64,000 nt of DNA from Bacteroides graminisolvens DSM 19988 = JCM 15093 (GTDB taxonomy: Bacteria > Bacteroidota > Bacteroidia > Bacteroidales > Bacteroidaceae), in the NCBI RefSeq assembly GCF_000428125.1, contig NZ_ATZI01000001.1:186001-250000 (forward strand), read 5' to 3'. Under the pieces are notes generated by a model, which saw only the letters and a program-made list of their open reading frames with translations, had not been told where the DNA came from and made no database searches. The position numbers and the translations under genes were made by a program. Shown piece by piece: positions 1 to 64,000 of this stretch (positions are counted from its first letter, which is position 1; each line of letters begins with the position of its first letter).

Positions 1-510
1 TTTGAAAGCTCGTTTCTCTGTTAGTTCTGTCTGCTCTTCCTGATTCACAAAAATCTGATCGCAGAAAAGCATGAATATTCCACCCAAGACAAGCATTACC
101 GCAACAACAGCCACACTCTCCAACATCTCGTCAATCTTATCACTGAAAAGCAAGCCGAAAAAGGCAGCAGGAAGAAAAGCAACCAGCAGCTTCCAGTAGA
201 AATCAAATTTATACAATATGCGCTTTCCGTAAACCAGCATTTTTTGCGTTGCCGACAGTCCGCTTACTCCCTCATTATCAAAGACAGTACACGTATTCAG
301 TTTGAAAAAACGCTTCCAATAAAGACACACAACTGATAAAATAGCACCAAACTGAATAATTACAGTAAATGCCTTCACAAATTCAGTGCTTTGTACCCCC
401 AGCATATTTTGGGCTATAATCATGTGACCGGTCGACGAAACCGGCAAAAATTCAGTCAATCCTTCTACAATAGCTATAATAATAGTCTGTAAAATAGTCA
501 AATCACCCAT
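1..510 (-). CDS. uppP: Undecaprenyl-diphosphatase UppP, C-terminus beyond window edge
   Basis: Integral membrane enzyme that dephosphorylates undecaprenyl pyrophosphate so the lipid carrier can be reused for peptidoglycan and surface glycans. The first 170 residues are visible, read from an ATG at 508-510. The family signature [14 protein letters not shown] is at residues 16-29 and includes the Glu-rich active-site stretch. Hydrophobic segments follow. The reading frame is open to base 1, so the second half, with the family's second conserved motif, lies outside the window. It begins 3 nt after the DUF3098 gene in the run ftsX-DUF3098-uppP, an arrangement usual in Bacteroidota, so the three are probably co-transcribed. 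The partial state is due to the window edge, not decay. Confidence 0.93.
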
Positions 511-513
511 TCC

Positions 514-747
514 TTATTCTTTTATTTTAGGCTTACGCAACACAGCGTAGATCATAAAAATAAAACCCAGGAAGCAGACAACGGGTGCTACCTTAATTCT
601 TCGAACACTAAAAATATCAGGCTCAAAAGCCGATTCTGTGGAAGAAGGACCTGTCATCAACAGAAATCCAAGAATAACAACCACCATGCCGACAGCCAAC
701 AGAATGAAATTGGTTTTGTCGAAAGCAAATTTTTGTTTATCCGCCAT
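514..747 (-). CDS. DUF3098 family small membrane protein
   Basis: A 77-residue protein with two hydrophobic segments (about residues 14-32 and 52-68) joined by a short polar loop. The charged ends suggest both termini face the cytoplasm. Sequence and position between ftsX and uppP match the Bacteroidota family DUF3098; no biochemical function is known to me. The gene lies 15 nt after ftsX and 3 nt before uppP, which implies one transcript and perhaps a role near the division or envelope-synthesis machinery. That role is inference from context only. Confidence 0.85.
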   Translation of the reverse strand: MADKQKFAFDKTNFILLAVGMVVVILGFLLMTGPSSTESAFEPDIFSVRRIKVAPVVCFLGFIFMIYAVLRKPKIKE

Positions 748-762
748 TTTATTATCGTTTTA

Positions 763-1644
763 TTAAATGTAGTACAATGAACCGGCTTTCATTCTCAGGT
801 ACTTATTAATAGACAAATAAGCACAGAAGAAAGTGATAAGCACCCCAAAAACCAACACAGAAAGAGCCACCAATACCATCACATTGGGAGTTATGACCCG
901 TATCAATTCGGGCTCATAAGAAACTAACCAATACGCTGTTCCCATTAAAATAGAATCGGCAATGATTGCCGCAAGTATCCCGCTCCAAATGTTTCGAAGC
1001 AAAAAGGGTTTACGTATAAATGCCCAGCTTGCTCCTACCAGCTTCATCGTGTGAATAAGGAATCGTTTGGAATAGATAGCCAGACGTATGGTGTTATTGA
1101 TTAATGCAAAAGATATAAAGGTAAGCACAACAGCCAACGCAAGAAGAACCAGACTTATGTTTTTGATGTTTTCATTCACCGCATCTATCAGATCTTTCTG
1201 GTAAAGCACTTCCTGAATATTCGTATTTTTCTTTATCACCTTTTCAATTTTTGCAATACTGTCGGAATTGGCATAATCCGAGTGCAACTTAATCTCGATA
1301 GAAGCAGTAAAAGGATTATAGCCCAGAAACTCTTCCGGATTGGTTCCCATCGCTTCGGACTGCTCCTTCAAAGCCTGCTTCTTTGATATATAAACAGACT
1401 CCTTCACAAAAGGCTCCTCATTCAAACGCTTCTGCAGTTTCAATATATCCGACTCCTTCATCTCATCGCTTACCAACACAGAAAAGTTTATGTTTTCACG
1501 AACATAAACCGATAGATTGTTGGCAGCCAATACAAAGAAAACAACTAACCCTAACAATAACAACACCAACATAGTACTGATGCTGGATGTTACAAACTGC
1601 ATATCGAAAAATGGAATCGAATTATTTTTGCTTTTACTCTTCAT
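763..1644 (-). CDS. ftsX: Cell division protein FtsX
   Basis: Membrane component of the FtsEX ABC-type complex, which couples cytosolic ATPase activity to periplasmic cell-wall hydrolases at the septum. The 293 residues fit the family: a first membrane segment at about 20-42, a periplasmic domain to about 155, then three membrane segments (about 160-185, 210-235, 252-280) of the FtsX-type permease fold. FtsE is not encoded beside it, which is common in Bacteroidota. Its start codon overlaps the stop of the upstream methyltransferase by one base (TAATG), so translation is probably coupled. Confidence 0.93.
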   Translation of the reverse strand: MKSKSKNNSIPFFDMQFVTSSISTMLVLLLLGLVVFFVLAANNLSVYVRENINFSVLVSDEMKESDILKLQKRLNEEPFVKESVYISKKQALKEQSEAMGTNPEEFLGYNPFTASIEIKLHSDYANSDSIAKIEKVIKKNTNIQEVLYQKDLIDAVNENIKNISLVLLALAVVLTFISFALINNTIRLAIYSKRFLIHTMKLVGASWAFIRKPFLLRNIWSGILAAIIADSILMGTAYWLVSYEPELIRVITPNVMVLVALSVLVFGVLITFFCAYLSINKYLRMKAGSLYYI

Positions 1645-2543
1645 TATCTTTTCTTCCTGAAAATATATATCATGGAACTACTTCTCTCTTTTTTTGCCAA
1701 CGAACTAAACCAAGCCATGGTACCCGTCAGCAATCCTCTTACAAAAGGCATCGAATTACCTTTGTTCTTTTCACTAAGCATGGACACATAGAAAGCATCG
1801 AAAGGCATCGGGTGGCGGGCAGCCAGAATAAAGCCGTTTTTCGCACCCCATTGCTGCATGGTGGCCGGTGTAAAATGCCATAAATGACGCGGAACATCAT
1901 ACGCCGCCCAATGTTCGCCATACTTCTTCGCATCATAAGAATCACAATTGGGAACCGCGACCACAAGTATGCCACGCTCAGAAAGCAAATCAGACAAGCG
2001 CTCCCACGTATTTTGTAAATTCTGCAAATGCTCCATGACGTGCCAAAGTGTAATCACATCAAAACTCGCATCCGGAAAATCGAGTAAAGCCTCTTCGCTT
2101 TTTACATCCAGATTAAAATGCTCTTTGGCAAATGAACGAGCCGACGGACTTTTTTCAACGGCTTCCACTTGCCAGCCACGCAGATACATGGCATTGGCAA
2201 AATAACCGGTACCCGTACCGATATCTAAGATTCGTCCCGAGCGTCGGTGCGATTCTTTCATCACCAGTTGCGCTTTCTTAGAAAGCATATAAGAACGTAC
2301 ATAATGATATATACGGTTCATAAATCCTTTTCGGGTATCTGTATGCGAAATATAATCCGGGGTTTCATAATATCTCCCAATCTCTTTCTCATCGGGAAAT
2401 TCATGAGTAAAAATAAAACCGCACTGTTCACACCTGCCTAAATCGAACGATTCAGAAGAGGCATAAAAATCAGTACAATTCTTGAAGTGATTTATGTTTG
2501 TGCTTCCGCACAGCGGACAAGCATTTATTCTGACTTTATTCAT
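1644..2543 (-). CDS. Class I SAM-dependent methyltransferase with N-terminal zinc-ribbon
   Basis: A 299-residue protein. Residues about 9-42 carry two CxxC pairs (CPLC and CEQC), a likely zinc ribbon. Then comes a class I Rossmann methyltransferase domain with motif I LDIGTGTGYFANAM near residue 108 and a downstream VMEHL motif. This layout is typical of methyltransferases acting on sugars, lipids or small molecules (Methyltransf_12/23-like); the substrate cannot be read from sequence. It is the first gene of the methyltransferase-ftsX-DUF3098-uppP run, overlapping ftsX by 1 nt. The C-terminal 40 residues are basic and could contact the membrane. Confidence 0.8.
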   Translation of the reverse strand: MNKVRINACPLCGSTNINHFKNCTDFYASSESFDLGRCEQCGFIFTHEFPDEKEIGRYYETPDYISHTDTRKGFMNRIYHYVRSYMLSKKAQLVMKESHRRSGRILDIGTGTGYFANAMYLRGWQVEAVEKSPSARSFAKEHFNLDVKSEEALLDFPDASFDVITLWHVMEHLQNLQNTWERLSDLLSERGILVVAVPNCDSYDAKKYGEHWAAYDVPRHLWHFTPATMQQWGAKNGFILAARHPMPFDAFYVSMLSEKNKGNSMPFVRGLLTGTMAWFSSLAKKERSSSMIYIFRKKR

Positions 2544-2691
2544 TAGTTTTATATCAAATTTGAAAGTAACCCTTGACTATAAGCTACAATACACCCTAAT
2601 TTGGTGCAAATAAACAAATAAAATATGACCTTATCGGCATTCGTTAAGGTCTTTTAATATTATAAAGCCTTTAAAAAAGACATTTTATCTA

Positions 2692-2699
2692 TACATTTG
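2692..2699 (+). promoter_or_regulatory. Bacteroides -7 box (TACATTTG) for the PspC-domain gene
   Basis: TACATTTG matches the Bacteroides -7 consensus TAnnTTTG exactly and lies 32 nt before the ATG at 2732, giving a leader of about 25 nt. No good -33 TTG was found at the usual 19-21 bp spacing. Confidence 0.55.
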
Positions 2700-2731
2700 G
2701 AAATTAACATCACCTAACATACAAATATATC

Positions 2732-2923
2732 ATGAACAAGTCACTAACAAAATCGAGCAACAAGGTTATTGCCGGCGTGTGCGGCGGATTAGCTGAATAT
2801 TTTGGAATGGATTATACCGTGACACGGCTCATCTATGCTCTGCTTACTATTTTTACAGCCTTTGCAGGAGGAATTATTTACATCATCTTGTGGATTATAA
2901 TGCCTGAAAATTACCGGAAATAA
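2732..2923 (+). CDS. PspC-domain small membrane protein
   Basis: A 63-residue protein made almost wholly of a PspC domain: basic N-terminus, the signature GVCGGLAEYFGMD at about 16-28, then a strongly hydrophobic stretch (about 33-57) that should span or lie along the membrane. PspC domains sense or respond to envelope stress in other bacteria. In Bacteroidota stand-alone copies are common and their partners unknown. It is a single-gene unit with its own -7 box upstream and a strong hairpin terminator 14 nt after the stop. Confidence 0.85.
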   Translation: MNKSLTKSSNKVIAGVCGGLAEYFGMDYTVTRLIYALLTIFTAFAGGIIYIILWIIMPENYRK

Positions 2924-2936
2924 GACATTACAACGA

Positions 2937-2979
2937 GGGCTATCTCACTTACAACAAATGAGATAGCCCCGTTTTATGT
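2937..2979 (+). terminator. Intrinsic terminator after the PspC-domain gene
   Basis: Perfect 11-bp arms GGGCTATCTCA (2937-2947) and TGAGATAGCCC (2959-2969), followed by CGTTTTATGTT. It lies between the convergent pspC-like and miaB genes and could stop both. Confidence 0.8.
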
Positions 2980-2993
2980 TATCCAACCGAGTA

Positions 2994-4364
2994 TTACACA
3001 GCCAAAGGCTCACCTTTGAGCGTGGCTGAACTGGCTTCTGTTATAACGACTTGAACAAAATCGCCTATTTTATGATTGGCTCTGTCGAACACAACCACCT
3101 TGTTTTGTTCCGTACGGCCAAACAACTGTTCGCGCGAACGCTTTGAAACCCCTTCAACCAGTACTTCATACGTTTTGCCTACACACTTTTGATTGGCTTC
3201 GAGCGACAAACGGTTTTGCAGAGCAATGATCTCATTCAACCGGGCCACCTTGATTTCCTCAGGTACATCATCGACCAACTTCTTCGAAGCATACGTTCCG
3301 GGCCGTTCGGAATATTTAAACATGAAAGCAGAATCGTACCCGCATTCTTCCATCAGTGAAAGAGAAAGCCGGTGATCTTCATCCGTTTCAGAATGGAAAC
3401 CGGAGAAAATATCGGTAGTCAGTCCACAATCCGGAATGATTCTTTTAATAGCCTGAACACGTTCCAGGTACCACTCGCGCGTATATTTACGATTCATCAG
3501 TTTCAGGATGCGTGAACTACCGCTTTGCACAGGCAAATGAATGTGCTTACATACGTTGGGCACATCGGCTATCACCTGTAACGTTTCGTCACTCATATCT
3601 TTGGGATGCGAAGTCGTGAAGCGAATGCGCGCACCGGGAGCAGCTTCTGCTACGATACGTAATAACATGGGGAATGTCACGGTGCGCTCACCATCCTCAA
3701 ACTGATAAGAATTCACATTCTGGCCCAGCAGTGTAATTTCTTTATACCCTTTTGTTATTAAATCCCGAACCTCATTCAAGATACTGGAAACATCCCTGCT
3801 TCGTTCGCGACCTCTTGTGTAAGGAACAATGCAATACGTACAAAAATTATTGCAGCCCCTCATAATAGACACAAAGCCGGAGATGTGATTGCCACAAATA
3901 CGCGAAGGAATAACCTCCCGATAAGTCTCCGTAGTAGAAAGCTCAACATTGATAGCCTTCTCACCCGTTTCAACAGCAGCCACTAAATCGGGCAGGGTTA
4001 AATACGCATCAGGACCCACCACCAAATCAACATGATGTTTTTCAATCAGTTCATCCTTCACACGTTCCGCCATACAACCCAAAACACCTACTATCAAGTG
4101 CTTTTTTTTCTTCTTCAATGCATAGAAGTGTTCCAGGCGATTTAAAATTTTCTGCTCTGCATTATCGCGAATCGAGCACGTGTTCATAAACACCGCATCG
4201 GCCTCATCGAGCGATTCGGCAACCGAATAACCCGCCATCTGCATTACAGAAGCAATCACCTCGCTATCGGCCACATTCATTTGACAGCCATAAGTCTCAA
4301 TAAACAACTTTTTGTTGTCTTCTACAGTTGCAGATTTAAAGTCTGCTCCCGTCAATTCGTTCAT
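2994..4364 (-). CDS. miaB: tRNA-2-methylthio-N6-dimethylallyladenosine synthase MiaB
   Basis: Radical SAM enzyme adding the 2-methylthio group to i6A37 in tRNAs that read U-starting codons. The UPF0004 domain holds three cluster cysteines (YGCQMN, NTCSIRDNA, LGCMAER). The radical SAM motif CNNFCTYC lies near the middle, and a C-terminal TRAM-type domain covers about the last 65 residues. The frame is open to 4403, but I place the start at 4364: the longer version would run through a perfect -7 box (TATCTTTG) and homology begins after residue 14 of the long form. That gives 456 residues, normal for the family. Single-gene unit. Confidence 0.95.
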   Translation of the reverse strand: MNELTGADFKSATVEDNKKLFIETYGCQMNVADSEVIASVMQMAGYSVAESLDEADAVFMNTCSIRDNAEQKILNRLEHFYALKKKKKHLIVGVLGCMAERVKDELIEKHHVDLVVGPDAYLTLPDLVAAVETGEKAINVELSTTETYREVIPSRICGNHISGFVSIMRGCNNFCTYCIVPYTRGRERSRDVSSILNEVRDLITKGYKEITLLGQNVNSYQFEDGERTVTFPMLLRIVAEAAPGARIRFTTSHPKDMSDETLQVIADVPNVCKHIHLPVQSGSSRILKLMNRKYTREWYLERVQAIKRIIPDCGLTTDIFSGFHSETDEDHRLSLSLMEECGYDSAFMFKYSERPGTYASKKLVDDVPEEIKVARLNEIIALQNRLSLEANQKCVGKTYEVLVEGVSKRSREQLFGRTEQNKVVVFDRANHKIGDFVQVVITEASSATLKGEPLAV

Positions 4365-4391
4365 AATTTTATGTATTTTAATGTGAGGCTG

Positions 4392-4399
4392 CAAAGATA
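4392..4399 (-). promoter_or_regulatory. -7 box (TATCTTTG) that fixes the miaB start
   Basis: On the minus strand TATCTTTGC fits the Bacteroides TAnnTTTG consensus. It lies about 28 nt upstream of the ATG at 4364 and inside the longer open frame, so the longer start cannot be translated from this promoter. Confidence 0.6.
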
Positions 4400-4569
4400 A
4401 CATATTTTTTGAACGAAACAGACATGCGCAAGCCTACAAAAATTCGCATGATCTATTTGTCTAACGAATAGTAAAAGCCCTATTTCTTGTTACAGATTAT
4501 AATTAATGTTAATCAAATACTATCTTTTCATTAAAATACTTGCTTTTTATAATTCAAATTTACATTTTT

Positions 4570-4653
4570 GTGAGATGAAAGAAACATTAGATTTTTTCAT
4601 AGTTAAGGTTTAGGTTAAAAAAACTAAGGGGAGCTGTGAAGCTGCCCTTTTTT
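4570..4653 (+). ncRNA. Candidate small RNA or orphan leader with GNRA-loop terminator
   Basis: The 355-bp gap between miaB and the next gene holds a compact unit: a near -7 box (CATTTTTG, one mismatch to TAnnTTTG) at about 4564-4571, about 55 nt of A/T-rich sequence, then a hairpin at 4628-4647. The hairpin has a GTGA tetraloop closed by AGCT/AGCT, one G.G mismatch and GGG/CCC, followed by six T (4648-4653). No open frame of note lies inside. A second full promoter for the next gene follows the terminator, so the unit is probably an independent transcript of about 75-80 nt. Family unknown. Confidence 0.4.
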
Positions 4654-4665
4654 CATGCTAAAACA

Positions 4666-4697
4666 TTGGTAATAATCAGATTAAATGCCTACCTTTG
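4666..4697 (+). promoter_or_regulatory. Full Bacteroides promoter (TTG-N21-TACCTTTG)
   Basis: A TTG at 4666-4668 and TACCTTTG at 4690-4697 are spaced by 21 bp, matching the -33/-7 layout. The box lies inside the longer open frame that begins at 4636, so the true start is the ATG at 4720, about 16 nt after the expected transcription start. Confidence 0.65.
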
Positions 4698-4719
4698 GCG
4701 CGTATTTAGAAAAATCGTT

Positions 4720-5133
4720 ATGGAAGATTTCCTACAATTTCTAGTGATCATAGGCGTTATAGTTATTGGAATCATCAGGCAGGCCAACAAAAACAAGGCT
4801 GGCAAACAACCTGATGCGACTCCACGTATCCCTTCGGGCCAAGAAAAAGAGACAATGGAAACTCGTCCTATATTCCCCACTAATGGAGAACAGTGGTTCC
4901 CCACACAAACATTTCCTGCTCACAGAACAGAATCATCAGAAATAAAAGTGAGCAAAATGAAAAAGCAAAAAACTTTTAAGCAATCCACTTCACCACCTCC
5001 TGAAAAAAGAATTGATGAAATTCAAGAAGTCTCCCGGCAACCGGAAATCGGGGAGAACGATTTTAGCCTTAATTCCGCAGAAGATGCGAGAAAAGCTATT
5101 ATCTGGTCAGAAATACTTCGAAGGAAATATTAA
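4720..5133 (+). CDS. Small membrane-anchored protein of unknown function
   Basis: 137 residues with one N-terminal membrane segment (about residues 5-19), a long polar, Pro/Lys-rich, probably disordered middle, and a compact C-terminal end (FSLNSAEDARKAIIWSEIL then RRKY). I recall this C-terminal motif as recurrent in Bacteroidota small membrane proteins, but no function is assigned. The start is set by the promoter at 4666-4697, which rules out the ATG at 4636. It lies 35 nt upstream of the CoA-transferase gene with no promoter visible between, so the two probably share a transcript. Confidence 0.7.
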   Translation: MEDFLQFLVIIGVIVIGIIRQANKNKAGKQPDATPRIPSGQEKETMETRPIFPTNGEQWFPTQTFPAHRTESSEIKVSKMKKQKTFKQSTSPPPEKRIDEIQEVSRQPEIGENDFSLNSAEDARKAIIWSEILRRKY

Positions 5134-5168
5134 AAAATAATTTAAACAAAGAAAATATACTATTATTT

Positions 5169-6665
5169 ATGTCATTTAACTTTATTAGCGCAGCTGAAGC
5201 TGCAAGCCTTGTAAAACATGGCTACAACATCGGGCTAAGCGGATTTACTCCCGCTGGTACGCCCAAAGCCGTTACGGCAGAAATAGCAAAAATAGCAGAA
5301 GAGGAACACGCAAAAGGTAATCCCTTTCAAATTGGGATTTTCACAGGAGCATCTACCGGTGATTCTTGTGACGGAGTACTTTCTCGAGTTAAGGCAATTC
5401 GTTACCGTGCCCCTTACACAACAAATAAAGATTTTAGAACTGCGGTCAACAACGGTGAGATAGCCTACAACGACATTCACTTGTCGCAGATGGCACAAGA
5501 AGTACGTTACGGCTTCATGGGAAAAGTCAACGTGGCTATCATTGAAGCTTGCGAAGTGACTGCCGACGGAAAGATCTACCTTACAGCTGCCGGAGGTATT
5601 GCTCCTACAGTTTGTCGCCTGGCCGATCAAATTATTGTTGAATTAAACAGCGCTCACAGCAAAAACATGATGGGCATGCACGACGTTTACGAGCCGCTTG
5701 ACCCTCCTTACCGTCGTGAAATCCCTATTTATAAACCCAGCGATCGAATCGGACTGCCATACATTCAGGTTGATCCGAAAAAGATTATCGGCGTGGTTGA
5801 AGTGAACAAACCCGACGAAGCCAGATCATTCGCGGCAGCCGATCCTTTGACGGACAAAATCGGCCAGAATGTAGCCGACTTCCTGGCAGCCGACATGAAA
5901 CGTGGCGTGATCCCTTCTACATTCCTTCCTTTACAGTCGGGTGTAGGCAACATCGCAAACGCTGTTTTAGGTGCATTGGGAAGAGACAAAACCATCCCTG
6001 CATTCGAAATGTACACAGAAGTTATTCAAGATTCAGTGATTGCACTGATGAGAGAAGGCCGCATCAAATTTGGAAGTACCTGCTCATTGACAGTAACCAA
6101 CGACTGTCTGCAAGGCATTTATGATGATATCGACTTCTTCCGCGACAAACTGATTCTTCGTCCGTCTGAAATATCAAACAATCCGGAAGTAGTAAGACGT
6201 TTGGGACTTATCTCAATCAACACAGCTATCGAAGCCGACATATATGGCAATATCAATTCTACCCATATCGGTGGAACCAAGATGATGAACGGAATTGGCG
6301 GTTCGGGCGATTTCACTCGTAACGCCTTCATTTCCATCTTCACATGTCCTTCTGTTGCAAAAGACGGAAAGATCAGCTCCATTGTTCCTATGGTTTCTCA
6401 CCAAGACCACAGCGAGCACTCAGTAAACATCTTAATTACCGAACAAGGAGTTGCCGACCTCCGCGGTAAGAGCCCTGTTGAAAGAGCTCAAGCCATCATT
6501 GAGAACTGTGCTCACCCCGATTACAAAGAAATTCTTTGGGATTACATGAAGCTATCGGGCAAAGGACAAACTCCTCACTGCGTACAGGCCGCTTTGGGCA
6601 TGCATGCAGCACTCAATCGCACGGGCGATATGAAAAATGTAAATTGGGCTGACTTTGCCAAATAA
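5169..6665 (+). CDS. Acetyl-CoA hydrolase / succinyl-CoA:acetate CoA-transferase family enzyme
   Basis: 498-residue class I CoA-transferase of the acetyl-CoA hydrolase family (Cat1/AarC-like). It exchanges CoA between acetyl-CoA and carboxylates such as succinate, a plausible step in acetate and succinate/propionate fermentation in Bacteroides. N-terminal half: SGFTPAGTPKAV at about 24-35. C-terminal half: GVGNIANAVLGAL at 258-270 and the catalytic-glutamate motif YTEVIQD, with Glu at about residue 284. Length is normal. Exact substrates cannot be told from sequence, so no symbol is given. It follows the small membrane-protein gene and ends before a strong shared terminator. Confidence 0.88.
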   Translation: MSFNFISAAEAASLVKHGYNIGLSGFTPAGTPKAVTAEIAKIAEEEHAKGNPFQIGIFTGASTGDSCDGVLSRVKAIRYRAPYTTNKDFRTAVNNGEIAYNDIHLSQMAQEVRYGFMGKVNVAIIEACEVTADGKIYLTAAGGIAPTVCRLADQIIVELNSAHSKNMMGMHDVYEPLDPPYRREIPIYKPSDRIGLPYIQVDPKKIIGVVEVNKPDEARSFAAADPLTDKIGQNVADFLAADMKRGVIPSTFLPLQSGVGNIANAVLGALGRDKTIPAFEMYTEVIQDSVIALMREGRIKFGSTCSLTVTNDCLQGIYDDIDFFRDKLILRPSEISNNPEVVRRLGLISINTAIEADIYGNINSTHIGGTKMMNGIGGSGDFTRNAFISIFTCPSVAKDGKISSIVPMVSHQDHSEHSVNILITEQGVADLRGKSPVERAQAIIENCAHPDYKEILWDYMKLSGKGQTPHCVQAALGMHAALNRTGDMKNVNWADFAK

Positions 6666-6687
6666 ATAAAAAGTTAAGCACACACAC

Positions 6688-6734
6688 TTCGGGCGGCTCC
6701 TTGCTTTGTAACTTCAAAGTAAGAGCCGCCCGAA
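6688..6734. terminator. Bidirectional terminator between CoA-transferase and dacB
   Basis: Perfect 12-bp arms TTCGGGCGGCTC (6688-6699) and GAGCCGCCCGAA (6723-6734), with T/A-rich flanks on both sides. It ends one base before the stop codon of dacB. Confidence 0.8.
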
Positions 6735-6735
6735 T

Positions 6736-8142
6736 TTATTTGAGCGAACAAAGCAGCTCACACAGCTTATCCTGGAAGCTCCGCGCAGCCTTTCCATTCA
6801 AAACCTGTTGATTCATAATCACGAAAGCTATCTCATGGCCGTTATCGGCTTTCAAATAGCCGGCCAGGGTACTGACACCCGACACCGTTCCCGTTTTAGC
6901 ACGAACATTACCGTAAGCCTTCCCACCTTTCATTCTGTATTTCAGCGTACCATCCACCCCGGCAATGGGCAGCGCATCAAAGACCTCCTTATATATCTCC
7001 GGTTTGGAATGAGCATATTTCAGAAACGCCAGCATTAACTCAGGGCTCACATAATTATACAAAGACACACCCGATCCATCGTGAATTTCATATTGTTCGG
7101 GCCGATACCCCAATTCCCTGATCAAATCACGGATAACCTGCACCGACTCTTTCGCTGTGGTACGGCACGTGTCACACCCCTTTTGCCAAGCACCCAGATG
7201 ATAAAACAAAGCCTCAGCCGCTAAGTTGTCACTCTCCTTGAGAGCCCGGTGCAGCACATCAGTGGTAGCATGCGCTTTCTCAACCAGCAAGAAAGCATCC
7301 GGTGGAGTCACTTTAAAGCCACCCAACCGCTTTATAGTCATATCCTGATCATGAGCCCGCTCACGAAACGTGTGCATAAAAAAGTCGGCCGGGCGAGATA
7401 TCGTCATTTTCTCGTTCAAAGCATTCAGCGAGCCCCCCTGTATGACCAAGTCATTCTTTCCATTCATCCAATCGCGGGAGACAGAGAACTTGCCGGTCTC
7501 CGAATTAGTTGTCAGGTTCTCCACCGTGTAGAAAGAAGAACGAGGAACCACAGTAACATGATTCACTCCTTTCTTATAAGGAACAACAGACACATCCACG
7601 CATCCCTTGTGAAACATAAGCGGAGAAAGCATCGGCTGAAAGTCATAAGGAGCATCGTCCCAGCACCAACCCTCACCATAGAACAACGAGTCCGAGAAAG
7701 AAACATCCCCGTAAAGTTTTCCCTTCACCTTTCTCACCCCCCTGGCTTTGAGCGATGCAACCAGCTCATCCATATCCGCATCCATGAATTCAGAATCAAA
7801 GCGCCCCTTCACAAACATATTGCCGTGTAAAACACCATCGTCATCAAGCTCCCCCTGTCCGTACACAGACGTGGCAAAGCGGGCAGACGTATTCATGCGT
7901 GCCAGGTGCGTGATGGACGTAATCAGCTTCAGCGTGGAAGCCGGACGAGCCGTTTTCTGTTCCCTATACGTGTAGAGCGACACGCTGTCAGTCAAATCAA
8001 ACACCGCAATTCCAACATCAGATACCTTCAACAAATCATCCTGAAGCAACTGCTCCATCTGCGCGGTCAGCGTTTGCTGCGCACCCAACGAAGAAAGGCA
8101 CAGCCAGAAAACAAACACCAAAAAAGACCTCTTTCTTTTCAT
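6736..8142 (-). CDS. dacB: D-alanyl-D-alanine carboxypeptidase/endopeptidase (PBP4 family)
   Basis: Periplasmic penicillin-binding protein of the S13 family that trims or cleaves peptidoglycan stem-peptide cross-links. 468 residues with an N-terminal signal peptide (basic start, hydrophobic 8-20, cleavage near Ala21). All three active-site motifs are present: SxxK as STLK at 69-72, SDN near 316, and KTG near 417. The long insert between the first two motifs is normal for PBP4. It is last in the minus-strand run PH-protein-lpd-dacB, 25 nt after lpd. Confidence 0.92.
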   Translation of the reverse strand: MKRKRSFLVFVFWLCLSSLGAQQTLTAQMEQLLQDDLLKVSDVGIAVFDLTDSVSLYTYREQKTARPASTLKLITSITHLARMNTSARFATSVYGQGELDDDGVLHGNMFVKGRFDSEFMDADMDELVASLKARGVRKVKGKLYGDVSFSDSLFYGEGWCWDDAPYDFQPMLSPLMFHKGCVDVSVVPYKKGVNHVTVVPRSSFYTVENLTTNSETGKFSVSRDWMNGKNDLVIQGGSLNALNEKMTISRPADFFMHTFRERAHDQDMTIKRLGGFKVTPPDAFLLVEKAHATTDVLHRALKESDNLAAEALFYHLGAWQKGCDTCRTTAKESVQVIRDLIRELGYRPEQYEIHDGSGVSLYNYVSPELMLAFLKYAHSKPEIYKEVFDALPIAGVDGTLKYRMKGGKAYGNVRAKTGTVSGVSTLAGYLKADNGHEIAFVIMNQQVLNGKAARSFQDKLCELLCSLK

Positions 8143-8167
8143 TCCCTATCAATCAACCAAACAATAC

Positions 8168-9511
8168 CTACATTAAAACCTCCTTAAAGATTTCGCTCAC
8201 CGTAGGGTGAGGAAACACCACCCTCTTCCATTCATCGGCTTTTAACCCCATTTGAATAGCCATTGCAGCCAACGCAATCAGCTCCGAAGCAGGGTTTCCC
8301 AACAAGTGCGCTCCCAACACACTACCGTCGGAGGACAGAATCAGTTTGCACAAACCGCTTACCGCCTCGTTCTCAGCAACAAACCGGCCGGAATACGTCA
8401 TGGGCATCTTCCTAACCACATAATCAATTCCTGCTTTCATGGCAGCCTCTTCCGTGTAACCCACACCCGCAAATTCAGGATTCGAATACACCACTCCCGG
8501 TATGGCCCGGTACGACATGCTGTGCGACTTCCCCAATAAGCTATGAGCAGCCACCTCCGCTTCGCGAACAGCCGTATGCGCCAAAAGAGAAAAGCCGGTT
8601 AAGTCGCCACAAACATACACAGAAGGAATGCTCGTCTGCATGCAAGGATTCACCAGCGGATACCCTTGCTTCGTCACCTCCAGATTCAGATTCTCCAAAC
8701 CGAACCCCTTAACAACAGGCCGCCTGCCCACGCTCAGCAACAGCTTTTCCGAAGCAACCGGCTGAACACCGTCCTCTTCGAACTCAACCACCACTTCCCC
8801 GTCGGCCTCTTTCACCGCTACAACCTTACGGCTCAGCAAGAAAGAAACCCCTTTCTTGGAGTACTCTTCCCTCAACAACGCCGCCAGTTCCCGATCCATG
8901 CCGCTCAATATTTCATCCATCATTTCAACCACCGTAACCTTCACGCCCAGCGAGTTGAAATAAGAAGCAAACTCCACGCCAATGACCCCACCGCCTAAAA
9001 TAGTCAGCGAGCGGGGCAGCTCTTTCACCTCCAGCGCCTCCTTGTGGATCCAGTAAGGAACCCGGTCGACACCCGGAATGGGAGGAACGAACGTTTCGGA
9101 TCCCGTGCAAACAAGCAGATGCTCCGATTCGTACACCACTTCCCCGCACCGCACCCTGTTTTTATCAATAATGAATGCCTCACCGTTTATTACCTCAACA
9201 CCCGCCTGTGCCAACCTCGACTTGATACCCAGCACCAATTTACGAACCACTTTCGACTTACGCGCCACCATCTTGCCTAAATCAAAAGAAGCCGTGCCGA
9301 ACTCCACTCCGTACTTGGACGCCTGTCGCCCCGAGTCATACAGCTTTGCCGAATATAACAATGTTTTCGTCGGAATACACCCCTCATTCAAGCATACCCC
9401 GCCCAAATTACGCTTCTCAAATAACAGAACCTGCAAACCACCTGCAGCCAGTTTCTCCGCAGCAGTATACCCTGCCGGTCCGCCGCCTATAATAATCACA
9501 TCATACTTCAT
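8168..9511 (-). CDS. lpdA: Dihydrolipoyl dehydrogenase (E3)
   Basis: FAD-dependent disulfide oxidoreductase that reoxidises dihydrolipoamide in 2-oxo acid dehydrogenase or glycine cleavage complexes. 447 residues. FAD motif GGGPAG at 9-14, redox disulfide GGVCLNEGC with Cys40 and Cys45, NAD-binding GGGVIGVEFA near 170, and the C-terminal HPTVSE motif with the catalytic His near 438. No E1/E2 or glycine-cleavage gene is adjacent, so the partner complex is encoded elsewhere. Gene spacing suggests co-transcription with dacB downstream. Confidence 0.92.
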   Translation of the reverse strand: MKYDVIIIGGGPAGYTAAEKLAAGGLQVLLFEKRNLGGVCLNEGCIPTKTLLYSAKLYDSGRQASKYGVEFGTASFDLGKMVARKSKVVRKLVLGIKSRLAQAGVEVINGEAFIIDKNRVRCGEVVYESEHLLVCTGSETFVPPIPGVDRVPYWIHKEALEVKELPRSLTILGGGVIGVEFASYFNSLGVKVTVVEMMDEILSGMDRELAALLREEYSKKGVSFLLSRKVVAVKEADGEVVVEFEEDGVQPVASEKLLLSVGRRPVVKGFGLENLNLEVTKQGYPLVNPCMQTSIPSVYVCGDLTGFSLLAHTAVREAEVAAHSLLGKSHSMSYRAIPGVVYSNPEFAGVGYTEEAAMKAGIDYVVRKMPMTYSGRFVAENEAVSGLCKLILSSDGSVLGAHLLGNPASELIALAAMAIQMGLKADEWKRVVFPHPTVSEIFKEVLM

Positions 9512-9523
9512 AGATTATAAGAT

Positions 9524-9922
9524 TTATGATTGAACAATTCGTTCGCGTATCAGTTGAATAAACTCCTTCTCCTTCACCGGGATCAGCGCCACATACTTAT
9601 CATACCCCCAACGAATGAGCACAAAATGAGTCACCGAACAGTTGAACACAGTCATGGAACGTTTGCGCTCTATGGAAAGAATCTCCTCGATAGGAATGGT
9701 TCTTTTTTTGTAGAACCGCCCCTTTGCTATCACCAACAGCCCCTCCGCCGTAACGGTATAAGTAGTGTGTATCACACATTCAATCAATACCAGCAGCACA
9801 AGCGAAAAGAGCAACGCCCCAAGCGCCTGTTTATGCCAAACCAGATAAACCGTACAAACAGATACCAAAACCAGAAAAAGCAGATGATACCAGGTAATGC
9901 GGGCATGAAAAACACGATTCAT
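9524..9922 (-). CDS. Membrane protein with bacterial PH domain
   Basis: 132 residues. Two adjoining hydrophobic segments at about 12-30 and 33-50, then a beta-rich bacterial pleckstrin-homology-like domain (about 52-130) with the pattern YTVTAEGLLV and the helix-like PIEEILSIE. Such proteins are common in Bacteroidota and uncharacterised. It sits 12 nt upstream of lpdA on the same strand, so it may head the operon with lpdA and dacB. Confidence 0.72.
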   Translation of the reverse strand: MNRVFHARITWYHLLFLVLVSVCTVYLVWHKQALGALLFSLVLLVLIECVIHTTYTVTAEGLLVIAKGRFYKKRTIPIEEILSIERKRSMTVFNCSVTHFVLIRWGYDKYVALIPVKEKEFIQLIRERIVQS

Positions 9923-9998
9923 AAGCTTATTTTTGCCGGCAAGTTAACCAAATTATGAATTAATGCCAACGAAAAGCACAATGAATAGACTATTTTAG

Positions 9999-10006
9999 TA
10001 GTTTTG
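9999..10006 (+). promoter_or_regulatory. -7 box (TAGTTTTG) for nadB
   Basis: Exact fit to TAnnTTTG, 101 nt before the nadB ATG, which implies a leader of about 95 nt. No clear -33 TTG was found. Confidence 0.5.
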
Positions 10007-10107
10007 CAACACAATAAACAATTGTTGATGGCTAATGCCGGGCAAAGGCAGATGCTCCGTCTGTCTGCTTCTGATACAATAACCTTCAACCAACAACTTG
10101 TAAGATC

Positions 10108-11679
10108 ATGATTAAGAAATTCGATTTTCTGGTAATCGGTTCCGGAATTGCCGGTATGAGTTTTGCGCTGAAAGTGGCGCATAAGGGTAAAGTAGCGCTT
10201 ATTTGCAAAACCGAGCTGGAAGAAGCTAACACGTACTACGCTCAAGGAGGTGTCGCTTCGGTTACCAATACGTTAGTAGATAATTTTGAGAAACATATTG
10301 AAGACACGATGATCGCGGGCGACTGGATCAGTGATCGTGCCGCCGTTGAGAAAGTAGTTCGTGAAGCGCCTGCTCAAATCAACGAGCTCATAAACTGGGG
10401 CGTTAACTTCGATAAAAATGATAAAGGAGAGTTCGACTTACACCGAGAAGGCGGCCACTCCGAATTCAGAATACTCCATCACAAAGACAATACCGGTGCC
10501 GAGATACAAGATAGTTTGATCAATGCCATTAAAAACCATCCAAACATCACGGTGTTTGAAAATCATTTCGCCATTGAAATATTAACCCAGCACCATCTGG
10601 GCATTGAAGTAACCCGGCAAACGCCCGATATTCAATGTTACGGTGCCTACATACTCGATCTGAAGAGCGGCAAAGTAGATACCTATTTATCCAAAATAAC
10701 CCTCATGGCCACCGGAGGCGTGGGAGCTGTTTACCAAACAACCACCAACCCGCTTGTTGCCACAGGAGACGGTATTGCTATGGTGTATCGTGCCAAAGGT
10801 ACCGTTAAAGACATGGAATTCGTACAGTTCCACCCTACCGCCCTCTTCCATCCGGGCGACCGTCCGTCGTTCCTGATCACAGAAGCCATGCGCGGTTACG
10901 GAGGCATACTACGTACCAAAGACGGCAAAGAATTCATGCAGAAGTACGACTCTCGTTTATCGTTGGCTCCACGCGACATTGTGGCCCGCGCCATAGACAA
11001 TGAGATGAAGAACCGGGGAGACGACCACGTGTATCTGGACGTGACACACAAGGATGCAGAAGAAACCCGGAAGCACTTCCCCAACATCTATGAAAAGTGC
11101 ATGAGCCTGGGCATCGATATAACGAAAGAATTTATTCCCGTAGCCCCTGCCGCCCATTACCTTTGCGGAGGAATTCAGGTAGACCTCAACAGCCAGTCAT
11201 CCATCGAGAGACTTTATGCCGTAGGCGAATGCGCCTGCACCGGCTTGCACGGAGGCAATCGTTTGGCATCCAACTCACTGATTGAAGCCGTAGTCTATGC
11301 AGATGCAGCAGCACAGCATAGCCTCAACACGATAGACGAATACACCTACAACACCCGGATTCCCGAATGGAACGACGAAGGTACCCGTTCGCCCGAAGAG
11401 ATGGTGCTGATCACCCAAAGCATGAAAGAGGTGAATCAAATAATGAGCGCCTACGTGGGCATTGTGCGGTCTGATTTACGTTTAAAACGAGCATGGGACC
11501 GACTGGATATCATTTACGAGGAAACCGAAAGCCTTTTTAAACGCAGCTTGGTATCTAAAGAAATTTGCGAGCTAAGAAATGTAATCAATGTAGGCTATTT
11601 GATTATGAGACAGGCCATTGAACGCAAAGAAAGCAGGGGATTGCACTACACCATTGATTATCCTCATGCTAAAAAATAA
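10108..11679 (+). CDS. nadB: L-aspartate oxidase NadB
   Basis: FAD enzyme of de novo NAD synthesis that oxidises L-aspartate to iminoaspartate, the substrate of NadA (encoded at 37734 in this window). 523 residues. FAD Rossmann motif GSGIAG at 11-16, succinate-dehydrogenase-like features YYAQGGVA and HREGGHS, and the flavin/substrate region FHPTAL. The C-terminal helical domain ends with RGLHYTIDYP. In anaerobes fumarate probably serves as electron acceptor, as known for the family. It is not clustered with nadA or nadC. Confidence 0.95.
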   Translation: MIKKFDFLVIGSGIAGMSFALKVAHKGKVALICKTELEEANTYYAQGGVASVTNTLVDNFEKHIEDTMIAGDWISDRAAVEKVVREAPAQINELINWGVNFDKNDKGEFDLHREGGHSEFRILHHKDNTGAEIQDSLINAIKNHPNITVFENHFAIEILTQHHLGIEVTRQTPDIQCYGAYILDLKSGKVDTYLSKITLMATGGVGAVYQTTTNPLVATGDGIAMVYRAKGTVKDMEFVQFHPTALFHPGDRPSFLITEAMRGYGGILRTKDGKEFMQKYDSRLSLAPRDIVARAIDNEMKNRGDDHVYLDVTHKDAEETRKHFPNIYEKCMSLGIDITKEFIPVAPAAHYLCGGIQVDLNSQSSIERLYAVGECACTGLHGGNRLASNSLIEAVVYADAAAQHSLNTIDEYTYNTRIPEWNDEGTRSPEEMVLITQSMKEVNQIMSAYVGIVRSDLRLKRAWDRLDIIYEETESLFKRSLVSKEICELRNVINVGYLIMRQAIERKESRGLHYTIDYPHAKK

Positions 11680-11704
11680 GGGTTAACCCATCAACCACAA
11701 GCAT

Positions 11705-11737
11705 ATTGAAGCCGTGACGAATGATCACGGCTTCAAT
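11705..11737. terminator. Terminator between nadB and the small membrane protein
   Basis: Perfect 13-bp arms ATTGAAGCCGTGA (11705-11717) and TCACGGCTTCAAT (11725-11737) with a 7-nt loop, followed on the plus strand by ACCTTATTCTATT. Confidence 0.78.
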
Positions 11738-11749
11738 ACCTTATTCTAT

Positions 11750-12004
11750 TCAAATGATAAGGTATATTACAATCTGTATAGCAAGAATCAATAACAAGTA
11801 CAAAATGTGCTTTATTCTTCGTTTGATAAATGGCAATTGACCAATAATCAATAACCCAGTTAATATAGCCATTACCATAACCTGGCTATAATTCTTCTCT
11901 AGCGGATCCAGCGTAAATAGCAATGCGTAAATAATTGCTAATATGATTATTACGATTACGTATAACAGATCTCGCTTACTCTCATGATCAACATGCTTTT
12001 CCAT
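11750..12004 (-). CDS. Hypothetical three-helix membrane protein
   Basis: 84 residues: a charged N-terminus (MEKHVDHESKRD) and three hydrophobic segments at about 13-31, 40-56 and 65-84. No family was recognised. It is an isolated gene between the nadB terminator and the restriction island, and its DNA is AT-rich like the island rather than like nadB. It could belong to the island or be a remnant beside it. Confidence 0.6.
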   Translation of the reverse strand: MEKHVDHESKRDLLYVIVIIILAIIYALLFTLDPLEKNYSQVMVMAILTGLLIIGQLPFIKRRIKHILYLLLILAIQIVIYLII

Positions 12005-12193
12005 AAATATAACGTTTTTCTATGCCTATAAATTAAATAGCAAGATCAAAAGTAGGTATTTACAAATAAAAAATGCCTTAGTCTTGTTACATGATTTATT
12101 ACTGATGATACGACAAATGAATGATAAGTGCTAAGTTAAACTATATAACAGGCTTACTTACCAATCACTTGAAGGCAGAATTATGATTAAGAA

Positions 12194-12649
12194 CTAAGGA
12201 TTATTATTAGAAGATGGCTCCACTCGATATTTATCTAAGAAAAGCTTATTCAATAGATTATCTAAAGCTAAAAGTGTTGATTCTTTTTCGTGAGGTTTGA
12301 GTTGACATTCCCAAATTGTTATTACCTTCCAACCCATCGATAACAGTTTCTGTGTATTCTTAAAATCCCTTTCTTTATTATGTTTGATTTTGCTTGCCCA
12401 AAACTCCAAATTAGAGTGAGGCAAACGTCCATCTACCGCATGTCCATGCCAAAAACAGCCATGCACAAATATTACAACATTATATTTAGGAAGAACAATG
12501 TCGGGAGTTCCTGGAAGATGCTTAACATGTATTCGGTATCTATATCCTTTTGAGAACAAAAAACGACGAACCAACAATTCTGGTTTTGTATTCTTGCCTC
12601 TAATCTTGGCCATTACCTCTGACCTTTTCCCCTTTGTCCATATATCCAT
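12194..12649 (-). CDS. vsr: Very short patch repair endonuclease Vsr
   Basis: DNA mismatch endonuclease that nicks beside T:G mismatches formed when 5-methylcytosine deaminates. It protects the sites methylated by the neighbouring C5-methyltransferase. 151 residues. Conserved N-terminus (TKGKRSEVMAKIRGKNTKPE), catalytic-core pattern GTPDIVLPKY with Asp at 50, then VHGCFWHGH with His63, Cys65, Trp67, His68 and His70, and the C-terminal ITIWECQL. The first ATG is kept although it lies 37 nt inside the endonuclease gene, because the family's conserved N-terminus begins there. Third gene of the AT-rich R-M operon. Confidence 0.92.
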   Translation of the reverse strand: MDIWTKGKRSEVMAKIRGKNTKPELLVRRFLFSKGYRYRIHVKHLPGTPDIVLPKYNVVIFVHGCFWHGHAVDGRLPHSNLEFWASKIKHNKERDFKNTQKLLSMGWKVITIWECQLKPHEKESTLLALDNLLNKLFLDKYRVEPSSNNNP

Positions 12650-13683
12650 TCTAAATAGTTTTTTAAGGGAAACCCTCCTATGTACTTTTTAGATGCTATA
12701 TCTATCAGATCTAACCATTGAGAAAATCGATCTGAATTAATAGATGTTTCCCAATAATAAGACAACTCTGCTTCTGTTAATTCGTTCATTAATACATTCG
12801 GTATTAAATCCATGAGATCCGCTATTCTTTTCACAACTTGAGGCACTCCGCTATATTCCTTACCTTCAAAATTAAGTAGAACAGTTCCCCCTGCAGAAAA
12901 ATGATCTCTTAAACTGGCTGAGACATAACCTTTAGAGACCAAATATAGCATTAACCTTTTATATTTATCCCCATTTCCACCCAATAGCTCAGGGAAAAGG
13001 CAAAATGACTCACTCATTATTCTTTTCTTTTCATCCACATTTATTTGAGAAAAATCTGTAATGAAAAAATTAGAACGTTCATCTTCTCCTCCTAACCACC
13101 ACGGTCTTTGACCATCTTTTTGTATTTTGCGATAATAGTCTAATACCTTTTGTATCGGGTTATCAATTCTCATCTCATCATAGGGTATTTTCATTTTATC
13201 AAAAATAGTCTCTCCAGCCTCTAATTGCATGTTTATTAGATAACGTGGAGAATGAGTCACAACTACGTCAGACAGGCACTCTTCATAAGGTTTACATATA
13301 AAGTCAATAGGATCACATAATTTTCCAAACAACATGAAAATACGTTCAACACCAGCCACTCGAGTACCTTCCGCCACGCTACTACCGGTTGAAGTCCAGT
13401 TTGGAGACTTTGATGTTTTTACTTCTATACCGTAGTAGTCTTTAGCGACAATATCCGGAAACCGTCCACCCGACCATTTTACAATGGATCCGTCAAAACA
13501 TGTACCTCGAGCATGATCTTTAAGAATATCAACCGTCACATCCTCGAGCTTCGTGCCTCCTAAATCAAGGTACTTACAGGGATCTTTTTTAGAATTAGAC
13601 CTAAGAGTTTCCGTCATTTGAGATATCAAAAACTGAAAATCTTCTATTGGAGGAACCGGATTTTCTAATACTACCATAATCAA
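12613..13683 (-). CDS. Type II restriction endonuclease, PD-(D/E)xK type
   Basis: 356 residues. A PD-(D/E)xK nuclease core is visible: GGRFPD with Asp77, then GIEVK with Glu87 and Lys89, followed by a Ser/Thr-rich stretch and a long C-terminal half. It overlaps the methyltransferase by 4 nt upstream and Vsr by 37 nt downstream, the standard layout for a type II system. The recognition site cannot be read from the sequence. The family was not recognised beyond the nuclease core, so the restriction call rests on motif plus context. No frameshift or missing active-site residue is seen, so it should be functional. Confidence 0.8.
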   Translation of the reverse strand: MIMVVLENPVPPIEDFQFLISQMTETLRSNSKKDPCKYLDLGGTKLEDVTVDILKDHARGTCFDGSIVKWSGGRFPDIVAKDYYGIEVKTSKSPNWTSTGSSVAEGTRVAGVERIFMLFGKLCDPIDFICKPYEECLSDVVVTHSPRYLINMQLEAGETIFDKMKIPYDEMRIDNPIQKVLDYYRKIQKDGQRPWWLGGEDERSNFFITDFSQINVDEKKRIMSESFCLFPELLGGNGDKYKRLMLYLVSKGYVSASLRDHFSAGGTVLLNFEGKEYSGVPQVVKRIADLMDLIPNVLMNELTEAELSYYWETSINSDRFSQWLDLIDIASKKYIGGFPLKNYLEWIYGQRGKGQR

Positions 13684-15023
13684 TCAAAATAAATATTCCA
13701 TAAAAGCTCTAATCTCTTTGCAATATGATATGCAAGTAAAGGAGGAACAGCATTGCCTATAATTTTATAAGCAGCTGAAGCACTTAACAAAAAACGCAAT
13801 CTTTTTTTATCGCTAGGTATCACAAAATCATAGTCTAGAGGGAATGTTTGAATAATAGCGCACTCCCTAGGCGTAAGCCTTCTTTCACTAAAACCATTAC
13901 GCAAATCATCAACATAGACTCCTCCATGCTCCGTAGAAAGTCTTCTGAATTCAATATTTCCGTGATGTTCAGATCTTATTGTTGGTCCCAATCCATTAAG
14001 ATTAATCTCTTTTTGTCCTTGACAATGTATTCCCATAAATTTCGCTTTAGAAAAAAATCTTTGAGAATAGTCTTTCGTTTTCTCTGGCTCATCCAACAGC
14101 CTAAAAACATCCTTCAACTTTACCGGTTGAACTAGATCTGCCCCAACAGCTGTATAAGCATGGGTTGGCTTGGGGTATGGATTGTACTCATCAGGAATAA
14201 CATCTTGAGTAAGCGCTTTTAAAGCATCCTTGGAGAGAGCATCTTTTCTTATGCCTATAAAAATCACTCTCTCTCTTGTTTGGGGAACACCATAATTAGC
14301 CGCATGAAGAACTTTTGGAGAAAGAACAATATATCCATTCCCATCTGCAGAAGAAAAGTCTTTTTGTATGATCTCCTTAACTCCTTCCAGATTGGTTAGT
14401 CCTTTTACATTTTCTGCAATAAATATTTTAGGTTTAGTGATTTCAACAACCTCTTTCATCCAATAATATAATTTCCCCCTTGTTTCCTCACTCGCTATTT
14501 CATGAGTAATGATTTTACCTTTATGGTCCTTGTGCGAATTGAAGCCATTCCTCTTTCCTGCTACACTAAAATCTTGACATGGGAATCCCCCTGTTACAAT
14601 ATCAACATTTTCAGGAAATATTGGAACCCCTGATTTATGCATTTTCACTAATTCAACAATGCTTTCTTTACGAAAAACATGATTGCTATAACCCTTTTTA
14701 GAGAAATATGATGACCATGCAACATATGCCTCATTTAAAATATCATTGGCAAATACAGTATGAAAACGAGTAGATTTTAATTTTACGAAATAATCATCGA
14801 CCTCTTTTTCTATATAAGACGAACCCGACGGTATCATTTCTTTAAAAACATTGAAGCCACCCTCAAATCCAAGATCCATCCCTCCACAGCCGGAAAAAAG
14901 AGACACGACATTCAAATCCTTGCCTTCTATTAATTTCTGACTCGGCATATTAAAAATAATTGGAATTTGTTCCTTCAATTTATTTTCTACGTTATTATCA
15001 ATCTCAGATATATCGTAATTCAT
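13680..15023 (-). CDS. DNA (cytosine-5-)-methyltransferase
   Basis: 447-residue C5 methyltransferase that protects host DNA from the adjacent nuclease. Motif I is VSLFSGCGGMDLGFEGG (about 40-56), motif IV GGFPCQDFS with catalytic Cys149, motif VI ENV at 204-206, motif VIII QTRERVIFIG, and motif X GNAVPPLLAYHIAKRLE at the C-terminus. The target-recognition region lies at about 280-400. It has a perfect -7 box upstream and is first in a three-gene overlapping operon (methyltransferase-endonuclease-vsr). Producing the methylase first fits safe establishment after transfer. The low GC suggests acquisition. Confidence 0.95.
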   Translation of the reverse strand: MNYDISEIDNNVENKLKEQIPIIFNMPSQKLIEGKDLNVVSLFSGCGGMDLGFEGGFNVFKEMIPSGSSYIEKEVDDYFVKLKSTRFHTVFANDILNEAYVAWSSYFSKKGYSNHVFRKESIVELVKMHKSGVPIFPENVDIVTGGFPCQDFSVAGKRNGFNSHKDHKGKIITHEIASEETRGKLYYWMKEVVEITKPKIFIAENVKGLTNLEGVKEIIQKDFSSADGNGYIVLSPKVLHAANYGVPQTRERVIFIGIRKDALSKDALKALTQDVIPDEYNPYPKPTHAYTAVGADLVQPVKLKDVFRLLDEPEKTKDYSQRFFSKAKFMGIHCQGQKEINLNGLGPTIRSEHHGNIEFRRLSTEHGGVYVDDLRNGFSERRLTPRECAIIQTFPLDYDFVIPSDKKRLRFLLSASAAYKIIGNAVPPLLAYHIAKRLELLWNIYFD

Positions 15024-15049
15024 TTTAATGTTTTAAATTTATGTATGGA

Positions 15050-15057
15050 CAAATATA
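15050..15057 (-). promoter_or_regulatory. -7 box (TATATTTG) for the R-M-Vsr operon
   Basis: TATATTTG on the minus strand fits TAnnTTTG exactly, 27 nt before the methyltransferase ATG at 15023, giving a leader of about 20 nt. No separate C-protein (controller) gene is seen. Confidence 0.6.
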
Positions 15058-15213
15058 CTGGATTAAATCGAATATTCATAATCTGTACTCGCCGAAAAAC
15101 CAATCCACATTTCAACATTTGCACAAAATATAGCAACAAGGAAATATAGAAGGTATATGAATAAAAGGAAATAAATAAATTATCAATTTAAATTTCTTAT
15201 TCTCATTCAAAAC

Positions 15214-15285
15214 TTCTATTTTTACACCATCTCATTAACCAAGTGTTAAAGGAGTTACGGGACCGGCAACGGTCCTTGTTTTTTT
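15214..15285 (+). ncRNA. Candidate small RNA with GNRA-loop terminator
   Basis: A near -7 box (TATTTTTA) at about 15217-15224 is followed by about 35 nt, then a hairpin GGACCG-GCAA-CGGTCC at 15260-15275 with a GCAA tetraloop and a TTG plus seven-T tail (15276-15285). No coding frame is inside. The layout (promoter, about 50-70 nt, GNRA-loop terminator, no gene attached) parallels the unit at 4570-4653. It lies in the non-coding stretch between the R-M operon and the replication-like cassette. Confidence 0.42.
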
Positions 15286-15289
15286 ATAA

Positions 15290-15653
15290 GTTTGCAAAAC
15301 TAAGATTTATATTTTCAACAGAACAAATCATTGAAAGGTGATTAATTTGCAAAGCTAAATAAAGGAAACGTAACTAAACTAGCTGCAAATTACAACAAGC
15401 TATCAAGACAACAAATCACCATATTATTTCCTCCCCAACAATTAAAAATCCTACACCAACTTTTTAAAATTCTAGGCGTAGAAATAAAAATCGTAGGCGA
15501 ACAATAAAATATTTATGGTAATTATATAAAACATAAATAACACGTTGCATATATAATGTGTAAAATCATCGTTTTTTGATAAAATATCAGTATAGCAATA
15601 TTTTTCTTGCTAAAATAAATTGCATTTATAGTATTTATGTCAATTATTATATC
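15290..15653. other. AT-rich stretch with no recognised gene
   Basis: About 360 bp between the small-RNA-like unit and the next promoter. It is strongly AT-rich, with short repeated words (CGTAGGCG/CTAGGCGTA near 15473-15500) and no open frame of plausible composition. I see no RNA gene or mobile-element end here. Confidence 0.5.
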
Positions 15654-15661
15654 TACATTTG
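15654..15661 (+). promoter_or_regulatory. -7 box (TACATTTG) before the 42-codon ORF
   Basis: Exact fit to TAnnTTTG on the plus strand, about 48 nt before an ATG at 15709. It could drive the small ORF or serve the helicase cassette farther on. Confidence 0.45.
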
Positions 15662-15708
15662 CATTAACAAATGAAAAGCGTTATTGTTAATCTCATAAAA
15701 TACTGTGC

Positions 15709-15837
15709 ATGACTCTAAGAAAAACGGACTCTAAAACTATTTCAGACCGTCCATCTGTTAAGCTTCAAAAAGCATCTCACCTATATCTCAAAAACGCCCT
15801 GATCGTCATCAGCGATTGGCGGTACATTGATTCGTAA
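15709..15837 (+). CDS. Possible small protein, 42 residues
   Basis: ATG at 15709 to TAA at 15835-15837, encoding a basic 42-residue peptide that begins MTLRKTDSKTISDRPSVKLQ and ends in WRYIDS. The base composition of this segment is clearly richer in G and C than the surrounding non-coding DNA, and a good -7 box lies upstream. No ribosome-binding site or known family was seen. It may instead be a remnant of a longer gene. Confidence 0.3.
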   Translation: MTLRKTDSKTISDRPSVKLQKASHLYLKNALIVISDWRYIDS

Positions 15838-15927
15838 GAGAAATCATTACAGCGTGATTTGTCGACTCAACCAAAACTCAACCCGAATCTTCTTATCTAT
15901 ATTTTTAATATAATATTAATATATTGT

Positions 15928-16027
15928 GGCTGAAAGAGAGGCTGAAATGAATTTTAATTACATTCATAAATCACTGATATTCAATTGATTAAAAGCATAT
16001 TTTGAGGGGCTGAAAGAGAGGCTGAAA
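15928..16027. repeat. Iteron-like repeats GGCTGAAA-GAGA-GGCTGAAA, two copies
   Basis: The 20-bp unit GGCTGAAAGAGAGGCTGAAA occurs exactly at 15928-15947 and 16008-16027, start to start 80 bp. Each unit holds two GGCTGAAA words 12 bp apart, so there are four direct copies. An inverted copy (TTCAGCC) is at 16087-16093. They lie directly upstream of the winged-helix/primosome-like gene and the DnaB-type helicase gene, where an initiator-binding site or operator would be expected. Confidence 0.6.
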
Positions 16028-16118
16028 ATTTTCGGTTATTTATTTCAACAAAATTAGGCATGCGGAAACCCGCTTGTACAGCCTGATTCAGCCCTTAACA
16101 CATTTAAAATCTCTATCT

Positions 16119-16721
16119 ATGGATTCTATCGACAGCAAAGAGCCCGCCAAGGGCTACCTGCTTTTTCAAAAAGAGTTGCTCGAAGTGCTTAGAAAGCTCA
16201 GCGACAAACCGCTCACCGAGCGGGAGGCCTCCTTCGTCATGTTTTTCAAGGCCAACTACAAAGACGAGATCCTCGAGATCAATCGTCAAAAGGTGCTCTG
16301 CAGAAGGGGCGAATCGGTCCTCAGCAAAAGCAGTTGGGCCAAAGTATTCAATTGGCCATTGGGCAAAACCCGCTACTTCTTCAAGAAGCTGGTGGATTTG
16401 CAACTGATTGCCATTGTGCCCCATCGCAACCTGTTTCACATCCGCTTGCTGCATTATCCTCAGTGGAACAAGCCCGCGGGGATAAGTGCCGAACAAGACG
16501 ATGCGCAGTTTCAGGAGTTCTGGGACAAGTACCACGAAACCACGCAGATGCGCAAGACCAATGTGGCACGGGCAAAGCGGGAATGGGCGTTGCTCACCCC
16601 GCAGGAGAAGGAGCTGGCAGTGGAGGAGATCGACACGTACTTCTACTACCTCACCGACACCCGCTATTGCAAGCAGGCGGTCAATTACCTCAAAGACAAA
16701 ACGTTTTTAGACGAAGACTAA
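16119..16721 (+). CDS. Winged-helix / primosome-like replication protein
   Basis: 200 residues from the ATG at 16119; an earlier in-frame ATG at 16074 adds 15 residues that look like translated non-coding DNA. The N-terminal half has a helix-turn-helix-like layout (SKSSWAKVFNWPLGKTRYFFKKLVDLQLI, split here as SKSSWAKVFNW and KTRYFFKKLVDLQLI) as in phage or plasmid replication-initiation proteins. The C-terminal half (FWDKYH to YLKDKTF) resembles the DnaT/DnaD-like modules that often precede a DnaB helicase. It lies 67 nt before the helicase gene and just after the GGCTGAAA repeats. Function is inferred from architecture and context. Confidence 0.6.
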   Translation: MDSIDSKEPAKGYLLFQKELLEVLRKLSDKPLTEREASFVMFFKANYKDEILEINRQKVLCRRGESVLSKSSWAKVFNWPLGKTRYFFKKLVDLQLIAIVPHRNLFHIRLLHYPQWNKPAGISAEQDDAQFQEFWDKYHETTQMRKTNVARAKREWALLTPQEKELAVEEIDTYFYYLTDTRYCKQAVNYLKDKTFLDED

Positions 16722-16788
16722 ACAAACGGGCAAGACCCGATGACTTCCTCTGAATCAATATTCATTTTCAATCTAAAAATTTAGTATC

Positions 16789-18171
16789 ATGAATCAACCT
16801 CAATCCATTGAAATGGAAGAGGCTGTGCTAAGCGCATGCCTCATTGAAACCACGGCTATGTCGATGGTCAGTAACAAACTCCGTGCAGAGATGTTCTACG
16901 ATCCCAAACACCAGAAGGTGTTCGAGGCTTTGCAGCACATGTACGCCGCCGGCACGGCCATAGACATTCTCACCGTAACCGAAGAGCTTCGCAAAAGGGG
17001 GCAGATTGACGAGATAGGCGGCGCATACTTCGTGGTGCAGCTCAGTTCGCACGTGGCCAGTTCGGCTCACTTGGCCTACCACGTCAACGTGGTGCACGAG
17101 AAGTTTGTGAGGCGGCAGATGATTCTGGGCTTCAACAAGCTCTTTGCCCTGGCGGCCGACGACACGATGGATCTGGACGAAACCATGCGGGAAGCGCATG
17201 AACTGCTCGACAGCATCGAGAGTGAGTTCGGATGCAAGTCGCATTTGAGGGAGATGGATGTGCTGATGTCCGACACCATGCGGGAGGCGCAAGGGCGTAT
17301 CAGCAACAACCGGAACGGAATTACGGGAATCCCCACCGGCTTGTCGGAGCTCGACAAGATAACTGCCGGATGGCAAAAGGGGGATCTGAACATCATAGCC
17401 GCTCGTCCGTCGGTAGGAAAAACAGCCGTTGCCCTGCACATGGCCAAGGCGGCAGCGCTTTCGGGTTCGCAAACGGTGGTGTATAGCATCGAGATGGCAG
17501 GCGAACGATTGGGCGACCGGTTGATTCTATCGCATGCGCAGATCGGGGCCGACCAGTGGAAAACGGGACAGCTCAACGAACAGGAACTGGGTGTGGCGCA
17601 AGCGGCGGTCAGCAACTTGTCGCAGTTACCCATGCGGGTGGACGATACCGGTTCGGCGGGCATGGATTACATCCGGACCAGCGCGCGCATGCTGCACAGC
17701 AAGGGGTTGTGCGACATTGTGTTCATCGATTATTTGCAGTTGTGCCAGATGAAGGCCGACAAGTACACCCGCAACCGCGAACAGGAGGTGGCGCAGGCGG
17801 CTCACAAGGCCAAGATGCTGGCGCGTGAGCTGAACATTCCGGTGGTTTTGCTCAGTCAGCTGAACCGGGAATCGGAGAATCGCCCGGGGCGCAAGCCGAT
17901 GTTATCGGATCTTCGGGAGAGTGGTGCCATTGAGCAGGATGCGGATTTGGTGATGTTGTTGTTTCGCCCGGCTATGGCGCAGTTACCAACCGATAAAGAG
18001 AGCGGTTATCCGTCCGACGGGTTGGGCATTGTCATCGTTGCCAAGCACCGTAACGGGCAAACAGGCAACGTATATTTCGGTCACAACCCCAGCATGACGT
18101 GTATCGGTGATTACGTGCCGCCTATTGAATGGATGCAAAGAAACAGTAGGCAGATTGCGAAAAAGGAGTAA
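16789..18171 (+). CDS. DnaB-type replicative helicase (accessory copy)
   Basis: 460-residue hexameric-helicase homologue. Residues 1-110 match the DnaB N-terminal domain (EEAVLSACL, YDPKHQKVFEAL). The RecA-like ATPase domain follows, with Walker A ARPSVGKT (Lys211), Walker B IVFIDYLQL, and the SQLNRESE and LRESGAIEQDADLVM motifs. Its GC-rich codon use differs from the core genes of the window. Its pairing with an initiator-like protein and a following HU/amidase cassette marks it as an accessory, phage- or element-derived copy rather than the chromosomal dnaB. All motifs are intact. Confidence 0.88.
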   Translation: MNQPQSIEMEEAVLSACLIETTAMSMVSNKLRAEMFYDPKHQKVFEALQHMYAAGTAIDILTVTEELRKRGQIDEIGGAYFVVQLSSHVASSAHLAYHVNVVHEKFVRRQMILGFNKLFALAADDTMDLDETMREAHELLDSIESEFGCKSHLREMDVLMSDTMREAQGRISNNRNGITGIPTGLSELDKITAGWQKGDLNIIAARPSVGKTAVALHMAKAAALSGSQTVVYSIEMAGERLGDRLILSHAQIGADQWKTGQLNEQELGVAQAAVSNLSQLPMRVDDTGSAGMDYIRTSARMLHSKGLCDIVFIDYLQLCQMKADKYTRNREQEVAQAAHKAKMLARELNIPVVLLSQLNRESENRPGRKPMLSDLRESGAIEQDADLVMLLFRPAMAQLPTDKESGYPSDGLGIVIVAKHRNGQTGNVYFGHNPSMTCIGDYVPPIEWMQRNSRQIAKKE

Positions 18172-18241
18172 AGTAGCACAGCGGGGCTTAAAACAGCTTT
18201 AGCGGGCATTTAAAGAAAAGGGATGTATTACATCACAAAAA

Positions 18242-18265
18242 AGGGGAGCCAATTACGGTTCCCCT
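18242..18265 (-). terminator. Terminator of the DUF4248 gene
   Basis: On the minus strand, arms AGGGGAACC and GGCTCCCCT (one G-T pair) around GTAATT, then six T. The stop codon TAA of the DUF4248 gene lies inside the loop. Confidence 0.75.
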
Positions 18266-18480
18266 AAATGTTCCACAATCAGCTCCACCTGGCGACGGGT
18301 GAAATAGTGGTCGTTTTTCCCTTCTCTGCCGCTGTAAAGCGCATCATACAAGTCTTCGTTTTTGCGTATCCAGTTACGCAGTTTGCGCATGGCCGACTCC
18401 ACGGGCAACCCCGGATTGTACAAATGGGCCAAGATGCCTTTGTGGTAGGCTCGCACCCTGAACGGTTCGTCTTCTTTCAT
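18253..18480 (-). CDS. DUF4248 family protein
   Basis: 75-residue basic/acidic protein matching DUF4248, a small Bacteroidota family usually found beside HU-related proteins, replication proteins and an amidase, as here. Visible features are PFRVRAYHKGILAHLYNP at the N-terminus and RKLRNWIRKN in the middle, consistent with a small helical DNA-associated fold. It is the only gene of the cassette on the minus strand, divergent from the HU-related gene. Function unknown. Confidence 0.8.
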   Translation of the reverse strand: MKEDEPFRVRAYHKGILAHLYNPGLPVESAMRKLRNWIRKNEDLYDALYSGREGKNDHYFTRRQVELIVEHLGEP

Positions 18481-18629
18481 CAGTTTATCTTATTGGTTTA
18501 CTCCTGTAAATTTACATATTTACGGGCATAAAAACAAGTTTTTGGACTGAAAACTAAGGCTTTTCATCAAATAAAAACAATGCACGGTTTAAGTGGTAAA
18601 GTACGGTAAAAAGGCTTTTGAGCAGGTTG

Positions 18630-18637
18630 TATCTTTG
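18630..18637 (+). promoter_or_regulatory. -7 box (TATCTTTG) that fixes the HU-related gene start
   Basis: Exact TAnnTTTG match inside the longer open frame that begins at 18593. It places transcription start near 18644, downstream of that frame's first codons, and supports the ATG at 18722. Confidence 0.55.
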
Positions 18638-18721
18638 TTGTACCGGAGCGGGAAACAGGGTTGGCAAGCAGCCCGGATCCGCGTTTCGGAAAAGAGTATT
18701 AATCATTTAATTTATTACAAC

Positions 18722-19210
18722 ATGAGTGTACCTGTTACAGTAGTGGCCCGAAAAAATCCTGCCAAGCAGAACGAGCCCGAAAAGTTTTATGCCATGGCCC
18801 AGGCGGCGGGCGAAATGAATTTCCGCAGTTTGTGCAAAGATGCCTCTGAAGGCTGCACGGTGATGCGTGCCGATATCGCAGCAGTGCTCTACGCACTGAT
18901 CGATAGCATGATGAAGAGCCTGGCCAAAGGAGAGATTGTGCGCTTCGGCGACTTCGGCAGCTTCCAGGTAGGGGTAAGCAGCACGGGAGTGGAAAAGAAG
19001 GATGATTTCAGTGCCAATCAGGTGAAGGGCGCGCACATCATTTTCCGTCCGGGTATTGACCTCACGGAGATGATCAAGACGCTGACCTTCAAGAAGAAGA
19101 CAGTGGGCAAGGTGGTAGCCGAGAATGAGTTGCCGGGTGAGAATACGGGTGGCAATACCGGAGGAAACACCGGAGGCAATACGGGTGATGATGATGATCC
19201 TAATGGATAA
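18722..19210 (+). CDS. HU-related DNA-binding protein with Gly/Asn/Thr tail
   Basis: 162 residues from the ATG at 18722. It has an HU/IHF-like body of the longer Bacteroidota type (TIGR01201-like): MSVPVTVVARKNP at the start, helical dimerisation part at about 20-65, GEIVRFGDFGSFQVG beta-arm entry, and IIFRPG near 105. The last 25 residues are a low-complexity repeat of GGNT followed by Asp residues. The upstream in-frame start at 18593 is rejected because a -7 box lies inside it and homology begins at 18722. Proteins of this kind occur with DUF4248 and amidase genes in many Bacteroides cassettes. Confidence 0.85.
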   Translation: MSVPVTVVARKNPAKQNEPEKFYAMAQAAGEMNFRSLCKDASEGCTVMRADIAAVLYALIDSMMKSLAKGEIVRFGDFGSFQVGVSSTGVEKKDDFSANQVKGAHIIFRPGIDLTEMIKTLTFKKKTVGKVVAENELPGENTGGNTGGNTGGNTGDDDDPNG

Positions 19211-19308
19211 TTTGTTAACCAATAGTAGCGGATGTGCAAACGTCCGTTACTTACTTGTCTGTATTTAAGAATATACGTATTTTGTTTAATCTATAAGGAT
19301 AATTGAAT

Positions 19309-19581
19309 ATGAAAACCATTATTTTTAAAGTTTTGGAGTGTATCAAGGTGATTCTTCCGTTTTTCGTAAAAACGAATAAAAAGGACAGCAAGGAGTTTAG
19401 CGACCTCATCAAGGGGCAGTACGAGTTCCTGGTGGCTCAGCTGGAGAAGGTGCTCAAAGATTACTTTGAGACCAGTGAAAAGGTGCGTGAGATGCACACC
19501 GAGCTATTCGCCTTGAAAACGCAGCTGGCGGCAGCGCTGGCGCAGCAGTGTGCGGCCAAGGAGTGTTCATCCAGAATGTAG
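19309..19581 (+). CDS. Small membrane-anchored coiled-coil protein of the cassette
   Basis: 90 residues from the ATG at 19309, with AAGGAT 8 nt upstream; a TTG at 19303 is less likely. A hydrophobic N-terminal segment (about 4-20) is followed by a long charged helix with heptad-like Leu/Val spacing, ending Ala/Gln-rich with two Cys near the C-terminus. No family was recognised. It sits 5 nt before the amidase gene. By position it replaces the very short proteins usually found between the HU-related and amidase genes of this cassette type. It could be an anchor or a lysis-like accessory protein, but that is inference. Confidence 0.6.
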   Translation: MKTIIFKVLECIKVILPFFVKTNKKDSKEFSDLIKGQYEFLVAQLEKVLKDYFETSEKVREMHTELFALKTQLAAALAQQCAAKECSSRM

Positions 19582-19586
19582 GCGGC

Positions 19587-20036
19587 ATGAGACACATTGA
19601 CCTGATTGTGATTCACTGTTCGGCCACGCGCGAAGACCGCACCTATTCCGAGCATGATCTGGATACGGATCACCGTCGCCGGGGCTTCAAGGGTGCGGGT
19701 TATCACTTTTACGTTCGCAAGGACGGTAAGATAGTCACCACTCGTCCGCTGGAGCAGGTAGGTGCGCATGCGCGGGGTTACAACGCCAACAGCATCGGCA
19801 TCTGCTACGAGGGAGGGCTCGACAGCCGGGGCATGCCCAAAGACACACGAACCTGTCATCAGAAGCATTCGCTGCGGGTATTGGTGCGCACGTTGTTGAT
19901 TGATTATCCGCTCAGCCGGGTATGCGGGCATCGGGATTTAAGTCCGGATCTGAACCACAACGGCGAAGTTGAACCGGAGGAGTGGGTGAAGCAGTGCCCT
20001 TGTTTTGAGGGGAGCGAGGTTTTGGATAAAGACTAA
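19587..20036 (+). CDS. N-acetylmuramoyl-L-alanine amidase (type 2 fold)
   Basis: 149 residues; cleaves the amide between MurNAc and the stem peptide. MRHIDLIVIHCSATRE at the start gives the first zinc-ligand His10. GYHFYVRKDG and HARGYNANSIGICYEGG mark the amidase_2 core, and CGHRDLSPDLN plus a CPCF near the C-terminus supply the remaining ligands. There is no signal peptide, as in phage endolysins and in the amidases of this Bacteroides cassette. The ATG at 19587 is chosen over an earlier frame start at 19548 because homology begins there and it follows the preceding stop by 5 nt. Confidence 0.9.
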   Translation: MRHIDLIVIHCSATREDRTYSEHDLDTDHRRRGFKGAGYHFYVRKDGKIVTTRPLEQVGAHARGYNANSIGICYEGGLDSRGMPKDTRTCHQKHSLRVLVRTLLIDYPLSRVCGHRDLSPDLNHNGEVEPEEWVKQCPCFEGSEVLDKD

Positions 20037-20077
20037 ATAAGGAATGCTGGTTCAATACGAATCAGCATTCCTTATTT
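20035..20077 (+). terminator. Terminator of the HU-amidase operon
   Basis: Perfect 15-bp arms AAATAAGGAATGCTG (20035-20049) and CAGCATTCCTTATTT (20063-20077) with a 13-nt loop. It overlaps the amidase stop codon and lies before the convergent symporter gene. Confidence 0.78.
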
Positions 20078-20106
20078 GCATACAAAAGAAGTACAAAAAA
20101 CAGGCT

Positions 20107-21291
20107 TTATATAGAGCTCACGTTATCAGGAGCCTCCCCCTTTACAAACCGGTTGACAATGAGTGCCAATGCGCCATCACCGGTTACGTTGCAGGCAGTA
20201 CCAAAGCTATCTTGCAAAGCAAAAATGGTTATCAGCAAGGCGGTGCCCGCTTCATCGAATCCCAGAACGGAAATAACAATGCCCAATGAGGCCAGCACCG
20301 TGCCTCCGGGCACACCGGGCGCTCCTATGGCAAAGATGCCCAAAAGCAAAATAAACAGAATCATACTCGAAAGATCGGGTAGCGTGCCGTAAAGAATCTG
20401 GGAAACGGTCATCACCAGAAAAACTTCGGTGAGCACGGAACCGCACAGGTGTATGTTGGCAAACAACGGAATGGAGAAGTCGCTGATTTCTTTCCTGACA
20501 AGAGAGTTTTTACGCACGCACTGAAGGGCAACGCCCAATGTAGCGGCCGATGACATGGTTCCCAGCGCCGTTACGTATGCCGGACCGTAGTGTTTCAACA
20601 CTTCCCAACCATTTTTACGGGCATATAGGGAGGCGGCGGTGTACAGAACAAAGAGCCACACGTAGTGACAGACTATCGCAATGAGAATAACGGCTGCGAA
20701 TACGGGCAACTGGGTGGTGATTGCTCCCTCGTAGCTCAATACGCTGAAGTTGGCGGCAATGAAAAATGGAAGAACGGGCAACAGAATGCGTTGTACCAAC
20801 AAAATAACCATCTGCTGAAAGGAGTCGAGCAGGTTGACAATTTCCTTGCTTTTGACCCAAGCGGCCGACAAGCCCACAAAGATTGACAAGACCAGGGCAG
20901 TCATCACGTCCATCACAGGGGGGATCTTCAAGGTAAACGGAAGCTCGGGTAGTTCACGCAGGTTTTGAAGTTGGGAGGTTATGCTCAACTGGGGCAGGAA
21001 CTCGTACCCTACGGCCATACCAAAGAATGCCGCTCCAATAGAGGAGATGTAGGCCAGTGCGAAGGTAAACAGCAGTACTTTGGAGGCATTGCTGTTTAAA
21101 CGGGCAATGGAGAGTGACACAAAACCGAATATAATAAGGGGTACAAGGAAGAAGATGACTTGTCCGCCCACTTGCTTCACGGCCAAAGCAATCTTCATAA
21201 CCGATGCATCGGCCAACGAACCGATGACGAGACCCGCCACAACTGCCAATAGCAGTTGAAAAATAAGGCTGGAAAGTATTTTCTTTATCAT
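20107..21291 (-). CDS. Dicarboxylate/amino acid:cation symporter (DAACS family)
   Basis: 394-residue membrane transporter of the glutamate/aspartate and C4-dicarboxylate family, which brings in anionic substrates with Na+ or H+. About eight hydrophobic segments plus re-entrant hairpins are visible. Family signatures include ALGTMSSAATLGVALQC (hairpin 1 with a Ser/Thr-rich loop), GAPGVPGGTVLASLG (hairpin 2) and DSFGTACNVTGDGALALIV near the C-terminus. The substrate cannot be fixed: glutamate, serine/threonine or dicarboxylate are all possible. A TACTTTTG -7 box lies 27 nt upstream of the start. Confidence 0.9.
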   Translation of the reverse strand: MIKKILSSLIFQLLLAVVAGLVIGSLADASVMKIALAVKQVGGQVIFFLVPLIIFGFVSLSIARLNSNASKVLLFTFALAYISSIGAAFFGMAVGYEFLPQLSITSQLQNLRELPELPFTLKIPPVMDVMTALVLSIFVGLSAAWVKSKEIVNLLDSFQQMVILLVQRILLPVLPFFIAANFSVLSYEGAITTQLPVFAAVILIAIVCHYVWLFVLYTAASLYARKNGWEVLKHYGPAYVTALGTMSSAATLGVALQCVRKNSLVRKEISDFSIPLFANIHLCGSVLTEVFLVMTVSQILYGTLPDLSSMILFILLLGIFAIGAPGVPGGTVLASLGIVISVLGFDEAGTALLITIFALQDSFGTACNVTGDGALALIVNRFVKGEAPDNVSSI

Positions 21292-21317
21292 AAGTTTTAT
21301 AGTGTAATATGTGGGTA

Positions 21318-21325
21318 CAAAAGTA
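21318..21325 (-). promoter_or_regulatory. -7 box (TACTTTTG) of the symporter gene
   Basis: Exact TAnnTTTG match on the minus strand, 27 nt upstream of the ATG at 21291. Confidence 0.5.
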
Positions 21326-21397
21326 ATCTTTTTGAATGAACCTCAACATGACACGTTTAAGTGATTTGCATACCACAAATGAGTGAATGCATAAAGA

Positions 21398-21433
21398 AGA
21401 GAAGGCCGTCTCCACACGGAGATAGCCTTCTCT
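21398..21433 (-). terminator. Terminator at the end of the GH5 polysaccharide operon
   Basis: Arms AGAGAAGGC (21398-21406) and GCCTTCTCT (21425-21433) with an inner TCTCC/GGAGA stem. On the minus strand it is followed by TCTTTATG. Confidence 0.72.
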
Positions 21434-21477
21434 CTTTTCAAACCTATAATATCAACCTATTAAAAAGAAGTCTGCAA

Positions 21478-22941
21478 TTAAAACGGGTAGTTCACCGCCG
21501 AACCTTCAACAAGCCCATTGAGTATCTGTTGATCGGAAACAGCGCCCGTAGCACGGTTAAAGATACCCATGGCGTTATTTCCACTCGGCCCATTGTCCCA
21601 ATAGAAAGGTACTACACCATATTTCTTGGCAGTAGAAACTACTTGTTTGACATAATAAGCGCGTGACTCCAAATGATGCGTTAAAGCATCGCCTGTGAGG
21701 GTAGCACGTTTTATGGCACCAAACTCTCCTAAAATAGCGGGGTAGCCTTTATCAACAAAATTGGTCTTCACCGATGCGAATGCTGCGTCCAAATCGGCTT
21801 CTTGTCCCCAACTGCCCACTGCACCATACTGCTTATACGGTTCGCCCCAATAATTGAGTCCGCCTTCTTCTTTGAGTGTAAAATCATACGGATCGTAATA
21901 ATGCACTTCAACAAACATCCGGTTGGACACGTTATCGGTTGGCATCTTCATGAATTTCACACCGTAACCGATATTGGTGTTGTACGTTTGAACAATCAGG
22001 TTTCGATAGGCATTTTTACCGCCCGTAGCACGTACAGCATCTACAAATGTCTGGTTGTAGGACTGTTGCACCGTATTGTTCTCGGTAGTTGGTTCAGTAT
22101 AGACATTCTCCACGTGAACTTCATTGGTTCCGGCAAACAACAGATGTTCGTCGTAATTGCGGAACTGCACCGCTATTTGTGTCCAGAGAGCAGCCTGCTT
22201 CTTGTTTACCACTTCCTGCTTAGCATAAGTCGGATTGGTTTCAAGCCAGCCACCGTCCCAATGGATGTTCAGAATAGCGTACACATCATTCGATACACAA
22301 TAGTCAACCACCTCTTTGACACGAGCCAGCCAGGAGGCTTTGATGGTATAGTTAGATGGATCTTCAATGTAACTGTCCCACGCACAAGGTATGCGAATGG
22401 CATTGAAACCGGCAGCTTTCACCGCTTTAATCAACGCCTCGGTGGTTTTCTCATTTCCCCAACCGGTTTCACCGCCACTGGTGAAAGGCACTTCCAGGGT
22501 GTTGCCCAGGTTCCATCCTAATTTCATTTTGGCAGCCAACGTCTTGGCGTCACTCGACATGCCGGTTTGGTCGGCCGGAATATTGTCAACATTTCCTTCC
22601 TGAGCAATAATTAACGCTTTTTTTACGCTTCCTGCTATAATAGTCACAACAGCCTGCCGGGTATCATTGGTCGCATTGGCTGTTACATTCACTTCTATCT
22701 GATGAGTACCCGATTTTCCCGAAGAGGCAGAAAGAACGCACCAGGATTCAGAAGAGGACATCTGCCAATCGACATTCGATTTAATGGCCAGCTTCTGCAT
22801 CTCGGCTCCGTTTCCAAATGACAGGGATTCTTTGGCAACAACGAGTTCGGCCTCCACTTTACTATCATCACTGGAACAGGAAAAAAGACTGATGCCGAGA
22901 AAGCACACAACAATAGATAATAATTTCAGGTTATTCATCAT
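21478..22941 (-). CDS. BACON-GH5 endo-beta-glucanase lipoprotein
   Basis: 487-residue secreted glycosidase. Lipoprotein signal with acylated Cys22 (LFSC), a BACON domain at about 34-117, and a GH5 catalytic barrel from about 130, most like subfamily GH5_4 (endo-beta-1,4-glucanase/xyloglucanase). Seen: LGWNLGNTLE at 141-150, RIPCAW near 183, LNIHWDG, acid/base Glu274 in TNEVHV, VEVHYYDPY, nucleophile Glu406 in LGEFG, and FYWDNG. The architecture matches the xyloglucan enzyme BoGH5A, but mixed-linkage glucan or mannan cannot be excluded. Last gene of the susC-susD operon; it presumably cuts the polymer at the cell surface. The GTGA or ATG choice at the start is ambiguous by one Met. Confidence 0.88.
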   Translation of the reverse strand: MMNNLKLLSIVVCFLGISLFSCSSDDSKVEAELVVAKESLSFGNGAEMQKLAIKSNVDWQMSSSESWCVLSASSGKSGTHQIEVNVTANATNDTRQAVVTIIAGSVKKALIIAQEGNVDNIPADQTGMSSDAKTLAAKMKLGWNLGNTLEVPFTSGGETGWGNEKTTEALIKAVKAAGFNAIRIPCAWDSYIEDPSNYTIKASWLARVKEVVDYCVSNDVYAILNIHWDGGWLETNPTYAKQEVVNKKQAALWTQIAVQFRNYDEHLLFAGTNEVHVENVYTEPTTENNTVQQSYNQTFVDAVRATGGKNAYRNLIVQTYNTNIGYGVKFMKMPTDNVSNRMFVEVHYYDPYDFTLKEEGGLNYWGEPYKQYGAVGSWGQEADLDAAFASVKTNFVDKGYPAILGEFGAIKRATLTGDALTHHLESRAYYVKQVVSTAKKYGVVPFYWDNGPSGNNAMGIFNRATGAVSDQQILNGLVEGSAVNYPF

Positions 22942-22955
22942 ATCAACATTTATAA

Positions 22956-23405
22956 TCAGTTTTTAGATAACAAATCAAATTTACGTTTTTCCAACGGATT
23001 AAGATTTGCTTTTTTCAGTTTTACATATATCTCTCGTACTCGGTCGGAGCGCACTTTCAGTTTTTCGGAGAAGGACGCATCTTGGTAAAGCGATGCGTCC
23101 TTTGCTGCTTTTTCAGCATATTCTTTTAGTAATTTGACGGCAGTTTCATATTCTAAGAGCAATTTTTCATTTGCGCGCAGGCCGTTTGTTCTTTTAGAAG
23201 CCTCAATAGCAGCCCGCTCCATCTCTTTTCTATATTGATCACTGTGCATAAAATTACTGTCTTCCAATGCTTTCTCCTGAATACGATCCATGGCATCGTA
23301 AGCTTCTTCGCACTCCTTTTTCAGTCCTTCTTCCTTGGAAGAAGGACTGTTACAAGCCCAAAGCAAGCACGAAAAGAATACGATGCAATAAATAGGTACT
23401 CTCAT
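22956..23405 (-). CDS. Small helical lipoprotein in the polysaccharide operon
   Basis: 149 residues from the ATG at 23405; a GTG three codons upstream is less likely. Lipoprotein signal ending LLWAC with Cys near residue 18, then an almost wholly helical, highly charged body with heptad-like spacing (KEEGLKKECEEAYDAMDRIQ and onward). No family was recognised. It lies between the SGBP-like gene (17 nt) and the GH5 gene (15 nt) on the same strand, so it is an unusual non-carbohydrate-binding member of the operon. It may organise or anchor the surface complex; this is inference. Confidence 0.65.
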   Translation of the reverse strand: MRVPIYCIVFFSCLLWACNSPSSKEEGLKKECEEAYDAMDRIQEKALEDSNFMHSDQYRKEMERAAIEASKRTNGLRANEKLLLEYETAVKLLKEYAEKAAKDASLYQDASFSEKLKVRSDRVREIYVKLKKANLNPLEKRKFDLLSKN

Positions 23406-23421
23406 AAATGACACTGTTGGC

Positions 23422-25446
23422 TTATTGCTTCAGTATATAATGGAAAGCAAGCACCTCATCTTTTGAATCGCCCGCCGCTGTTGCATTGGCTACAGCTCCC
23501 AACCAGAATCCATTGGTATTGATATTGCTCAGGTTAGATCCTCCGTGCGAGACGAAAATCCATTCGTATTCAGACAAGGCCGTCGTCCAATGTGCCCCTT
23601 TGGGGTTTGCAGAGTTTAACCATGCACCGGCACCTCCGGTATAGTTAACAAGAGGGAATTCAAACTTCATGGATGGTGCATCCGGATTGATCGTTACTTT
23701 ACCCGTTACGGTATAGCCATTGGTTACGTTACCTTCGGCATCGGTGAGGTTCTGAATCAACGTTACTTTCATACCGTCGCCGTCGGCCTCAAACTTCAAG
23801 GTGGCGCTTTTTGCGATGTTACTTGTTGCTTCATCCCAAACCCAGCTATTAGAGGTGAAATCAGTACCAAAGGTCGATGCGCTTGTCCATCCGCCGGTTA
23901 AATCAAAGTTCAACCAATCAATAAACCAGCCCGTATCCGGCGTGAATGTTTTACCTATCAGAGCCGTTTTCCATGCTTTCAGCGGGTCTGCAGTGGCGCT
24001 GCCACTTGCGGAAGGTACTAAATGATAACCCGTATATTCGGGTTTAACAGCATCTTTGGCTCCGAGCCACATTCCCGTAACCGCTCCGCTTGCATCTTTT
24101 TCAATGCTCATGATTCGGAGCTGTTTGTTACTATCGGCACTGAAATTAGCCCAACCGATTACAGCAAAAGAAGGAATTTCAGTACTGAATGTATAGATAC
24201 CTTTTTCATCCAGCGTATAGGTACAAGCTGTTTTGGTTCCATCGGGAGCCACAAAATTAGCAGTCAAATCATCTGAATTCAGCGTCATGCTGAAGTTTTT
24301 GTAAACCGAAGCATCCAACGTGCCCAACCAGCTAGGATAATCAGCCGGTGAATTCCATCCGTTCATGCGTGTACCATCCAGGTTGCACCAATCGAGCGGA
24401 TTAGTTTCCGAAAGCTTCCATGTGATCGATTTGTTCACCGTTTGTGAAATGTCATCTTGCCAACCGTCTGGTAAAGCAGGTTCCGGATCGGCAACTTCGC
24501 CCGGTACCCAGTTGTCTTTATACTCTTTAGAAATGAAGTTATAACATGCACCGGAAGGTACTACCATGATTTGCATGGCATCATCGGTCAGATACAGAAT
24601 GCGGAACTCGGTTGCTGCTTTCATTTCGGCATCCCGGTTGCTATCATGCACCGGATAAGCATCAGAGAAGGTGATTGTATGTTTGTCTACATCGAGCATA
24701 TACGAACCGGTACTTTTACCTAAGCCATAAGCCTCCTGATCTACGGTTATGTTGGCTCCTCCGATTAGATCAAAGGTCATGCTTCCAAAGTCGGCCGCAT
24801 CACACATCCATGAGTTACCCGGATAATCGGCCAGCCAGTACCAGGTAGCAGTTCCTGTCTCAGACAAGTTGGGAGTAATGGCTTTTGTGGCATCCCAGGC
24901 ATCAGCATCCAGGTAGTTGTCACCGGCAGCATTGTGAAGGTTATCCCATGTATAGGTATTGGTGAAGAAGTAAATAGGACCGAGGAAATAACGACTGGTG
25001 GCATCGGCGTCGAGGTCAAGGTACCAAGTCTTTGATTTACCGGCTCCACCGGCTACCTTGGTCCACATCGGATCGCTCACAAATTCGGCGTACATGTCAT
25101 CAATCTTGAACGTTGCCGTATCGCCATACACAACACCGCCACGGGTTTCCACTCCGAAAACAACGTTATAAGTGCCGGCAAAAGGCATCTTTAACGTCAC
25201 GGTTTGCTCCTGGCTTCTTCCTTGCGGGTGACTCCACAACGGGGTATATTTGCTACCCATTAAACTCTTCAGGTAAACAATATTAGGATTCGCAGCATCG
25301 TGCTCAATCTTATAAGCAATGCCTTCAACTAGATCACCCGGTTTTACATCCGTATTACCCAGAGCATATTCATCCGGTGAACAAGAAGCAAGCAACATCA
25401 TTGTTCCGATGAATAAAAACAAAAATATTTTATTTAAATAATTCAT
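23422..25446 (-). CDS. SusE/SGBP-like surface glycan-binding lipoprotein
   Basis: 674 residues from the ATG at 25446. The longer form from 25473 would overlap the susD stop and spoil the signal peptide. Lipoprotein signal ends LLASC. An N-terminal PKD-like module (about 40-120, GTYNVVFGVETRGG) is followed by three beta-rich segments that each open with a KxxTW or similar motif (SKTWYLDLD, KSITWKLSE, and KTFTPDTGWF), suggesting repeated aromatic-rich binding modules. It follows susD, as SusE/F-type surface glycan-binding proteins do. No catalytic motif is seen. Its task is probably to hold the polysaccharide for the GH5 enzyme and SusC/D. Confidence 0.78.
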   Translation of the reverse strand: MNYLNKIFLFLFIGTMMLLASCSPDEYALGNTDVKPGDLVEGIAYKIEHDAANPNIVYLKSLMGSKYTPLWSHPQGRSQEQTVTLKMPFAGTYNVVFGVETRGGVVYGDTATFKIDDMYAEFVSDPMWTKVAGGAGKSKTWYLDLDADATSRYFLGPIYFFTNTYTWDNLHNAAGDNYLDADAWDATKAITPNLSETGTATWYWLADYPGNSWMCDAADFGSMTFDLIGGANITVDQEAYGLGKSTGSYMLDVDKHTITFSDAYPVHDSNRDAEMKAATEFRILYLTDDAMQIMVVPSGACYNFISKEYKDNWVPGEVADPEPALPDGWQDDISQTVNKSITWKLSETNPLDWCNLDGTRMNGWNSPADYPSWLGTLDASVYKNFSMTLNSDDLTANFVAPDGTKTACTYTLDEKGIYTFSTEIPSFAVIGWANFSADSNKQLRIMSIEKDASGAVTGMWLGAKDAVKPEYTGYHLVPSASGSATADPLKAWKTALIGKTFTPDTGWFIDWLNFDLTGGWTSASTFGTDFTSNSWVWDEATSNIAKSATLKFEADGDGMKVTLIQNLTDAEGNVTNGYTVTGKVTINPDAPSMKFEFPLVNYTGGAGAWLNSANPKGAHWTTALSEYEWIFVSHGGSNLSNINTNGFWLGAVANATAAGDSKDEVLAFHYILKQ

Positions 25447-25466
25447 AATAATCAAATTAATAGTTT

Positions 25467-27098
25467 TTACCATCCTGCATTTTGTTTAAGTACATTGTCT
25501 GATAATGTAATCTGCGTAGAAGGAATCTGACAGAACCCCTTTGTTGTTTTGATTTTATCGGCTGTTATGGTTATCACATCAGGATTGCCACCGCTTTTAA
25601 GCTCAATGCCACTTTCGGCAATGGTCGATGAAGCAACATCTATGCCTTGACGAAGCAAATCCCAGTAGCGTTGTCCTTCAAAAGCGAATTCAACAAAACG
25701 TTCTTTCATGATATTTTCTTGTGAGGGTTCTTTGGTGGTTAAACCGGCACGGCTTCTAACCTTATCGAAATAAAGTTGTGCGTTGCTGCTGCCTAGTTCA
25801 GCTGCCATCAACAGCACGTCTGCGTATCTCACTACAACAAAGTCTTGGTGCTGAGATGTTTGGAAATCGCCTGAACCGTCGGCTTTCGAAGCAGAAGTTC
25901 CGTCAGCAAAAGCCATCGGAGTGTATTTTTTAACCGTGTAGCCGGTATATTCACGCTGATCTTTGAGGTCGAATGACGATTCAATGCCTTCGCCTACCAG
26001 ATCAATAATTGAAGCTGTTTTACGTTTATCACCCGATTCGAAAGCGTTCCACACTTTAGGATGCACGGTACAAGCTCCCCAACCTTTGCCGTAGGGTGAC
26101 CAATTGGTATTACGCATACCCATCATCACCAACCAGCGGTTACCGTCCTGATTACCGTTGTAATCTTGAGTCGTATTAAACTTCATGGAGAGCACGGTTT
26201 CGATGTTTCCGTCGCCGGCGTAAGTAGAGACGAACTCAAACTTACCCTGAACCGGTGTTGAGGAAGCTGCCGGCCACAGATTCTTGAACTCGGGCACCAA
26301 ATCATATTCTTTGCTGGAGATAACATCTTCCAACCCTGCCAAGGCCTGTTCTTTTGTAACAACACCAACCAAGTCAGAAGCGCCATAGTAACCTGTGTAA
26401 AACAGATAGACCCTTGCCAATAATGCTTTGGCAGCGTAGCAGGTTATGCGGCCGTCATTTGTTGAAGCATTGGCTTTAGGATAAGCATTTGTCGGTATAT
26501 TATCTGCAGCGAATTTTAAATCTTCCGCAATGAGTTTGTATATCTCAGCGGGTTCTGCCTGTGGCAGATTCTCGGCAGTAGGACCGGTCAGAAGAGGAAC
26601 GGAACCAAACAGACGGGCCAGGTCAAAGTACATGATGGCACGCAGCGCACGCGTCTCGCCTTCTACCCTTTTACGAATCTGATCATCACCTTTCCAGTCA
26701 ATCTGGTCGAGCTTCTGCAGCAGTGTATTGCAGCGGAAAATGCCTGCATAATAATCATTCCAGGTGCCATTAAATAAATTAGCATCGGAAGAAGAGACTG
26801 ATATGTCAAAACGGTCGATAGCCTGATAGCCTTTGCCATCGGTATTTCCGGTTCCTCCAAAACATTCGTCGGACATGACTTGCGAAGCCACATATATGCT
26901 AAGACTTCCATTCGAGGTAGTGCATTGCCAACCGTCATAGCAACCGATAAGTGCTCTATCGGCGTCATCAATTGTTTTATAATAATTTTCGGTGGTCACA
27001 TTGGTCGTAGATTCTACGTCCAGATAGCTCTCCGAACATCCTGTTATTCCGAAACATAACAGTCCGAGAGATAATATATTTAGTTTTAACTTATTCAT
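25467..27098 (-). CDS. SusD/RagB-family nutrient-binding lipoprotein
   Basis: 543-residue outer-membrane lipoprotein that forms the lid over its SusC partner and binds oligosaccharide. Lipoprotein signal ends GITGC, with Cys near 21. The N-terminal TPR-rich core includes NYYKTIDDADRALIGCYDGW and TRALRAIMYFDLARLFG. The C-terminal SusD motif ERFVEFAFEGQRYWDLLRQG lies near 470. It directly follows susC (25 nt) and precedes the SGBP-like gene. Substrate specificity is inferred only from the GH5 gene in the same operon. Confidence 0.93.
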   Translation of the reverse strand: MNKLKLNILSLGLLCFGITGCSESYLDVESTTNVTTENYYKTIDDADRALIGCYDGWQCTTSNGSLSIYVASQVMSDECFGGTGNTDGKGYQAIDRFDISVSSSDANLFNGTWNDYYAGIFRCNTLLQKLDQIDWKGDDQIRKRVEGETRALRAIMYFDLARLFGSVPLLTGPTAENLPQAEPAEIYKLIAEDLKFAADNIPTNAYPKANASTNDGRITCYAAKALLARVYLFYTGYYGASDLVGVVTKEQALAGLEDVISSKEYDLVPEFKNLWPAASSTPVQGKFEFVSTYAGDGNIETVLSMKFNTTQDYNGNQDGNRWLVMMGMRNTNWSPYGKGWGACTVHPKVWNAFESGDKRKTASIIDLVGEGIESSFDLKDQREYTGYTVKKYTPMAFADGTSASKADGSGDFQTSQHQDFVVVRYADVLLMAAELGSSNAQLYFDKVRSRAGLTTKEPSQENIMKERFVEFAFEGQRYWDLLRQGIDVASSTIAESGIELKSGGNPDVITITADKIKTTKGFCQIPSTQITLSDNVLKQNAGW

Positions 27099-27123
27099 AG
27101 ATTCTTATTATTTGCGGGTGAGT

Positions 27124-30100
27124 TTAAAATTTAATGTTAGCACCTACCAAGAATGTTCTGGGTCGTGGATAATAACCCAAATCAATTCCTGATACCCAAC
27201 CATTGTCTTCGGTACCATAACCAATTTCAGGATCCATTCCGTCATATTTGGTAAAAGTGAAAGCATTTTGAACCTGAGCGTAAATTCTCAACTGGCTGAT
27301 GTATTTCCAATTGATCAATTTAGAAAAATCATACCCCAAAGTAATGTTGCTGATTCTGAGGAAATCGCCATCGTGAACGTATAAATCGGAAAATTGCCAA
27401 TTTATGTTTGTTTCCGTAACACGAGGAATGTGGTTGGAAGTTCCTTCACCTGTCCAACGGGCAAGTATGGCTGATGTGTAATTGGATTTGGAGTTTCCGC
27501 CGTGATTACGGTAAGATTGAACGATCTTATTTCCTGCCATTCCGTTGGCATTCACTGAAAAATCAAATCCCTTATAATCGAATCCCAGATTAAAGCCAAA
27601 AGTAAAATCGGGCATACCGTTGCCGAGGTCTACTTTGTCGTTTTCATCAATCACACCGTTGTGATCCTGATCAACATACCTCACATCACCGGGCCTCACG
27701 TTGGTCTGCAAGATACCATTCTTTGCTGCTTTCCAATCGGCAATCTCTTGTGTGTTTTGGAACAAGCCCGCTGTTTCGTAACCCCAGAAGTATCCGATGG
27801 CATGACCGTTCTCTGCTCTGTAAAACTCTTCGGAGTTATCATAAAGCATATTGGTCAAGCCATGAATTATTCCATCTGCATTGGGTATGGCACCTACTTT
27901 ATTTTTATTATAAGCACCGTTGATACCGATGTTGTAATTCAGTTTGCCAATGCGATCATTCCAAGTAAGAGCCAATTCCACACCGGTATTTTTCACATCA
28001 CCACCATTAATAAAAGGAGCACCTGTACCAGCTGTTCCCAATATAGGAGCTTTCACCAACCAATCTTTGGTCGTTTTAACGTAAAAATCAAAATTAGCAT
28101 TCAGCTTACTGAAGAAACGGGCATCAAAACCGATATTAACCTGTTCTGATGTTTCCCATTTAACGTTGGCATTTGCCAAACGGCTCGGATACGCTCCCCA
28201 TTGGTTGTAATCGGCTCCCAATCCTTGATTACCAAAGATATAATTGGTTGTGGAGGTCTTTATAGGTGCGGCATACTGGAAATTATCTATATTTTGGTTA
28301 CCTACTTGACCCCAGCTGGCGCGTACCTTCAAATAATCCATTACATTAGCTACAGGCCTCATAAAATCTTCACCCGATACAAGCCATCCGGCAGATACCG
28401 ATGGGAAATATCCCCAACGATTACCTTTTGCAAATTTCGATGAAGCATCGGCACGTAAAGTAGCATTAAACAAGTATTTCTCTTTATAATTGTAGCCCAC
28501 ACGACCGAAGTAAGACACTCTTCTGTAATTGTCTTCCGGCTTACCCGACAGTGTTTTACCGTCTGAGTCGGTGTTTTCGGTATTATCAATATAAGCGTGT
28601 TGCCAATCATTGAATACGGACTTCAAATCCCAGTTGCCTGCGCTGAGGTAAGTTCCCTGGAAGCGAACTGCCTCCATACCAATCATGGTACTAATGGCAT
28701 GATCGTTGATGTTGAAATCGTAACCGGCTGTATTGGTCCACGTCATGGTATGTCCTTTACTCATGTTTTGAGAAACGGAAGTGTGAGCTTCGTTATACGA
28801 GTAAATGGAAAAACGATACAACGGAGTGTAGCTTCTGTACTCTGATGCGTAGTAGTTTATACCAAAAACAGACTTGATCTTTAAGTTTTTAATCGGTTGA
28901 AATTCAGCATACACATCTGCAATCCATTTCTGATTGTCACTTAAGTTATTGTTGTTTGTCATCATAACGCCGTAAGGGTTACTGTCCACATTAAACCAGT
29001 CAGAGTTTGTGGTGTCATTATAAGGACTGTCGTACTTGTTGTTATCGCTGTAAACCGGTGACAATGGAGAAGTAGAGAAAGCCCCGCGAAGGGTGTTGTT
29101 GTATTGGTTTCCAACACCTATTCCTGTATTCTTAACATACACAAAGCTGGCATGCTGACCTACTTTAAGGACGTCTTTATATAACTTATGTTCAGTGTTT
29201 ATTCTGAAATTATAGCGCTCATAGTTCGACACATCCTTTCCGCCTACAATACCTTCCTGTGAAAGATAACCCAAAGAAATAGAGTAGTTGGAAGTAGCAG
29301 AACCTCCGTTGATACCTAAACTGTAACTCTGTGTTTTGGCATTGTCTTTGAACATTTGGTCTATCCAGTCGGTGTCAATAACGGTTCCGTCTGCATTATA
29401 AATACCGGGGCGGGCTGTTTTGGAGAAGTCATATACAGAAGAGCCCGAATTCAATGCCTGCTCATTCATGATCGACATATATTCCTGGGCATTAAGCATA
29501 TCGGCTTTTCTGGCTACATTCTGAATGCCGTAATAAGCATCAAAAGTAACCTGCGCTTTTCCTTCTTTTCCTGATTTAGTGGTGACAAGAACCACACCAT
29601 TGGCCGATTGAGCTCCGTAAATTGCAGCAGATGCCGCATCTTTCAACACGTCGATTGATTCGATATCGGATGGACTTACCGCAGTAATATCTCCTTCAAC
29701 ACCGTCAATGATATAGAGCGGACCCGATTTACCTACCGTTCCTAAACCACGAACGGTAACTTTCATTTCAGCCCCGGGCTGTCCGGAAGTAGAAGCTATA
29801 CTAACACCGGGCGTTTGTCCCTGAAGGGCCTGCAGTGCATTCGTGGTGTTCATCTTCTGAAGATTGTCACCCTTCACCTGAACTGTTGCACCCGTAACCA
29901 ACTTCTTTTTCTGAACGCCGTATCCAATCACCACTACCTCATCGAGAAGTTCTGTGTCTTCCTTTAATACGATATTGATAGTAGTTTGACCGGCATATTT
30001 TATTTCCTGACTTACATAACCTATGTAAGAGAAAATAAGAGTCTGACCCTGATTTACTTTCAACGAATACTTTCCATCGAAATCAGTCACGGTACCATTG

Positions 30101-30294
30101 GTAGTGCCCTTAACGATAACACTTACTCCGATGAGCGGCTCTCCATCCGAAGCGGAGGTGACCATTCCCGATAGGGATCGATCCTGATTGGGATTAGCCC
30201 TGAGGCTGTTAGTTGCCGGCAAGATGAGTAAAAGAGCCAGCAGAATACTGAATAAATGCACGGATACGCATTTTTCATAAAATGGTTTTCTCAT
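27124..30294 (-). CDS. SusC/RagA-family TonB-dependent transporter
   Basis: 1056-residue outer-membrane transporter importing oligosaccharides with TonB energy. Signal peptide (about 1-32), a carboxypeptidase-regulatory-like domain (about 38-115, SGMVTSASDGEPLIGVSVIV), TonB box-like DEVVVIGYG near 118, plug domain (about 125-235, with LQGQTPGVSI and DGVEGDITAV), then the beta barrel ending in a terminal aromatic pattern (FLVGANIKF). First gene of the operon susC-susD-SGBP-lipoprotein-GH5. No sigma/anti-sigma or hybrid sensor gene is adjacent, so regulation must come from elsewhere. Confidence 0.95.
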   Translation of the reverse strand: MRKPFYEKCVSVHLFSILLALLLILPATNSLRANPNQDRSLSGMVTSASDGEPLIGVSVIVKGTTNGTVTDFDGKYSLKVNQGQTLIFSYIGYVSQEIKYAGQTTINIVLKEDTELLDEVVVIGYGVQKKKLVTGATVQVKGDNLQKMNTTNALQALQGQTPGVSIASTSGQPGAEMKVTVRGLGTVGKSGPLYIIDGVEGDITAVSPSDIESIDVLKDAASAAIYGAQSANGVVLVTTKSGKEGKAQVTFDAYYGIQNVARKADMLNAQEYMSIMNEQALNSGSSVYDFSKTARPGIYNADGTVIDTDWIDQMFKDNAKTQSYSLGINGGSATSNYSISLGYLSQEGIVGGKDVSNYERYNFRINTEHKLYKDVLKVGQHASFVYVKNTGIGVGNQYNNTLRGAFSTSPLSPVYSDNNKYDSPYNDTTNSDWFNVDSNPYGVMMTNNNNLSDNQKWIADVYAEFQPIKNLKIKSVFGINYYASEYRSYTPLYRFSIYSYNEAHTSVSQNMSKGHTMTWTNTAGYDFNINDHAISTMIGMEAVRFQGTYLSAGNWDLKSVFNDWQHAYIDNTENTDSDGKTLSGKPEDNYRRVSYFGRVGYNYKEKYLFNATLRADASSKFAKGNRWGYFPSVSAGWLVSGEDFMRPVANVMDYLKVRASWGQVGNQNIDNFQYAAPIKTSTTNYIFGNQGLGADYNQWGAYPSRLANANVKWETSEQVNIGFDARFFSKLNANFDFYVKTTKDWLVKAPILGTAGTGAPFINGGDVKNTGVELALTWNDRIGKLNYNIGINGAYNKNKVGAIPNADGIIHGLTNMLYDNSEEFYRAENGHAIGYFWGYETAGLFQNTQEIADWKAAKNGILQTNVRPGDVRYVDQDHNGVIDENDKVDLGNGMPDFTFGFNLGFDYKGFDFSVNANGMAGNKIVQSYRNHGGNSKSNYTSAILARWTGEGTSNHIPRVTETNINWQFSDLYVHDGDFLRISNITLGYDFSKLINWKYISQLRIYAQVQNAFTFTKYDGMDPEIGYGTEDNGWVSGIDLGYYPRPRTFLVGANIKF

Positions 30295-30372
30295 GGTACA
30301 TTGTTTAATGGTTAATTATATATCTGATGTTAACCCACCTGCCTCTATATTAGAGAGCATAGTGAATCAGTA

Positions 30373-30380
30373 CAAAATTA
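30373..30380 (-). promoter_or_regulatory. -7 box (TAATTTTG) of the polysaccharide operon
   Basis: On the minus strand TAATTTTG fits TAnnTTTG, 79 nt before the susC ATG, leaving a leader of about 70 nt. No -33 TTG at standard spacing was seen, which fits an activator-dependent promoter. Confidence 0.5.
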
Positions 30381-30505
30381 GTTTTTACCACCTACCAAGG
30401 TACACAAGGATGTTAATGCTATAGGGATAGAGCGTTAACTAAAGGGATAAGAATGTTATCTGAAAGAGTATGGAATGTTTCCTTATGTTAAACGACATAA
30501 AAAAA

Positions 30506-30540
30506 GCTCTTTACTTCTCCATCAAATGAGAGTAAAGAGC
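30506..30540 (-). terminator. Terminator of the rubrerythrin gene
   Basis: Perfect 10-bp arms GCTCTTTACT (30506-30515) and AGTAAAGAGC (30531-30540). On the minus strand it is followed by TTTTTTTATG. Confidence 0.8.
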
Positions 30541-30562
30541 CTTTTCTATGAATGTGCCGAAT

Positions 30563-31144
30563 TTAATAATTCTGCTTCATCACCTCGAAGTATGACTGAG
30601 GATGCAAGCAAGCAGGACAAGACTTAGGAGCATTCTTGCCTGAGTGAATAAATCCGCAATTACGACATTGCCAAAGAACTTCTCCTTCTTTAGCGAATAC
30701 CGAAGCTGATTCAATGTTTTTAACGAAGGCCAGGTATCTTTCTTCATGTGCTTTTTCAGCCTTAGCAATGTTGCGATACATATTAGCTATTTCACGGAAG
30801 CCTTCTTGTTCTGCAACATCGGCAAAATGAGGATAATCTAACGACCATTCTTCATGTTCGCCGGCTGCGGCTGCCTGAAGATTTTCTAAAGTTGTACCAA
30901 TTACGCCGGCTGGGAAACTGGCTGTAATTTCAACCATTCCGCCTTCCAGATACTTGAACATTCTTTTCGCATGCTCTTTTTCCTGATCGGCTGTTTCGGT
31001 AAAAATAGCCGCAATTTGTTCATAACCTTCTTTTTTAGCCGCACTGGCAAAATAAGTATAACGCATTCTGGCTTGAGATTCGCCGGCAAATGAATGCATT
31101 AAATTCTTTTCGGTTTGCGTACCTTTAATACTTTTAGTCATCAT
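30563..31144 (-). CDS. rbr: Rubrerythrin
   Basis: Non-haem iron peroxidase that detoxifies hydrogen peroxide in the cytoplasm of anaerobes. 193 residues. A ferritin-like diiron domain has the Glu/ExxH pattern (FAGESQARMRY, ETADQEKEHAKRM, AEKAHEERY). The C-terminal rubredoxin-like domain has CRNCG and CPAC ligands. Single-gene unit with an exact -7 box at 31198-31205 and its own terminator. Two adjacent ATGs make the start uncertain by one codon. Confidence 0.95.
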   Translation of the reverse strand: MMTKSIKGTQTEKNLMHSFAGESQARMRYTYFASAAKKEGYEQIAAIFTETADQEKEHAKRMFKYLEGGMVEITASFPAGVIGTTLENLQAAAAGEHEEWSLDYPHFADVAEQEGFREIANMYRNIAKAEKAHEERYLAFVKNIESASVFAKEGEVLWQCRNCGFIHSGKNAPKSCPACLHPQSYFEVMKQNY

Positions 31145-31197
31145 ATTACTTATATTTTAATTGAGTAAATTATAAATTCCGGCACATTGATTCTGCA

Positions 31198-31205
31198 CAA
31201 AAATA
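31198..31205 (-). promoter_or_regulatory. -7 box (TATTTTTG) of rubrerythrin
   Basis: Exact TAnnTTTG match on the minus strand about 55 nt upstream of the start. Confidence 0.5.
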
Positions 31206-31322
31206 ATAAAAATATGGATTAATAAAGAATATAAAATGTCTTTTTGAAAGTGAAATATACTAGGAAATGCCACGCAAATATAAATAAAGTGTTCTATAAC
31301 ATGTTTCAACCATTATTTTATG

Positions 31323-31346
31323 TAATTTTGCAGTCTGTAACAGACT
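31323..31346 (+). promoter_or_regulatory. SulP promoter with an inverted repeat over +1
   Basis: TAATTTTG at 31323-31330 is followed one base later by AGTCTG-TAA-CAGACT (31332-31346), a perfect 6-bp inverted repeat across the expected transcription start. It could be an operator or a 5'-end hairpin. Confidence 0.5.
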
Positions 31347-31392
31347 ACTATAAAATATTTATTATACAATCAACTCAAAAAGTAAGATTAAA

Positions 31393-33075
31393 ATGAAAGC
31401 ATTTGAATTCAAGCCAAAGCTGTTCCTTGCTTTGAAGAATTATTCAAAAGAATTGTTCATGGCCGATTTGATGGCCGGTATCATTGTGGGTATCGTTGCT
31501 TTACCGCTGGCCATTGCATTTGGTATTGCTTCGGGTGTTTCTCCGGAGAAAGGTATTATTACAGCTATCATAGCAGGATTCATCATTTCAATGATGGGGG
31601 GTAGTAAAGTACAAATTGGGGGGCCTACAGGTGCTTTTATCGTTATCGTATATGGAATTATACAACAATACGGTGAAGCCGGACTCATCGTTGCCACTCT
31701 CATGGCCGGTGTATTGCTTATCTTATTAGGGGTATTCAAATTGGGTGCTATCATTAAATTTATTCCCTACCCTATCATCGTAGGATTTACCAGTGGTATT
31801 GCCGTTACGATATTCACCACGCAGATTGCCGACATATTCGGACTTTCTTTTGGAGGAGAAAAAATTCCGGGCGACTTTATCGGCAAATGGATCATGTATT
31901 TCAATCATTTTGATACCATTAACTGGTGGAATACGATAATCAGCATTGCCAGTATCATTATCATTGCAATGACTCCTAAGTTCTCCAAAAAGATTCCGGG
32001 ATCACTTATAGCAATCATCGCCATCACCTTATTGGTGTATGTGCTTAAAACGTATGTAGGGGTTGACTCCATTGATACTATTGGTGATCGTTTCAGTATA
32101 AAAGCGCAATTGCCGGGTGCAGAGGTGCCCACACTGAATTGGGAAGCAATGAAAGGTTTGCTCCCTGCCGCTATTACCATTGCCGTACTGGGGGCAATAG
32201 AATCTCTTTTATCTGCTACTGTTGCCGATGGTGTGATAGGCGACAAACACGATTCGAACACGGAGTTGATTGCACAAGGAACGGCCAATATCATTACGCC
32301 GCTGTTCGGAGGTATTCCGGCAACAGGAGCCATAGCACGTACAATGACCAACATCAATAACGGGGGAAAAACTCCGGTAGCCGGGCTCATTCATGCCGTG
32401 GTATTGTTTCTGATTCTTTTGTTTCTAATGCCGCTGGCACAATACATCCCCATGGCTTGCTTGGCCGGTGTATTGGTCGTTGTGTCTTATAACATGAGTG
32501 AATGGCGAACCTTTCGTGCTTTATTAAAAAATCCCAAATCGGATATTACCGTACTGTTGATAACCTTCTTCCTCACCGTTATTTTTGATTTAACCGTAGC
32601 CATTGAAGTAGGACTGGTTATTGCTTGTCTGCTTTTTATGCGACGGGTAGCCGAGACAACAGAAATATCTGTTATCACTGATGAGATAAACCCCAACGAA
32701 GAGCTTGACATAGCTGTTAATGAAGAAAGTTTGATGGTTCCCAAAGGGGTGGAAGTTTATGAAATTAACGGTCCGTATTTTTTTGGTATTGCCAACAAAT
32801 TTGAAGAACAGATGGTACAGCTGGGCGACCGTCCCAAAGTGCGTATCATACGCATGAGAAAAGTTCCTTTCATTGACTCAACCGGTATTCATAACCTGAC
32901 TAACTTGTGTAAGATGTCTAAAAAAGAACGCATTACCATTGTGCTTTCCGGAGTGAACGAAAAAGTACATCATGTGTTAGAGAAATCGGGCTTTTACGAA
33001 TTACTGGGCGAAGAGAATATTTGTGAGAATATCAATGTAGCAATTGACAGGGCTAATCAGATTATACAGAAATAA
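31393..33075 (+). CDS. SulP family inorganic anion transporter with STAS domain
   Basis: 560-residue SLC26/SulP transporter; substrates in the family include sulfate, bicarbonate and other anions. About 12 hydrophobic segments run from residue 28 to 425, with the signatures GGSKVQIGGPTGAFIV and ATGAIARTMTNINNGGKTPVAG. A cytosolic STAS domain covers about 450-560, with FIDSTGIHNL near 497. The substrate is not readable from sequence and no sulfur-assimilation or carbonic anhydrase gene is adjacent. Single-gene unit that ends at a very strong terminator. Confidence 0.92.
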   Translation: MKAFEFKPKLFLALKNYSKELFMADLMAGIIVGIVALPLAIAFGIASGVSPEKGIITAIIAGFIISMMGGSKVQIGGPTGAFIVIVYGIIQQYGEAGLIVATLMAGVLLILLGVFKLGAIIKFIPYPIIVGFTSGIAVTIFTTQIADIFGLSFGGEKIPGDFIGKWIMYFNHFDTINWWNTIISIASIIIIAMTPKFSKKIPGSLIAIIAITLLVYVLKTYVGVDSIDTIGDRFSIKAQLPGAEVPTLNWEAMKGLLPAAITIAVLGAIESLLSATVADGVIGDKHDSNTELIAQGTANIITPLFGGIPATGAIARTMTNINNGGKTPVAGLIHAVVLFLILLFLMPLAQYIPMACLAGVLVVVSYNMSEWRTFRALLKNPKSDITVLLITFFLTVIFDLTVAIEVGLVIACLLFMRRVAETTEISVITDEINPNEELDIAVNEESLMVPKGVEVYEINGPYFFGIANKFEEQMVQLGDRPKVRIIRMRKVPFIDSTGIHNLTNLCKMSKKERITIVLSGVNEKVHHVLEKSGFYELLGEENICENINVAIDRANQIIQK

Positions 33076-33089
33076 ATGCCGCTACATAT

Positions 33090-33134
33090 CTAACTAAATA
33101 AGGTTCGGGAATTTCCCGAACCTTATTTAGTTAG
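33090..33134. terminator. Very strong bidirectional terminator
   Basis: Perfect 21-bp arms at 33090-33110 and 33114-33134 around the 3-nt centre ATT. It lies between the convergent sulP and radical SAM genes, and the stop codon of the latter is inside the right arm. Confidence 0.88.
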
Positions 33135-33907
33135 TAAGATGCTGTTGCGAAAATATGCTCTTTAGATAGCAAGTCAACAATCCGGTCAAGTTCATCGGGT
33201 GTTGCTTTCTGCAATTCGTGTCCCGGTGTATCTCTGTCGATCGTATAGATCATGACCTGTCGGGGTGCAATGCTTTTCACAGCTTCAATCCACGGCAGAA
33301 CATACTCATCGGTGGTATTGTCCATGCTTTTCCCTTTGTAACTGCCTTTAAGGAACATGGTTTGAATAATGCAGTCGCCCTTAAACTCTTTCAGCGTATC
33401 GACAATATCGGCAACCGAATAATTCCCCACAGGACGGTCAAGCATACGGATATACGCTTCATCAACCGTATCCAGTTTCATAATGTTGTTGTCGACCTTC
33501 TTCAGTGCTTCGAATACATCGGGGCGTTTAATAAAAGTAGAATTACTCAGTACGCTAACCTTGGCATTGGGAAAATAACGATTACGAAGAAGCAGTGTAT
33601 CATGAATAATCCGGGCAAAATCAGGATGACAAGTAGGCTCACCGTTACCGGCAAAAGTAAGCACATCGGGTTGTGGCCCATTAGCTTTCATATCAATCAA
33701 TTTCTTCTCAAGAGCTTTGATTACCTTTTCATAAGTAGGCATCGGGGTTTTGGCTCTATAATCGGCATTCAGTCCGCATTCACAATAAACACAATCAAAA
33801 GAACAAACTTTTCCGTCGGCAGGCAGAAGGTTGATACCCAAAGAGACTCCCAGTCTGCGAGAATGAACCGGACCAAATATAGGTGATGGATAGATTATAG
33901 TCGACAT
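33131..33907 (-). CDS. Radical SAM protein (COG0731-like Fe-S oxidoreductase)
   Basis: 258 residues. The radical SAM cluster motif CSFDCVYC has Cys35, Cys39 and Cys42, preceded by a conserved N-terminal region (PSPIFGPVHSRRLGVSLGINLLP). GEPTCHPDF near 90 and a partial barrel follow. There is no extra cluster domain. The family is widespread and relates to, but is distinct from, the wybutosine enzyme Tyw1; its reaction is not known to me. Single-gene unit with an exact -7 box (TAACTTTG) at 33939-33946. Confidence 0.82.
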   Translation of the reverse strand: MSTIIYPSPIFGPVHSRRLGVSLGINLLPADGKVCSFDCVYCECGLNADYRAKTPMPTYEKVIKALEKKLIDMKANGPQPDVLTFAGNGEPTCHPDFARIIHDTLLLRNRYFPNAKVSVLSNSTFIKRPDVFEALKKVDNNIMKLDTVDEAYIRMLDRPVGNYSVADIVDTLKEFKGDCIIQTMFLKGSYKGKSMDNTTDEYVLPWIEAVKSIAPRQVMIYTIDRDTPGHELQKATPDELDRIVDLLSKEHIFATASY

Positions 33908-33938
33908 TTCTTTTTTATTTATTTTCCGTTTTGGTTCG

Positions 33939-33946
33939 CAAAGTTA
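33939..33946 (-). promoter_or_regulatory. -7 box (TAACTTTG) of the radical SAM gene
   Basis: Exact TAnnTTTG match on the minus strand, 32 nt upstream of the ATG. Confidence 0.5.
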
Positions 33947-33963
33947 CATAAAAGATGAATAGG

Positions 33964-35988
33964 TTATAACTTATACCTTACTTGCAATTGAGCGTCTGCC
34001 TTTTTATTTCCCCTTATCAGATCAAGTCCGGATCCTATTTCATCACGGTCATGGTAGCGTGTCTGGCCCACTTTAGCCATAATCATCAATCTTTGAGACA
34101 CATCATATTTCATGTGAAAAGCTATTCGCGTTCCAATACCGTAATATGAAGGTACAGAAAAAGAATACATCATACCCTTTTCGTACGAATACACTCTTGA
34201 AAAGTAATCGTCAGTATGAAACCACGAACCTTGCAACTCGCATTTCAAAGGCCATTTGCGAAAAGCATACGTGCAAACTTGTGCCAATTGATAGCCTTCA
34301 CTCCCTTGAACACCGGGTTGATGAAGATGTGTGTAATCTGCAACGGATTTAAAGGCCAAAAACGCATTTGCTTTGTAGTTGAACTGGTATTTCAATCGAT
34401 GTTGATGCAAAGGAAGTACCGACTTTACTTTCTCTTCATTCGTGTAATTTTTATCTTTCTTCTTGTATCTGTATCTTATAAACATGGAAAGCTTGGAAGA
34501 AGGTGCATAAGTTGATTGAAACTGCACATCCACACCCGATGAAGCTCTGTCGATACCGTACTTTAACCATGGAAATGAAAAGAAATCAAGAGAAACAAAA
34601 TATTTCCAATACCGGAACGGATTCGCCTCAACAGCCAAATACCATCCGTTTTCATTCTGAACATGTCCGCCTTCAGAAAAGGAACTAGCATACATGGCCC
34701 AATAATCATGTGTATACAATCTGTGGACCAACGAAACCGTATAATTATTGGCCTTGGAATAAGAGAGAGTATTCAACAAAGCATAGCCACCCGACTTGCC
34801 AATGGCTGCCTCCCCCGAGAGCAAGAAACGATTCCATCTGTATTTATAGTCAACACCCAAATTATAAAAATGATTGCCTCTGATGTTATATTTAGCATAC
34901 TCTCTGAGTGCAGGTTCATAAGGTTTGTCGAAAAAATAATAAATACCTGTAACGCCCATTTTTAAACGATTGGTTGTATACGCCACATTACCTCCCATGA
35001 GTTGTAAGGCAAACAAATTACTTCGTTCCGCCTCCTTTTGAGTACGATGCAGTCCGCTCTTATTAATAGAAGTTATTTGTTCTTCTTTGACAATACCATC
35101 AAGCGACCGGTGTGAGTAAAAGGCCGATAAACATATCTTTTTCCAATTAACAGCAACCGCTGCCCCTTGTTGGTAATTAAATTCATCTGTGGAAGCATGT
35201 TTTTTAATTCCTTCGGCACGGTTTCCGAGCGTATAAAGCGATGTGCTTTTCCCCATAATAAAATCATTGCTCATAACCAGTCCTTGTCCAAAACTAAGAC
35301 GATAATTTCCTAATGCCAATGTTTTAATGCGACGAATGTCTTTAAGTAAAAAATAAAATGAATAATGATCATACCCTTTTGTATTATGTAATGCCAGAAA
35401 AGGTTCACCGGCATCTTTTTCGGCAGTGATACCGGCATAAACATGGTCTTTGTATCGAAAGCCATACCTCGTTGAGTGATAAACGGGAGGACCCAAATAC
35501 GAATCTTCGTATCCTTTTCTTTTATAAAACGGAATATCAATACGGGTCATTAACTCGTGTCTTCCCTTGGTCAAGATGTTCTTTAGAGAAGGAAATGTTG
35601 GCGACTTTTCAACCGGTTTGACACAAACATAAGGTATTAACAATTCAATGCTCTGCTTGTCCATTGATTCAACCAATTGTAACTCATAAACAGACTGCAT
35701 GGGACCGTTGATGTAAAGGTAAGCCAATAAATCTTCAATTTGCAATTCAGTGAGGAAAGGAAAGATAAGCAGTTTTTCCTTAGTTACTTCATTTAAATTA
35801 AGGGGTTGATCGAGGCGGTTAGTTAATTCTTCCAGTTCATGATCCCAATTAACATCAGTATATTCGTCGGTAACGGCAATTTGTTCCATGACACTTTCCC
35901 ATTCATTCACTATGGGATCTTGAGAAAAAACAGTCACATTAAAAAAGAGCATAAAAAGAACGAATAGAATAGCTGTGTGTTTGTTCAT
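33964..35988 (-). CDS. Secreted helix-hairpin-helix protein with barrel-like body
   Basis: 674 residues. Signal peptide (1-22). Residues about 50-125 hold ComEA-like helix-hairpin-helix repeats (LNLNEVTKEKLLIFPFLTEL and YINGPMQSVYELQLVESM). The rest, rich in alternating aromatic strands (many YxxYR-like patterns) and ending in LQVRYKL, looks like an outer-membrane beta barrel. This architecture is conserved in Bacteroidota. A role in DNA handling or envelope assembly is possible but unproven. A near -7 box (TATCTTCG) lies at 36026-36033. Confidence 0.72.
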   Translation of the reverse strand: MNKHTAILFVLFMLFFNVTVFSQDPIVNEWESVMEQIAVTDEYTDVNWDHELEELTNRLDQPLNLNEVTKEKLLIFPFLTELQIEDLLAYLYINGPMQSVYELQLVESMDKQSIELLIPYVCVKPVEKSPTFPSLKNILTKGRHELMTRIDIPFYKRKGYEDSYLGPPVYHSTRYGFRYKDHVYAGITAEKDAGEPFLALHNTKGYDHYSFYFLLKDIRRIKTLALGNYRLSFGQGLVMSNDFIMGKSTSLYTLGNRAEGIKKHASTDEFNYQQGAAVAVNWKKICLSAFYSHRSLDGIVKEEQITSINKSGLHRTQKEAERSNLFALQLMGGNVAYTTNRLKMGVTGIYYFFDKPYEPALREYAKYNIRGNHFYNLGVDYKYRWNRFLLSGEAAIGKSGGYALLNTLSYSKANNYTVSLVHRLYTHDYWAMYASSFSEGGHVQNENGWYLAVEANPFRYWKYFVSLDFFSFPWLKYGIDRASSGVDVQFQSTYAPSSKLSMFIRYRYKKKDKNYTNEEKVKSVLPLHQHRLKYQFNYKANAFLAFKSVADYTHLHQPGVQGSEGYQLAQVCTYAFRKWPLKCELQGSWFHTDDYFSRVYSYEKGMMYSFSVPSYYGIGTRIAFHMKYDVSQRLMIMAKVGQTRYHDRDEIGSGLDLIRGNKKADAQLQVRYKL

Positions 35989-36076
35989 TGAGATTTCAGA
36001 TTAAGTATAAATAATTATCGGTTTGCGAAGATAATTTAAATTAGATAAACAGCAACACATTAACAGGAAATAATAG

Positions 36077-36084
36077 TATTTTTG
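36077..36084 (+). promoter_or_regulatory. -7 box (TATTTTTG) very close to the DUF4294 start
   Basis: Exact TAnnTTTG match ending only 4 nt before the ATG at 36089. Transcription is expected to start about at the ATG, so the mRNA may be leaderless. Confidence 0.5.
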
Positions 36085-36088
36085 CTGC

Positions 36089-36691
36089 ATGAAAAAAAGG
36101 TTCAATATATTAACCGGGTTCTTGCTGCTTTCTTTGATTGCCATACAAAGCAATGCGCAAGAAAATAAGTCAGCCGGAGGATATCTTGTGCCTGTATGTA
36201 TTTACAAAGGAGATACGATTCCTTCTATAACACTTCCGGATGTGTACATATTCAAACCACTAAAGTTCAGGAATGACAAAGAGAGGAAAGAATATTACCG
36301 GTTGGTTTATAACGTAAAAAAAACCTTTCCTATTTCACAGGAAATTAACCGAACCATTATAGAAACATACGAGTATCTGGAAACACTACCCAATGAGAAA
36401 ATCCGACAGAAACACATTAAGAGAGTAGAAAAAGGGTTGAAAGAACAATATACCGCACGCATGAAAAAGCTTTCTTTCGCTCAAGGGAAGCTTTTAATTA
36501 AGCTGGTTGACAGGCAGTCAAACCAGACTTCTTATGAACTGGTTAAAGCTTTTATGGGACCTTTTAAAGCCGGTTTATACCAAACATTTGCCGGTTTATT
36601 CGGTGCCAGTCTTAAAAAACAATATGATCCCGAAGGCGAAGATAGAATGATTGAACGAATTGTTCTACAAGTACAAAACGGTCAGTTATAA
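36089..36691 (+). CDS. DUF4294 family secreted protein
   Basis: 200 residues. Signal peptide with cleavage near residue 23 (SNAQ), then a helical, basic body with the family features PSITLPDVYIFKPLKFRND and EYYRLVYNVKKTFP. It matches DUF4294, found in many Bacteroidota and of unknown function. It is divergent from the helix-hairpin-helix/barrel protein and convergent with the TrmH-type gene. The promoter lies unusually close to the start codon. Confidence 0.78.
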   Translation: MKKRFNILTGFLLLSLIAIQSNAQENKSAGGYLVPVCIYKGDTIPSITLPDVYIFKPLKFRNDKERKEYYRLVYNVKKTFPISQEINRTIIETYEYLETLPNEKIRQKHIKRVEKGLKEQYTARMKKLSFAQGKLLIKLVDRQSNQTSYELVKAFMGPFKAGLYQTFAGLFGASLKKQYDPEGEDRMIERIVLQVQNGQL

Positions 36692-36712
36692 GTTATCAGC
36701 AAGTTATTAACT

Positions 36713-37252
36713 TTAAAATGCAGTGAGTTTTTTAAAGAGATCCCAGATCACTATACCTGCAGTAACCGATACATTGAGTGAATGTTTTGTTCCGTATTGC
36801 GGAATCTCTATGCAACCGTGAGAATGGTTTATTACCTCCTGCCCTACTCCTTTTACTTCATTACCCAGTACTACGGCATATTTCTGCTGCTTGTCCAGTT
36901 GAAGGTCGTCGAGCATAATACTTCCTTCAGCCTGCTCAATAGAATAGACTATATACCCATTGCTTTTTAAGTTATCAACAGCTTCAACAGCGTTATGAAC
37001 ATACGTCCACTCTACTGAAAACTCAGCACCTAAAGCCGTTTTATGTATTTCAGCATGCGGAGGAACAGCCGTAATACCACACAGATAAATATGCTCAATA
37101 CGAAAAGCATCCGAAGTTCTGAACACAGAACCTATGTTGTGCAAACTACGTATATCATCAAGTACTACTACCAAAGGCAATTTCTTCGCTTCTTTGAATT
37201 CTTCCGTACTGATTCTATTTAACTCGGTGATTTTTAACTTTCTCATGCTCAT
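36713..37252 (-). CDS. TrmH/SpoU-family RNA 2'-O-methyltransferase
   Basis: 179 residues from the ATG at 37252; an ATG two codons on at 37246 is also possible. The longer frame start at 37291 is rejected because a -7 box overlaps it. SPOUT methyltransferase motifs are present: motif 1 DDIRSLHNIGSVFRTSDAF, motif 2 VLGNEVKGVG, and motif 3 IPQYGTKHSLNVSVTAGI. Target is rRNA or tRNA, not determinable here. It lacks the N-terminal substrate-binding domain of RlmB-type enzymes, so it is a short stand-alone type. Confidence 0.88.
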   Translation of the reverse strand: MSMRKLKITELNRISTEEFKEAKKLPLVVVLDDIRSLHNIGSVFRTSDAFRIEHIYLCGITAVPPHAEIHKTALGAEFSVEWTYVHNAVEAVDNLKSNGYIVYSIEQAEGSIMLDDLQLDKQQKYAVVLGNEVKGVGQEVINHSHGCIEIPQYGTKHSLNVSVTAGIVIWDLFKKLTAF

Positions 37253-37279
37253 AATGATCTCTTCTAAGTATAATGCTGC

Positions 37280-37287
37280 AAAATTAA
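37280..37287 (-). promoter_or_regulatory. -7 box (TAATTTTG) of the TrmH-type gene
   Basis: Exact TAnnTTTG match on the minus strand, 28 nt before the ATG at 37252; it overlaps the first codons of the longer open frame. Confidence 0.55.
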
Positions 37288-37512
37288 TCATTTCTATTTT
37301 ATGCTCCCATTTATCAGTTAACTAATCGGTTAATACTCGTTTATAAGTTGTCAATACCTCATAAATACTTTTTCAAAAAATAAGTTGCTTTATTCATTAA
37401 AACATATATGGATACCCATAAATAAACAATCCAAATAAGTTAATAAAAACTTTCAAAGCTTACATAAACACATTTTTAAACCGTGTTTCTTCAATTTTTC
37501 TCTTTTAGTTTT

Positions 37513-37542
37513 TAACTTTGCAACCTTTCAACAGGTTGTTAA
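37513..37542 (+). promoter_or_regulatory. nadA promoter with inverted repeat over +1
   Basis: TAACTTTG (37513-37520) is followed immediately by CAACCT-TTCAAC-AGGTTG (37521-37538), a perfect 6-bp inverted repeat that spans the expected start. This placement suits a repressor operator. The regulator is not in the window. Confidence 0.5.
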
Positions 37543-37733
37543 TTAAATATATATATCACTTATTATCAAGACTTAAAGCCTGTTTTAGTTGTTAATAAGG
37601 ATGCAATAAGTCAAGGTCAAAGACTAATAACTTATTATCCAAATAGAAAGTAAACTATTTGCTAACACTATTAACAACCTATTATCACTAACATATATTT
37701 TTAAAAGATTAGAGATTAAATAATTAGATTATA
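37543..37733 (+). promoter_or_regulatory. Long AT-rich nadA leader with long-range complementarity
   Basis: About 200 nt of leader without an open frame. AGGTTGTTAA (37533-37542) is exactly complementary to TTAACAACCT (37671-37680), so the RNA could close a domain of about 150 nt that ends 53 nt before the ATG. ACTTATTATC occurs twice (37557-37566 and 37630-37639). The region may be a regulatory leader. Confidence 0.4.
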
Positions 37734-38726
37734 ATGAATAAAGAGAAATGGTTAATAAAGGGTTTTGCTGATGAACCTGTGGATAAAAGCATTGATCTTA
37801 AAAAAGCAATCAACGAACTTAAGAAAGAAAAGAATGCTGTGATATTGGGACACTACTATCAGCAGGGTGAGATACAGGATATAGCCGACTTTGTAGGTGA
37901 TAGTCTGGCACTCGCTCAATGGGCTGCTAAAACAACAGCCGACATCATTGTGTTGTGTGGAGTTCATTTCATGGGTGAAACAGCCAAGATTCTTTGTCCT
38001 GATAAGAAAGTATTGGTACCCGATTTGAATGCCGGTTGTTCGCTGGCCGACAGTTGTCCGGCCGATGACTTTGCACGTTTTGTCAATGAGCATCCCGGTT
38101 ACACGGTTATATCTTATGTAAACACTACTGCTGCTGTGAAAGCTGTTACTGATGTAGTGGTTACTTCAACGAATGCCAAACAGATTGTTGAAAGTTTCCC
38201 TAAAGATGAAAAGATTATCTTCGGTCCCGATAGGAATCTGGGTAATTACATTAATTCAATTACCAATCGCAACATGTTGCTTTGGGATGGTGCATGTCAT
38301 GTTCATGAACAATTCTCTGTTGAAAAGATTGTGGAGTTAAAAGCACAATACCCTGATGCAGTGGTGTTGGCACATCCTGAATGTAAAAGTGTGGTTTTAA
38401 AGCTGGCTGATTTTGTAGGATCAACAGCAGCCTTGCTGAAACATGCGGTTCAAAGTGATGCGCAATGTTTTATTGTGGCAACAGAATCGGGTATCTTACA
38501 TGAGATGCAAAAGAAATGCCCGCAGAAGACATTTATTCCTGCTCCACCCAATGATAGCACCTGTGCATGTAATGAGTGTAGCTTTATGCGTTTAAATACA
38601 ATGGAGAAGCTCTATAACTGTTTGAAATATGAGTTTCCGGAGATTGAAGTTGATAGTGAAGTAGCTAAGAAAGCAGTTCTTCCCATTAAACGAATGCTTG
38701 ATATATCAGAAAAGCTAGGGTTATAA
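37734..38726 (+). CDS. nadA: Quinolinate synthase NadA
   Basis: 4Fe-4S enzyme condensing iminoaspartate (from NadB, encoded at 10108) with dihydroxyacetone phosphate to quinolinate in NAD synthesis. 330 residues. ILGHYYQQGEIQDIADFVGDS at the start of the first domain (about 38-57), cluster-region Cys in VLCGVHFMGETA, DLNAGCSLADSCP, HPECKSVV, and the C-terminal CACNECSFM motif. It is a single gene with a long leader and its own terminator; nadC is not nearby. Confidence 0.95.
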   Translation: MNKEKWLIKGFADEPVDKSIDLKKAINELKKEKNAVILGHYYQQGEIQDIADFVGDSLALAQWAAKTTADIIVLCGVHFMGETAKILCPDKKVLVPDLNAGCSLADSCPADDFARFVNEHPGYTVISYVNTTAAVKAVTDVVVTSTNAKQIVESFPKDEKIIFGPDRNLGNYINSITNRNMLLWDGACHVHEQFSVEKIVELKAQYPDAVVLAHPECKSVVLKLADFVGSTAALLKHAVQSDAQCFIVATESGILHEMQKKCPQKTFIPAPPNDSTCACNECSFMRLNTMEKLYNCLKYEFPEIEVDSEVAKKAVLPIKRMLDISEKLGL

Positions 38727-38743
38727 AACCCTAGCTTTTTCTT
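38711..38743 (+). terminator. Terminator of nadA
   Basis: Perfect 12-bp arms AAAGCTAGGGTT (38711-38722) and AACCCTAGCTTT (38727-38738) around ATAA, then TTCTTT. The nadA stop codon is in the loop. Confidence 0.82.
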
Positions 38744-38754
38744 TCTATGCTAAA

Positions 38755-40161
38755 TTATTTTAGATTAAACGTTTGTAACCCGTCAATGTTCTGACTAAAC
38801 AGGGTGTCGGCAAAATAAGACGGACGGGTATCTCCCCAACGTACGGTAGAATTCCGGATATTTACATTTGATGCATTATCAAGATAAAATCCGTATGTTT
38901 TCCCTTTCACAAAATCATCACCTTTACTTGGACGTTTATCATATATACCGCCTTCGTAATTGGTACGTTTACAAATCATCAGATCTACTTCATCAAAATA
39001 TATATTCTGAATTTTGTCTTTTGATTCTGCACTGAGGAATACTCCATTTTCACTTTCGCACTTTATGTTATTGAAACTGATATCAGTAACTGTTCCAACT
39101 TCATAATCGGCCATTCCTTTTGGAAAGCGCCAGCCTGCATCTTTATGATCACCTGCTTTACGGGTGTAGGCTGTTACATAAATAGGTTCGGCTTTTCCCC
39201 ACCAAACGTTAGAGAAGAACTTACAATCAATTACAATGTTAGAAAAGATAATATTTTCTACTGTGCCTTCGTCACGGTTTTGAATACCAATGCCGCGGTT
39301 ACTGTCTCTGATAATACAGTTGTTTACAACGACGTGACTGATACGGTCCATATTTTCGGAACCTATTTTAATAGCGCATGAACGAGAAGTCATGGTACAA
39401 TTAGTTACCAGGATGTTTTCACAGGGTCCTAAATCTTGATATTCACGACGATTTTTCAAACAGATACAATCGTCTCCTGATTCAATGAAACAGTTGCTGA
39501 TACGCACATTTTTTGAATGATCCACATCGATACCGTCTCCATTGCGAATTTTCAGGTTATTTAGAATACTTATTCCATCAATAACAACATCATTACAACC
39601 TACGAGGTGCACTGTCCAGTAAGCCGAATTGCCTATAATAACATCTTTGATACGGATTTCTTTACCATTAATTAAAGTAAGTACATGCGGACGGGGATCA
39701 AATTCGTGTACAGGTTTTAATTCATAAGAATCTTCTAATTCTTTACCCATAAACGAAACGCCATTGCCATCAATTTTACCTTTTCCACTAATAGAAAATT
39801 GCACAATGTTAGTACCACTAATCCACATCATACCTTCACCTTTATTATCGCGAAAAGCACTTTTATTATACACCTTCTCATCCGGATTAGCCAATAATTT
39901 AGCATTTGCTTCCAGGTGCAGGTCTACGTAAGATGCTACTGTAAAGGGACCGGTCATATACACTCCGTCTCCTGGAATAATAACTCGTCCTCCTCCTGCT
40001 TTGTTGCAATCATCAATGGCTTCCTGAATGGCTTTGGCATTATCGGTAACACTGTCTCCTTTTGCTCCATAATCACGGATATCAAAATCTGTTTTTTTTG
40101 TATGGCAGGACATCATAAATCCTAATCCAAGAAGGGCTAATAAAAATTTTAGTCTCATCAT
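38755..40161 (-). CDS. GH28-family glycoside hydrolase lipoprotein
   Basis: 468 residues. Lipoprotein signal (GFMMSC, Cys near 19), then a pectate-type parallel beta-helix: FDIRDYGAKGDSVTDNAKAIQEAI at the start is typical of GH28. Catalytic signatures are NGDGIDVD, ESGDDCI and SCAIKIGSE, with N-x-D and D-D pairs present. The likely substrate is a galacturonic-acid-containing pectin. It is 9 nt downstream of a broken second GH28 gene on the same strand, so transcription now depends on the fused remnant's promoter or an unseen one. The frame is intact. Confidence 0.9.
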   Translation of the reverse strand: MMRLKFLLALLGLGFMMSCHTKKTDFDIRDYGAKGDSVTDNAKAIQEAIDDCNKAGGGRVIIPGDGVYMTGPFTVASYVDLHLEANAKLLANPDEKVYNKSAFRDNKGEGMMWISGTNIVQFSISGKGKIDGNGVSFMGKELEDSYELKPVHEFDPRPHVLTLINGKEIRIKDVIIGNSAYWTVHLVGCNDVVIDGISILNNLKIRNGDGIDVDHSKNVRISNCFIESGDDCICLKNRREYQDLGPCENILVTNCTMTSRSCAIKIGSENMDRISHVVVNNCIIRDSNRGIGIQNRDEGTVENIIFSNIVIDCKFFSNVWWGKAEPIYVTAYTRKAGDHKDAGWRFPKGMADYEVGTVTDISFNNIKCESENGVFLSAESKDKIQNIYFDEVDLMICKRTNYEGGIYDKRPSKGDDFVKGKTYGFYLDNASNVNIRNSTVRWGDTRPSYFADTLFSQNIDGLQTFNLK

Positions 40162-40170
40162 ATTCTCTTA

Positions 40171-41049
40171 TTAGTTATTAACTATTATAATTTGTTCTCT
40201 TTTATCTAATGGAAAAAACAGTTGTTCAAGTGATTCTCCTTTCACATCGTCCATAATAATTGCCGGACGATAGTCTGGTTCTGTCAACTTCAATTTTACA
40301 TTTTTCAATTTTATATTCTTGGCGTGACGAATATAAAATCCCCACGAAGGTAGTTCACCAAACATACTGAATTCTGGATATTTATTGATATGTTCCGGTA
40401 CTTGGTTTAAACGATTTAAAGGTATATAAGCCATTCCTTTGGTTGCTCTTCCCGGATAGGTTATTTCTATATTTTCAAGATGAATACCTTCTATATAATA
40501 TCCCGGTATACCTGTTATAGATGAAGGAAACGGATTATGGAAAAAATCGACTTCCGGTCCTCTTAAATCATAGTTAATATCTGGCCTTCCAAACGGAATT
40601 TCTACAGTCATGTTTTTTATGGATATATTTTTTATGGTTCCCGGGCGTTCACCTGCTCTGTGTCCCAAACGAATAAATAGGGCATTACCTGTATTCTTTG
40701 CTATAATGTTATTTATATTGATATTTTCAATATGGCCTCCATCAACAGATTCAATGGCAATAGCCGAACGAAAAGTATCAAATACACGAATATCATCAAT
40801 CGTTATATTTTTAAAGCCTCCCCATGAAGCAGTTCCGAATTTTATAGCGCTTGCACTACTACGTACTTCGCAGTCAGCAATGTAAATGCTATCGTTATTG
40901 GCATCGGGATGATAAGACTTCAAGCAAATGCCATCGTCTGCAGAATTGATCTTACATCGGGTAATCTTTACATTATGACAATCAATTATATCAAAACCAT
41001 CATTATTCCAATAAGCTCTATTGATCATGGAAACTTGATCTATTGACAT
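40171..41049 (-). pseudogene. GH28 glycosidase, 5' part missing (C-terminal 292 codons)
   Basis: The frame begins abruptly inside a GH28 beta-helix: RAYWNNDGFDI (N-x-D) at residues 11-21 and SADDGICLKS (D-D) near 37-46 are present, and the C-terminal part is complete. The N-terminal 150-200 residues, including the signal peptide, are gone. The ATG at 41049 overlaps by 10 nt the stop codon of the GH89 fragment, so reinitiation could still give a cytoplasmic fragment, probably without function. A longer GH28 gene lies 9 nt downstream. Confidence 0.85.
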
Positions 41050-41651
41050 GAATCAGGATTCGGTCCTCCCCAACCTTCCAGGTTATTCATTTCCCACCAA
41101 GCCATGAAAGCCGGTCCGGATATGAACTTATTTATTTCTTCTTTGGAGTAGCCCAGCTTTTTGAGCATATTAAACCATATACACTCCTCACCTACCACAG
41201 CCAGCGGCAAGTTAATGCTATGCAATGCCATCCAGTCAATCTCTTGTTCCCAACGCTTCCAGTCCCAGAAAGCCATGGAGTAAGAGAATGTACAATAATT
41301 GAAGTTATAACGGAGTTTCAGAGTGGTTTGATGACGCTCCTTCTTTGTTACTTGAGGCAAAACATCCGGTAGTTTGGCCGTCATGCCATTCCACGACAAA
41401 TGCACTCCCGCATAATATTTAAGATACCAGTTTACTCCCGAAGCGGCGCTTACGTAATTGTTGGCACGAACCACTACCCGATTACCTTTCTGATCGAGTT
41501 CAAAATAATCTTCGTTGCCTATACTTTTTATTTCAATGGAAAATTTCTTGGAAGCACCTTTGTCGATTCGCTCCAACATTCCTGCTACAGGATTAGCAAG
41601 TAGCTGACCCGTAAGCCAGCACATCATACATATACTTAGTAACTTCTTCAT
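41040..41651 (-). pseudogene. GH89 alpha-N-acetylglucosaminidase, 3' part missing (first 203 codons)
   Basis: ATG at 41651 with an exact -7 box (TATATTTG, 41670-41677) and signal peptide (MKKLLSICMMCWLTGQLLA). The sequence follows the GH89 N-terminal and early catalytic regions, including LKLRYNFNYCTFSYSMAFWDW and WWEMNNLEGWGGPNPDS near residue 190. There it changes after PDS to Cys-Gln-stop, where the family continues with Trp-Tyr. Normal GH89 enzymes are about 700 residues, so about 500 are lost. The break joins directly to the GH28 remnant. Confidence 0.87.
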
Positions 41652-41669
41652 AGTGTTAACATTTGAGGC

Positions 41670-41677
41670 CAAATATA
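41670..41677 (-). promoter_or_regulatory. -7 box (TATATTTG) of the truncated GH89 gene
   Basis: Exact TAnnTTTG match on the minus strand, 19 nt before the ATG at 41651. It overlaps a TTG at 41672 that would give a longer, rejected start. Confidence 0.55.
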
Positions 41678-41731
41678 AGGCTTTCCTTGTTGACAGGGGG
41701 TGAAAAACGAAAAATAAAGGAGGAAAAACGA

Positions 41732-41765
41732 TTACGGGGTGGGTACCTTAATACCCGCCCCGTAA
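41732..41765 (-). terminator. Terminator of the DUF4412-like gene
   Basis: 14-bp arms TTACGGGGTGGGTA (41732-41745) and TACCCGCCCCGTAA (41752-41765), one G-T pair. On the minus strand it is followed by TCGTTTTTC. Confidence 0.78.
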
Positions 41766-41790
41766 GAATTATAATGTGCGAATCAATTAT

Positions 41791-42384
41791 TTATTGAATA
41801 GTAACTCCCGCAGGAAGGCTGAATTTATCTTGCAGCACGGCCGCATTTTCTTGTATATCTGTGGTTGTTTCTGTGGCAAGTAGCGTGCCACCAGCCGATG
41901 TTTCGGACTTCAAAGCAATTCCTTTCCAGACCCAGACCTTTAATTGCAGGGTTTGTCCCATTTGTGATATTTCGAGCGTGTAAATTTTACAGGTCTTATC
42001 TCCTATCGCCTCTTCTCCGGCCTCCTTTAATTTATATTGATCTCGTATTTCGTCACTAATCTGAAGGTAATTAATAGGTTTTGTGGGTAGATTGACACGG
42101 TTAGCCACTTTGGTATCCATATCGACCGTAATAACAGAAGTGCTATCCATGATGGTCATCATAGACTTATCGACACCGGGGCCCATACCGTTTTTAAAAA
42201 TAATTTCCGTTGCTTCCTTCTTACCGTAATCATCAATGAAAGTAGTCGATTCAAGTACTTGTCCGGAAAATTCGGTCTTCTTTTTGATGATAGCCGATTT
42301 CATTTCATACTTTGCTTCTTGAGCAGAGAGAGCGATTGTGACGAATAGCAATAAGATTGCTGTTGCAGTTTTTCTAGTATTCAT
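41791..42384 (-). CDS. Secreted DUF4412-like protein
   Basis: 197 residues. Signal peptide (1-21, cleavage after LSAQ region), then a beta-rich body with ESTTFIDDYGKKEA, TCKIYTLEISQMGQ and QLKVWVWKGIALKSE, resembling the LolA-like/DUF4412 fold of periplasmic proteins. Function unknown. It has an exact -7 box (TATATTTG) at 42403-42410 and its own terminator. The palindrome array at 42551-42638 lies about 140 bp upstream of that box. Confidence 0.65.
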   Translation of the reverse strand: MNTRKTATAILLLFVTIALSAQEAKYEMKSAIIKKKTEFSGQVLESTTFIDDYGKKEATEIIFKNGMGPGVDKSMMTIMDSTSVITVDMDTKVANRVNLPTKPINYLQISDEIRDQYKLKEAGEEAIGDKTCKIYTLEISQMGQTLQLKVWVWKGIALKSETSAGGTLLATETTTDIQENAAVLQDKFSLPAGVTIQ

Positions 42385-42402
42385 AATTTAAAAAGTTTTT
42401 TG

Positions 42403-42410
42403 CAAATATA
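42403..42410 (-). promoter_or_regulatory. -7 box (TATATTTG) of the DUF4412-like gene
   Basis: Exact TAnnTTTG match on the minus strand, 19 nt before the ATG at 42384. Confidence 0.5.
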
Positions 42411-42550
42411 TTTATTTCAATGTAAACAATGCCATGAAAAATAATATTTGTTGAGGGAAAGATGTGATTTAGTTGCTGCACATTGAATCCATACTGCTTA
42501 ATGAGGCATAACGACGTGGAGGTATTACATTTCTGTTTAAGAAAAAAAGG

Positions 42551-42638
42551 CGGCTAACCTTGGTTAGCCGATCAGCCAACCAAGGTTGGTAAGTTGAATA
42601 ACCATGGTTAGCAAGTCGGCTAACCATGGTTGGACGCT
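42551..42638. repeat. Four 22-bp repeats with palindromic AACCWWGGTT cores
   Basis: AACCTTGGTT at 42556, AACCAAGGTT at 42578, AACCATGGTT at 42600 and AACCATGGTT at 42622: four cores spaced by exactly 22 bp. Each is widened by partly symmetric flanks, the first to a 9-bp inverted repeat CGGCTAACC-TT-GGTTAGCCG. The units share a loose pattern cggcTAACCWWGGTTrGc. The array is intergenic, 83 bp after rdgB and upstream of the DUF4412-like gene. Confidence 0.85.
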
Positions 42639-42648
42639 AAAAAGCACA

Positions 42649-42686
42649 CTACGTTGTAGCTATAAGAGTATACAGCTATAACGTAG
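42649..42686 (-). terminator. Probable terminator of leuS-yitT-rdgB operon
   Basis: Outer arms CTACGTT/AACGTAG and inner TAGCT/AGCTA form a 38-nt imperfect hairpin. On the minus strand it is followed by TGTGCTTTTTAG. Confidence 0.6.
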
Positions 42687-42720
42687 TAAGTAAAGGGTAA
42701 TAAAGTATGTGATTACTATT

Positions 42721-43317
42721 TTAGACGTTGGTATCGGTTAGGCTAGCCAAGAATTCACAAAGCTTGTCGACCGCCAGAGCACGGTGGCTTATTTTGTTTT
42801 TCACTTCGCTGCCCAATTCTGCGAAGGTTTGGTGGTAACCTTCGGGCATAAAGATAGGATCGTAGCCGAAGCCTGCTTCTCCCCTCTTCTCGGTCGTTAT
42901 TTGGCCGCGGATGATTCCTTCAAAAAGGTATTTCTTACCGTCTAAAATAAGCGATATGGCGGTACGAAATTGTGCACTACGATCTTGCTTGTCTTTCATC
43001 AGGCGAAGTACTTTCTCCATATTGGCCTGCGAATTCTTATCTTCTCCTGCGTAACGAGCCGAGTATACACCCGGTTCATTGTTAAGAGCAGCTATTTCAA
43101 GTCCGGTATCATCGGCAAAACAATCCATGTGGTAATGGTTGTAAATGTACTCAGACTTTAAATGAGCGTTGCCTTCGAGCGTATCGGCTGTCTCGGGTAT
43201 ATCTGTGTCACACGCTATGTCTTTCAGGCTTAGAAGCTCTATTTTATGACTTAGTATGTGTGATACTTCTTCGAGTTTATGTGCGTTGTTGGTTGCAAAA
43301 ACCAGTTTTCTCTTCAT
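42721..43317 (-). CDS. rdgB: Non-canonical purine NTP pyrophosphatase (RdgB/HAM1)
   Basis: 198-residue house-cleaning enzyme hydrolysing dITP/ITP and XTP. Start motif [19 protein letters not shown] near 70, GVYSARYAG, and the C-terminal [10 protein letters not shown] are all in place. It is last in leuS-yitT-rdgB, 2 nt after the yitT-like gene, so probably translationally coupled. Confidence 0.93.
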
Positions 43318-43319
43318 GT

Positions 43320-44201
43320 TTACTTTACTTTAATACGATCAAAGCCTTCACCATATACACCAATAACGGAGCTTTGCGAAATAAAGGCATTGGGATCAAT
43401 GTCTTTCACCAAACGGAATATTTCTATCGATTGACTCTTCTTTGCCAGTACAACGAGTACTTTTACATCATTTTTGCTGTACCATCCGGTGCCATTTAAA
43501 ACGGTTACTCCACGATGTGTATCGGCAATGATGCGATCGGCTATTTGCTGGTATTCTTTCGAAAAGATAAGAAATTGAACCGACTGACGGGCGCTATTCA
43601 CTATCAAATCGAGCACATAGCTGATAACAACCAGGGTTACGAACCCGAATACCACTCTTCGCCAGTCGTTGAATACGAAATAGCAGGATGATATAATAAC
43701 GATGTCGCAATACAGTATCATGCGGCCAAACGTTACATCACGGTATTTGTTTACCACTGCGGCAATGATGTCGGTGCCACCCGTGCTTCCGTTGTTGATA
43801 AAGACAATGCCTAGTCCGGCACCGCACATGGTTGCACCGATAATGCAGGCCATAAAATCTTGTCCCACTCCAATAATTTGTGTATTCCCAATTAATTGTT
43901 GGAAAAACCACAGCAAGAAAGTCAGCATAAAGATGGCGTATGTCGTTTTAATGCTGAACTTGGGACCCAGAATCTTAATAGCGGCAGTCATCAGTATAGC
44001 ATTTATAATGAAATAGCTATACTGAATGGGCACACCGCTGGCATAGTAGATGATGGCCGATACACCGGTTACTCCACCTGTGGTTATTTGATAGGGGAGT
44101 AAGAAGGCCGACCACCCGAATGCGTAGCAAATAAGCCCGATGGTAATAAGAAAATAATCTCTTAACTCTATCAGTACGTCTGATTTGGAGAGCTTGATCA
44201 T
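43320..44201 (-). CDS. YitT family membrane protein
   Basis: 293 residues: five or six hydrophobic segments in the first 205 residues with the family motifs GGVTGVSAI and [16 protein letters not shown], then a cytosolic DUF2179-type domain (about 210-285). Transport or other function is unproven for the family. It lies between leuS (23 nt) and rdgB (2 nt) in one operon. Confidence 0.88.
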
Positions 44202-44224
44202 TCTATAAATTATTAAAGATGATA

Positions 44225-47056
44225 TTAAACAACAATATTAACTATTTTCTTCGGAACAACAATCACCTTTTTAGGCGTTTTTCCTTCCGTCCACTTCAAA
44301 GAGCGTTCGTCGGCCAACACAGTTTCCTGAATGGATTCACTGGTAGCGTCAGCAGCAAATTCCATATTGAAACGTGCTTTTCCATTGAAAGAAATGGTGT
44401 AATTAACTACGTCTTCTTTCAGGTAATCTTCATTCCATGAAGGCCATTGTGCATCACAAACAGAACTTTGATTGCCTATGGCTTCCCATAGCTCTTCGCA
44501 AACGTGTGGTGCGAAGGGAGCCAGAACAACGAGTAGGGGAGAAAGCACCTCTTTTTTGTTGCATTTTAAAGTATATAGTTCATTGATACAGATCATGAAA
44601 GCACTAACGGAAGTATTATAAGAGAATTGCTCTATATCCGATGTCACTTTCTTGATGAGCTTGTGCAACGATTTAAGTTCTTCTTTGGTTGCTGCTTCCT
44701 GGTTCACAATAAATTCACCGTCTCTGTTGTAGAATAACGTCCAGAACTTCTTTAGGAAACGGTAGACACCGTCAATACCGTTTGTATCCCATGGCTTTGA
44801 CTGCTCAACCGGACCGAGGAACATTTCGTACATACGAAGCGTGTCGGCACCGTATTTCTCTACAATCATGTCAGGGTTTACCACGTTGAACATTGATTTA
44901 CTCATCTTTTCAACTGCCCATCCGCAAACGTATTTGCCGTCTTCAAGAATAAACTCGGCTGTGGCAAATTCCGGACGCCAGGCTTTGAATGCTTCCAGAT
45001 CAAGTACGTCATTCGACACAATATTCACATCAACGTGAATAGGAGTGGTGTCATACTGGTTCTTCAAATTCAATGAAACAAACGTATTGGTGTCTTTAAT
45101 GCGATACACAAAGTTACTGCGTCCTTGTATCATACCTTGGTTAACCAGCTTTTGGAAAGGCTCCTCCTTTACCGTTACGCCCAAGTCGAACAAGAACTTA
45201 TTCCAGAAACGAGAGTAGATGAGGTGACCGGTGGCATGTTCCGTTCCGCCCACGTATAAGTCTACATTCTGCCAATAACCGTTTACCTGAGGATCAACCA
45301 AACAAGAATGGTTGCGCGGATCCATGTAACGCAAATAGTATGCCGATGATCCGGCAAAGCCCGGCATGGTATTTAACTCCAGCGGGAAAATGGTGGTGTG
45401 ATCTATTCTTTCAACTCCGACTACGGTCTGGTTAACCTCATCCCAAGCCCATTGAGTAGCGTTACCCAACGGCGGTTCACCTGTTTCGGTAGGGAGGAAC
45501 TTAGATACCTCGGGTAATTCCAACGGCAGTTTACTTTCATCGATCATGTAAGGCATGTTGTTCTTGTAGTAAACAGGGAAAGGCTCGCCCCAATAGCGTT
45601 GACGAGAGAAGATGGCATCGCGTAAGCGGAAGTTTACCTTGACTCTTCCCAAGCCGGTTGATCGGATATATTCTTTGGTCTTAGCAATCGCCTCTTTCAC
45701 CGTGAGTCCGTTTAAAACGAGTCCGCCTGCCGCAGCGCCTTCTTTGGGTGAATTGATCATGATTCCTTCCTTGGCGTCAAAGCTCTCTTCACTGATATCA
45801 CAGCCCTCAATAAGCGGGCGAATTTCTAAATTGAAATGTTTGGCAAAGGCATAGTCGCGGCTATCATGCGCGGGTACCGCCATGATGGCTCCCGTACCGT
45901 AACCGGCCAATACGTAATCACTGATCCATACCGGTATGGCTTCGTTTGTTAACGGGTTAATGGCATAACTTCCCGAGAAGACACCGCTAACGCTGCGGTC
46001 GGCAATGCGCTCACGTTCCGTACGTTTTTTGGTACGTTCCAAGTATGCATCTACTTCAGCCTTTTGCTCTGGTGTAGTGAGTTGAGCTACTAACTCGCTT
46101 TCGGGAGCAAGTACCATGAAGGTGACACCAAATACGGTGTCGGCACGGGTCGTGAATATGGTAAATTCAAGATCGCTGTCTTTCACCTTGAAGCGCATCT
46201 CAGCACCTTCAGAGCGACCTATCCAATTACGCTGAGTTTCTTTGAGTGAGTCGGTCCAGTCGATGCCGTCCAGTCCGTCGAGTAACCTTTGTGCATAGGC
46301 AGATACGCGCAAGCACCATTGACGCATAACCTTCTGAATAACAGGGTGTCCGCCACGTTCCGAAACGCCATCAACTACCTCGTCATTGGCCAATACGGTT
46401 CCCAATGCCGGGCACCAGTTAACCATGGTATTGCCCAGGTAAGCAATGCGGTAGTTCATGAGTACTTCTTGCTGCTCTTTTTCGCCCATCTGTTTCCATT
46501 CATCGGCGGTAAAGTGGAGCTCTTCGCTGCAAGCTACGTTTAAGCCTTGGCTTCCGTTTGCTTCAAAAGCTTTCACCAATTCGCCTATAGGCATGGCTTT
46601 CTTCTCGTCGTTGCAATAGAAACTGTTGAACATACGAATAAAAGCCCATTGCGTCCACTGGTAATATTCCGGGTCACAGGTGCGTATTTCGCGGTTCCAA
46701 TCGAACGAGAATCCTATTTTATCAAGCTGTTCTCTGTATCGGTTGATGTTGTTGACGGTTGTGATAGCCGGATGCTGACCGGTTTGTATGGCGTATTGTT
46801 CGGCGGGCAAACCGTAAGCATCGTATCCCATGGGATTGAGAACGTTGAAGCCCTGCAGTCGTTTGTAACGAGCGTAAATATCCGAAGCAATGTACCCCAG
46901 CGGGTGTCCCACATGTAATCCTGCGCCGGAAGGGTAGGGGAACATGTTCAATACATAAAATTTCTTCTTCGATTCATCTTCTGTTACTTGATAGGTTTTT
47001 TGTTCTACCCATCTTTTCTGCCACTTCTTTTCAATCTCCCTGAAATTATAGTCCAT
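44225..47056 (-). CDS. leuS: Leucyl-tRNA synthetase
   Basis: 943-residue class Ia synthetase. HIGH motif as HVGH at 48-51, editing (CP1) domain in the middle with the Thr-rich [12 protein letters not shown]-like stretch ([10 protein letters not shown]), and KMSKS intact in EKMSKSMFN near residue 715. Anticodon-binding and C-terminal domains follow. First gene of the operon leuS-yitT-rdgB, driven by a good -33/-7 promoter. Confidence 0.97.
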
Positions 47057-47117
47057 AGCTATCTAACTTTATAGTGTGATATTGATTTATATTTTCAATG
47101 TTTCTTATTGTAGGTGG

Positions 47118-47147
47118 CAAATTTACACGTTTATTTTCAGATAACAA
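47118..47147 (-). promoter_or_regulatory. leuS promoter (TTG-N19-TAAATTTG)
   Basis: On the minus strand TTG (47145-47147) and TAAATTTG (47118-47125) are spaced by 19 bp, a full match to the Bacteroides consensus. Confidence 0.68.
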
Positions 47148-47190
47148 GGTTGCTCGCTTATTTAGTTTTTTTTTAAAAGATGATAAGAGG

Positions 47191-47237
47191 TTGAAAGAAT
47201 ACAAAGATAAATACCTAACTTTGTTAGTGATTACTAA
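47191..47237 (+). promoter_or_regulatory. mutS promoter with a small inverted repeat over +1
   Basis: TTG at 47191-47193, 22-bp spacer, TAACTTTG at 47216-47223, then TTAGT-GATT-ACTAA (47224-47237) across the expected start. Confidence 0.5.
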
Positions 47238-47257
47238 TTACGTAAAGGAGGACAATT

Positions 47258-49873
47258 GTGAATCAAGATATTGAATTGACCCCCATGATGAAACAGTTTC
47301 TGGATTTAAAAGCCAAACATCCGGATGCTGTGATGTTATTCAGGTGCGGTGACTTTTATGAAACTTATTCGACAGATGCGGTTATTGCATCTGATATTTT
47401 GGGCATTACCCTGACAAAACGTGCCAACGGAAAAGGCAAAACCATTGAAATGGCAGGCTTCCCCCATCATGCGCTGGATACTTATTTGCCTAAGTTGATC
47501 AGGGCAGGGAAGAGGGTGGCTATTTGCGATCAGCTGGAAGATCCTAAAACGACCAAGAAGTTGGTGAAAAGAGGTATCACAGAGCTGGTGACTCCCGGTG
47601 TTTCCATCAATGATAACATACTGAATTACAAAGAGAATAACTTCCTGGCGGCTGTGCATTTCGGAAAGCCTTCTTGCGGAGTGGCTTTCTTGGATATATC
47701 GACCGGCGAATTTCTGACGGCAGAAGGTCCGTTTGATTACATTGATAAATTATTGAATAACTTCGGACCCAAGGAAATTTTATTTGAACGAGGCAAACGA
47801 CCGATGTTTGAAGGTAATTTCGGTAGCCGGTTTTTTACGTTTGAGCTAGACGACTGGGTGTTTACAGATACTGCTGCGCGTGAAAAGCTTTTAAAGCATT
47901 TCGAAACCAAGAATCTGAAGGGTTTTGGTGTGGAACATCTCAAGAACGGTATCATAGCAGCAGGTGCTATTTTGCAGTATCTGGAGATGACGCAGCATAC
48001 GCAAATAGGGCACATTACTTCGCTTGCCAGAATTGAAGAAGATAAATATGTTCGCTTGGATAAGTTCACGGTGCGTAGCTTGGAACTTATTTCAAGTATG
48101 AACGACGGCGGAAGCAGTTTGCTTCATGTGATTGATAAAACAATCAGTCCTATGGGAGCGCGCTTGCTGAAACGGTGGTTGGTTTTTCCTTTAAAAGACG
48201 AGAAGCCCATAAACGACCGCCTGAACGTGGTTGAATATTTCTTCCGACAGCCGGAATTCAAAGAATTGGTTGAGGAGCAGCTTCACTTGGTGGGCGATTT
48301 GGAACGTATTATTTCTAAAGTGGCCGTGGGGCGTGTTTCTCCTCGTGAAGTAGTGCAGTTAAAAATTGCTCTTCAGGCTATTGAACCCATTAAAAATGCT
48401 TGTCTGGAAGCCGACAATGCCAGCTTGAACAGCATTGGCGAGCAACTGAATTTGTGTTTGTCTATTCGTAGCAGAATTGATAAGGAAATAAATAATGATC
48501 CTCCTTTGTTAATCAATAAAGGGGGTGTGGTGAAAGAAGGCGTTGACCCTCAACTGGATGAGTTGCGTAAAATAGCTTATTCGGGTAAGGATTACCTGCT
48601 GCAAATTCAGCAGCGTGAGAGTGAGCTGACGGGTATACCCAGCTTGAAGATAGCCTTTAATAGTGTATTTGGTTACTACATTGAGGTACGTAACATTCAC
48701 AAAGATAAGGTGCCTCAGGAGTGGATCAGAAAGCAAACCTTGGTTAATGCAGAACGCTACATCACGCAAGAGTTGAAGGAGTACGAAGAGAAGATATTGG
48801 GTGCCGAAGACAAGATTCTTGTGTTGGAAACTAAGTTGTACAATGAACTGGTTTTGGCTTTGGCGGAGTTTATTCCGGCTATACAAATCAATGCCAATCA
48901 GATTGCGCGACTGGATTGTTTGCTCTCATTTGCCAATGTGGCGAAGATGAATAACTATATTCGTCCGGTGATTGAAGACAATGATGTGCTCGACATCCAT
49001 CAGGGAAGGCATCCCGTTATTGAAAAGCAGCTTCCTTTGGGTGAAAAATACATAGCCAATGATGTGATGCTTGATTCGCAATCGCAGCAGATCATTATTA
49101 TTACCGGTCCTAACATGGCTGGTAAATCGGCCTTACTGAGGCAGACGGCGCTGATTACGTTGTTGGCTCAAATAGGTTCTTTTGTTCCGGCGGAAAGTGC
49201 TCACATTGGTCTGGTTGATAAAATATTCACGCGTGTGGGGGCTAGCGATAATATCTCGGTGGGAGAGTCTACGTTCATGGTTGAAATGAATGAAGCGGCC
49301 GATATATTGAATAATGTGTCGTCACGCAGTTTGGTTTTATTTGATGAGCTGGGTAGGGGAACTTCCACCTACGACGGTATTTCCATTGCCTGGGCTATTG
49401 TGGAGTATATTCATGAACACCCTAAGGCTAAGGCTCGCACGCTTTTTGCCACCCATTATCACGAATTGAATGAGATGGAAAAATCATTCAAACGAATTAA
49501 GAATTACAATGTTTCCGTGAAGGAAGTTGATAACAGAGTGATTTTTCTGCGCAAGCTGGAGCGGGGTGGGAGTGAGCACTCTTTTGGTATTCACGTGGCT
49601 AAAATGGCCGGAATGCCCAAGAGTATTGTGAAGCGGGCCGATGATATTTTACATCAGTTGGAGAGCGATAACCGCAAACAGGGTATTTCGGGCAAACCGT
49701 TGGCTGAGGTCAGTGAGAAAAGGGAAGGGGTGCAGCTTAATTTCTTCCAGCTTGATGATCCGGTGCTGTGTCAGATACGAGATGAAATACTGAATATCGA
49801 CGTCAACAACCTCACTCCGCTTGAGGCGTTGAATAAGTTGAGTGACATTAAAAAAATCGTAAGAGGTAAGTGA
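47258..49873 (+). CDS. mutS: DNA mismatch repair protein MutS
   Basis: 871-residue mismatch sensor. N-terminal mismatch-binding motif GDFYETY (Phe-Tyr-Glu) near residue 32, lever and clamp domains, Walker A GPNMAGKS at about 617-624, Walker B-type [14 protein letters not shown], and THYHEL. The start is a GTG at 47258 preceded by AAAGGAGG at 7-nt spacing, an unusually strong Shine-Dalgarno match for this phylum; the next in-frame ATG would remove conserved residues. Single-gene unit, divergent from leuS. Confidence 0.96.
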
Positions 49874-49890
49874 TTTACCTCTTACGATTT
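49854..49890 (+). terminator. Terminator of mutS
   Basis: Perfect 16-bp arms AAATCGTAAGAGGTAA (49854-49869) and TTACCTCTTACGATTT (49875-49890) around GTGAT, which contains the mutS stop codon. Confidence 0.82.
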
Positions 49891-49916
49891 GAATATTATA
49901 AGCAGGAAGAAGAGCT

Positions 49917-50771
49917 TTATTTCTTTAAAGTATAGCTTTTACCCATCTGATCCAGTTTCTTTCCGTTGAAGATAACGGCAAGTCCTATGATGACAAATGG
50001 TATGCTTAACCATTGTCCCATATTCAATGACATACCGTCTTCAAAGCTCACCTGATTCTCTTTCAGGAATTCTATAAAGAAGCGGAAAGTGAATATCAAC
50101 GTCAGGCAGAGACCGAAGAAGAAGCCCCTGTGAAGCTTTTTGCTATATTTCTTATACAGATAAATGTGTATAAGGAAGAATATAAAATAAGCTATGGCTT
50201 CGTACAGCTGAGCCGGATGTCGGGGTTGCATGTCTTCACGTTCAAATACAAATGCCCAAGGCACATCAGTCACTTTACCTATGATTTCGGAATTCATCAG
50301 GTTGGCCAAACGGATAAAGCAGGCTGTGATGGGGGTAGCTACAGCTATCATGTCGACTACGTCAATGTAATTGAGCTTTGTTTTGCGGACATAGAGCCAC
50401 AGGGCGATCATAAGTCCTAAGGTTCCTCCGTGGCTTGCCAAACCTTCGTAACCTGTAAATTTCCATCCACCGCCCGGAAGCATTTTGATGGGAAGCAACA
50501 TCTCAACCGGACGAGTGAGGTAGTACTCCGGCTGGTAGAACAAGCAGTGTCCCAGTCGTGCTCCTAGCACAATACCAAAAAAACAGTAAAAGAAAAGAGG
50601 CTCAAATTTGTCTTCACCAATTTTCTTATCACGGTACTGATAATGTACCACAAGGTATGCAAATAAAATGCCTACTGCCCAAAGCAATCCGTAATATCTT
50701 ATGGATATGCCCAATAAATTAAATAGCTCTGGATTGGGGTTCCAGTGAATGGTTGCGAGAAGATGATTCAT
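49917..50771 (-). CDS. lgt: Prolipoprotein diacylglyceryl transferase Lgt
   Basis: 284 residues from the ATG at 50771. Adds diacylglycerol to the lipobox Cys of prolipoproteins in the inner membrane, essential for the many Sus-type lipoproteins of this organism. Seven hydrophobic segments; signatures [33 protein letters not shown] and HPAQLYEA are present. The frame is open to 50975, but the extra 68 residues come from translating the acetyltransferase gene in another frame, so that start is rejected. Last gene of reductase-acetyltransferase-lgt, 2 nt after the acetyltransferase. Confidence 0.94.
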
Positions 50772-50773
50772 AA

Positions 50774-51355
50774 TTATTTCTCTTTCTGTTGATTTAGTTT
50801 TCTGATAACTCGAGCCGGATTTCCTACAGCAAGGCAATCGGCCGGGATATCTTTGGTTACTACCGAACCGGCTCCAATAACTGTTCGGTCGCCTATGGTT
50901 ACTCCCGGACAGATCGTTGCATGACCGCCTATCCAGCATCGTTCGCCGATGGTGACTGGTTTGCAGTCTTCCCATTGGTCTCTTTCATCAGCATCAAGCG
51001 GGTGCTGAGCGGTGTATATATGTACGCCCGGTGCAATCATGGTGTGGGCACCGATGGTTACTTTGGCTCCATCGAGGATAACAGCTCCGAAATTAATGAA
51101 AACGCTATCTCCAGCATAGATGTGGTCACCGTAGTCACAATGGAAAGGAGGTTCTACATGGAAGTTTTTTGCAGCGTTTGGACAGAGTTCACGAATAACA
51201 TCTTGAAATTTATCTGTATAATACTCTGTTACGTTAAGCTTGTGTAATATTCGTTTGGTACGGATGCGAATGGCAACCATCTCATCGGAATGAGCGTTGT
51301 ATGGCTTTCCGGCAAACATCCTTTCTTTCTCTGTTTCTACTTTATTCATCTGCAT
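50774..51355 (-). CDS. Sugar O-acetyltransferase (Maa/NodL/LacA type)
   Basis: 193 residues. N-terminal Maa-type helical motif ([20 protein letters not shown]), then a left-handed beta-helix of hexapeptide repeats with the active-site His in YTAQHPLD and the [15 protein letters not shown] turns. Acceptor sugar unknown (maltose, galactoside or cell-wall sugar). It lies 4 nt after the reductase gene and 2 nt before lgt, so it is probably co-transcribed. Two ATGs two codons apart leave the exact start open. Confidence 0.88.
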
Positions 51356-51359
51356 TTAG

Positions 51360-52325
51360 TTATTTAAATTTGGCAGCGACGGTTTGGTATGTTTGCATAT
51401 CGATGCCCTTTTCTTCTCCTAATTGAATTACATCGAAAAGCAATCCCTGGACTTCGGAGTTGTGTCCTTTTTCCAAATCTTTTTGCAAAGATGCGGTACT
51501 TTCTGGTGCTAGTTTATCAAGTACTTTGAGGTTATATTGCACTAAATCTTCTTTAAATATGATGCCGAGCTTATTGCCTAGTTCGGCCGTTTCTTGCGAT
51601 AAACCTATAAATGTATTTCTGATTGGACCGGTTTTTTGTACTTCACCCATTGGAACATTGTAATAGGCTCCTGTACACGCCATGGCAGAGATGAATGACC
51701 ATTTAATGAAGGTATCCCGATTGATGTCATCAGATAGATTGGCTTTGATGCCGCTTTCCAATAAATCGGTTTGTACGTTTGCCAAAAGTTCTTGTGAAAC
51801 CTCCGTACCCTGATGAGTCCCGAATACCAAACGGAAGATTTTACCCATTTGGGTTATTTCGCCTAAGTCGGAAACAAACCCTACGATGTAAATGCATCCG
51901 TCAAGTACGGTTACGTCAGGAATCATTTTTTGTAATTTTGGACCTGTTCCGTACACGTTCAAAATGGGAATAACGATGGTATTTTTGTGTGCGGCTTTCT
52001 TTATTAATTCAGTAATAGAATCAATGGAGTACCCTTTTACGCACACAAAAATGACATCGGCTTTCCCTGAATAATCTTCTGCATTACAAGCATGGATGGG
52101 GATATTATGTTGCCCTTTCAAGGTTGACTTTAATTTTAACCCTTCATTGATTATGGCATTTAGATGTTCCCCTCTGGCAATACAAGTAACTTTCTTGTCG
52201 GCTAGCCATAGAAAAGCTGCTATATTTCCACCTACACCTCCTGTACCTACTACGAGATATTCTAATCCTTGTTTTTGTGTGCTTCCGCATTCTGAACAAG
52301 GTTTATTATTATTCGCCTTTTCCAT
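51360..52325 (-). CDS. Ketopantoate reductase-like oxidoreductase (PanE/ApbA fold)
   Basis: 321 residues. NAD(P)-binding motif VVGTGGVGGNIAAFL at about 26-40, VCVKGYSIDS in the first domain, and a helical C-terminal domain with KWSFISAMACTGA, where Lys is the usual catalytic residue. It may make pantoate for CoA synthesis, but the family has other members and no pan genes are adjacent. The N-terminus carries an extra 22 residues with CSEC, not typical of the family. An inverted repeat CTTGCA/TGCAAG lies upstream at 52360-52377. Confidence 0.78.
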   Translation of the reverse strand: MEKANNNKPCSECGSTQKQGLEYLVVGTGGVGGNIAAFLWLADKKVTCIARGEHLNAIINEGLKLKSTLKGQHNIPIHACNAEDYSGKADVIFVCVKGYSIDSITELIKKAAHKNTIVIPILNVYGTGPKLQKMIPDVTVLDGCIYIVGFVSDLGEITQMGKIFRLVFGTHQGTEVSQELLANVQTDLLESGIKANLSDDINRDTFIKWSFISAMACTGAYYNVPMGEVQKTGPIRNTFIGLSQETAELGNKLGIIFKEDLVQYNLKVLDKLAPESTASLQKDLEKGHNSEVQGLLFDVIQLGEEKGIDMQTYQTVAAKFK

Positions 52326-52473
52326 TTTTCCTTTTTTATTTTGTCGTTACTATCATTCGCTTGCATTTTATTGCAAGTGTTACAAATCTATGGATTATTA
52401 ATCTGCATAACAAATTGTAACGGATAAAATTGAATGAAAATTATCGGCAGGAGATGTTTCTTAGCATTGCATT

Positions 52474-53577
52474 TTATACATTGAAACGGAAATGCATTAT
52501 ATCACCGTCTTCAACAATGTATTCTTTTCCTTCAACATTTAGTTTCCCGGCATCGCGTACTGCGGCTTCTGAACCGTATTTAATAAAATCAGCATATTTT
52601 ATAACCTCGGCACGGATGAAGCCTTTCTCAAAATCAGTGTGAATAACACCGGCACATTGAGGTGCTTTACTTCCTTTCAGGTAAGTCCAGGCGCGTACTT
52701 CTTGTACACCTGCTGTGAAATAAGTTTCCAGATTAAGCAATTGGTAGGCCGACTTTATGAGACGGGCCACACCCGATTCTGTTAAGCCTATCTCATTCAA
52801 AAACATCTGACGTTCTTCGTAGGTTTCAAATTCTGCTATTTCCGATTCAATTTTAGCTGCTACAATAAGTATATCTGCATTCTCATCTTTAACAGCTTCG
52901 CGAACCATTTCTACATATTTATTGCCCTTTACTGCACTCTTTTCGTCAACATTACATACATAAAGAACGGGTTTGCTGGTAAGCAGGAATAATTCTTTGG
53001 CTATCTTCTGCTCATCTTTGGTCTCAAACTGAACTGAACGTGCAGATTTGCCTTGCTCCAATGCATCTTTATATTTAAGCAATATGTCGTATGTCATTTT
53101 AGCCAGTTTGTCGCCCCCTGTCTGGGCTTGCTTCTGTACCTTTTGTATCCTGCTTTCTATTGTCTCTAAATCCTTTAATTGCAATTCGTAATCAATTATT
53201 TCTTTGTCTCTTACAGGATTTACACTACCGTCAACATGGGTAACGTTTTCGTCATCAAAGCAACGAAGAACATGAAGAATTGCATCTGTTTCACGAATAT
53301 TTGCCAGGAATTTATTTCCAAGGCCTTCACCTTTGCTTGCTCCTTTTACTAGGCCGGCTATATCAACAATCTCAACGGTAGTAGGCACTATTCGTTGCGG
53401 ATTAACCAATTCTGAGAGCTTGTTTAAGCGTTCATCAGGAACTGTAATTACTCCTACATTAGGTTCAATAGTGCAAAAAGGGAAGTTTGCTGCCTGCGCT
53501 TTGGCATTCGACAAACAATTGAAAAGTGTTGACTTGCCTACATTAGGAAGCCCAACTATACCACATTGTAAAGCCAT
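52474..53577 (-). CDS. ychF: Redox-regulated ATPase/GTPase YchF (Obg family)
   Basis: 367 residues. G1 motif GLPNVGKSTLFN at 7-18, G3 DIAGLVKGAS, a coiled-coil insert (about 130-175), and the C-terminal TGS domain (about 283-366). Ribosome-associated P-loop ATPase conserved in bacteria. It has an exact -7 box (TACTTTTG) at 53618-53625. Single-gene unit. Confidence 0.95.
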   Translation of the reverse strand: MALQCGIVGLPNVGKSTLFNCLSNAKAQAANFPFCTIEPNVGVITVPDERLNKLSELVNPQRIVPTTVEIVDIAGLVKGASKGEGLGNKFLANIRETDAILHVLRCFDDENVTHVDGSVNPVRDKEIIDYELQLKDLETIESRIQKVQKQAQTGGDKLAKMTYDILLKYKDALEQGKSARSVQFETKDEQKIAKELFLLTSKPVLYVCNVDEKSAVKGNKYVEMVREAVKDENADILIVAAKIESEIAEFETYEERQMFLNEIGLTESGVARLIKSAYQLLNLETYFTAGVQEVRAWTYLKGSKAPQCAGVIHTDFEKGFIRAEVIKYADFIKYGSEAAVRDAGKLNVEGKEYIVEDGDIMHFRFNV

Positions 53578-53617
53578 TATTCTATTATTATTCTTTTGTA
53601 TTAAGCAATTAATTGGG

Positions 53618-53625
53618 CAAAAGTA
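53618..53625 (-). promoter_or_regulatory. -7 box (TACTTTTG) of ychF
   Basis: Exact TAnnTTTG match on the minus strand, 41 nt upstream of the ATG. Confidence 0.5.
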
Positions 53626-53651
53626 CTAATTATTCACTGCATTACAAAGAA

Positions 53652-53660
53652 TGTGGATAA
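53652..53660 (-). other. DnaA-box-like site TTATCCACA
   Basis: TGTGGATAA on the plus strand is the exact complement of the strong DnaA box TTATCCACA. It is intergenic and 14 bp from a parS-like palindrome. Confidence 0.45.
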
Positions 53661-53673
53661 CTTCATTGTTGAT

Positions 53674-53689
53674 TGTTCCACGTGAGACA
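53674..53689. other. parS-like site (14 of 16)
   Basis: TGTTCCACGTGAGACA matches the bacterial parS consensus TGTTTCACGTGAAACA at 14 of 16 positions with an intact CACGTG core. It lies between ychF and DUF3836, next to a DnaA-box-like site. Confidence 0.5.
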
Positions 53690-53748
53690 GCAAAAAGATA
53701 GAAATTACTATTCTCTTTCTTTCAGAAAAGAATACGGGTGTATATAAA

Positions 53749-53779
53749 ATAAGGCCATCTTTTTAAAAGACAGCCTTAT
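53749..53779 (-). terminator. Probable terminator of the DUF3836 gene
   Basis: Arms ATAAGGC and GCCTTAT with an inner TCTTTT/AAAAGA stem; on the minus strand it is followed by TTTATAT. A second perfect hairpin, GGGGAGCAG-TCG-CTGCTCCCC at 53804-53824, lies between it and the gene. Confidence 0.6.
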
Positions 53780-53886
53780 GCTAAAGTTTTCTGCAATAGG
53801 ATAGGGGAGCAGTCGCTGCTCCCCCAGAGCTATGATTGAGATTTGTTTGTTAGATATTAGAGAGAATTTATTTGTAGGTAATGTTG

Positions 53887-54279
53887 TTACATGACAGGTG
53901 CATCAACTGTTACAGTCATTTCAGGAACTAAAACATATTGTGCTTTTTTGCCATTCCATTTATAATATTCAGTGGTGACTGTTTTGCCTTCGTATGTATA
54001 GCGAATGCACATATCATTATCCCATCTGTTTTTTATGTTATTCCATTTCACAGTTTCGCTTTCAACCATTCTTTTCTGGTCGTCGTACTTGTAATTGTAC
54101 TTAAGGTAGTTCGATAAACTGCCTCCTTCTTGCTTATACACGGTTTGTGCTACCATCATACCGTCTTTCTGCTCATAATTATATACTAAATTGTTGTCAC
54201 TCTTAGCATTTATGTTCATTGTTCCAATAAATGCAAATACAAACAATGCAATGGTTTTAAAAAATAATTTTGTTTTCAT
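53887..54279 (-). CDS. DUF3836 family secreted protein
   Basis: 130 residues. Signal peptide (1-26, cleavage after NAKS region), then a small beta-rich body of repeated YxYxxxGK-like strands: YNYKYDDQKRMVESETVKWN and YTYEGKTVTTEYYKWNGKK. It matches the Bacteroides family DUF3836, which resembles short RHS/YD-type strand repeats. Function unknown. Exact -7 box (TATATTTG) at 54341-54348. Confidence 0.78.
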   Translation of the reverse strand: MKTKLFFKTIALFVFAFIGTMNINAKSDNNLVYNYEQKDGMMVAQTVYKQEGGSLSNYLKYNYKYDDQKRMVESETVKWNNIKNRWDNDMCIRYTYEGKTVTTEYYKWNGKKAQYVLVPEMTVTVDAPVM

Positions 54280-54340
54280 GATGTTCTTGCTGTTAAGGTT
54301 GATAATATCATATTTCTATTATTTGTATTGTAATACACTG

Positions 54341-54348
54341 CAAATATA
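54341..54348 (-). promoter_or_regulatory. -7 box (TATATTTG) of the DUF3836 gene
   Basis: Exact TAnnTTTG match on the minus strand, 62 nt upstream of the ATG. The rest of the gap to polA (54349-54565) is AT-rich with no gene seen. Confidence 0.5.
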
Positions 54349-54565
54349 GATATATATCTGACATTATTCCTTTTTCGAATATAAAAAATATCTATATGAT
54401 AATTGTACCTTTTCTGTCCCTTATTCAAATTGATAATATTAATGCATTTTATATTCAAATTTGGAGTTTATTGGACTTTAAAACAACACTTATTAATTTG
54501 TTTCTTTTCTTTTGTATCAAATTGAATTATAGTTAAATATAGTTATATGAATGTGGGGAATAAAA

Positions 54566-54610
54566 AAGAATGAGCCAAAGCATATATTATATATGCTTTG
54601 GCTCATTCTT
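54566..54610 (-). terminator. Terminator of polA
   Basis: Perfect 22-bp arms (54566-54587 and 54589-54610) around a single centre base. On the minus strand it is followed by a TTTTATT tract. The longest perfect hairpin noted in the window. Confidence 0.85.
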
Positions 54611-54637
54611 GATCAGGTAAAGTTCAGTTTGTAGTAC

Positions 54638-57457
54638 TTAGTGTGCTTCTAACCAGTTGTTTCCCCAGCCACAGTCAGCTTTAAGGGGAACATGCATCTT
54701 ATAAGCATTTTCCATCTCCTCAATTACTATTTGCTGAACAATTTCTTTCTCCTTTCTGGGTACACTGAAATTTAATTCATCGTGTACTTGAAGAATCATT
54801 TTAGCACTGATTTTTTCTTTTTCAAATCGGTTGTAAATCCGTGCCATGGCTACTTTTATTATATCAGCCGCACTACCTTGTATGGGCGCATTAATGGCAT
54901 TCCTTTCTGCGTATCCTCTTACCACAGCATTTCTGGAATTAATATCTGGTAGAAATCTTTTTCGATTAAAAATCGTTTCTACATAGCCTTTTTCTCTAGC
55001 AGATTCTATGCTCTTTTCCATATATATTTTCACCTGTGGATACGTTTCAAAATACCCATCAATAAGTTCTTTTGCCTCTTTACGGTCTATACTCAATCTT
55101 TCTGCTAGCCCAAATACAGATATCCCATATATAATTCCAAAATTAGCGGTTTTTGCTTTTCTGCGCATGTTGCTGTCAACTTCGTTAATATCTACTTTAT
55201 AAATTTTGGCAGCAGTTGCAGCATGAATGTCATGTCCGCTTAAGAAAGCATCAATCATATTTTTGTCTTCGCTCAAATGAGCCATTATTCTTAACTCGAT
55301 TTGCGAGTAGTCTGCCGAGAAGAAAAGGCAACCATCATCAGGGATAAATGCTTTTCTAATCTCTTTACCATTTTCATCTCGTATGGGGATGTTTTGCAAA
55401 TTGGGATTGCTGGAACTCAATCTTCCTGTGGCAGTTATAGTTTGATTAAAGGACGTATGAACCTTTCCGGTTTGCGGATTTATTAATAATGGCAATGCAT
55501 CTATATAAGTATTGAGCAGTTTCTTTAAGCCTCTGTACTCTAATATTTTCTCGACAATCTGATGTTTATGACGCAGGCTCTCCAAAACATCTTCAGAGGT
55601 CACATATTGCCCAGTCTTGGTTTTCTTAGCTTTCTGTATGATTTTTAGTTTATCAAATAAAATCTCTCCCACTTGTTTAGGGGATGCAATATTAAATTCT
55701 ATTCCTTCAGCTAATTCATATATTTCCTTTTCAATAGCTATTAATTGTTCGGTAAATTGCAATGACGATTGTTTTAAGGCATTTGTATCAAGGCGCACTC
55801 CATTACTCTCAATCTCAACTAATACAGGAATAAGAGGCATTTCTATTTCATAAAAAAGTTTTTCAGCGTCATTCTCTTTCAATTTTTTCTCGAGAATGTT
55901 TTTGAGTTTTAGAGTTATATCTGCATCCTCGCACGCATAAAGATACACGTCTTCGGGGGGTAGCTCTCTCATACTTTTCTGGCTTTTTCCTTTTGGGCCA
56001 ATCAGCTCATCTATATGAATGGTTTGATAGTTTAAATAGATCTCGGCTAAATAATCCATGCCATGTCTTAGTTCGGGCTGTAGTACATAGTGTGCCACCA
56101 TTGTATCGAATATCTTTCCTTTGACATTGATTCCGTATTTTTTTAGTATGAGCATGTCATACTTGATATTTTGCCCGATCTTGATGATTTCTTCGCTTTC
56201 AAATATATATTTGAACTCATTTAGTATTTTTAACGCTTCGCTTTTCTCTGCCGGTACGGGAACATAATAGGCTTCATTCTCTTTGATTGAAAAGCTCATT
56301 CCTACTATTTCTGCCTCTATTGGATCAGTACCAGTTGTCTCCGTATCTATTGTGATGATTTTCGATGTAACTAACTTTTGAATTAATTGACCTCTTTCGT
56401 GTTGATTATCAGCAAGTTGGTAGCATTGAATTGAAATATCTAAACGCATTAGATTCGTTTTAAATTCGCTATTCGATGTTGTGCCCGTAAATTCTTCAAA
56501 GAGATTGCCTTGAATCGGACTTTTATTTTCTTCAAAAGGTAAGCTTAGAATTTCCTTCTTGCTATCATTTTTTGTTTTATCGTTTTTGAGGACTCTTTCA
56601 ATCAGTGTCCTGAATTCCATCTCTTCAAAAATAGTTCGTAATTTATTCTCGTCCGGTTCTTGTCTTTTTAAAGAATCCATATCGAGTTCAATGGGAACAT
56701 CTGTTTTTATGGTTGCTAAAAACTTAGAAAAGACGATTAGTTCTTTATTGGCTTCAATCTTAGTTTTGATTGCTCCTTTTAATTTTTCAGTATTTTCCAA
56801 AAGGTTTTCTATACTACCAAATTCTGAAATAAGTTTTTGGGCAGTTTTCTCTCCTACACCCGGACAGCCGGGAATGTTATCCGAAGCGTCTCCCATTAAT
56901 CCTAATATGTCAATAACTTGAGTTGGCGATTCAATATTGAATTTTGCTTTTACAGCTTCAATACCCATTATTTCGAATTCCTTATCTCCGTATTTAGGTT
57001 TGTAAATGAACACATTATCATTTACTAATTGCCCATAATCCTTATCAGGAGTCATCATATAGGTTTCAATACTCTTTAGAGATGCTTTTGTAGCTAATGT
57101 TCCAATAACATCGTCTGCCTCATATCCTGCGACTTCTAAAATCGGAATATTGTAGGCGCTAATAATTTCCTTTATTATGGGTATTGATAAACGTATGGCT
57201 TCAGGGGTTTCTTCTCTTTGTGCTTTATACTTTTCATATATTTCATGTCTGAATGTTGGTCCGGCCGGATCAAATGCTATACCGATGTGTGTTGGTGCTT
57301 GATTTTTGAGGACTTCCTCCAATGTATTTACAAAGCCTAATATTGCAGATGTATTAAATCCTTTTGAGTTAATTCTGGGATTCTTAATGAATGCATAGTA
57401 TGCTCTGTATATGAGTGCGTATGCGTCAAGAAGGATCAATTTATTATTTGGTTCCAT
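54638..57457 (-). CDS. polA: DNA polymerase I
   Basis: 939 residues. N-terminal 5'-3' exonuclease (about 1-290, LLDAYALIYRAYYAF and GYEADDVIGT). A 3'-5' exonuclease domain (about 345-530) keeps its DxE motif (TIDTETTG near 370), so proofreading is probably active. The polymerase domain has DYSQIELR, RRKAKTANFGIIYG and LQVHDELNF. Works in gap filling and Okazaki fragment maturation. Single-gene unit; from here rightwards codon use is visibly AT-richer than in the left half. Confidence 0.97.
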   Translation of the reverse strand: MEPNNKLILLDAYALIYRAYYAFIKNPRINSKGFNTSAILGFVNTLEEVLKNQAPTHIGIAFDPAGPTFRHEIYEKYKAQREETPEAIRLSIPIIKEIISAYNIPILEVAGYEADDVIGTLATKASLKSIETYMMTPDKDYGQLVNDNVFIYKPKYGDKEFEIMGIEAVKAKFNIESPTQVIDILGLMGDASDNIPGCPGVGEKTAQKLISEFGSIENLLENTEKLKGAIKTKIEANKELIVFSKFLATIKTDVPIELDMDSLKRQEPDENKLRTIFEEMEFRTLIERVLKNDKTKNDSKKEILSLPFEENKSPIQGNLFEEFTGTTSNSEFKTNLMRLDISIQCYQLADNQHERGQLIQKLVTSKIITIDTETTGTDPIEAEIVGMSFSIKENEAYYVPVPAEKSEALKILNEFKYIFESEEIIKIGQNIKYDMLILKKYGINVKGKIFDTMVAHYVLQPELRHGMDYLAEIYLNYQTIHIDELIGPKGKSQKSMRELPPEDVYLYACEDADITLKLKNILEKKLKENDAEKLFYEIEMPLIPVLVEIESNGVRLDTNALKQSSLQFTEQLIAIEKEIYELAEGIEFNIASPKQVGEILFDKLKIIQKAKKTKTGQYVTSEDVLESLRHKHQIVEKILEYRGLKKLLNTYIDALPLLINPQTGKVHTSFNQTITATGRLSSSNPNLQNIPIRDENGKEIRKAFIPDDGCLFFSADYSQIELRIMAHLSEDKNMIDAFLSGHDIHAATAAKIYKVDINEVDSNMRRKAKTANFGIIYGISVFGLAERLSIDRKEAKELIDGYFETYPQVKIYMEKSIESAREKGYVETIFNRKRFLPDINSRNAVVRGYAERNAINAPIQGSAADIIKVAMARIYNRFEKEKISAKMILQVHDELNFSVPRKEKEIVQQIVIEEMENAYKMHVPLKADCGWGNNWLEAH

Positions 57458-57516
57458 TTTTATTATTTTTTTAATGGTAAAAATACAAAAAAATACGGTA
57501 TTAATCGTTTTATTAT

Positions 57517-57524
57517 TACTTTTG
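57517..57524 (+). promoter_or_regulatory. -7 box (TACTTTTG) of the polyprenyl synthase
   Basis: Exact TAnnTTTG match on the plus strand, 18 nt before the ATG at 57543. Confidence 0.52.
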
Positions 57525-57542
57525 TAGACAAATCATGTTCAT

Positions 57543-58517
57543 ATGGATGTTTTATCTCTTATAAAGTCTCCCATAATTGATGAACTGGAAGATTTCAAAA
57601 ATCTTTTTGATCACTCCCTTTCCAGCTCTAATCCTTTACTTACCGATGTAATTGTGCATTTACAGCAAAGGAATGGCAAGATGATGCGTCCGATTCTTGT
57701 CTTGTTAATAGCTAAATTATACGGCAAAGTAAGCACACAGACGCTACATGCTGCTGTTTCTCTCGAATTACTACATACTGCTAGTTTAGTTCACGATGAT
57801 GTAGTTGATGAGAGTGCCGAACGGCGTGGGCAACTTTCTGTCAATGCTATTTTTAATAATAAGGTTGCAGTGCTTACAGGAGATTTTTTATTGGCAACTT
57901 GCTTGGTACAGGCTTCTAAAACTAAAAATCATGGTATAATTGATGTTGTATCTAAGTTAGGGCAGGATTTAGCTGAAGGTGAACTGCTTCAATTATCTAA
58001 TATTAATAATACTGAATTTTCTGAGTCTGTATATTTTGATGTTATTAATAAAAAAACAGCGGCATTGTTTGCTTCCTGCACTAAAGCTGCTGCTTTGTCG
58101 GCTCAAGTAGATAATGAAAAGGTAGAGCTTGCAAGACTTTTTGGTGAATATATCGGCATTTGTTTTCAGATAAAAGATGATATATTTGACTATTTTGATA
58201 ATGCAGATATAGGGAAACCAACAGGCAATGATATGTTTGAGGGGAAATTAACTCTTCCTGTTCTTTTTGTTCTTAATAATGGAGCCGGAGAGGAGATTAA
58301 GCGGCTTGCAATCAAAGTAAAACAAAGGTTGGCTTCGCATCAGGAGATATCAGATCTTGTTTCATTTACTAAAGATAACGGTGGTATTCTTTATGCCCAG
58401 AAAGAAATGACTAAATATAAAGAAAAAGCGTTAGACCTATTGTCATTAATGCCTGATACTGAAGTAAAAGAATCCTTGAGGTTATATTTAGATTATGTTG
58501 TTGATAGGCATAAATAA
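57543..58517 (+). CDS. Polyprenyl diphosphate synthase (trans-isoprenyl type)
   Basis: 324 residues. Condenses isopentenyl diphosphate units, most likely for the menaquinone side chain. First aspartate-rich motif as HDDVVDES near 84, GDFLLA, and the second as QIKDDIFDYFDN near 210. Chain length cannot be set from sequence. It is the only plus-strand gene right of mutS and faces the deoC operon across a shared terminator. Confidence 0.9.
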   Translation: MDVLSLIKSPIIDELEDFKNLFDHSLSSSNPLLTDVIVHLQQRNGKMMRPILVLLIAKLYGKVSTQTLHAAVSLELLHTASLVHDDVVDESAERRGQLSVNAIFNNKVAVLTGDFLLATCLVQASKTKNHGIIDVVSKLGQDLAEGELLQLSNINNTEFSESVYFDVINKKTAALFASCTKAAALSAQVDNEKVELARLFGEYIGICFQIKDDIFDYFDNADIGKPTGNDMFEGKLTLPVLFVLNNGAGEEIKRLAIKVKQRLASHQEISDLVSFTKDNGGILYAQKEMTKYKEKALDLLSLMPDTEVKESLRLYLDYVVDRHK

Positions 58518-58554
58518 TATCGTGCTGATGGAGATTTCCAAAGAGCACGATATT
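58516..58554. terminator. Terminator between the polyprenyl synthase and deoC
   Basis: Perfect 11-bp arms AATATCGTGCT (58516-58526) and AGCACGATATT (58544-58554). Confidence 0.72.
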
Positions 58555-58573
58555 AAATTGTAGTATAAAATAT

Positions 58574-59464
58574 CTAGAAGAACTTAACTTCTTCTCCTCT
58601 TATTTCTGATAATAATAGGTTGGCTAGTCTACTTGTCCCAATACGGAATAATTTGTTAGTTAACCATTCTTCTCCCAATATTTCTTTCACAATCGTATAG
58701 TATATAAGTGCGTCATTTACAGTGTTGATTCCGCCTGCTGGCTTGAATCCAATTTTATTACCTGTTATATCATAGTATTCTTTTATTGCTTGACACATTA
58801 CCAATGCTGCTTCAGGAGTAGCTGCGGGTTGCTGTTTCCCTGTTGATGTTTTAATAAAATCAGCTCCTGAATACATGGATAGGATAGAGGCTTTCTTAAT
58901 GTTTGAAGAGGTCTGTAAAGCACCTGTTTCTAGTATTACTTTCAAGTGTTTGTCCTTACATGTATTTTTGAGTTCTTCTATCTCATCACACATTTCTTCA
59001 TAATTTTCATTTAAGAAATGACCAACTGAAATGACAATGTCAATCTCATCAGCTCCTTCCATAATAGCCATAGCAGTTTCAGCAATCTTAACTTCTATAA
59101 AAGTTTGTGATGAAGGAAATCCACCTGATACACAGGCTATATTTACATTTTCTACTTCTAAAGTATCTTTAACTACTTGTGCGAAGTTTGGATATACACA
59201 AATAGCAGCAACATTTTTCAAATCTGCAAATTCAGAGTCGAACCTATTTACTTTTTCAGTGAATTTCATCACACTTTCATCGTTATCGGTACTGTTTAAA
59301 GTCGTTAAATCGATGAAACTAAAAAGAGCCTTTTTGACATCTATTGTGTCGTTTTCTACTACCTTTGTTTTTATTAGTAAATCAACCTCTTTCTTTATTT
59401 CAGCATCATTGAGGTTGATGTTATACTTCTCTAACGCCGATTTGTATTTACTACTATTGCTCAT
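58574..59464 (-). CDS. deoC: Deoxyribose-phosphate aldolase
   Basis: 296 residues, class I aldolase splitting deoxyribose 5-phosphate to glyceraldehyde 3-phosphate and acetaldehyde. Schiff-base Lys in FIKTSTGKQ and second Lys in GFKPAGGI. The N-terminus has about 40 extra residues compared with short forms, as in other Bacteroides. Last gene of dtd-mazG-deoC, overlapping the preceding gene by 11 nt. Confidence 0.94.
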   Translation of the reverse strand: MSNSSKYKSALEKYNINLNDAEIKKEVDLLIKTKVVENDTIDVKKALFSFIDLTTLNSTDNDESVMKFTEKVNRFDSEFADLKNVAAICVYPNFAQVVKDTLEVENVNIACVSGGFPSSQTFIEVKIAETAMAIMEGADEIDIVISVGHFLNENYEEMCDEIEELKNTCKDKHLKVILETGALQTSSNIKKASILSMYSGADFIKTSTGKQQPAATPEAALVMCQAIKEYYDITGNKIGFKPAGGINTVNDALIYYTIVKEILGEEWLTNKLFRIGTSRLANLLLSEIRGEEVKFF

Positions 59465-59795
59465 CTTTATTACTATTTAATTTGTGATTACTAATATGTC
59501 TTTTATTGTCTCTTTGGGTCTTCTTTACTAGATTGTCCTTAAAAGATTTAGTTAAATCAACCCCTGTTTGATTTGCTATACAAAGTAACACCCATAATAT
59601 ATCAGTCAATTCGTCAGCAATATTATCTTTCTCGCCCTCCTTGAAAGATTGGTCACCATATTTTCTAGCCATTACACGTGCTAATTCACCTACCTCCTCA
59701 GTTAGTATGGTCATATTGGTTAGTTCGTTAAAATAACGAACTCCATATGTGTTAATCCACTGGTCTACTTCTTTTTGAGCTTCTTCTATTGTCAT
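59454..59795 (-). CDS. MazG-like nucleotide pyrophosphohydrolase
   Basis: 113 residues; all-alpha NTP pyrophosphatase fold with EEVGELARVMARK (ExxE) and the second metal motif DELTDILWVLL. Probably removes abnormal nucleotides. It sits between dtd and deoC with overlaps of 1 and 11 nt, so translation is coupled. The C-terminal tail (after about 95) is basic and polar. Confidence 0.87.
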   Translation of the reverse strand: MTIEEAQKEVDQWINTYGVRYFNELTNMTILTEEVGELARVMARKYGDQSFKEGEKDNIADELTDILWVLLCIANQTGVDLTKSFKDNLVKKTQRDNKRHISNHKLNSNKDEQ

Positions 59796-60247
59796 TATTC
59801 TTTGTTTTTCGTATCCATATATATAGTAACAGGTCCGTCATTTATTAGTTGCACTTTCATATCTGCTCCAAATTCACCTGTGGCTACTGATTTACCTAAT
59901 AATTGACTTAACTTCTCGCAGAAACAATGATAGAGTGGTATAGCGACTTCATGTTTGGCCGCTTTGATATAAGATGGCCTATTTCCTTTTTTTGTTGATG
60001 CATGCAAAGTAAATTGACTTACAACCATTATATTTCCTTCAATATCTAGGACTGACTTGTTCATAATTCCTTTTTCATCATCAAATATGCGCAAATTTAG
60101 TATTTTATTACATAACCATTCTACATCTTGCTTGTCATCAAGATTTTCAATCCCTACTAAGATAAGCAAACCTTTTTCTATAATTGATTTATAGTTGCCA
60201 TTTATAGTTACTGAAGCACTCAAGACGCGTTGTATTATTACCCTCAT
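59795..60247 (-). CDS. dtd: D-aminoacyl-tRNA deacylase Dtd
   Basis: 150 residues. Removes D-amino acids (and Gly mischarged on tRNA-Ala) from tRNA. Diagnostic motifs SQFTLHAS near 78 and NDGPVTIYMD (GP-containing cross-subunit motif) near 137 are intact. First gene of dtd-mazG-deoC; exact -7 box (TAAATTTG) at 60273-60280. Confidence 0.95.
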   Translation of the reverse strand: MRVIIQRVLSASVTINGNYKSIIEKGLLILVGIENLDDKQDVEWLCNKILNLRIFDDEKGIMNKSVLDIEGNIMVVSQFTLHASTKKGNRPSYIKAAKHEVAIPLYHCFCEKLSQLLGKSVATGEFGADMKVQLINDGPVTIYMDTKNKE

Positions 60248-60272
60248 TTTAATATTATATTAACTCAAAAGA

Positions 60273-60280
60273 CAAATTTA
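60273..60280 (-). promoter_or_regulatory. -7 box (TAAATTTG) of dtd-mazG-deoC
   Basis: Exact TAnnTTTG match on the minus strand, 26 nt upstream of the dtd ATG. Confidence 0.52.
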
Positions 60281-60316
60281 CGAAATAATATAGATTGAAT
60301 TTGCTAAATTTTACAA

Positions 60317-62155
60317 TTATTTATTCGCTAGAGTTTCTTGATTAAAATAGTTGAATACTATTTCAGCTTTTGCTTTACCTATAATGGGTATTAATTCTTC
60401 TAGTGTTGACTCCTTTATCCGTTTAACACTTTTTAAATTTACAAGTAAAAGTTGTTTTGTTTTCTGTCCGATTCCCTTTATATCGTCAAGGGTAGATGCC
60501 AACTGTCTTTTACTACGTTTTTGACGATGAAAAGTAATAGCAAACCTATGTACTTCATCTTGTATTTGTTCAAATAATTTAAACAATGGAGTGCCTTGTT
60601 TTAATCCTATAGTTTGCACTGGAAATCCATATAAAAATTCTGATGTTCTGTGCTTTTTATCTTTTGCTAATCCTGCAATAGGTATCCTAATATTTATTTC
60701 TTCTAAAGCCTTCCTCACAGCCTCCATTTGTCCTTTCCCTCCATCAGTGATTATGAGGTCAGGTAGTGAAGTGTTTTCTTCTCTGAGGCGTTCGTATCTT
60801 CTTTTCACAACCTCTTTCATTGATGCATAATCATCTGCTCCCTCAACTGTTTTAATTATATATTTTCTATATTCCTTTTTTGATGGCTTAATTCTCTTAA
60901 ATACAACACATGCCGCAACTGCGTCTGAGCCTTGGATGTTTGAGTTGTCAAAGCACTCGATATGAAGAGGAGGCCTGTCTAATTTAAGTAATAACTGAAT
61001 TTCTTTCATTAGTTTCAAGCTTCTTTGTTCTGGATTTAATTTTTCAGCCTGCTTCATCCTATCTACTTTGTATTGTTTTACGTTTAAAATTGATAAGTCC
61101 AATAGTTTTTTCTTATCTCCACGTTGCGGTATGGTGAAAAGTACATTATTTAAATTCATTTCAATTTTGAATGGAATTATTATTTCCGGAGACAAACTTT
61201 TGTATCTTTCTCTCATTTCTATAATTCCAAGCTCTAAAAGTTCTTCTTTTGTTTCTCCTAACCTTTTCTTGTATTCAAAAGTAAATGCCTGATTTATAGC
61301 ACCGTTTGTAATGTGTAGATAATTAATGAATGCAGCTCGCTCTCCATCTTCTTCAATAGAAAATACATCTACATTGTGTAGTGTTGAGCTTACAACTTCT
61401 GATTTGGAGCGGTAATTCTCAATTAAATCATATTTCCTTTTGAGAATTTGAGCTTCTTCAAATTTAAGTTCAGTTGCTAGCTCATTCATTTTCTGAAAGA
61501 TTGCTTTGCTGATCTCACTTGTATTTCCTTTTAGTATTTCTTTTATTTCTGCTATGTTTCTCATATATTCATCATGCGTTTGTAGTCCAATACAAGGTCC
61601 TGCACAATTTTTTATATGGTATTCCAAACAAACATTATATTTTCCAATTTTAATGTTTTCAGGGCTAAGATTAAGGCTGCATGTTCGAATAGGGTATAGG
61701 TGTTTTATAAGGTCAAGCAGTGCGTACATTGATGGTAAGTGGCTATACGGACCATAATATGAGGAGCCATTTCGAATTATTTTTCTAGTTTTAAACACTC
61801 TAGGAAAATATTCGTTTTGAACACAGATGGAGGGGTATGTCTTGTCGTCTTTTAATAGAACGTTGTATCGGGGTTTGTATTTCTTGATTAGATTATTCTC
61901 AAGGAGTAAAGCATCTTCTTCTGAATTAACCACAATATATCTTATATCGACAATTTTGCTGACAAGCACTCTCGTTTTTCCTGGTTCATGGTTTTTATTG
62001 AAATAAGAATAAACTCTCTTCTTTAAGTTTTTTGCTTTGCCAACATATATAATTGTTCCTTCAGAGTTTAGATATTGATAGATACCGGGCTTCTCTGGTA
62101 AATTCAAAACAATACCTCTGAGGTATTCATTTGCGTTCAAATCAGAATTATCCAT
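60317..62155 (-). CDS. uvrC: Excinuclease ABC subunit C
   Basis: 612 residues. Makes both incisions in nucleotide excision repair. N-terminal GIY-YIG nuclease (PGIYQYLNSEGTIIYVGKAK, about 18-37), UVR motif (about 205-240), RNase H-like second nuclease (ECFDNSNIQG, LIITDGGKGQ), and C-terminal helix-hairpin-helix pair (DDIKGIGQKTK and IPIIGKAKA). Single-gene unit between apt and dtd. Confidence 0.96.
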   Translation of the reverse strand: MDNSDLNANEYLRGIVLNLPEKPGIYQYLNSEGTIIYVGKAKNLKKRVYSYFNKNHEPGKTRVLVSKIVDIRYIVVNSEEDALLLENNLIKKYKPRYNVLLKDDKTYPSICVQNEYFPRVFKTRKIIRNGSSYYGPYSHLPSMYALLDLIKHLYPIRTCSLNLSPENIKIGKYNVCLEYHIKNCAGPCIGLQTHDEYMRNIAEIKEILKGNTSEISKAIFQKMNELATELKFEEAQILKRKYDLIENYRSKSEVVSSTLHNVDVFSIEEDGERAAFINYLHITNGAINQAFTFEYKKRLGETKEELLELGIIEMRERYKSLSPEIIIPFKIEMNLNNVLFTIPQRGDKKKLLDLSILNVKQYKVDRMKQAEKLNPEQRSLKLMKEIQLLLKLDRPPLHIECFDNSNIQGSDAVAACVVFKRIKPSKKEYRKYIIKTVEGADDYASMKEVVKRRYERLREENTSLPDLIITDGGKGQMEAVRKALEEINIRIPIAGLAKDKKHRTSEFLYGFPVQTIGLKQGTPLFKLFEQIQDEVHRFAITFHRQKRSKRQLASTLDDIKGIGQKTKQLLLVNLKSVKRIKESTLEELIPIIGKAKAEIVFNYFNQETLANK

Positions 62156-62187
62156 ATATCTTTAATTAATTTAGAAGTCCCCAAAAA

Positions 62188-62217
62188 ATCTGCTCTTTGT
62201 ACAAGCAAAGAGCAGAT
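62188..62217 (-). terminator. Terminator of apt
   Basis: Perfect 12-bp arms ATCTGCTCTTTG (62188-62199) and CAAAGAGCAGAT (62206-62217). On the minus strand it is followed by six T. Confidence 0.85.
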
Positions 62218-62221
62218 AGTC

Positions 62222-62746
62222 TTAAAGACTCAGTACTGATTGTATCTCAATGTTCGGATCGAATATGTCTTTCCCATTTAAATCTTTTAGCTCAATTATG
62301 AAATTAACATAGATTGCTTTTGGGTGAAGCCTCTTCACTAAATCGCATGCGGCTTTCATGGTTCCACCAGTAGCCAAAAGATCATCATGAAGGAGGATTA
62401 TATCGTTGGCATCTAGTGCATCTTTGTGGATTTGAACTGTGTCCGTACCATATTCTTTGTCGTAAGTCTCCTCAATTGTCTCGGCTGGTAACTTTCCTGG
62501 CTTTCTTATTGGTATAAATCCTGCATTCAAACGAGTTGCTAATATAGGCCCCATAATAAAACCTCTCGATTCTATTCCTACTACTTTTGTTATTCCTTTA
62601 TCTTTGTACATTTCATACATGATATCTGAAAGAATTTGTAAGCACTCAGAGTCCTTAAATAGAGTGGTCACATCTTTGAATTGAATCCCTGGAATTGGGA
62701 AGTCTGGTACATTTCTAATGTTGCTGATTAGCTTTTCTCTCCTCAT
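62222..62746 (-). CDS. apt: Adenine phosphoribosyltransferase
   Basis: 174 residues from the ATG at 62746; the frame can be read from a TTG two codons upstream but the ATG is preferred. Salvages adenine to AMP with PRPP. The PRPP-binding motif is IILLHDDLLATGGTMKAA near 120; FPIPGIQFKDVTTLFKD at the N-terminus and GIESRGFIMG are typical. Single-gene unit with a strong terminator, 56 nt after mnmG; the parS site lies in the gap. Confidence 0.95.
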   Translation of the reverse strand: MRREKLISNIRNVPDFPIPGIQFKDVTTLFKDSECLQILSDIMYEMYKDKGITKVVGIESRGFIMGPILATRLNAGFIPIRKPGKLPAETIEETYDKEYGTDTVQIHKDALDANDIILLHDDLLATGGTMKAACDLVKRLHPKAIYVNFIIELKDLNGKDIFDPNIEIQSVLSL

Positions 62747-62779
62747 AATCAATCTTTTATATTTTTTATTTAAATGTTT

Positions 62780-62795
62780 TGTTTCACGTGAAACG
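62780..62795. other. Chromosome partition site parS
   Basis: TGTTTCACGTGAAACG matches the ParB-binding consensus TGTTTCACGTGAAACA at 15 of 16 bases with a perfect 14-bp palindrome GTTTCACGTGAAAC (62781-62794). It is intergenic, between apt and mnmG. mnmG (gidA) is often close to chromosome origins. Confidence 0.8.
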
Positions 62796-62801
62796 GGGTG
62801 T

Positions 62802-64000
62802 CTAACGCCCTGCTAGAACTAGAAGAACGTTGATGTCGCTTGGTGAAACACCTGGTATTCTACTTGCTTGAGCAATTGTCTCTGGATCAATCTTAATCAA
62901 CTTCTGTCTTGCTTCTGTTGAAAGTGACTGAATATCGGTATAATTGAATTTTCCTTTGATTTTAATACTTTCAAGCCTAGAGAGTTTGGCTGCTATCATT
63001 CTTTCTCTTGCAATATATCCTTCATATTTTATTTGGATTTCTGCAGCCTCAATAATTTCTTCTTTTCTTGAATCTTTTATTTCATCCAATACTCTCTTGA
63101 ATGAAGGAATATGCAATGCTATGTTCTCAATTGTTATTTGAGGTCTGTTGATTAAATCAATTAATTTGCAACCATGTTTAAGAGGTGCGGTGTTATAGGA
63201 CTCAAGCGTTTCATTAATTAATGATGGCTTGATTGAATAAGTTCGGGTGAAATTAATGATTTCATTAACAATATCCTTTTTATTTCTATATAACTCATAG
63301 CGATCGGCTTTCACTAAACCTAACTTCCAACCTTTTTCAGTTAGTCGCATATCCGCGTCATCCATTCTGAGCAATATTCTATATTCTGCTCTAGATGTGA
63401 ACATACGATAGGGCTCATCGACTCCCTTTGTTACTAAATCATCGATTAAAACGCCAATATATGCTTCATCTCTAGCAAGAGTAAATGGTTCTCCGCCATG
63501 ACAATTAATGTGCGCATTGATTCCAGCTATTAGGCCTTGTCCTCCTGCTTCTTCATATCCGGTAGTACCGTTTACTTGTCCTGCAAAAAATAGATTTTTA
63601 ATTATTTTCGACTCGAGAGAATGTTTTAATTGTGTTGGGTCAAAATAATCATACTCAATGGCATATCCGGGGCGATATATCTCTATATTACTAAAAGCCG
63701 GAATTTTTCTTAGTGCTTGTATCTGAATGTCCATAGGTAAAGAAGATGAAAATCCATTTAAATATAGCTCTTGAGTCGTTTCTCCTTCAGGCTCTAAGAA
63801 TAATTGGTGCTGGTTTTTATCGGGGAATGTTACTATTTTAGTTTCAATACTAGGACAATAGCGAGGTCCAATACTTTGGATCTGACCATTATATAATGGC
63901 GATTCATTTAGACCTTCTCTCAAAACACGATGTACCTCTTCGTTTGTATAGCATGTCCAGCATTGAAGCTGTTTCAAATGTCTAAGGCTGGTATTCATAA
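62802..64000 (-). CDS. mnmG: tRNA uridine-5-carboxymethylaminomethyl modification enzyme MnmG, N-terminus beyond window edge
   Basis: About 399 C-terminal residues are visible, read through to the window edge. MnmG with MnmE modifies the wobble uridine of several tRNAs. Seen: GTTGYEEAGGQGLIAGINA (FAD domain end), TSRAEYRILLR and DDADMRLTEKG, and the C-terminal helical MnmE-binding domain ending with SPSDINVLLVL. The N-terminal FAD motif lies outside. The internal Met nearest the edge is not the start. Missing sequence is due to the window edge. Confidence 0.95.
   Translation of the reverse strand, partial: MNTSLRHLKQLQCWTCYTNEEVHRVLREGLNESPLYNGQIQSIGPRYCPSIETKIVTFPDKNQHQLFLEPEGETTQELYLNGFSSSLPMDIQIQALRKIPAFSNIEIYRPGYAIEYDYFDPTQLKHSLESKIIKNLFFAGQVNGTTGYEEAGGQGLIAGINAHINCHGGEPFTLARDEAYIGVLIDDLVTKGVDEPYRMFTSRAEYRILLRMDDADMRLTEKGWKLGLVKADRYELYRNKKDIVNEIINFTRTYSIKPSLINETLESYNTAPLKHGCKLIDLINRPQITIENIALHIPSFKRVLDEIKDSRKEEIIEAAEIQIKYEGYIARERMIAAKLSRLESIKIKGKFNYTDIQSLSTEARQKLIKIDPETIAQASRIPGVSPSDINVLLVLAGR

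Follow-up and report, generated by a model that had tools for sequence, protein, structure and literature searches.

The window, that is, the whole stretch of 64,000 nucleotides that was analysed, belongs to a genome of 3.63 Mb, referred to below as G000. An array of four palindromes lies in this window between two open reading frames (ORFs) of the minus strand, and the features of the locus are as follows.

42551..42638, no strand assigned: whole array of four 22-bp units, with short inverted ends GGCGGCTAACC ... GGTTGGACGC (from the sequence)
42556..42565, no strand assigned: palindromic core 1, AACCTTGGTT (from the sequence)
42578..42587, no strand assigned: palindromic core 2, AACCAAGGTT (from the sequence)
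42600..42609, no strand assigned: palindromic core 3, AACCATGGTT (from the sequence)
42622..42631, no strand assigned: palindromic core 4, AACCATGGTT (from the sequence)
42541..42570, minus strand: terminator-like end, in which the last unit of the array on this strand forms a hairpin followed by a T run (CGGCTAACCAAGGTTAGCCG-CCTTTTTTTC) (terminator scan)
42648..42687, minus strand: separate hairpin ACTACGTTATAGCTGTA ... TATAGCTACAACGTAGT, then GTGCTTTTT (from sequence and fold; absent from the terminator-scan list)
42721..43317, minus strand: ORF on one side of the array, rdgB-like as named in the earlier note (ORF list)
41791..42384, minus strand: ORF on the other side, DUF4412-like secreted protein as named in the earlier note (ORF list)

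Re-reading of the window sequence bore out the earlier note's description of four AACCWWGGTT cores, whose starts (42556, 42578, 42600 and 42622) follow one another at an exact step of 22 bp, and its placing of the array, beyond the ORF at 42721-43317 on one side and, on the other, some 140 bp upstream of the TATATTTG box (42403-42410, minus strand) of the ORF at 41791-42384. The centre bases TT, AA, AT and AT were also as it had given them. The AACC/GGTT half-sites, which it had called fixed, are so in the window copy only, since the half-site variants CACC, GACC, AACG, GGTC and GGTG occur in other array copies of the genome among those compared. A terminator scan gave 1 site at the array, as against 0.3 expected in shuffled sequences; the T run after the last minus-strand unit had gone unmentioned before. 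The separate hairpin at 42648..42687 is probably the end of the rdgB transcript.

The motif AACCWWGGTT occurs 5 times in the window, compared with 0.45 expected, and 5 or more occurrences were obtained in 0 of 100 shuffles. Among 61 genomes (G000 itself and 60 relatives), a pattern of two phased cores matched 1, namely G000, and the reversed control likewise matched 1 (G009). Single cores were found at 28 sites of the G000 genome, array members included, versus 22 for the reversed control; they are thus near the control level genome-wide, and the signal resides in the arrays alone. The Rfam search of the window stretch yielded only matches far under the family cut-offs, for example to a miRNA family at 27.7 bits versus 97.

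The array sequence is present at five loci of G000, which agrees with a dispersed genomic repeat, one of the readings offered in the earlier note. Besides the window copy, there is one at C1:3384, after two tRNA-Asn genes; one at C1:329374, between a cysS-like ORF and an HU-HIG gene; and one each on contigs C11 and C19, 600-800 bp from the contig ends, where the terminal bases resemble rRNA operon leaders by eye. The names of the ORFs, such as cysS and metF, were assigned by eye from the ORF translations. Rfam analysis of the four other array loci detected two tRNAs only and no rRNA on the fetched stretches. According to the ORF listings all five arrays are intergenic, and four of them consist of four units, the one at C19 of five. 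Scattered single copies with no phasing, which the earlier note had named as an observation that would speak against its reading, are therefore not what this genome holds. The inverted ends beyond the array are only about 11 bp long in the window family and imperfect (AGCGGCTAACC). When the window array was searched against 59 other genomes of the genus, weak matches only were obtained; the best (E 0.0025, in G081) is a related array at a different locus.

Two known classes of element were rejected. An intrinsic terminator as a class was discarded because the T run is not found in all array copies; by eye, it follows the hairpin at the window copy and is absent at C1:3384. A CRISPR array was discarded on repeat structure, as the units differ and the 12-bp spacers are alike.

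A tolerant pattern of four cores (up to 3 mismatches) matched 28 of 158 genomes of the genus, and the spacers of these four-core arrays differ from species to species. The reversed control, TGGWWCCA four times at 22 bp, matched 10 of the 158, which suggests array types with other spellings; the matches in question, in G097, G098, G015, G016, G150, G156 (16 matches), G152, G168, G033 and G172, are perhaps such arrays. In G034, G152 and G172 (loci L064, L072 and L081) the arrays have grown to at least five 22-bp units, where four are usual.

In four genomes, G000 included, an array lies just past a box of the type TAnnTTTG, the Bacteroides -7 box, and immediately precedes a gene whose product has about 200 residues. 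All four proteins match the known family HU-HIG (PF18291) above the Pfam cut-off, and the C-terminal part of three of the four gave weak matches to helix-turn-helix or similar families. The G000 copy concerned is located between the promoter and the start codon of the HU-HIG gene G000:C1:329544, whose product has an HU domain followed by a C-terminal winged helix.

This product, encoded outside the window, is 212 residues long. In the AlphaFold2 model an HU domain extends from residue 1 to about residue 125, and the C-terminal residues 138-197 show helices and strands as in a winged helix; mean pLDDT is 87.8 over the full chain and 83.5 when the C-terminal part is taken alone. Foldseek matched the whole chain with the Bacteroides DNA-binding protein 4fmr and with HU proteins. 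For the C-terminal part no Foldseek match reached E 0.001 (best 0.0016); the top rows are mostly chains of ribosome structures, among which the ribosomal winged-helix protein is presumably eS25, and CadC, AntR, Z-alpha domains and a plasmid centromere-binding protein come further down. Pfam analysis of 31 such C-terminal parts returned mainly helix-turn-helix families. Burroughs and colleagues reportedly proposed in 2017 that HU-HIG (PF18291) has a role against invading DNA. To our knowledge, neither an array nor a DNA target of the HU-HIG family is known, and no DNA target has been described for the two-domain proteins. In the open-licence literature we found no description of arrays at HU-type genes, and met the term HU-HIG in a single celiac disease paper.

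To score the association between array and gene, 73 loci matching PF18291 were used: 30 from 16 array-bearing genomes, all 15 of G000 (two overlap) and 30 from G081, G144 and G066. The 16 genomes had been picked for ACCWWGGT arrays, and their loci are the best-scoring PF18291 matches among those listed. L114 (67 bp) was left uncounted for having too little upstream sequence, hence there were 72 testable loci; among all loci studied, L176 (72 bp) was left out for the same reason. A region was taken to contain an array when the lag-22 identity of its best 50-bp window was at least 0.58 and above that of all other lags from 12 to 60 except 44; this criterion was fixed after the first 30 loci had been seen and was kept for the two further sets described below. 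Proteins of at least 190 residues were classed as long, a cut chosen after the table of loci had been seen; because, with L112 and the shorter proteins listed, none in the set falls between 179 and 198 residues (cases of the L277 type are outside it), the division into long and short does not depend on the exact cut.

By these definitions, a lag-22 array was found upstream of 44 of the 48 long HU-HIG-profile loci versus 0 of the 24 short ones (Fisher p 2.6e-15), and in 0 of 72 downstream control regions (L097 has no downstream sequence). Among the long loci, identity reached 0.58 at lag 22 in 45 regions, at lag 44 in 30, and at lags 18, 21 and 42 in one each. A separate palindrome score runs from 18.0 to 30.2 at the long loci; it does not exceed 18.0 in downstream regions and is 14.5-19.8 in the regions upstream of short loci, so that the ranges touch at the low end. 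PF18291 also matches 9 of 14 control genomes and is not specific to Bacteroides; thus the short class takes in ordinary HU proteins. The numbers of HU-HIG-profile matches, 15 in G000 and 45 in G144, include ordinary HU as well. These results show that, for the loci examined, arrays of palindromes at 22-bp spacing go with two-domain HU-HIG genes. The window itself holds, at 18722-19210 (plus strand), a short HU-HIG-matching gene (162 aa) with no upstream array, and two copies of equal score are located elsewhere in G000.

When named genomes were scanned with an alignment of seven sequences, 38 loci were obtained, and an array was present at 32 of the 37 that were testable, some of the proteins (L188, L198, L201 and L205) being cut or frameshifted and counted all the same. 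In this set Phocaeicola vulgatus ATCC 8482 passed and B. xylanisolvens missed; Bacteroides cellulosilyticus and B. clarus were also covered. At least four named regions (L168, L169, L177 and L193, by identical cores) repeat regions of the first set, which reduces 84 regions to 80 different ones. In an order-wide sample of 148 genomes, two-domain matches with an E value of 1e-25 or lower came from 8, of which six lie outside the genus of the window, and 12 of the 21 loci scored carry an array; two of the 21 are from the window's genus, and one of these passes. Outside the order (198 genomes), among the matches listed, none but those of G000 cover the two-domain profile, which has 202 positions, from residue 1 to 200. 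The threshold was missed by 4 of the 48 long loci of the first set; the misses number 5 of 37 among the named genomes and 9 of 21 in the order-wide sample. In three of them (L128, L129 and L133) GCAATTGC palindromes are visible by eye. L157 of the first set and L280-L282 of the order set have repeats with a period of 21 bp, which is still two helical turns. The last four belong to a divergent HU-HIG group, in which the proteins start like MAKYIKQEMPD.

The spelling of the cores follows the relatedness of the proteins (Mantel p 0.0005). Among 47 pairs of protein and array, C-terminal identity of at least 0.7 went with a core correlation of at least 0.83 in 28 of 28 cases; in the identity band 0.6-0.7 the mean correlation was 0.72 (11 pairs, lowest 0.04), and below 0.6 the band means were 0.32-0.42, a likeness of cores that does not clearly exceed background. 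As the reader of the core, the winged helix was inseparable from the HU domain (partial Mantel p 0.15 and 0.25). Paralogues within one genome have a core likeness of 0.31, compared with 0.36 for proteins of different genomes. The proteins of G081, G066 and G144 that are nearest to the G000 protein (59-63% C-terminal identity) have cores of the AACC..GGTT type (correlation 0.92) and different spacers.

These three sister species also allowed the rate of change within arrays to be compared at six loci common to two or three of them. The four CC/GG positions were changed in 7 of 192 comparisons (3.6%), the spacers in 66 of 432 (15.3%), the two centre bases in 23 of 96 (24%) and the flanks in 787 of 4408. 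The difference between CC/GG and spacers has p 1e-5, for comparisons that are not all independent because loci of three species were counted as three pairs. The arrays had been found with the pattern ACCWWGGT at up to 3 mismatches, which is biased towards conserved cores; the centre bases are free although they are part of the search pattern, and this runs counter to that bias. Over 80 HU-HIG arrays, dyad agreement peaks at 3 and 4 bases from the centre (0.76 and 0.87) and is 0.53 at the centre. The spacers keep an agreement of about 0.5 and are partly inverted, spacer 1 agreeing with the reverse complement of spacer 3 at 0.51 (shuffled, 0.27). Conserved half-sites with a free centre fit a dimer predicted to sit on the DNA. 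The earlier note had ascribed to the array the marks of a protein-binding site, and those marks were found, namely half-sites held and centres free in sister-species arrays of the same type, and an array type that stands at an HU-family promoter; the site itself is a predicted one.

The position of the array relative to the promoter distinguishes two kinds of copies. The start of the -7 box precedes the first core by 27-28 bp in 48 of the 80 different regions upstream of HU-HIG genes, whereas only 1 of 36 dispersed arrays (L070) has a box within 22-32 bp on either side. These data indicate that the copies at HU-HIG genes are built into the promoter and that dispersed copies as a rule are not. 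The window array has no -7 box at a distance of the HU-HIG type on either side, therefore no gene regulated by it can be named, and none of the 15 PF18291 matches of G000 adjoins it. Among the 47 HU-HIG arrays compared, it is most like L118, the array of the G000:C1:329544 protein's own gene. Seven dispersed arrays go with the other long HU-HIG protein of G000 (C1:59982), whose core is GCATGC.

With G066, G144 and G081 taken as one sister group, the best match of 32 of 38 dispersed arrays is to an HU-HIG array from their own genome or sister group, against a mean of 9.4 and a maximum of 19 in 10,000 permutations; three of the G000 arrays of the window type in this test had been found by similarity to the window copy. 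Without the seven arrays that had been found through such a match, the count is 25 of 31. Of the six misses, five are closest to the array of G143's protein and one to that of a G158 protein; their owners in their own genomes may be absent from the fetched loci. The expanded or odd arrays L064, L072, L080 and L081 were excluded from both the box and the ownership counts, the seven arrays of the second G000 family from the box count only, and L069, L073, L078, L082 and L084 from the ownership count only, no HU-HIG array having been fetched from their genomes.

Six dispersed loci were found by pattern in G066, G144 and G081, three common to all three genomes and three to two of them. At one of the two-genome loci, a single case, G066 has no AACC-type element and about 1.1 kb of other DNA in its place. 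By eye, this 1.1 kb (L222, G066:C61:445637-446765) contains a different 22-bp array, like that of the HU-HIG paralogue L150. The dispersed copies of the sister species resemble an HU-HIG promoter and leader with an altered box, for example TGTATCTCTACAG versus TGTATCTTTGTAG (by eye), and the second G000 family looks alike, being similar to an HU-HIG promoter and leader with a changed box. Such likeness, in parts outside the array, suggests that dispersed copies may have arisen by duplication of the HU-HIG promoter/leader region or by MITE-like movement.

Taken from the sequence comparisons, the window array is likely to be a dispersed copy of a predicted cooperative binding-site array of the HU-HIG protein G000:C1:329544, which would be autoregulatory at that gene. 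The winged helices of an HU-HIG dimer would read the half-sites and the HU bodies would bend or wrap the array DNA, and four sites spaced at about two helical turns would load the protein cooperatively. At its own gene, the complex would block transcription just past the start and so exert negative feedback. At the dispersed copies, where there is no box, this complex would also assemble but would control no promoter nearby, and these copies might titrate the protein as decoys, organise the chromosome or silence the repeat itself. More generally, and only tentatively, each two-domain HU-HIG paralogue of Bacteroides and its relatives might be a sequence-specific chromosome protein with a private array whose spelling changes fast; it would limit itself at its own promoter and bind a few dispersed copies that have no promoter, building nucleoprotein anchors or silencing the mobile repeat around them, as a lock-and-key pair that would diversify by gene duplication; we put forward this wider scheme with some doubt.

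The array at HU-HIG genes could also be part of a mobile repeat, its presence there being non-regulatory. A selfish MITE-like or minisatellite repeat, one copy of which adjoins the HU-HIG gene by chance without being bound by the protein, would suit the outer inverted arms CTAAGCCATTTCTT ... AAGAAATGGCTTAG shared, some in part, by the dispersed copies of the second G000 family (by eye), the location of several sister-species copies at one end of a repeat of about 300-410 bp, and the variable presence at a locus between species; a comparable MITE with 23-nt repeats, BrickBuilt, exists in P. gingivalis according to passages of its description (PMC4596501). However, a repeat that is a mere bystander does not explain why arrays with group-specific cores stand at 44 of 48 long HU-HIG loci and at 0 of 24 short ones, why 48 of 80 regions keep a constant distance between array and -7 box, or why the half-sites are better conserved than spacers and flanks, and we consider such a repeat unlikely.

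It seems quite improbable that the array acts as RNA, with leader hairpins read by the HU-type protein or the ribosome and with dispersed copies serving as terminators or stabilisers of mRNA ends. The predicted folds are strong (z from -4.0 to -8.2 for 6 folds of arrays at 5 loci), but such folding is to be expected of palindromic units. The array lies downstream of the HU-HIG -7 box and hence probably in the leader, and the window copy has a hairpin with a T run; yet some array copies are without the T run, and copies between divergent ORFs would end no transcript. The partly inverted spacers would fit an RNA or DNA hairpin, whereas the two centre bases change fastest, and the window centres TT, AA, AT and AT are not all paired in a long hairpin. 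It is extremely improbable that the array has nothing to do with HU-HIG and is a local operator, whether of the DUF4412-like gene or of the rdgB operon. The intergenic place upstream of the -7 box of the DUF4412-like gene would agree with it, but the same array type occurs at unrelated places (between the cysS-like ORF and the HU-HIG gene, at the tRNA-Asn genes and at two apparent rRNA leaders). An operator of the DUF4412-like gene, as the earlier note had contemplated, thus gained no support from a window array that lacks a -7 box at the HU-HIG distance on either side.

RAYT proteins are relatives of transposases, and REPs are single palindromes of 20-40 bp; the present system differs from REP/RAYT in having a nucleoid-type protein and phased arrays. 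It is like REP/RAYT in that dispersed intergenic palindromes are paired with one protein gene (PMC3733652). The P. gingivalis HU protein PG0121, which according to the abstract is similar to E. coli HU, is alike as an HU-type protein tied to an inverted repeat at the 5' end of a transcript, and unlike in that the repeat is a single 77-bp inverted repeat of the capsule operon, the abstract naming no private array (PMC3969353). As far as our searches reached, the closest case in print is BrickBuilt of P. gingivalis, compared here by description. Like the present arrays, it is intergenic, dispersed and found in Bacteroidales, with a tandem repeat of 23 nt and leader and tail arms; unlike them, it has 1 to 22.8 repeats where four are usual here, and a unit of 23 nt instead of 22 bp. 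The main text of the BrickBuilt paper mentions no palindrome, and its available passages name no protein partner (PMC4596501). In the same passages, BrickBuilt_14 (84 nt) lies between PGN_0871 (minus) and PGN_0872 (plus), the latter encoding a DNA-binding protein of PF00216, an HU-type family (PMC4596501), as a model of HU arrays would predict.

The pairing of protein and array gives each two-domain HU-HIG protein a readable candidate target and makes its function directly testable. The arrays look like private addresses of chromosome-binding proteins with previously unknown targets. If the proposed recognition is true, it would give a reason for one class of repeats between the genes of gut bacteria, might extend to the BrickBuilt-like repeats of P. 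gingivalis, and would provide many natural protein-operator pairs of differing specificity for recognition work or genetic tools.

Viral sequences were searched as well. The G000 protein gave no relative in the viral contigs searched, and the two-domain proteins matched phage families weakly (best E 2.8e-6, phrog_379) and PADLOC at no better than E 0.023, on which grounds a phage element was rejected. Three weak matches came from a search of phages with the rdgB flank and were set aside. The three-core pattern matched 5 viral stretches and its reversed control 2; of these seven, six were judged by eye to be tandem microsatellites or to fall within ORFs. The viral contig IMGVR_UViG_3300028048_000193 (L283:751-1420) carries an array of four 22-bp units with CCTAGG cores, the first core with one changed base, upstream of an ORF of 181 residues whose HU-HIG match is just below the cut-off (25.4 versus 26.2 bits, E 1.6e-5). 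This array stands beside a short HU-HIG-like protein, so the rule that only long proteins have arrays is not absolute.

Elsewhere in the window, at 40171-41672 (minus strand), two truncated ORFs abut, one with an alpha-N-acetylglucosaminidase-like start and the other with a GH28-like end by eye, as if a deletion had joined two genes.
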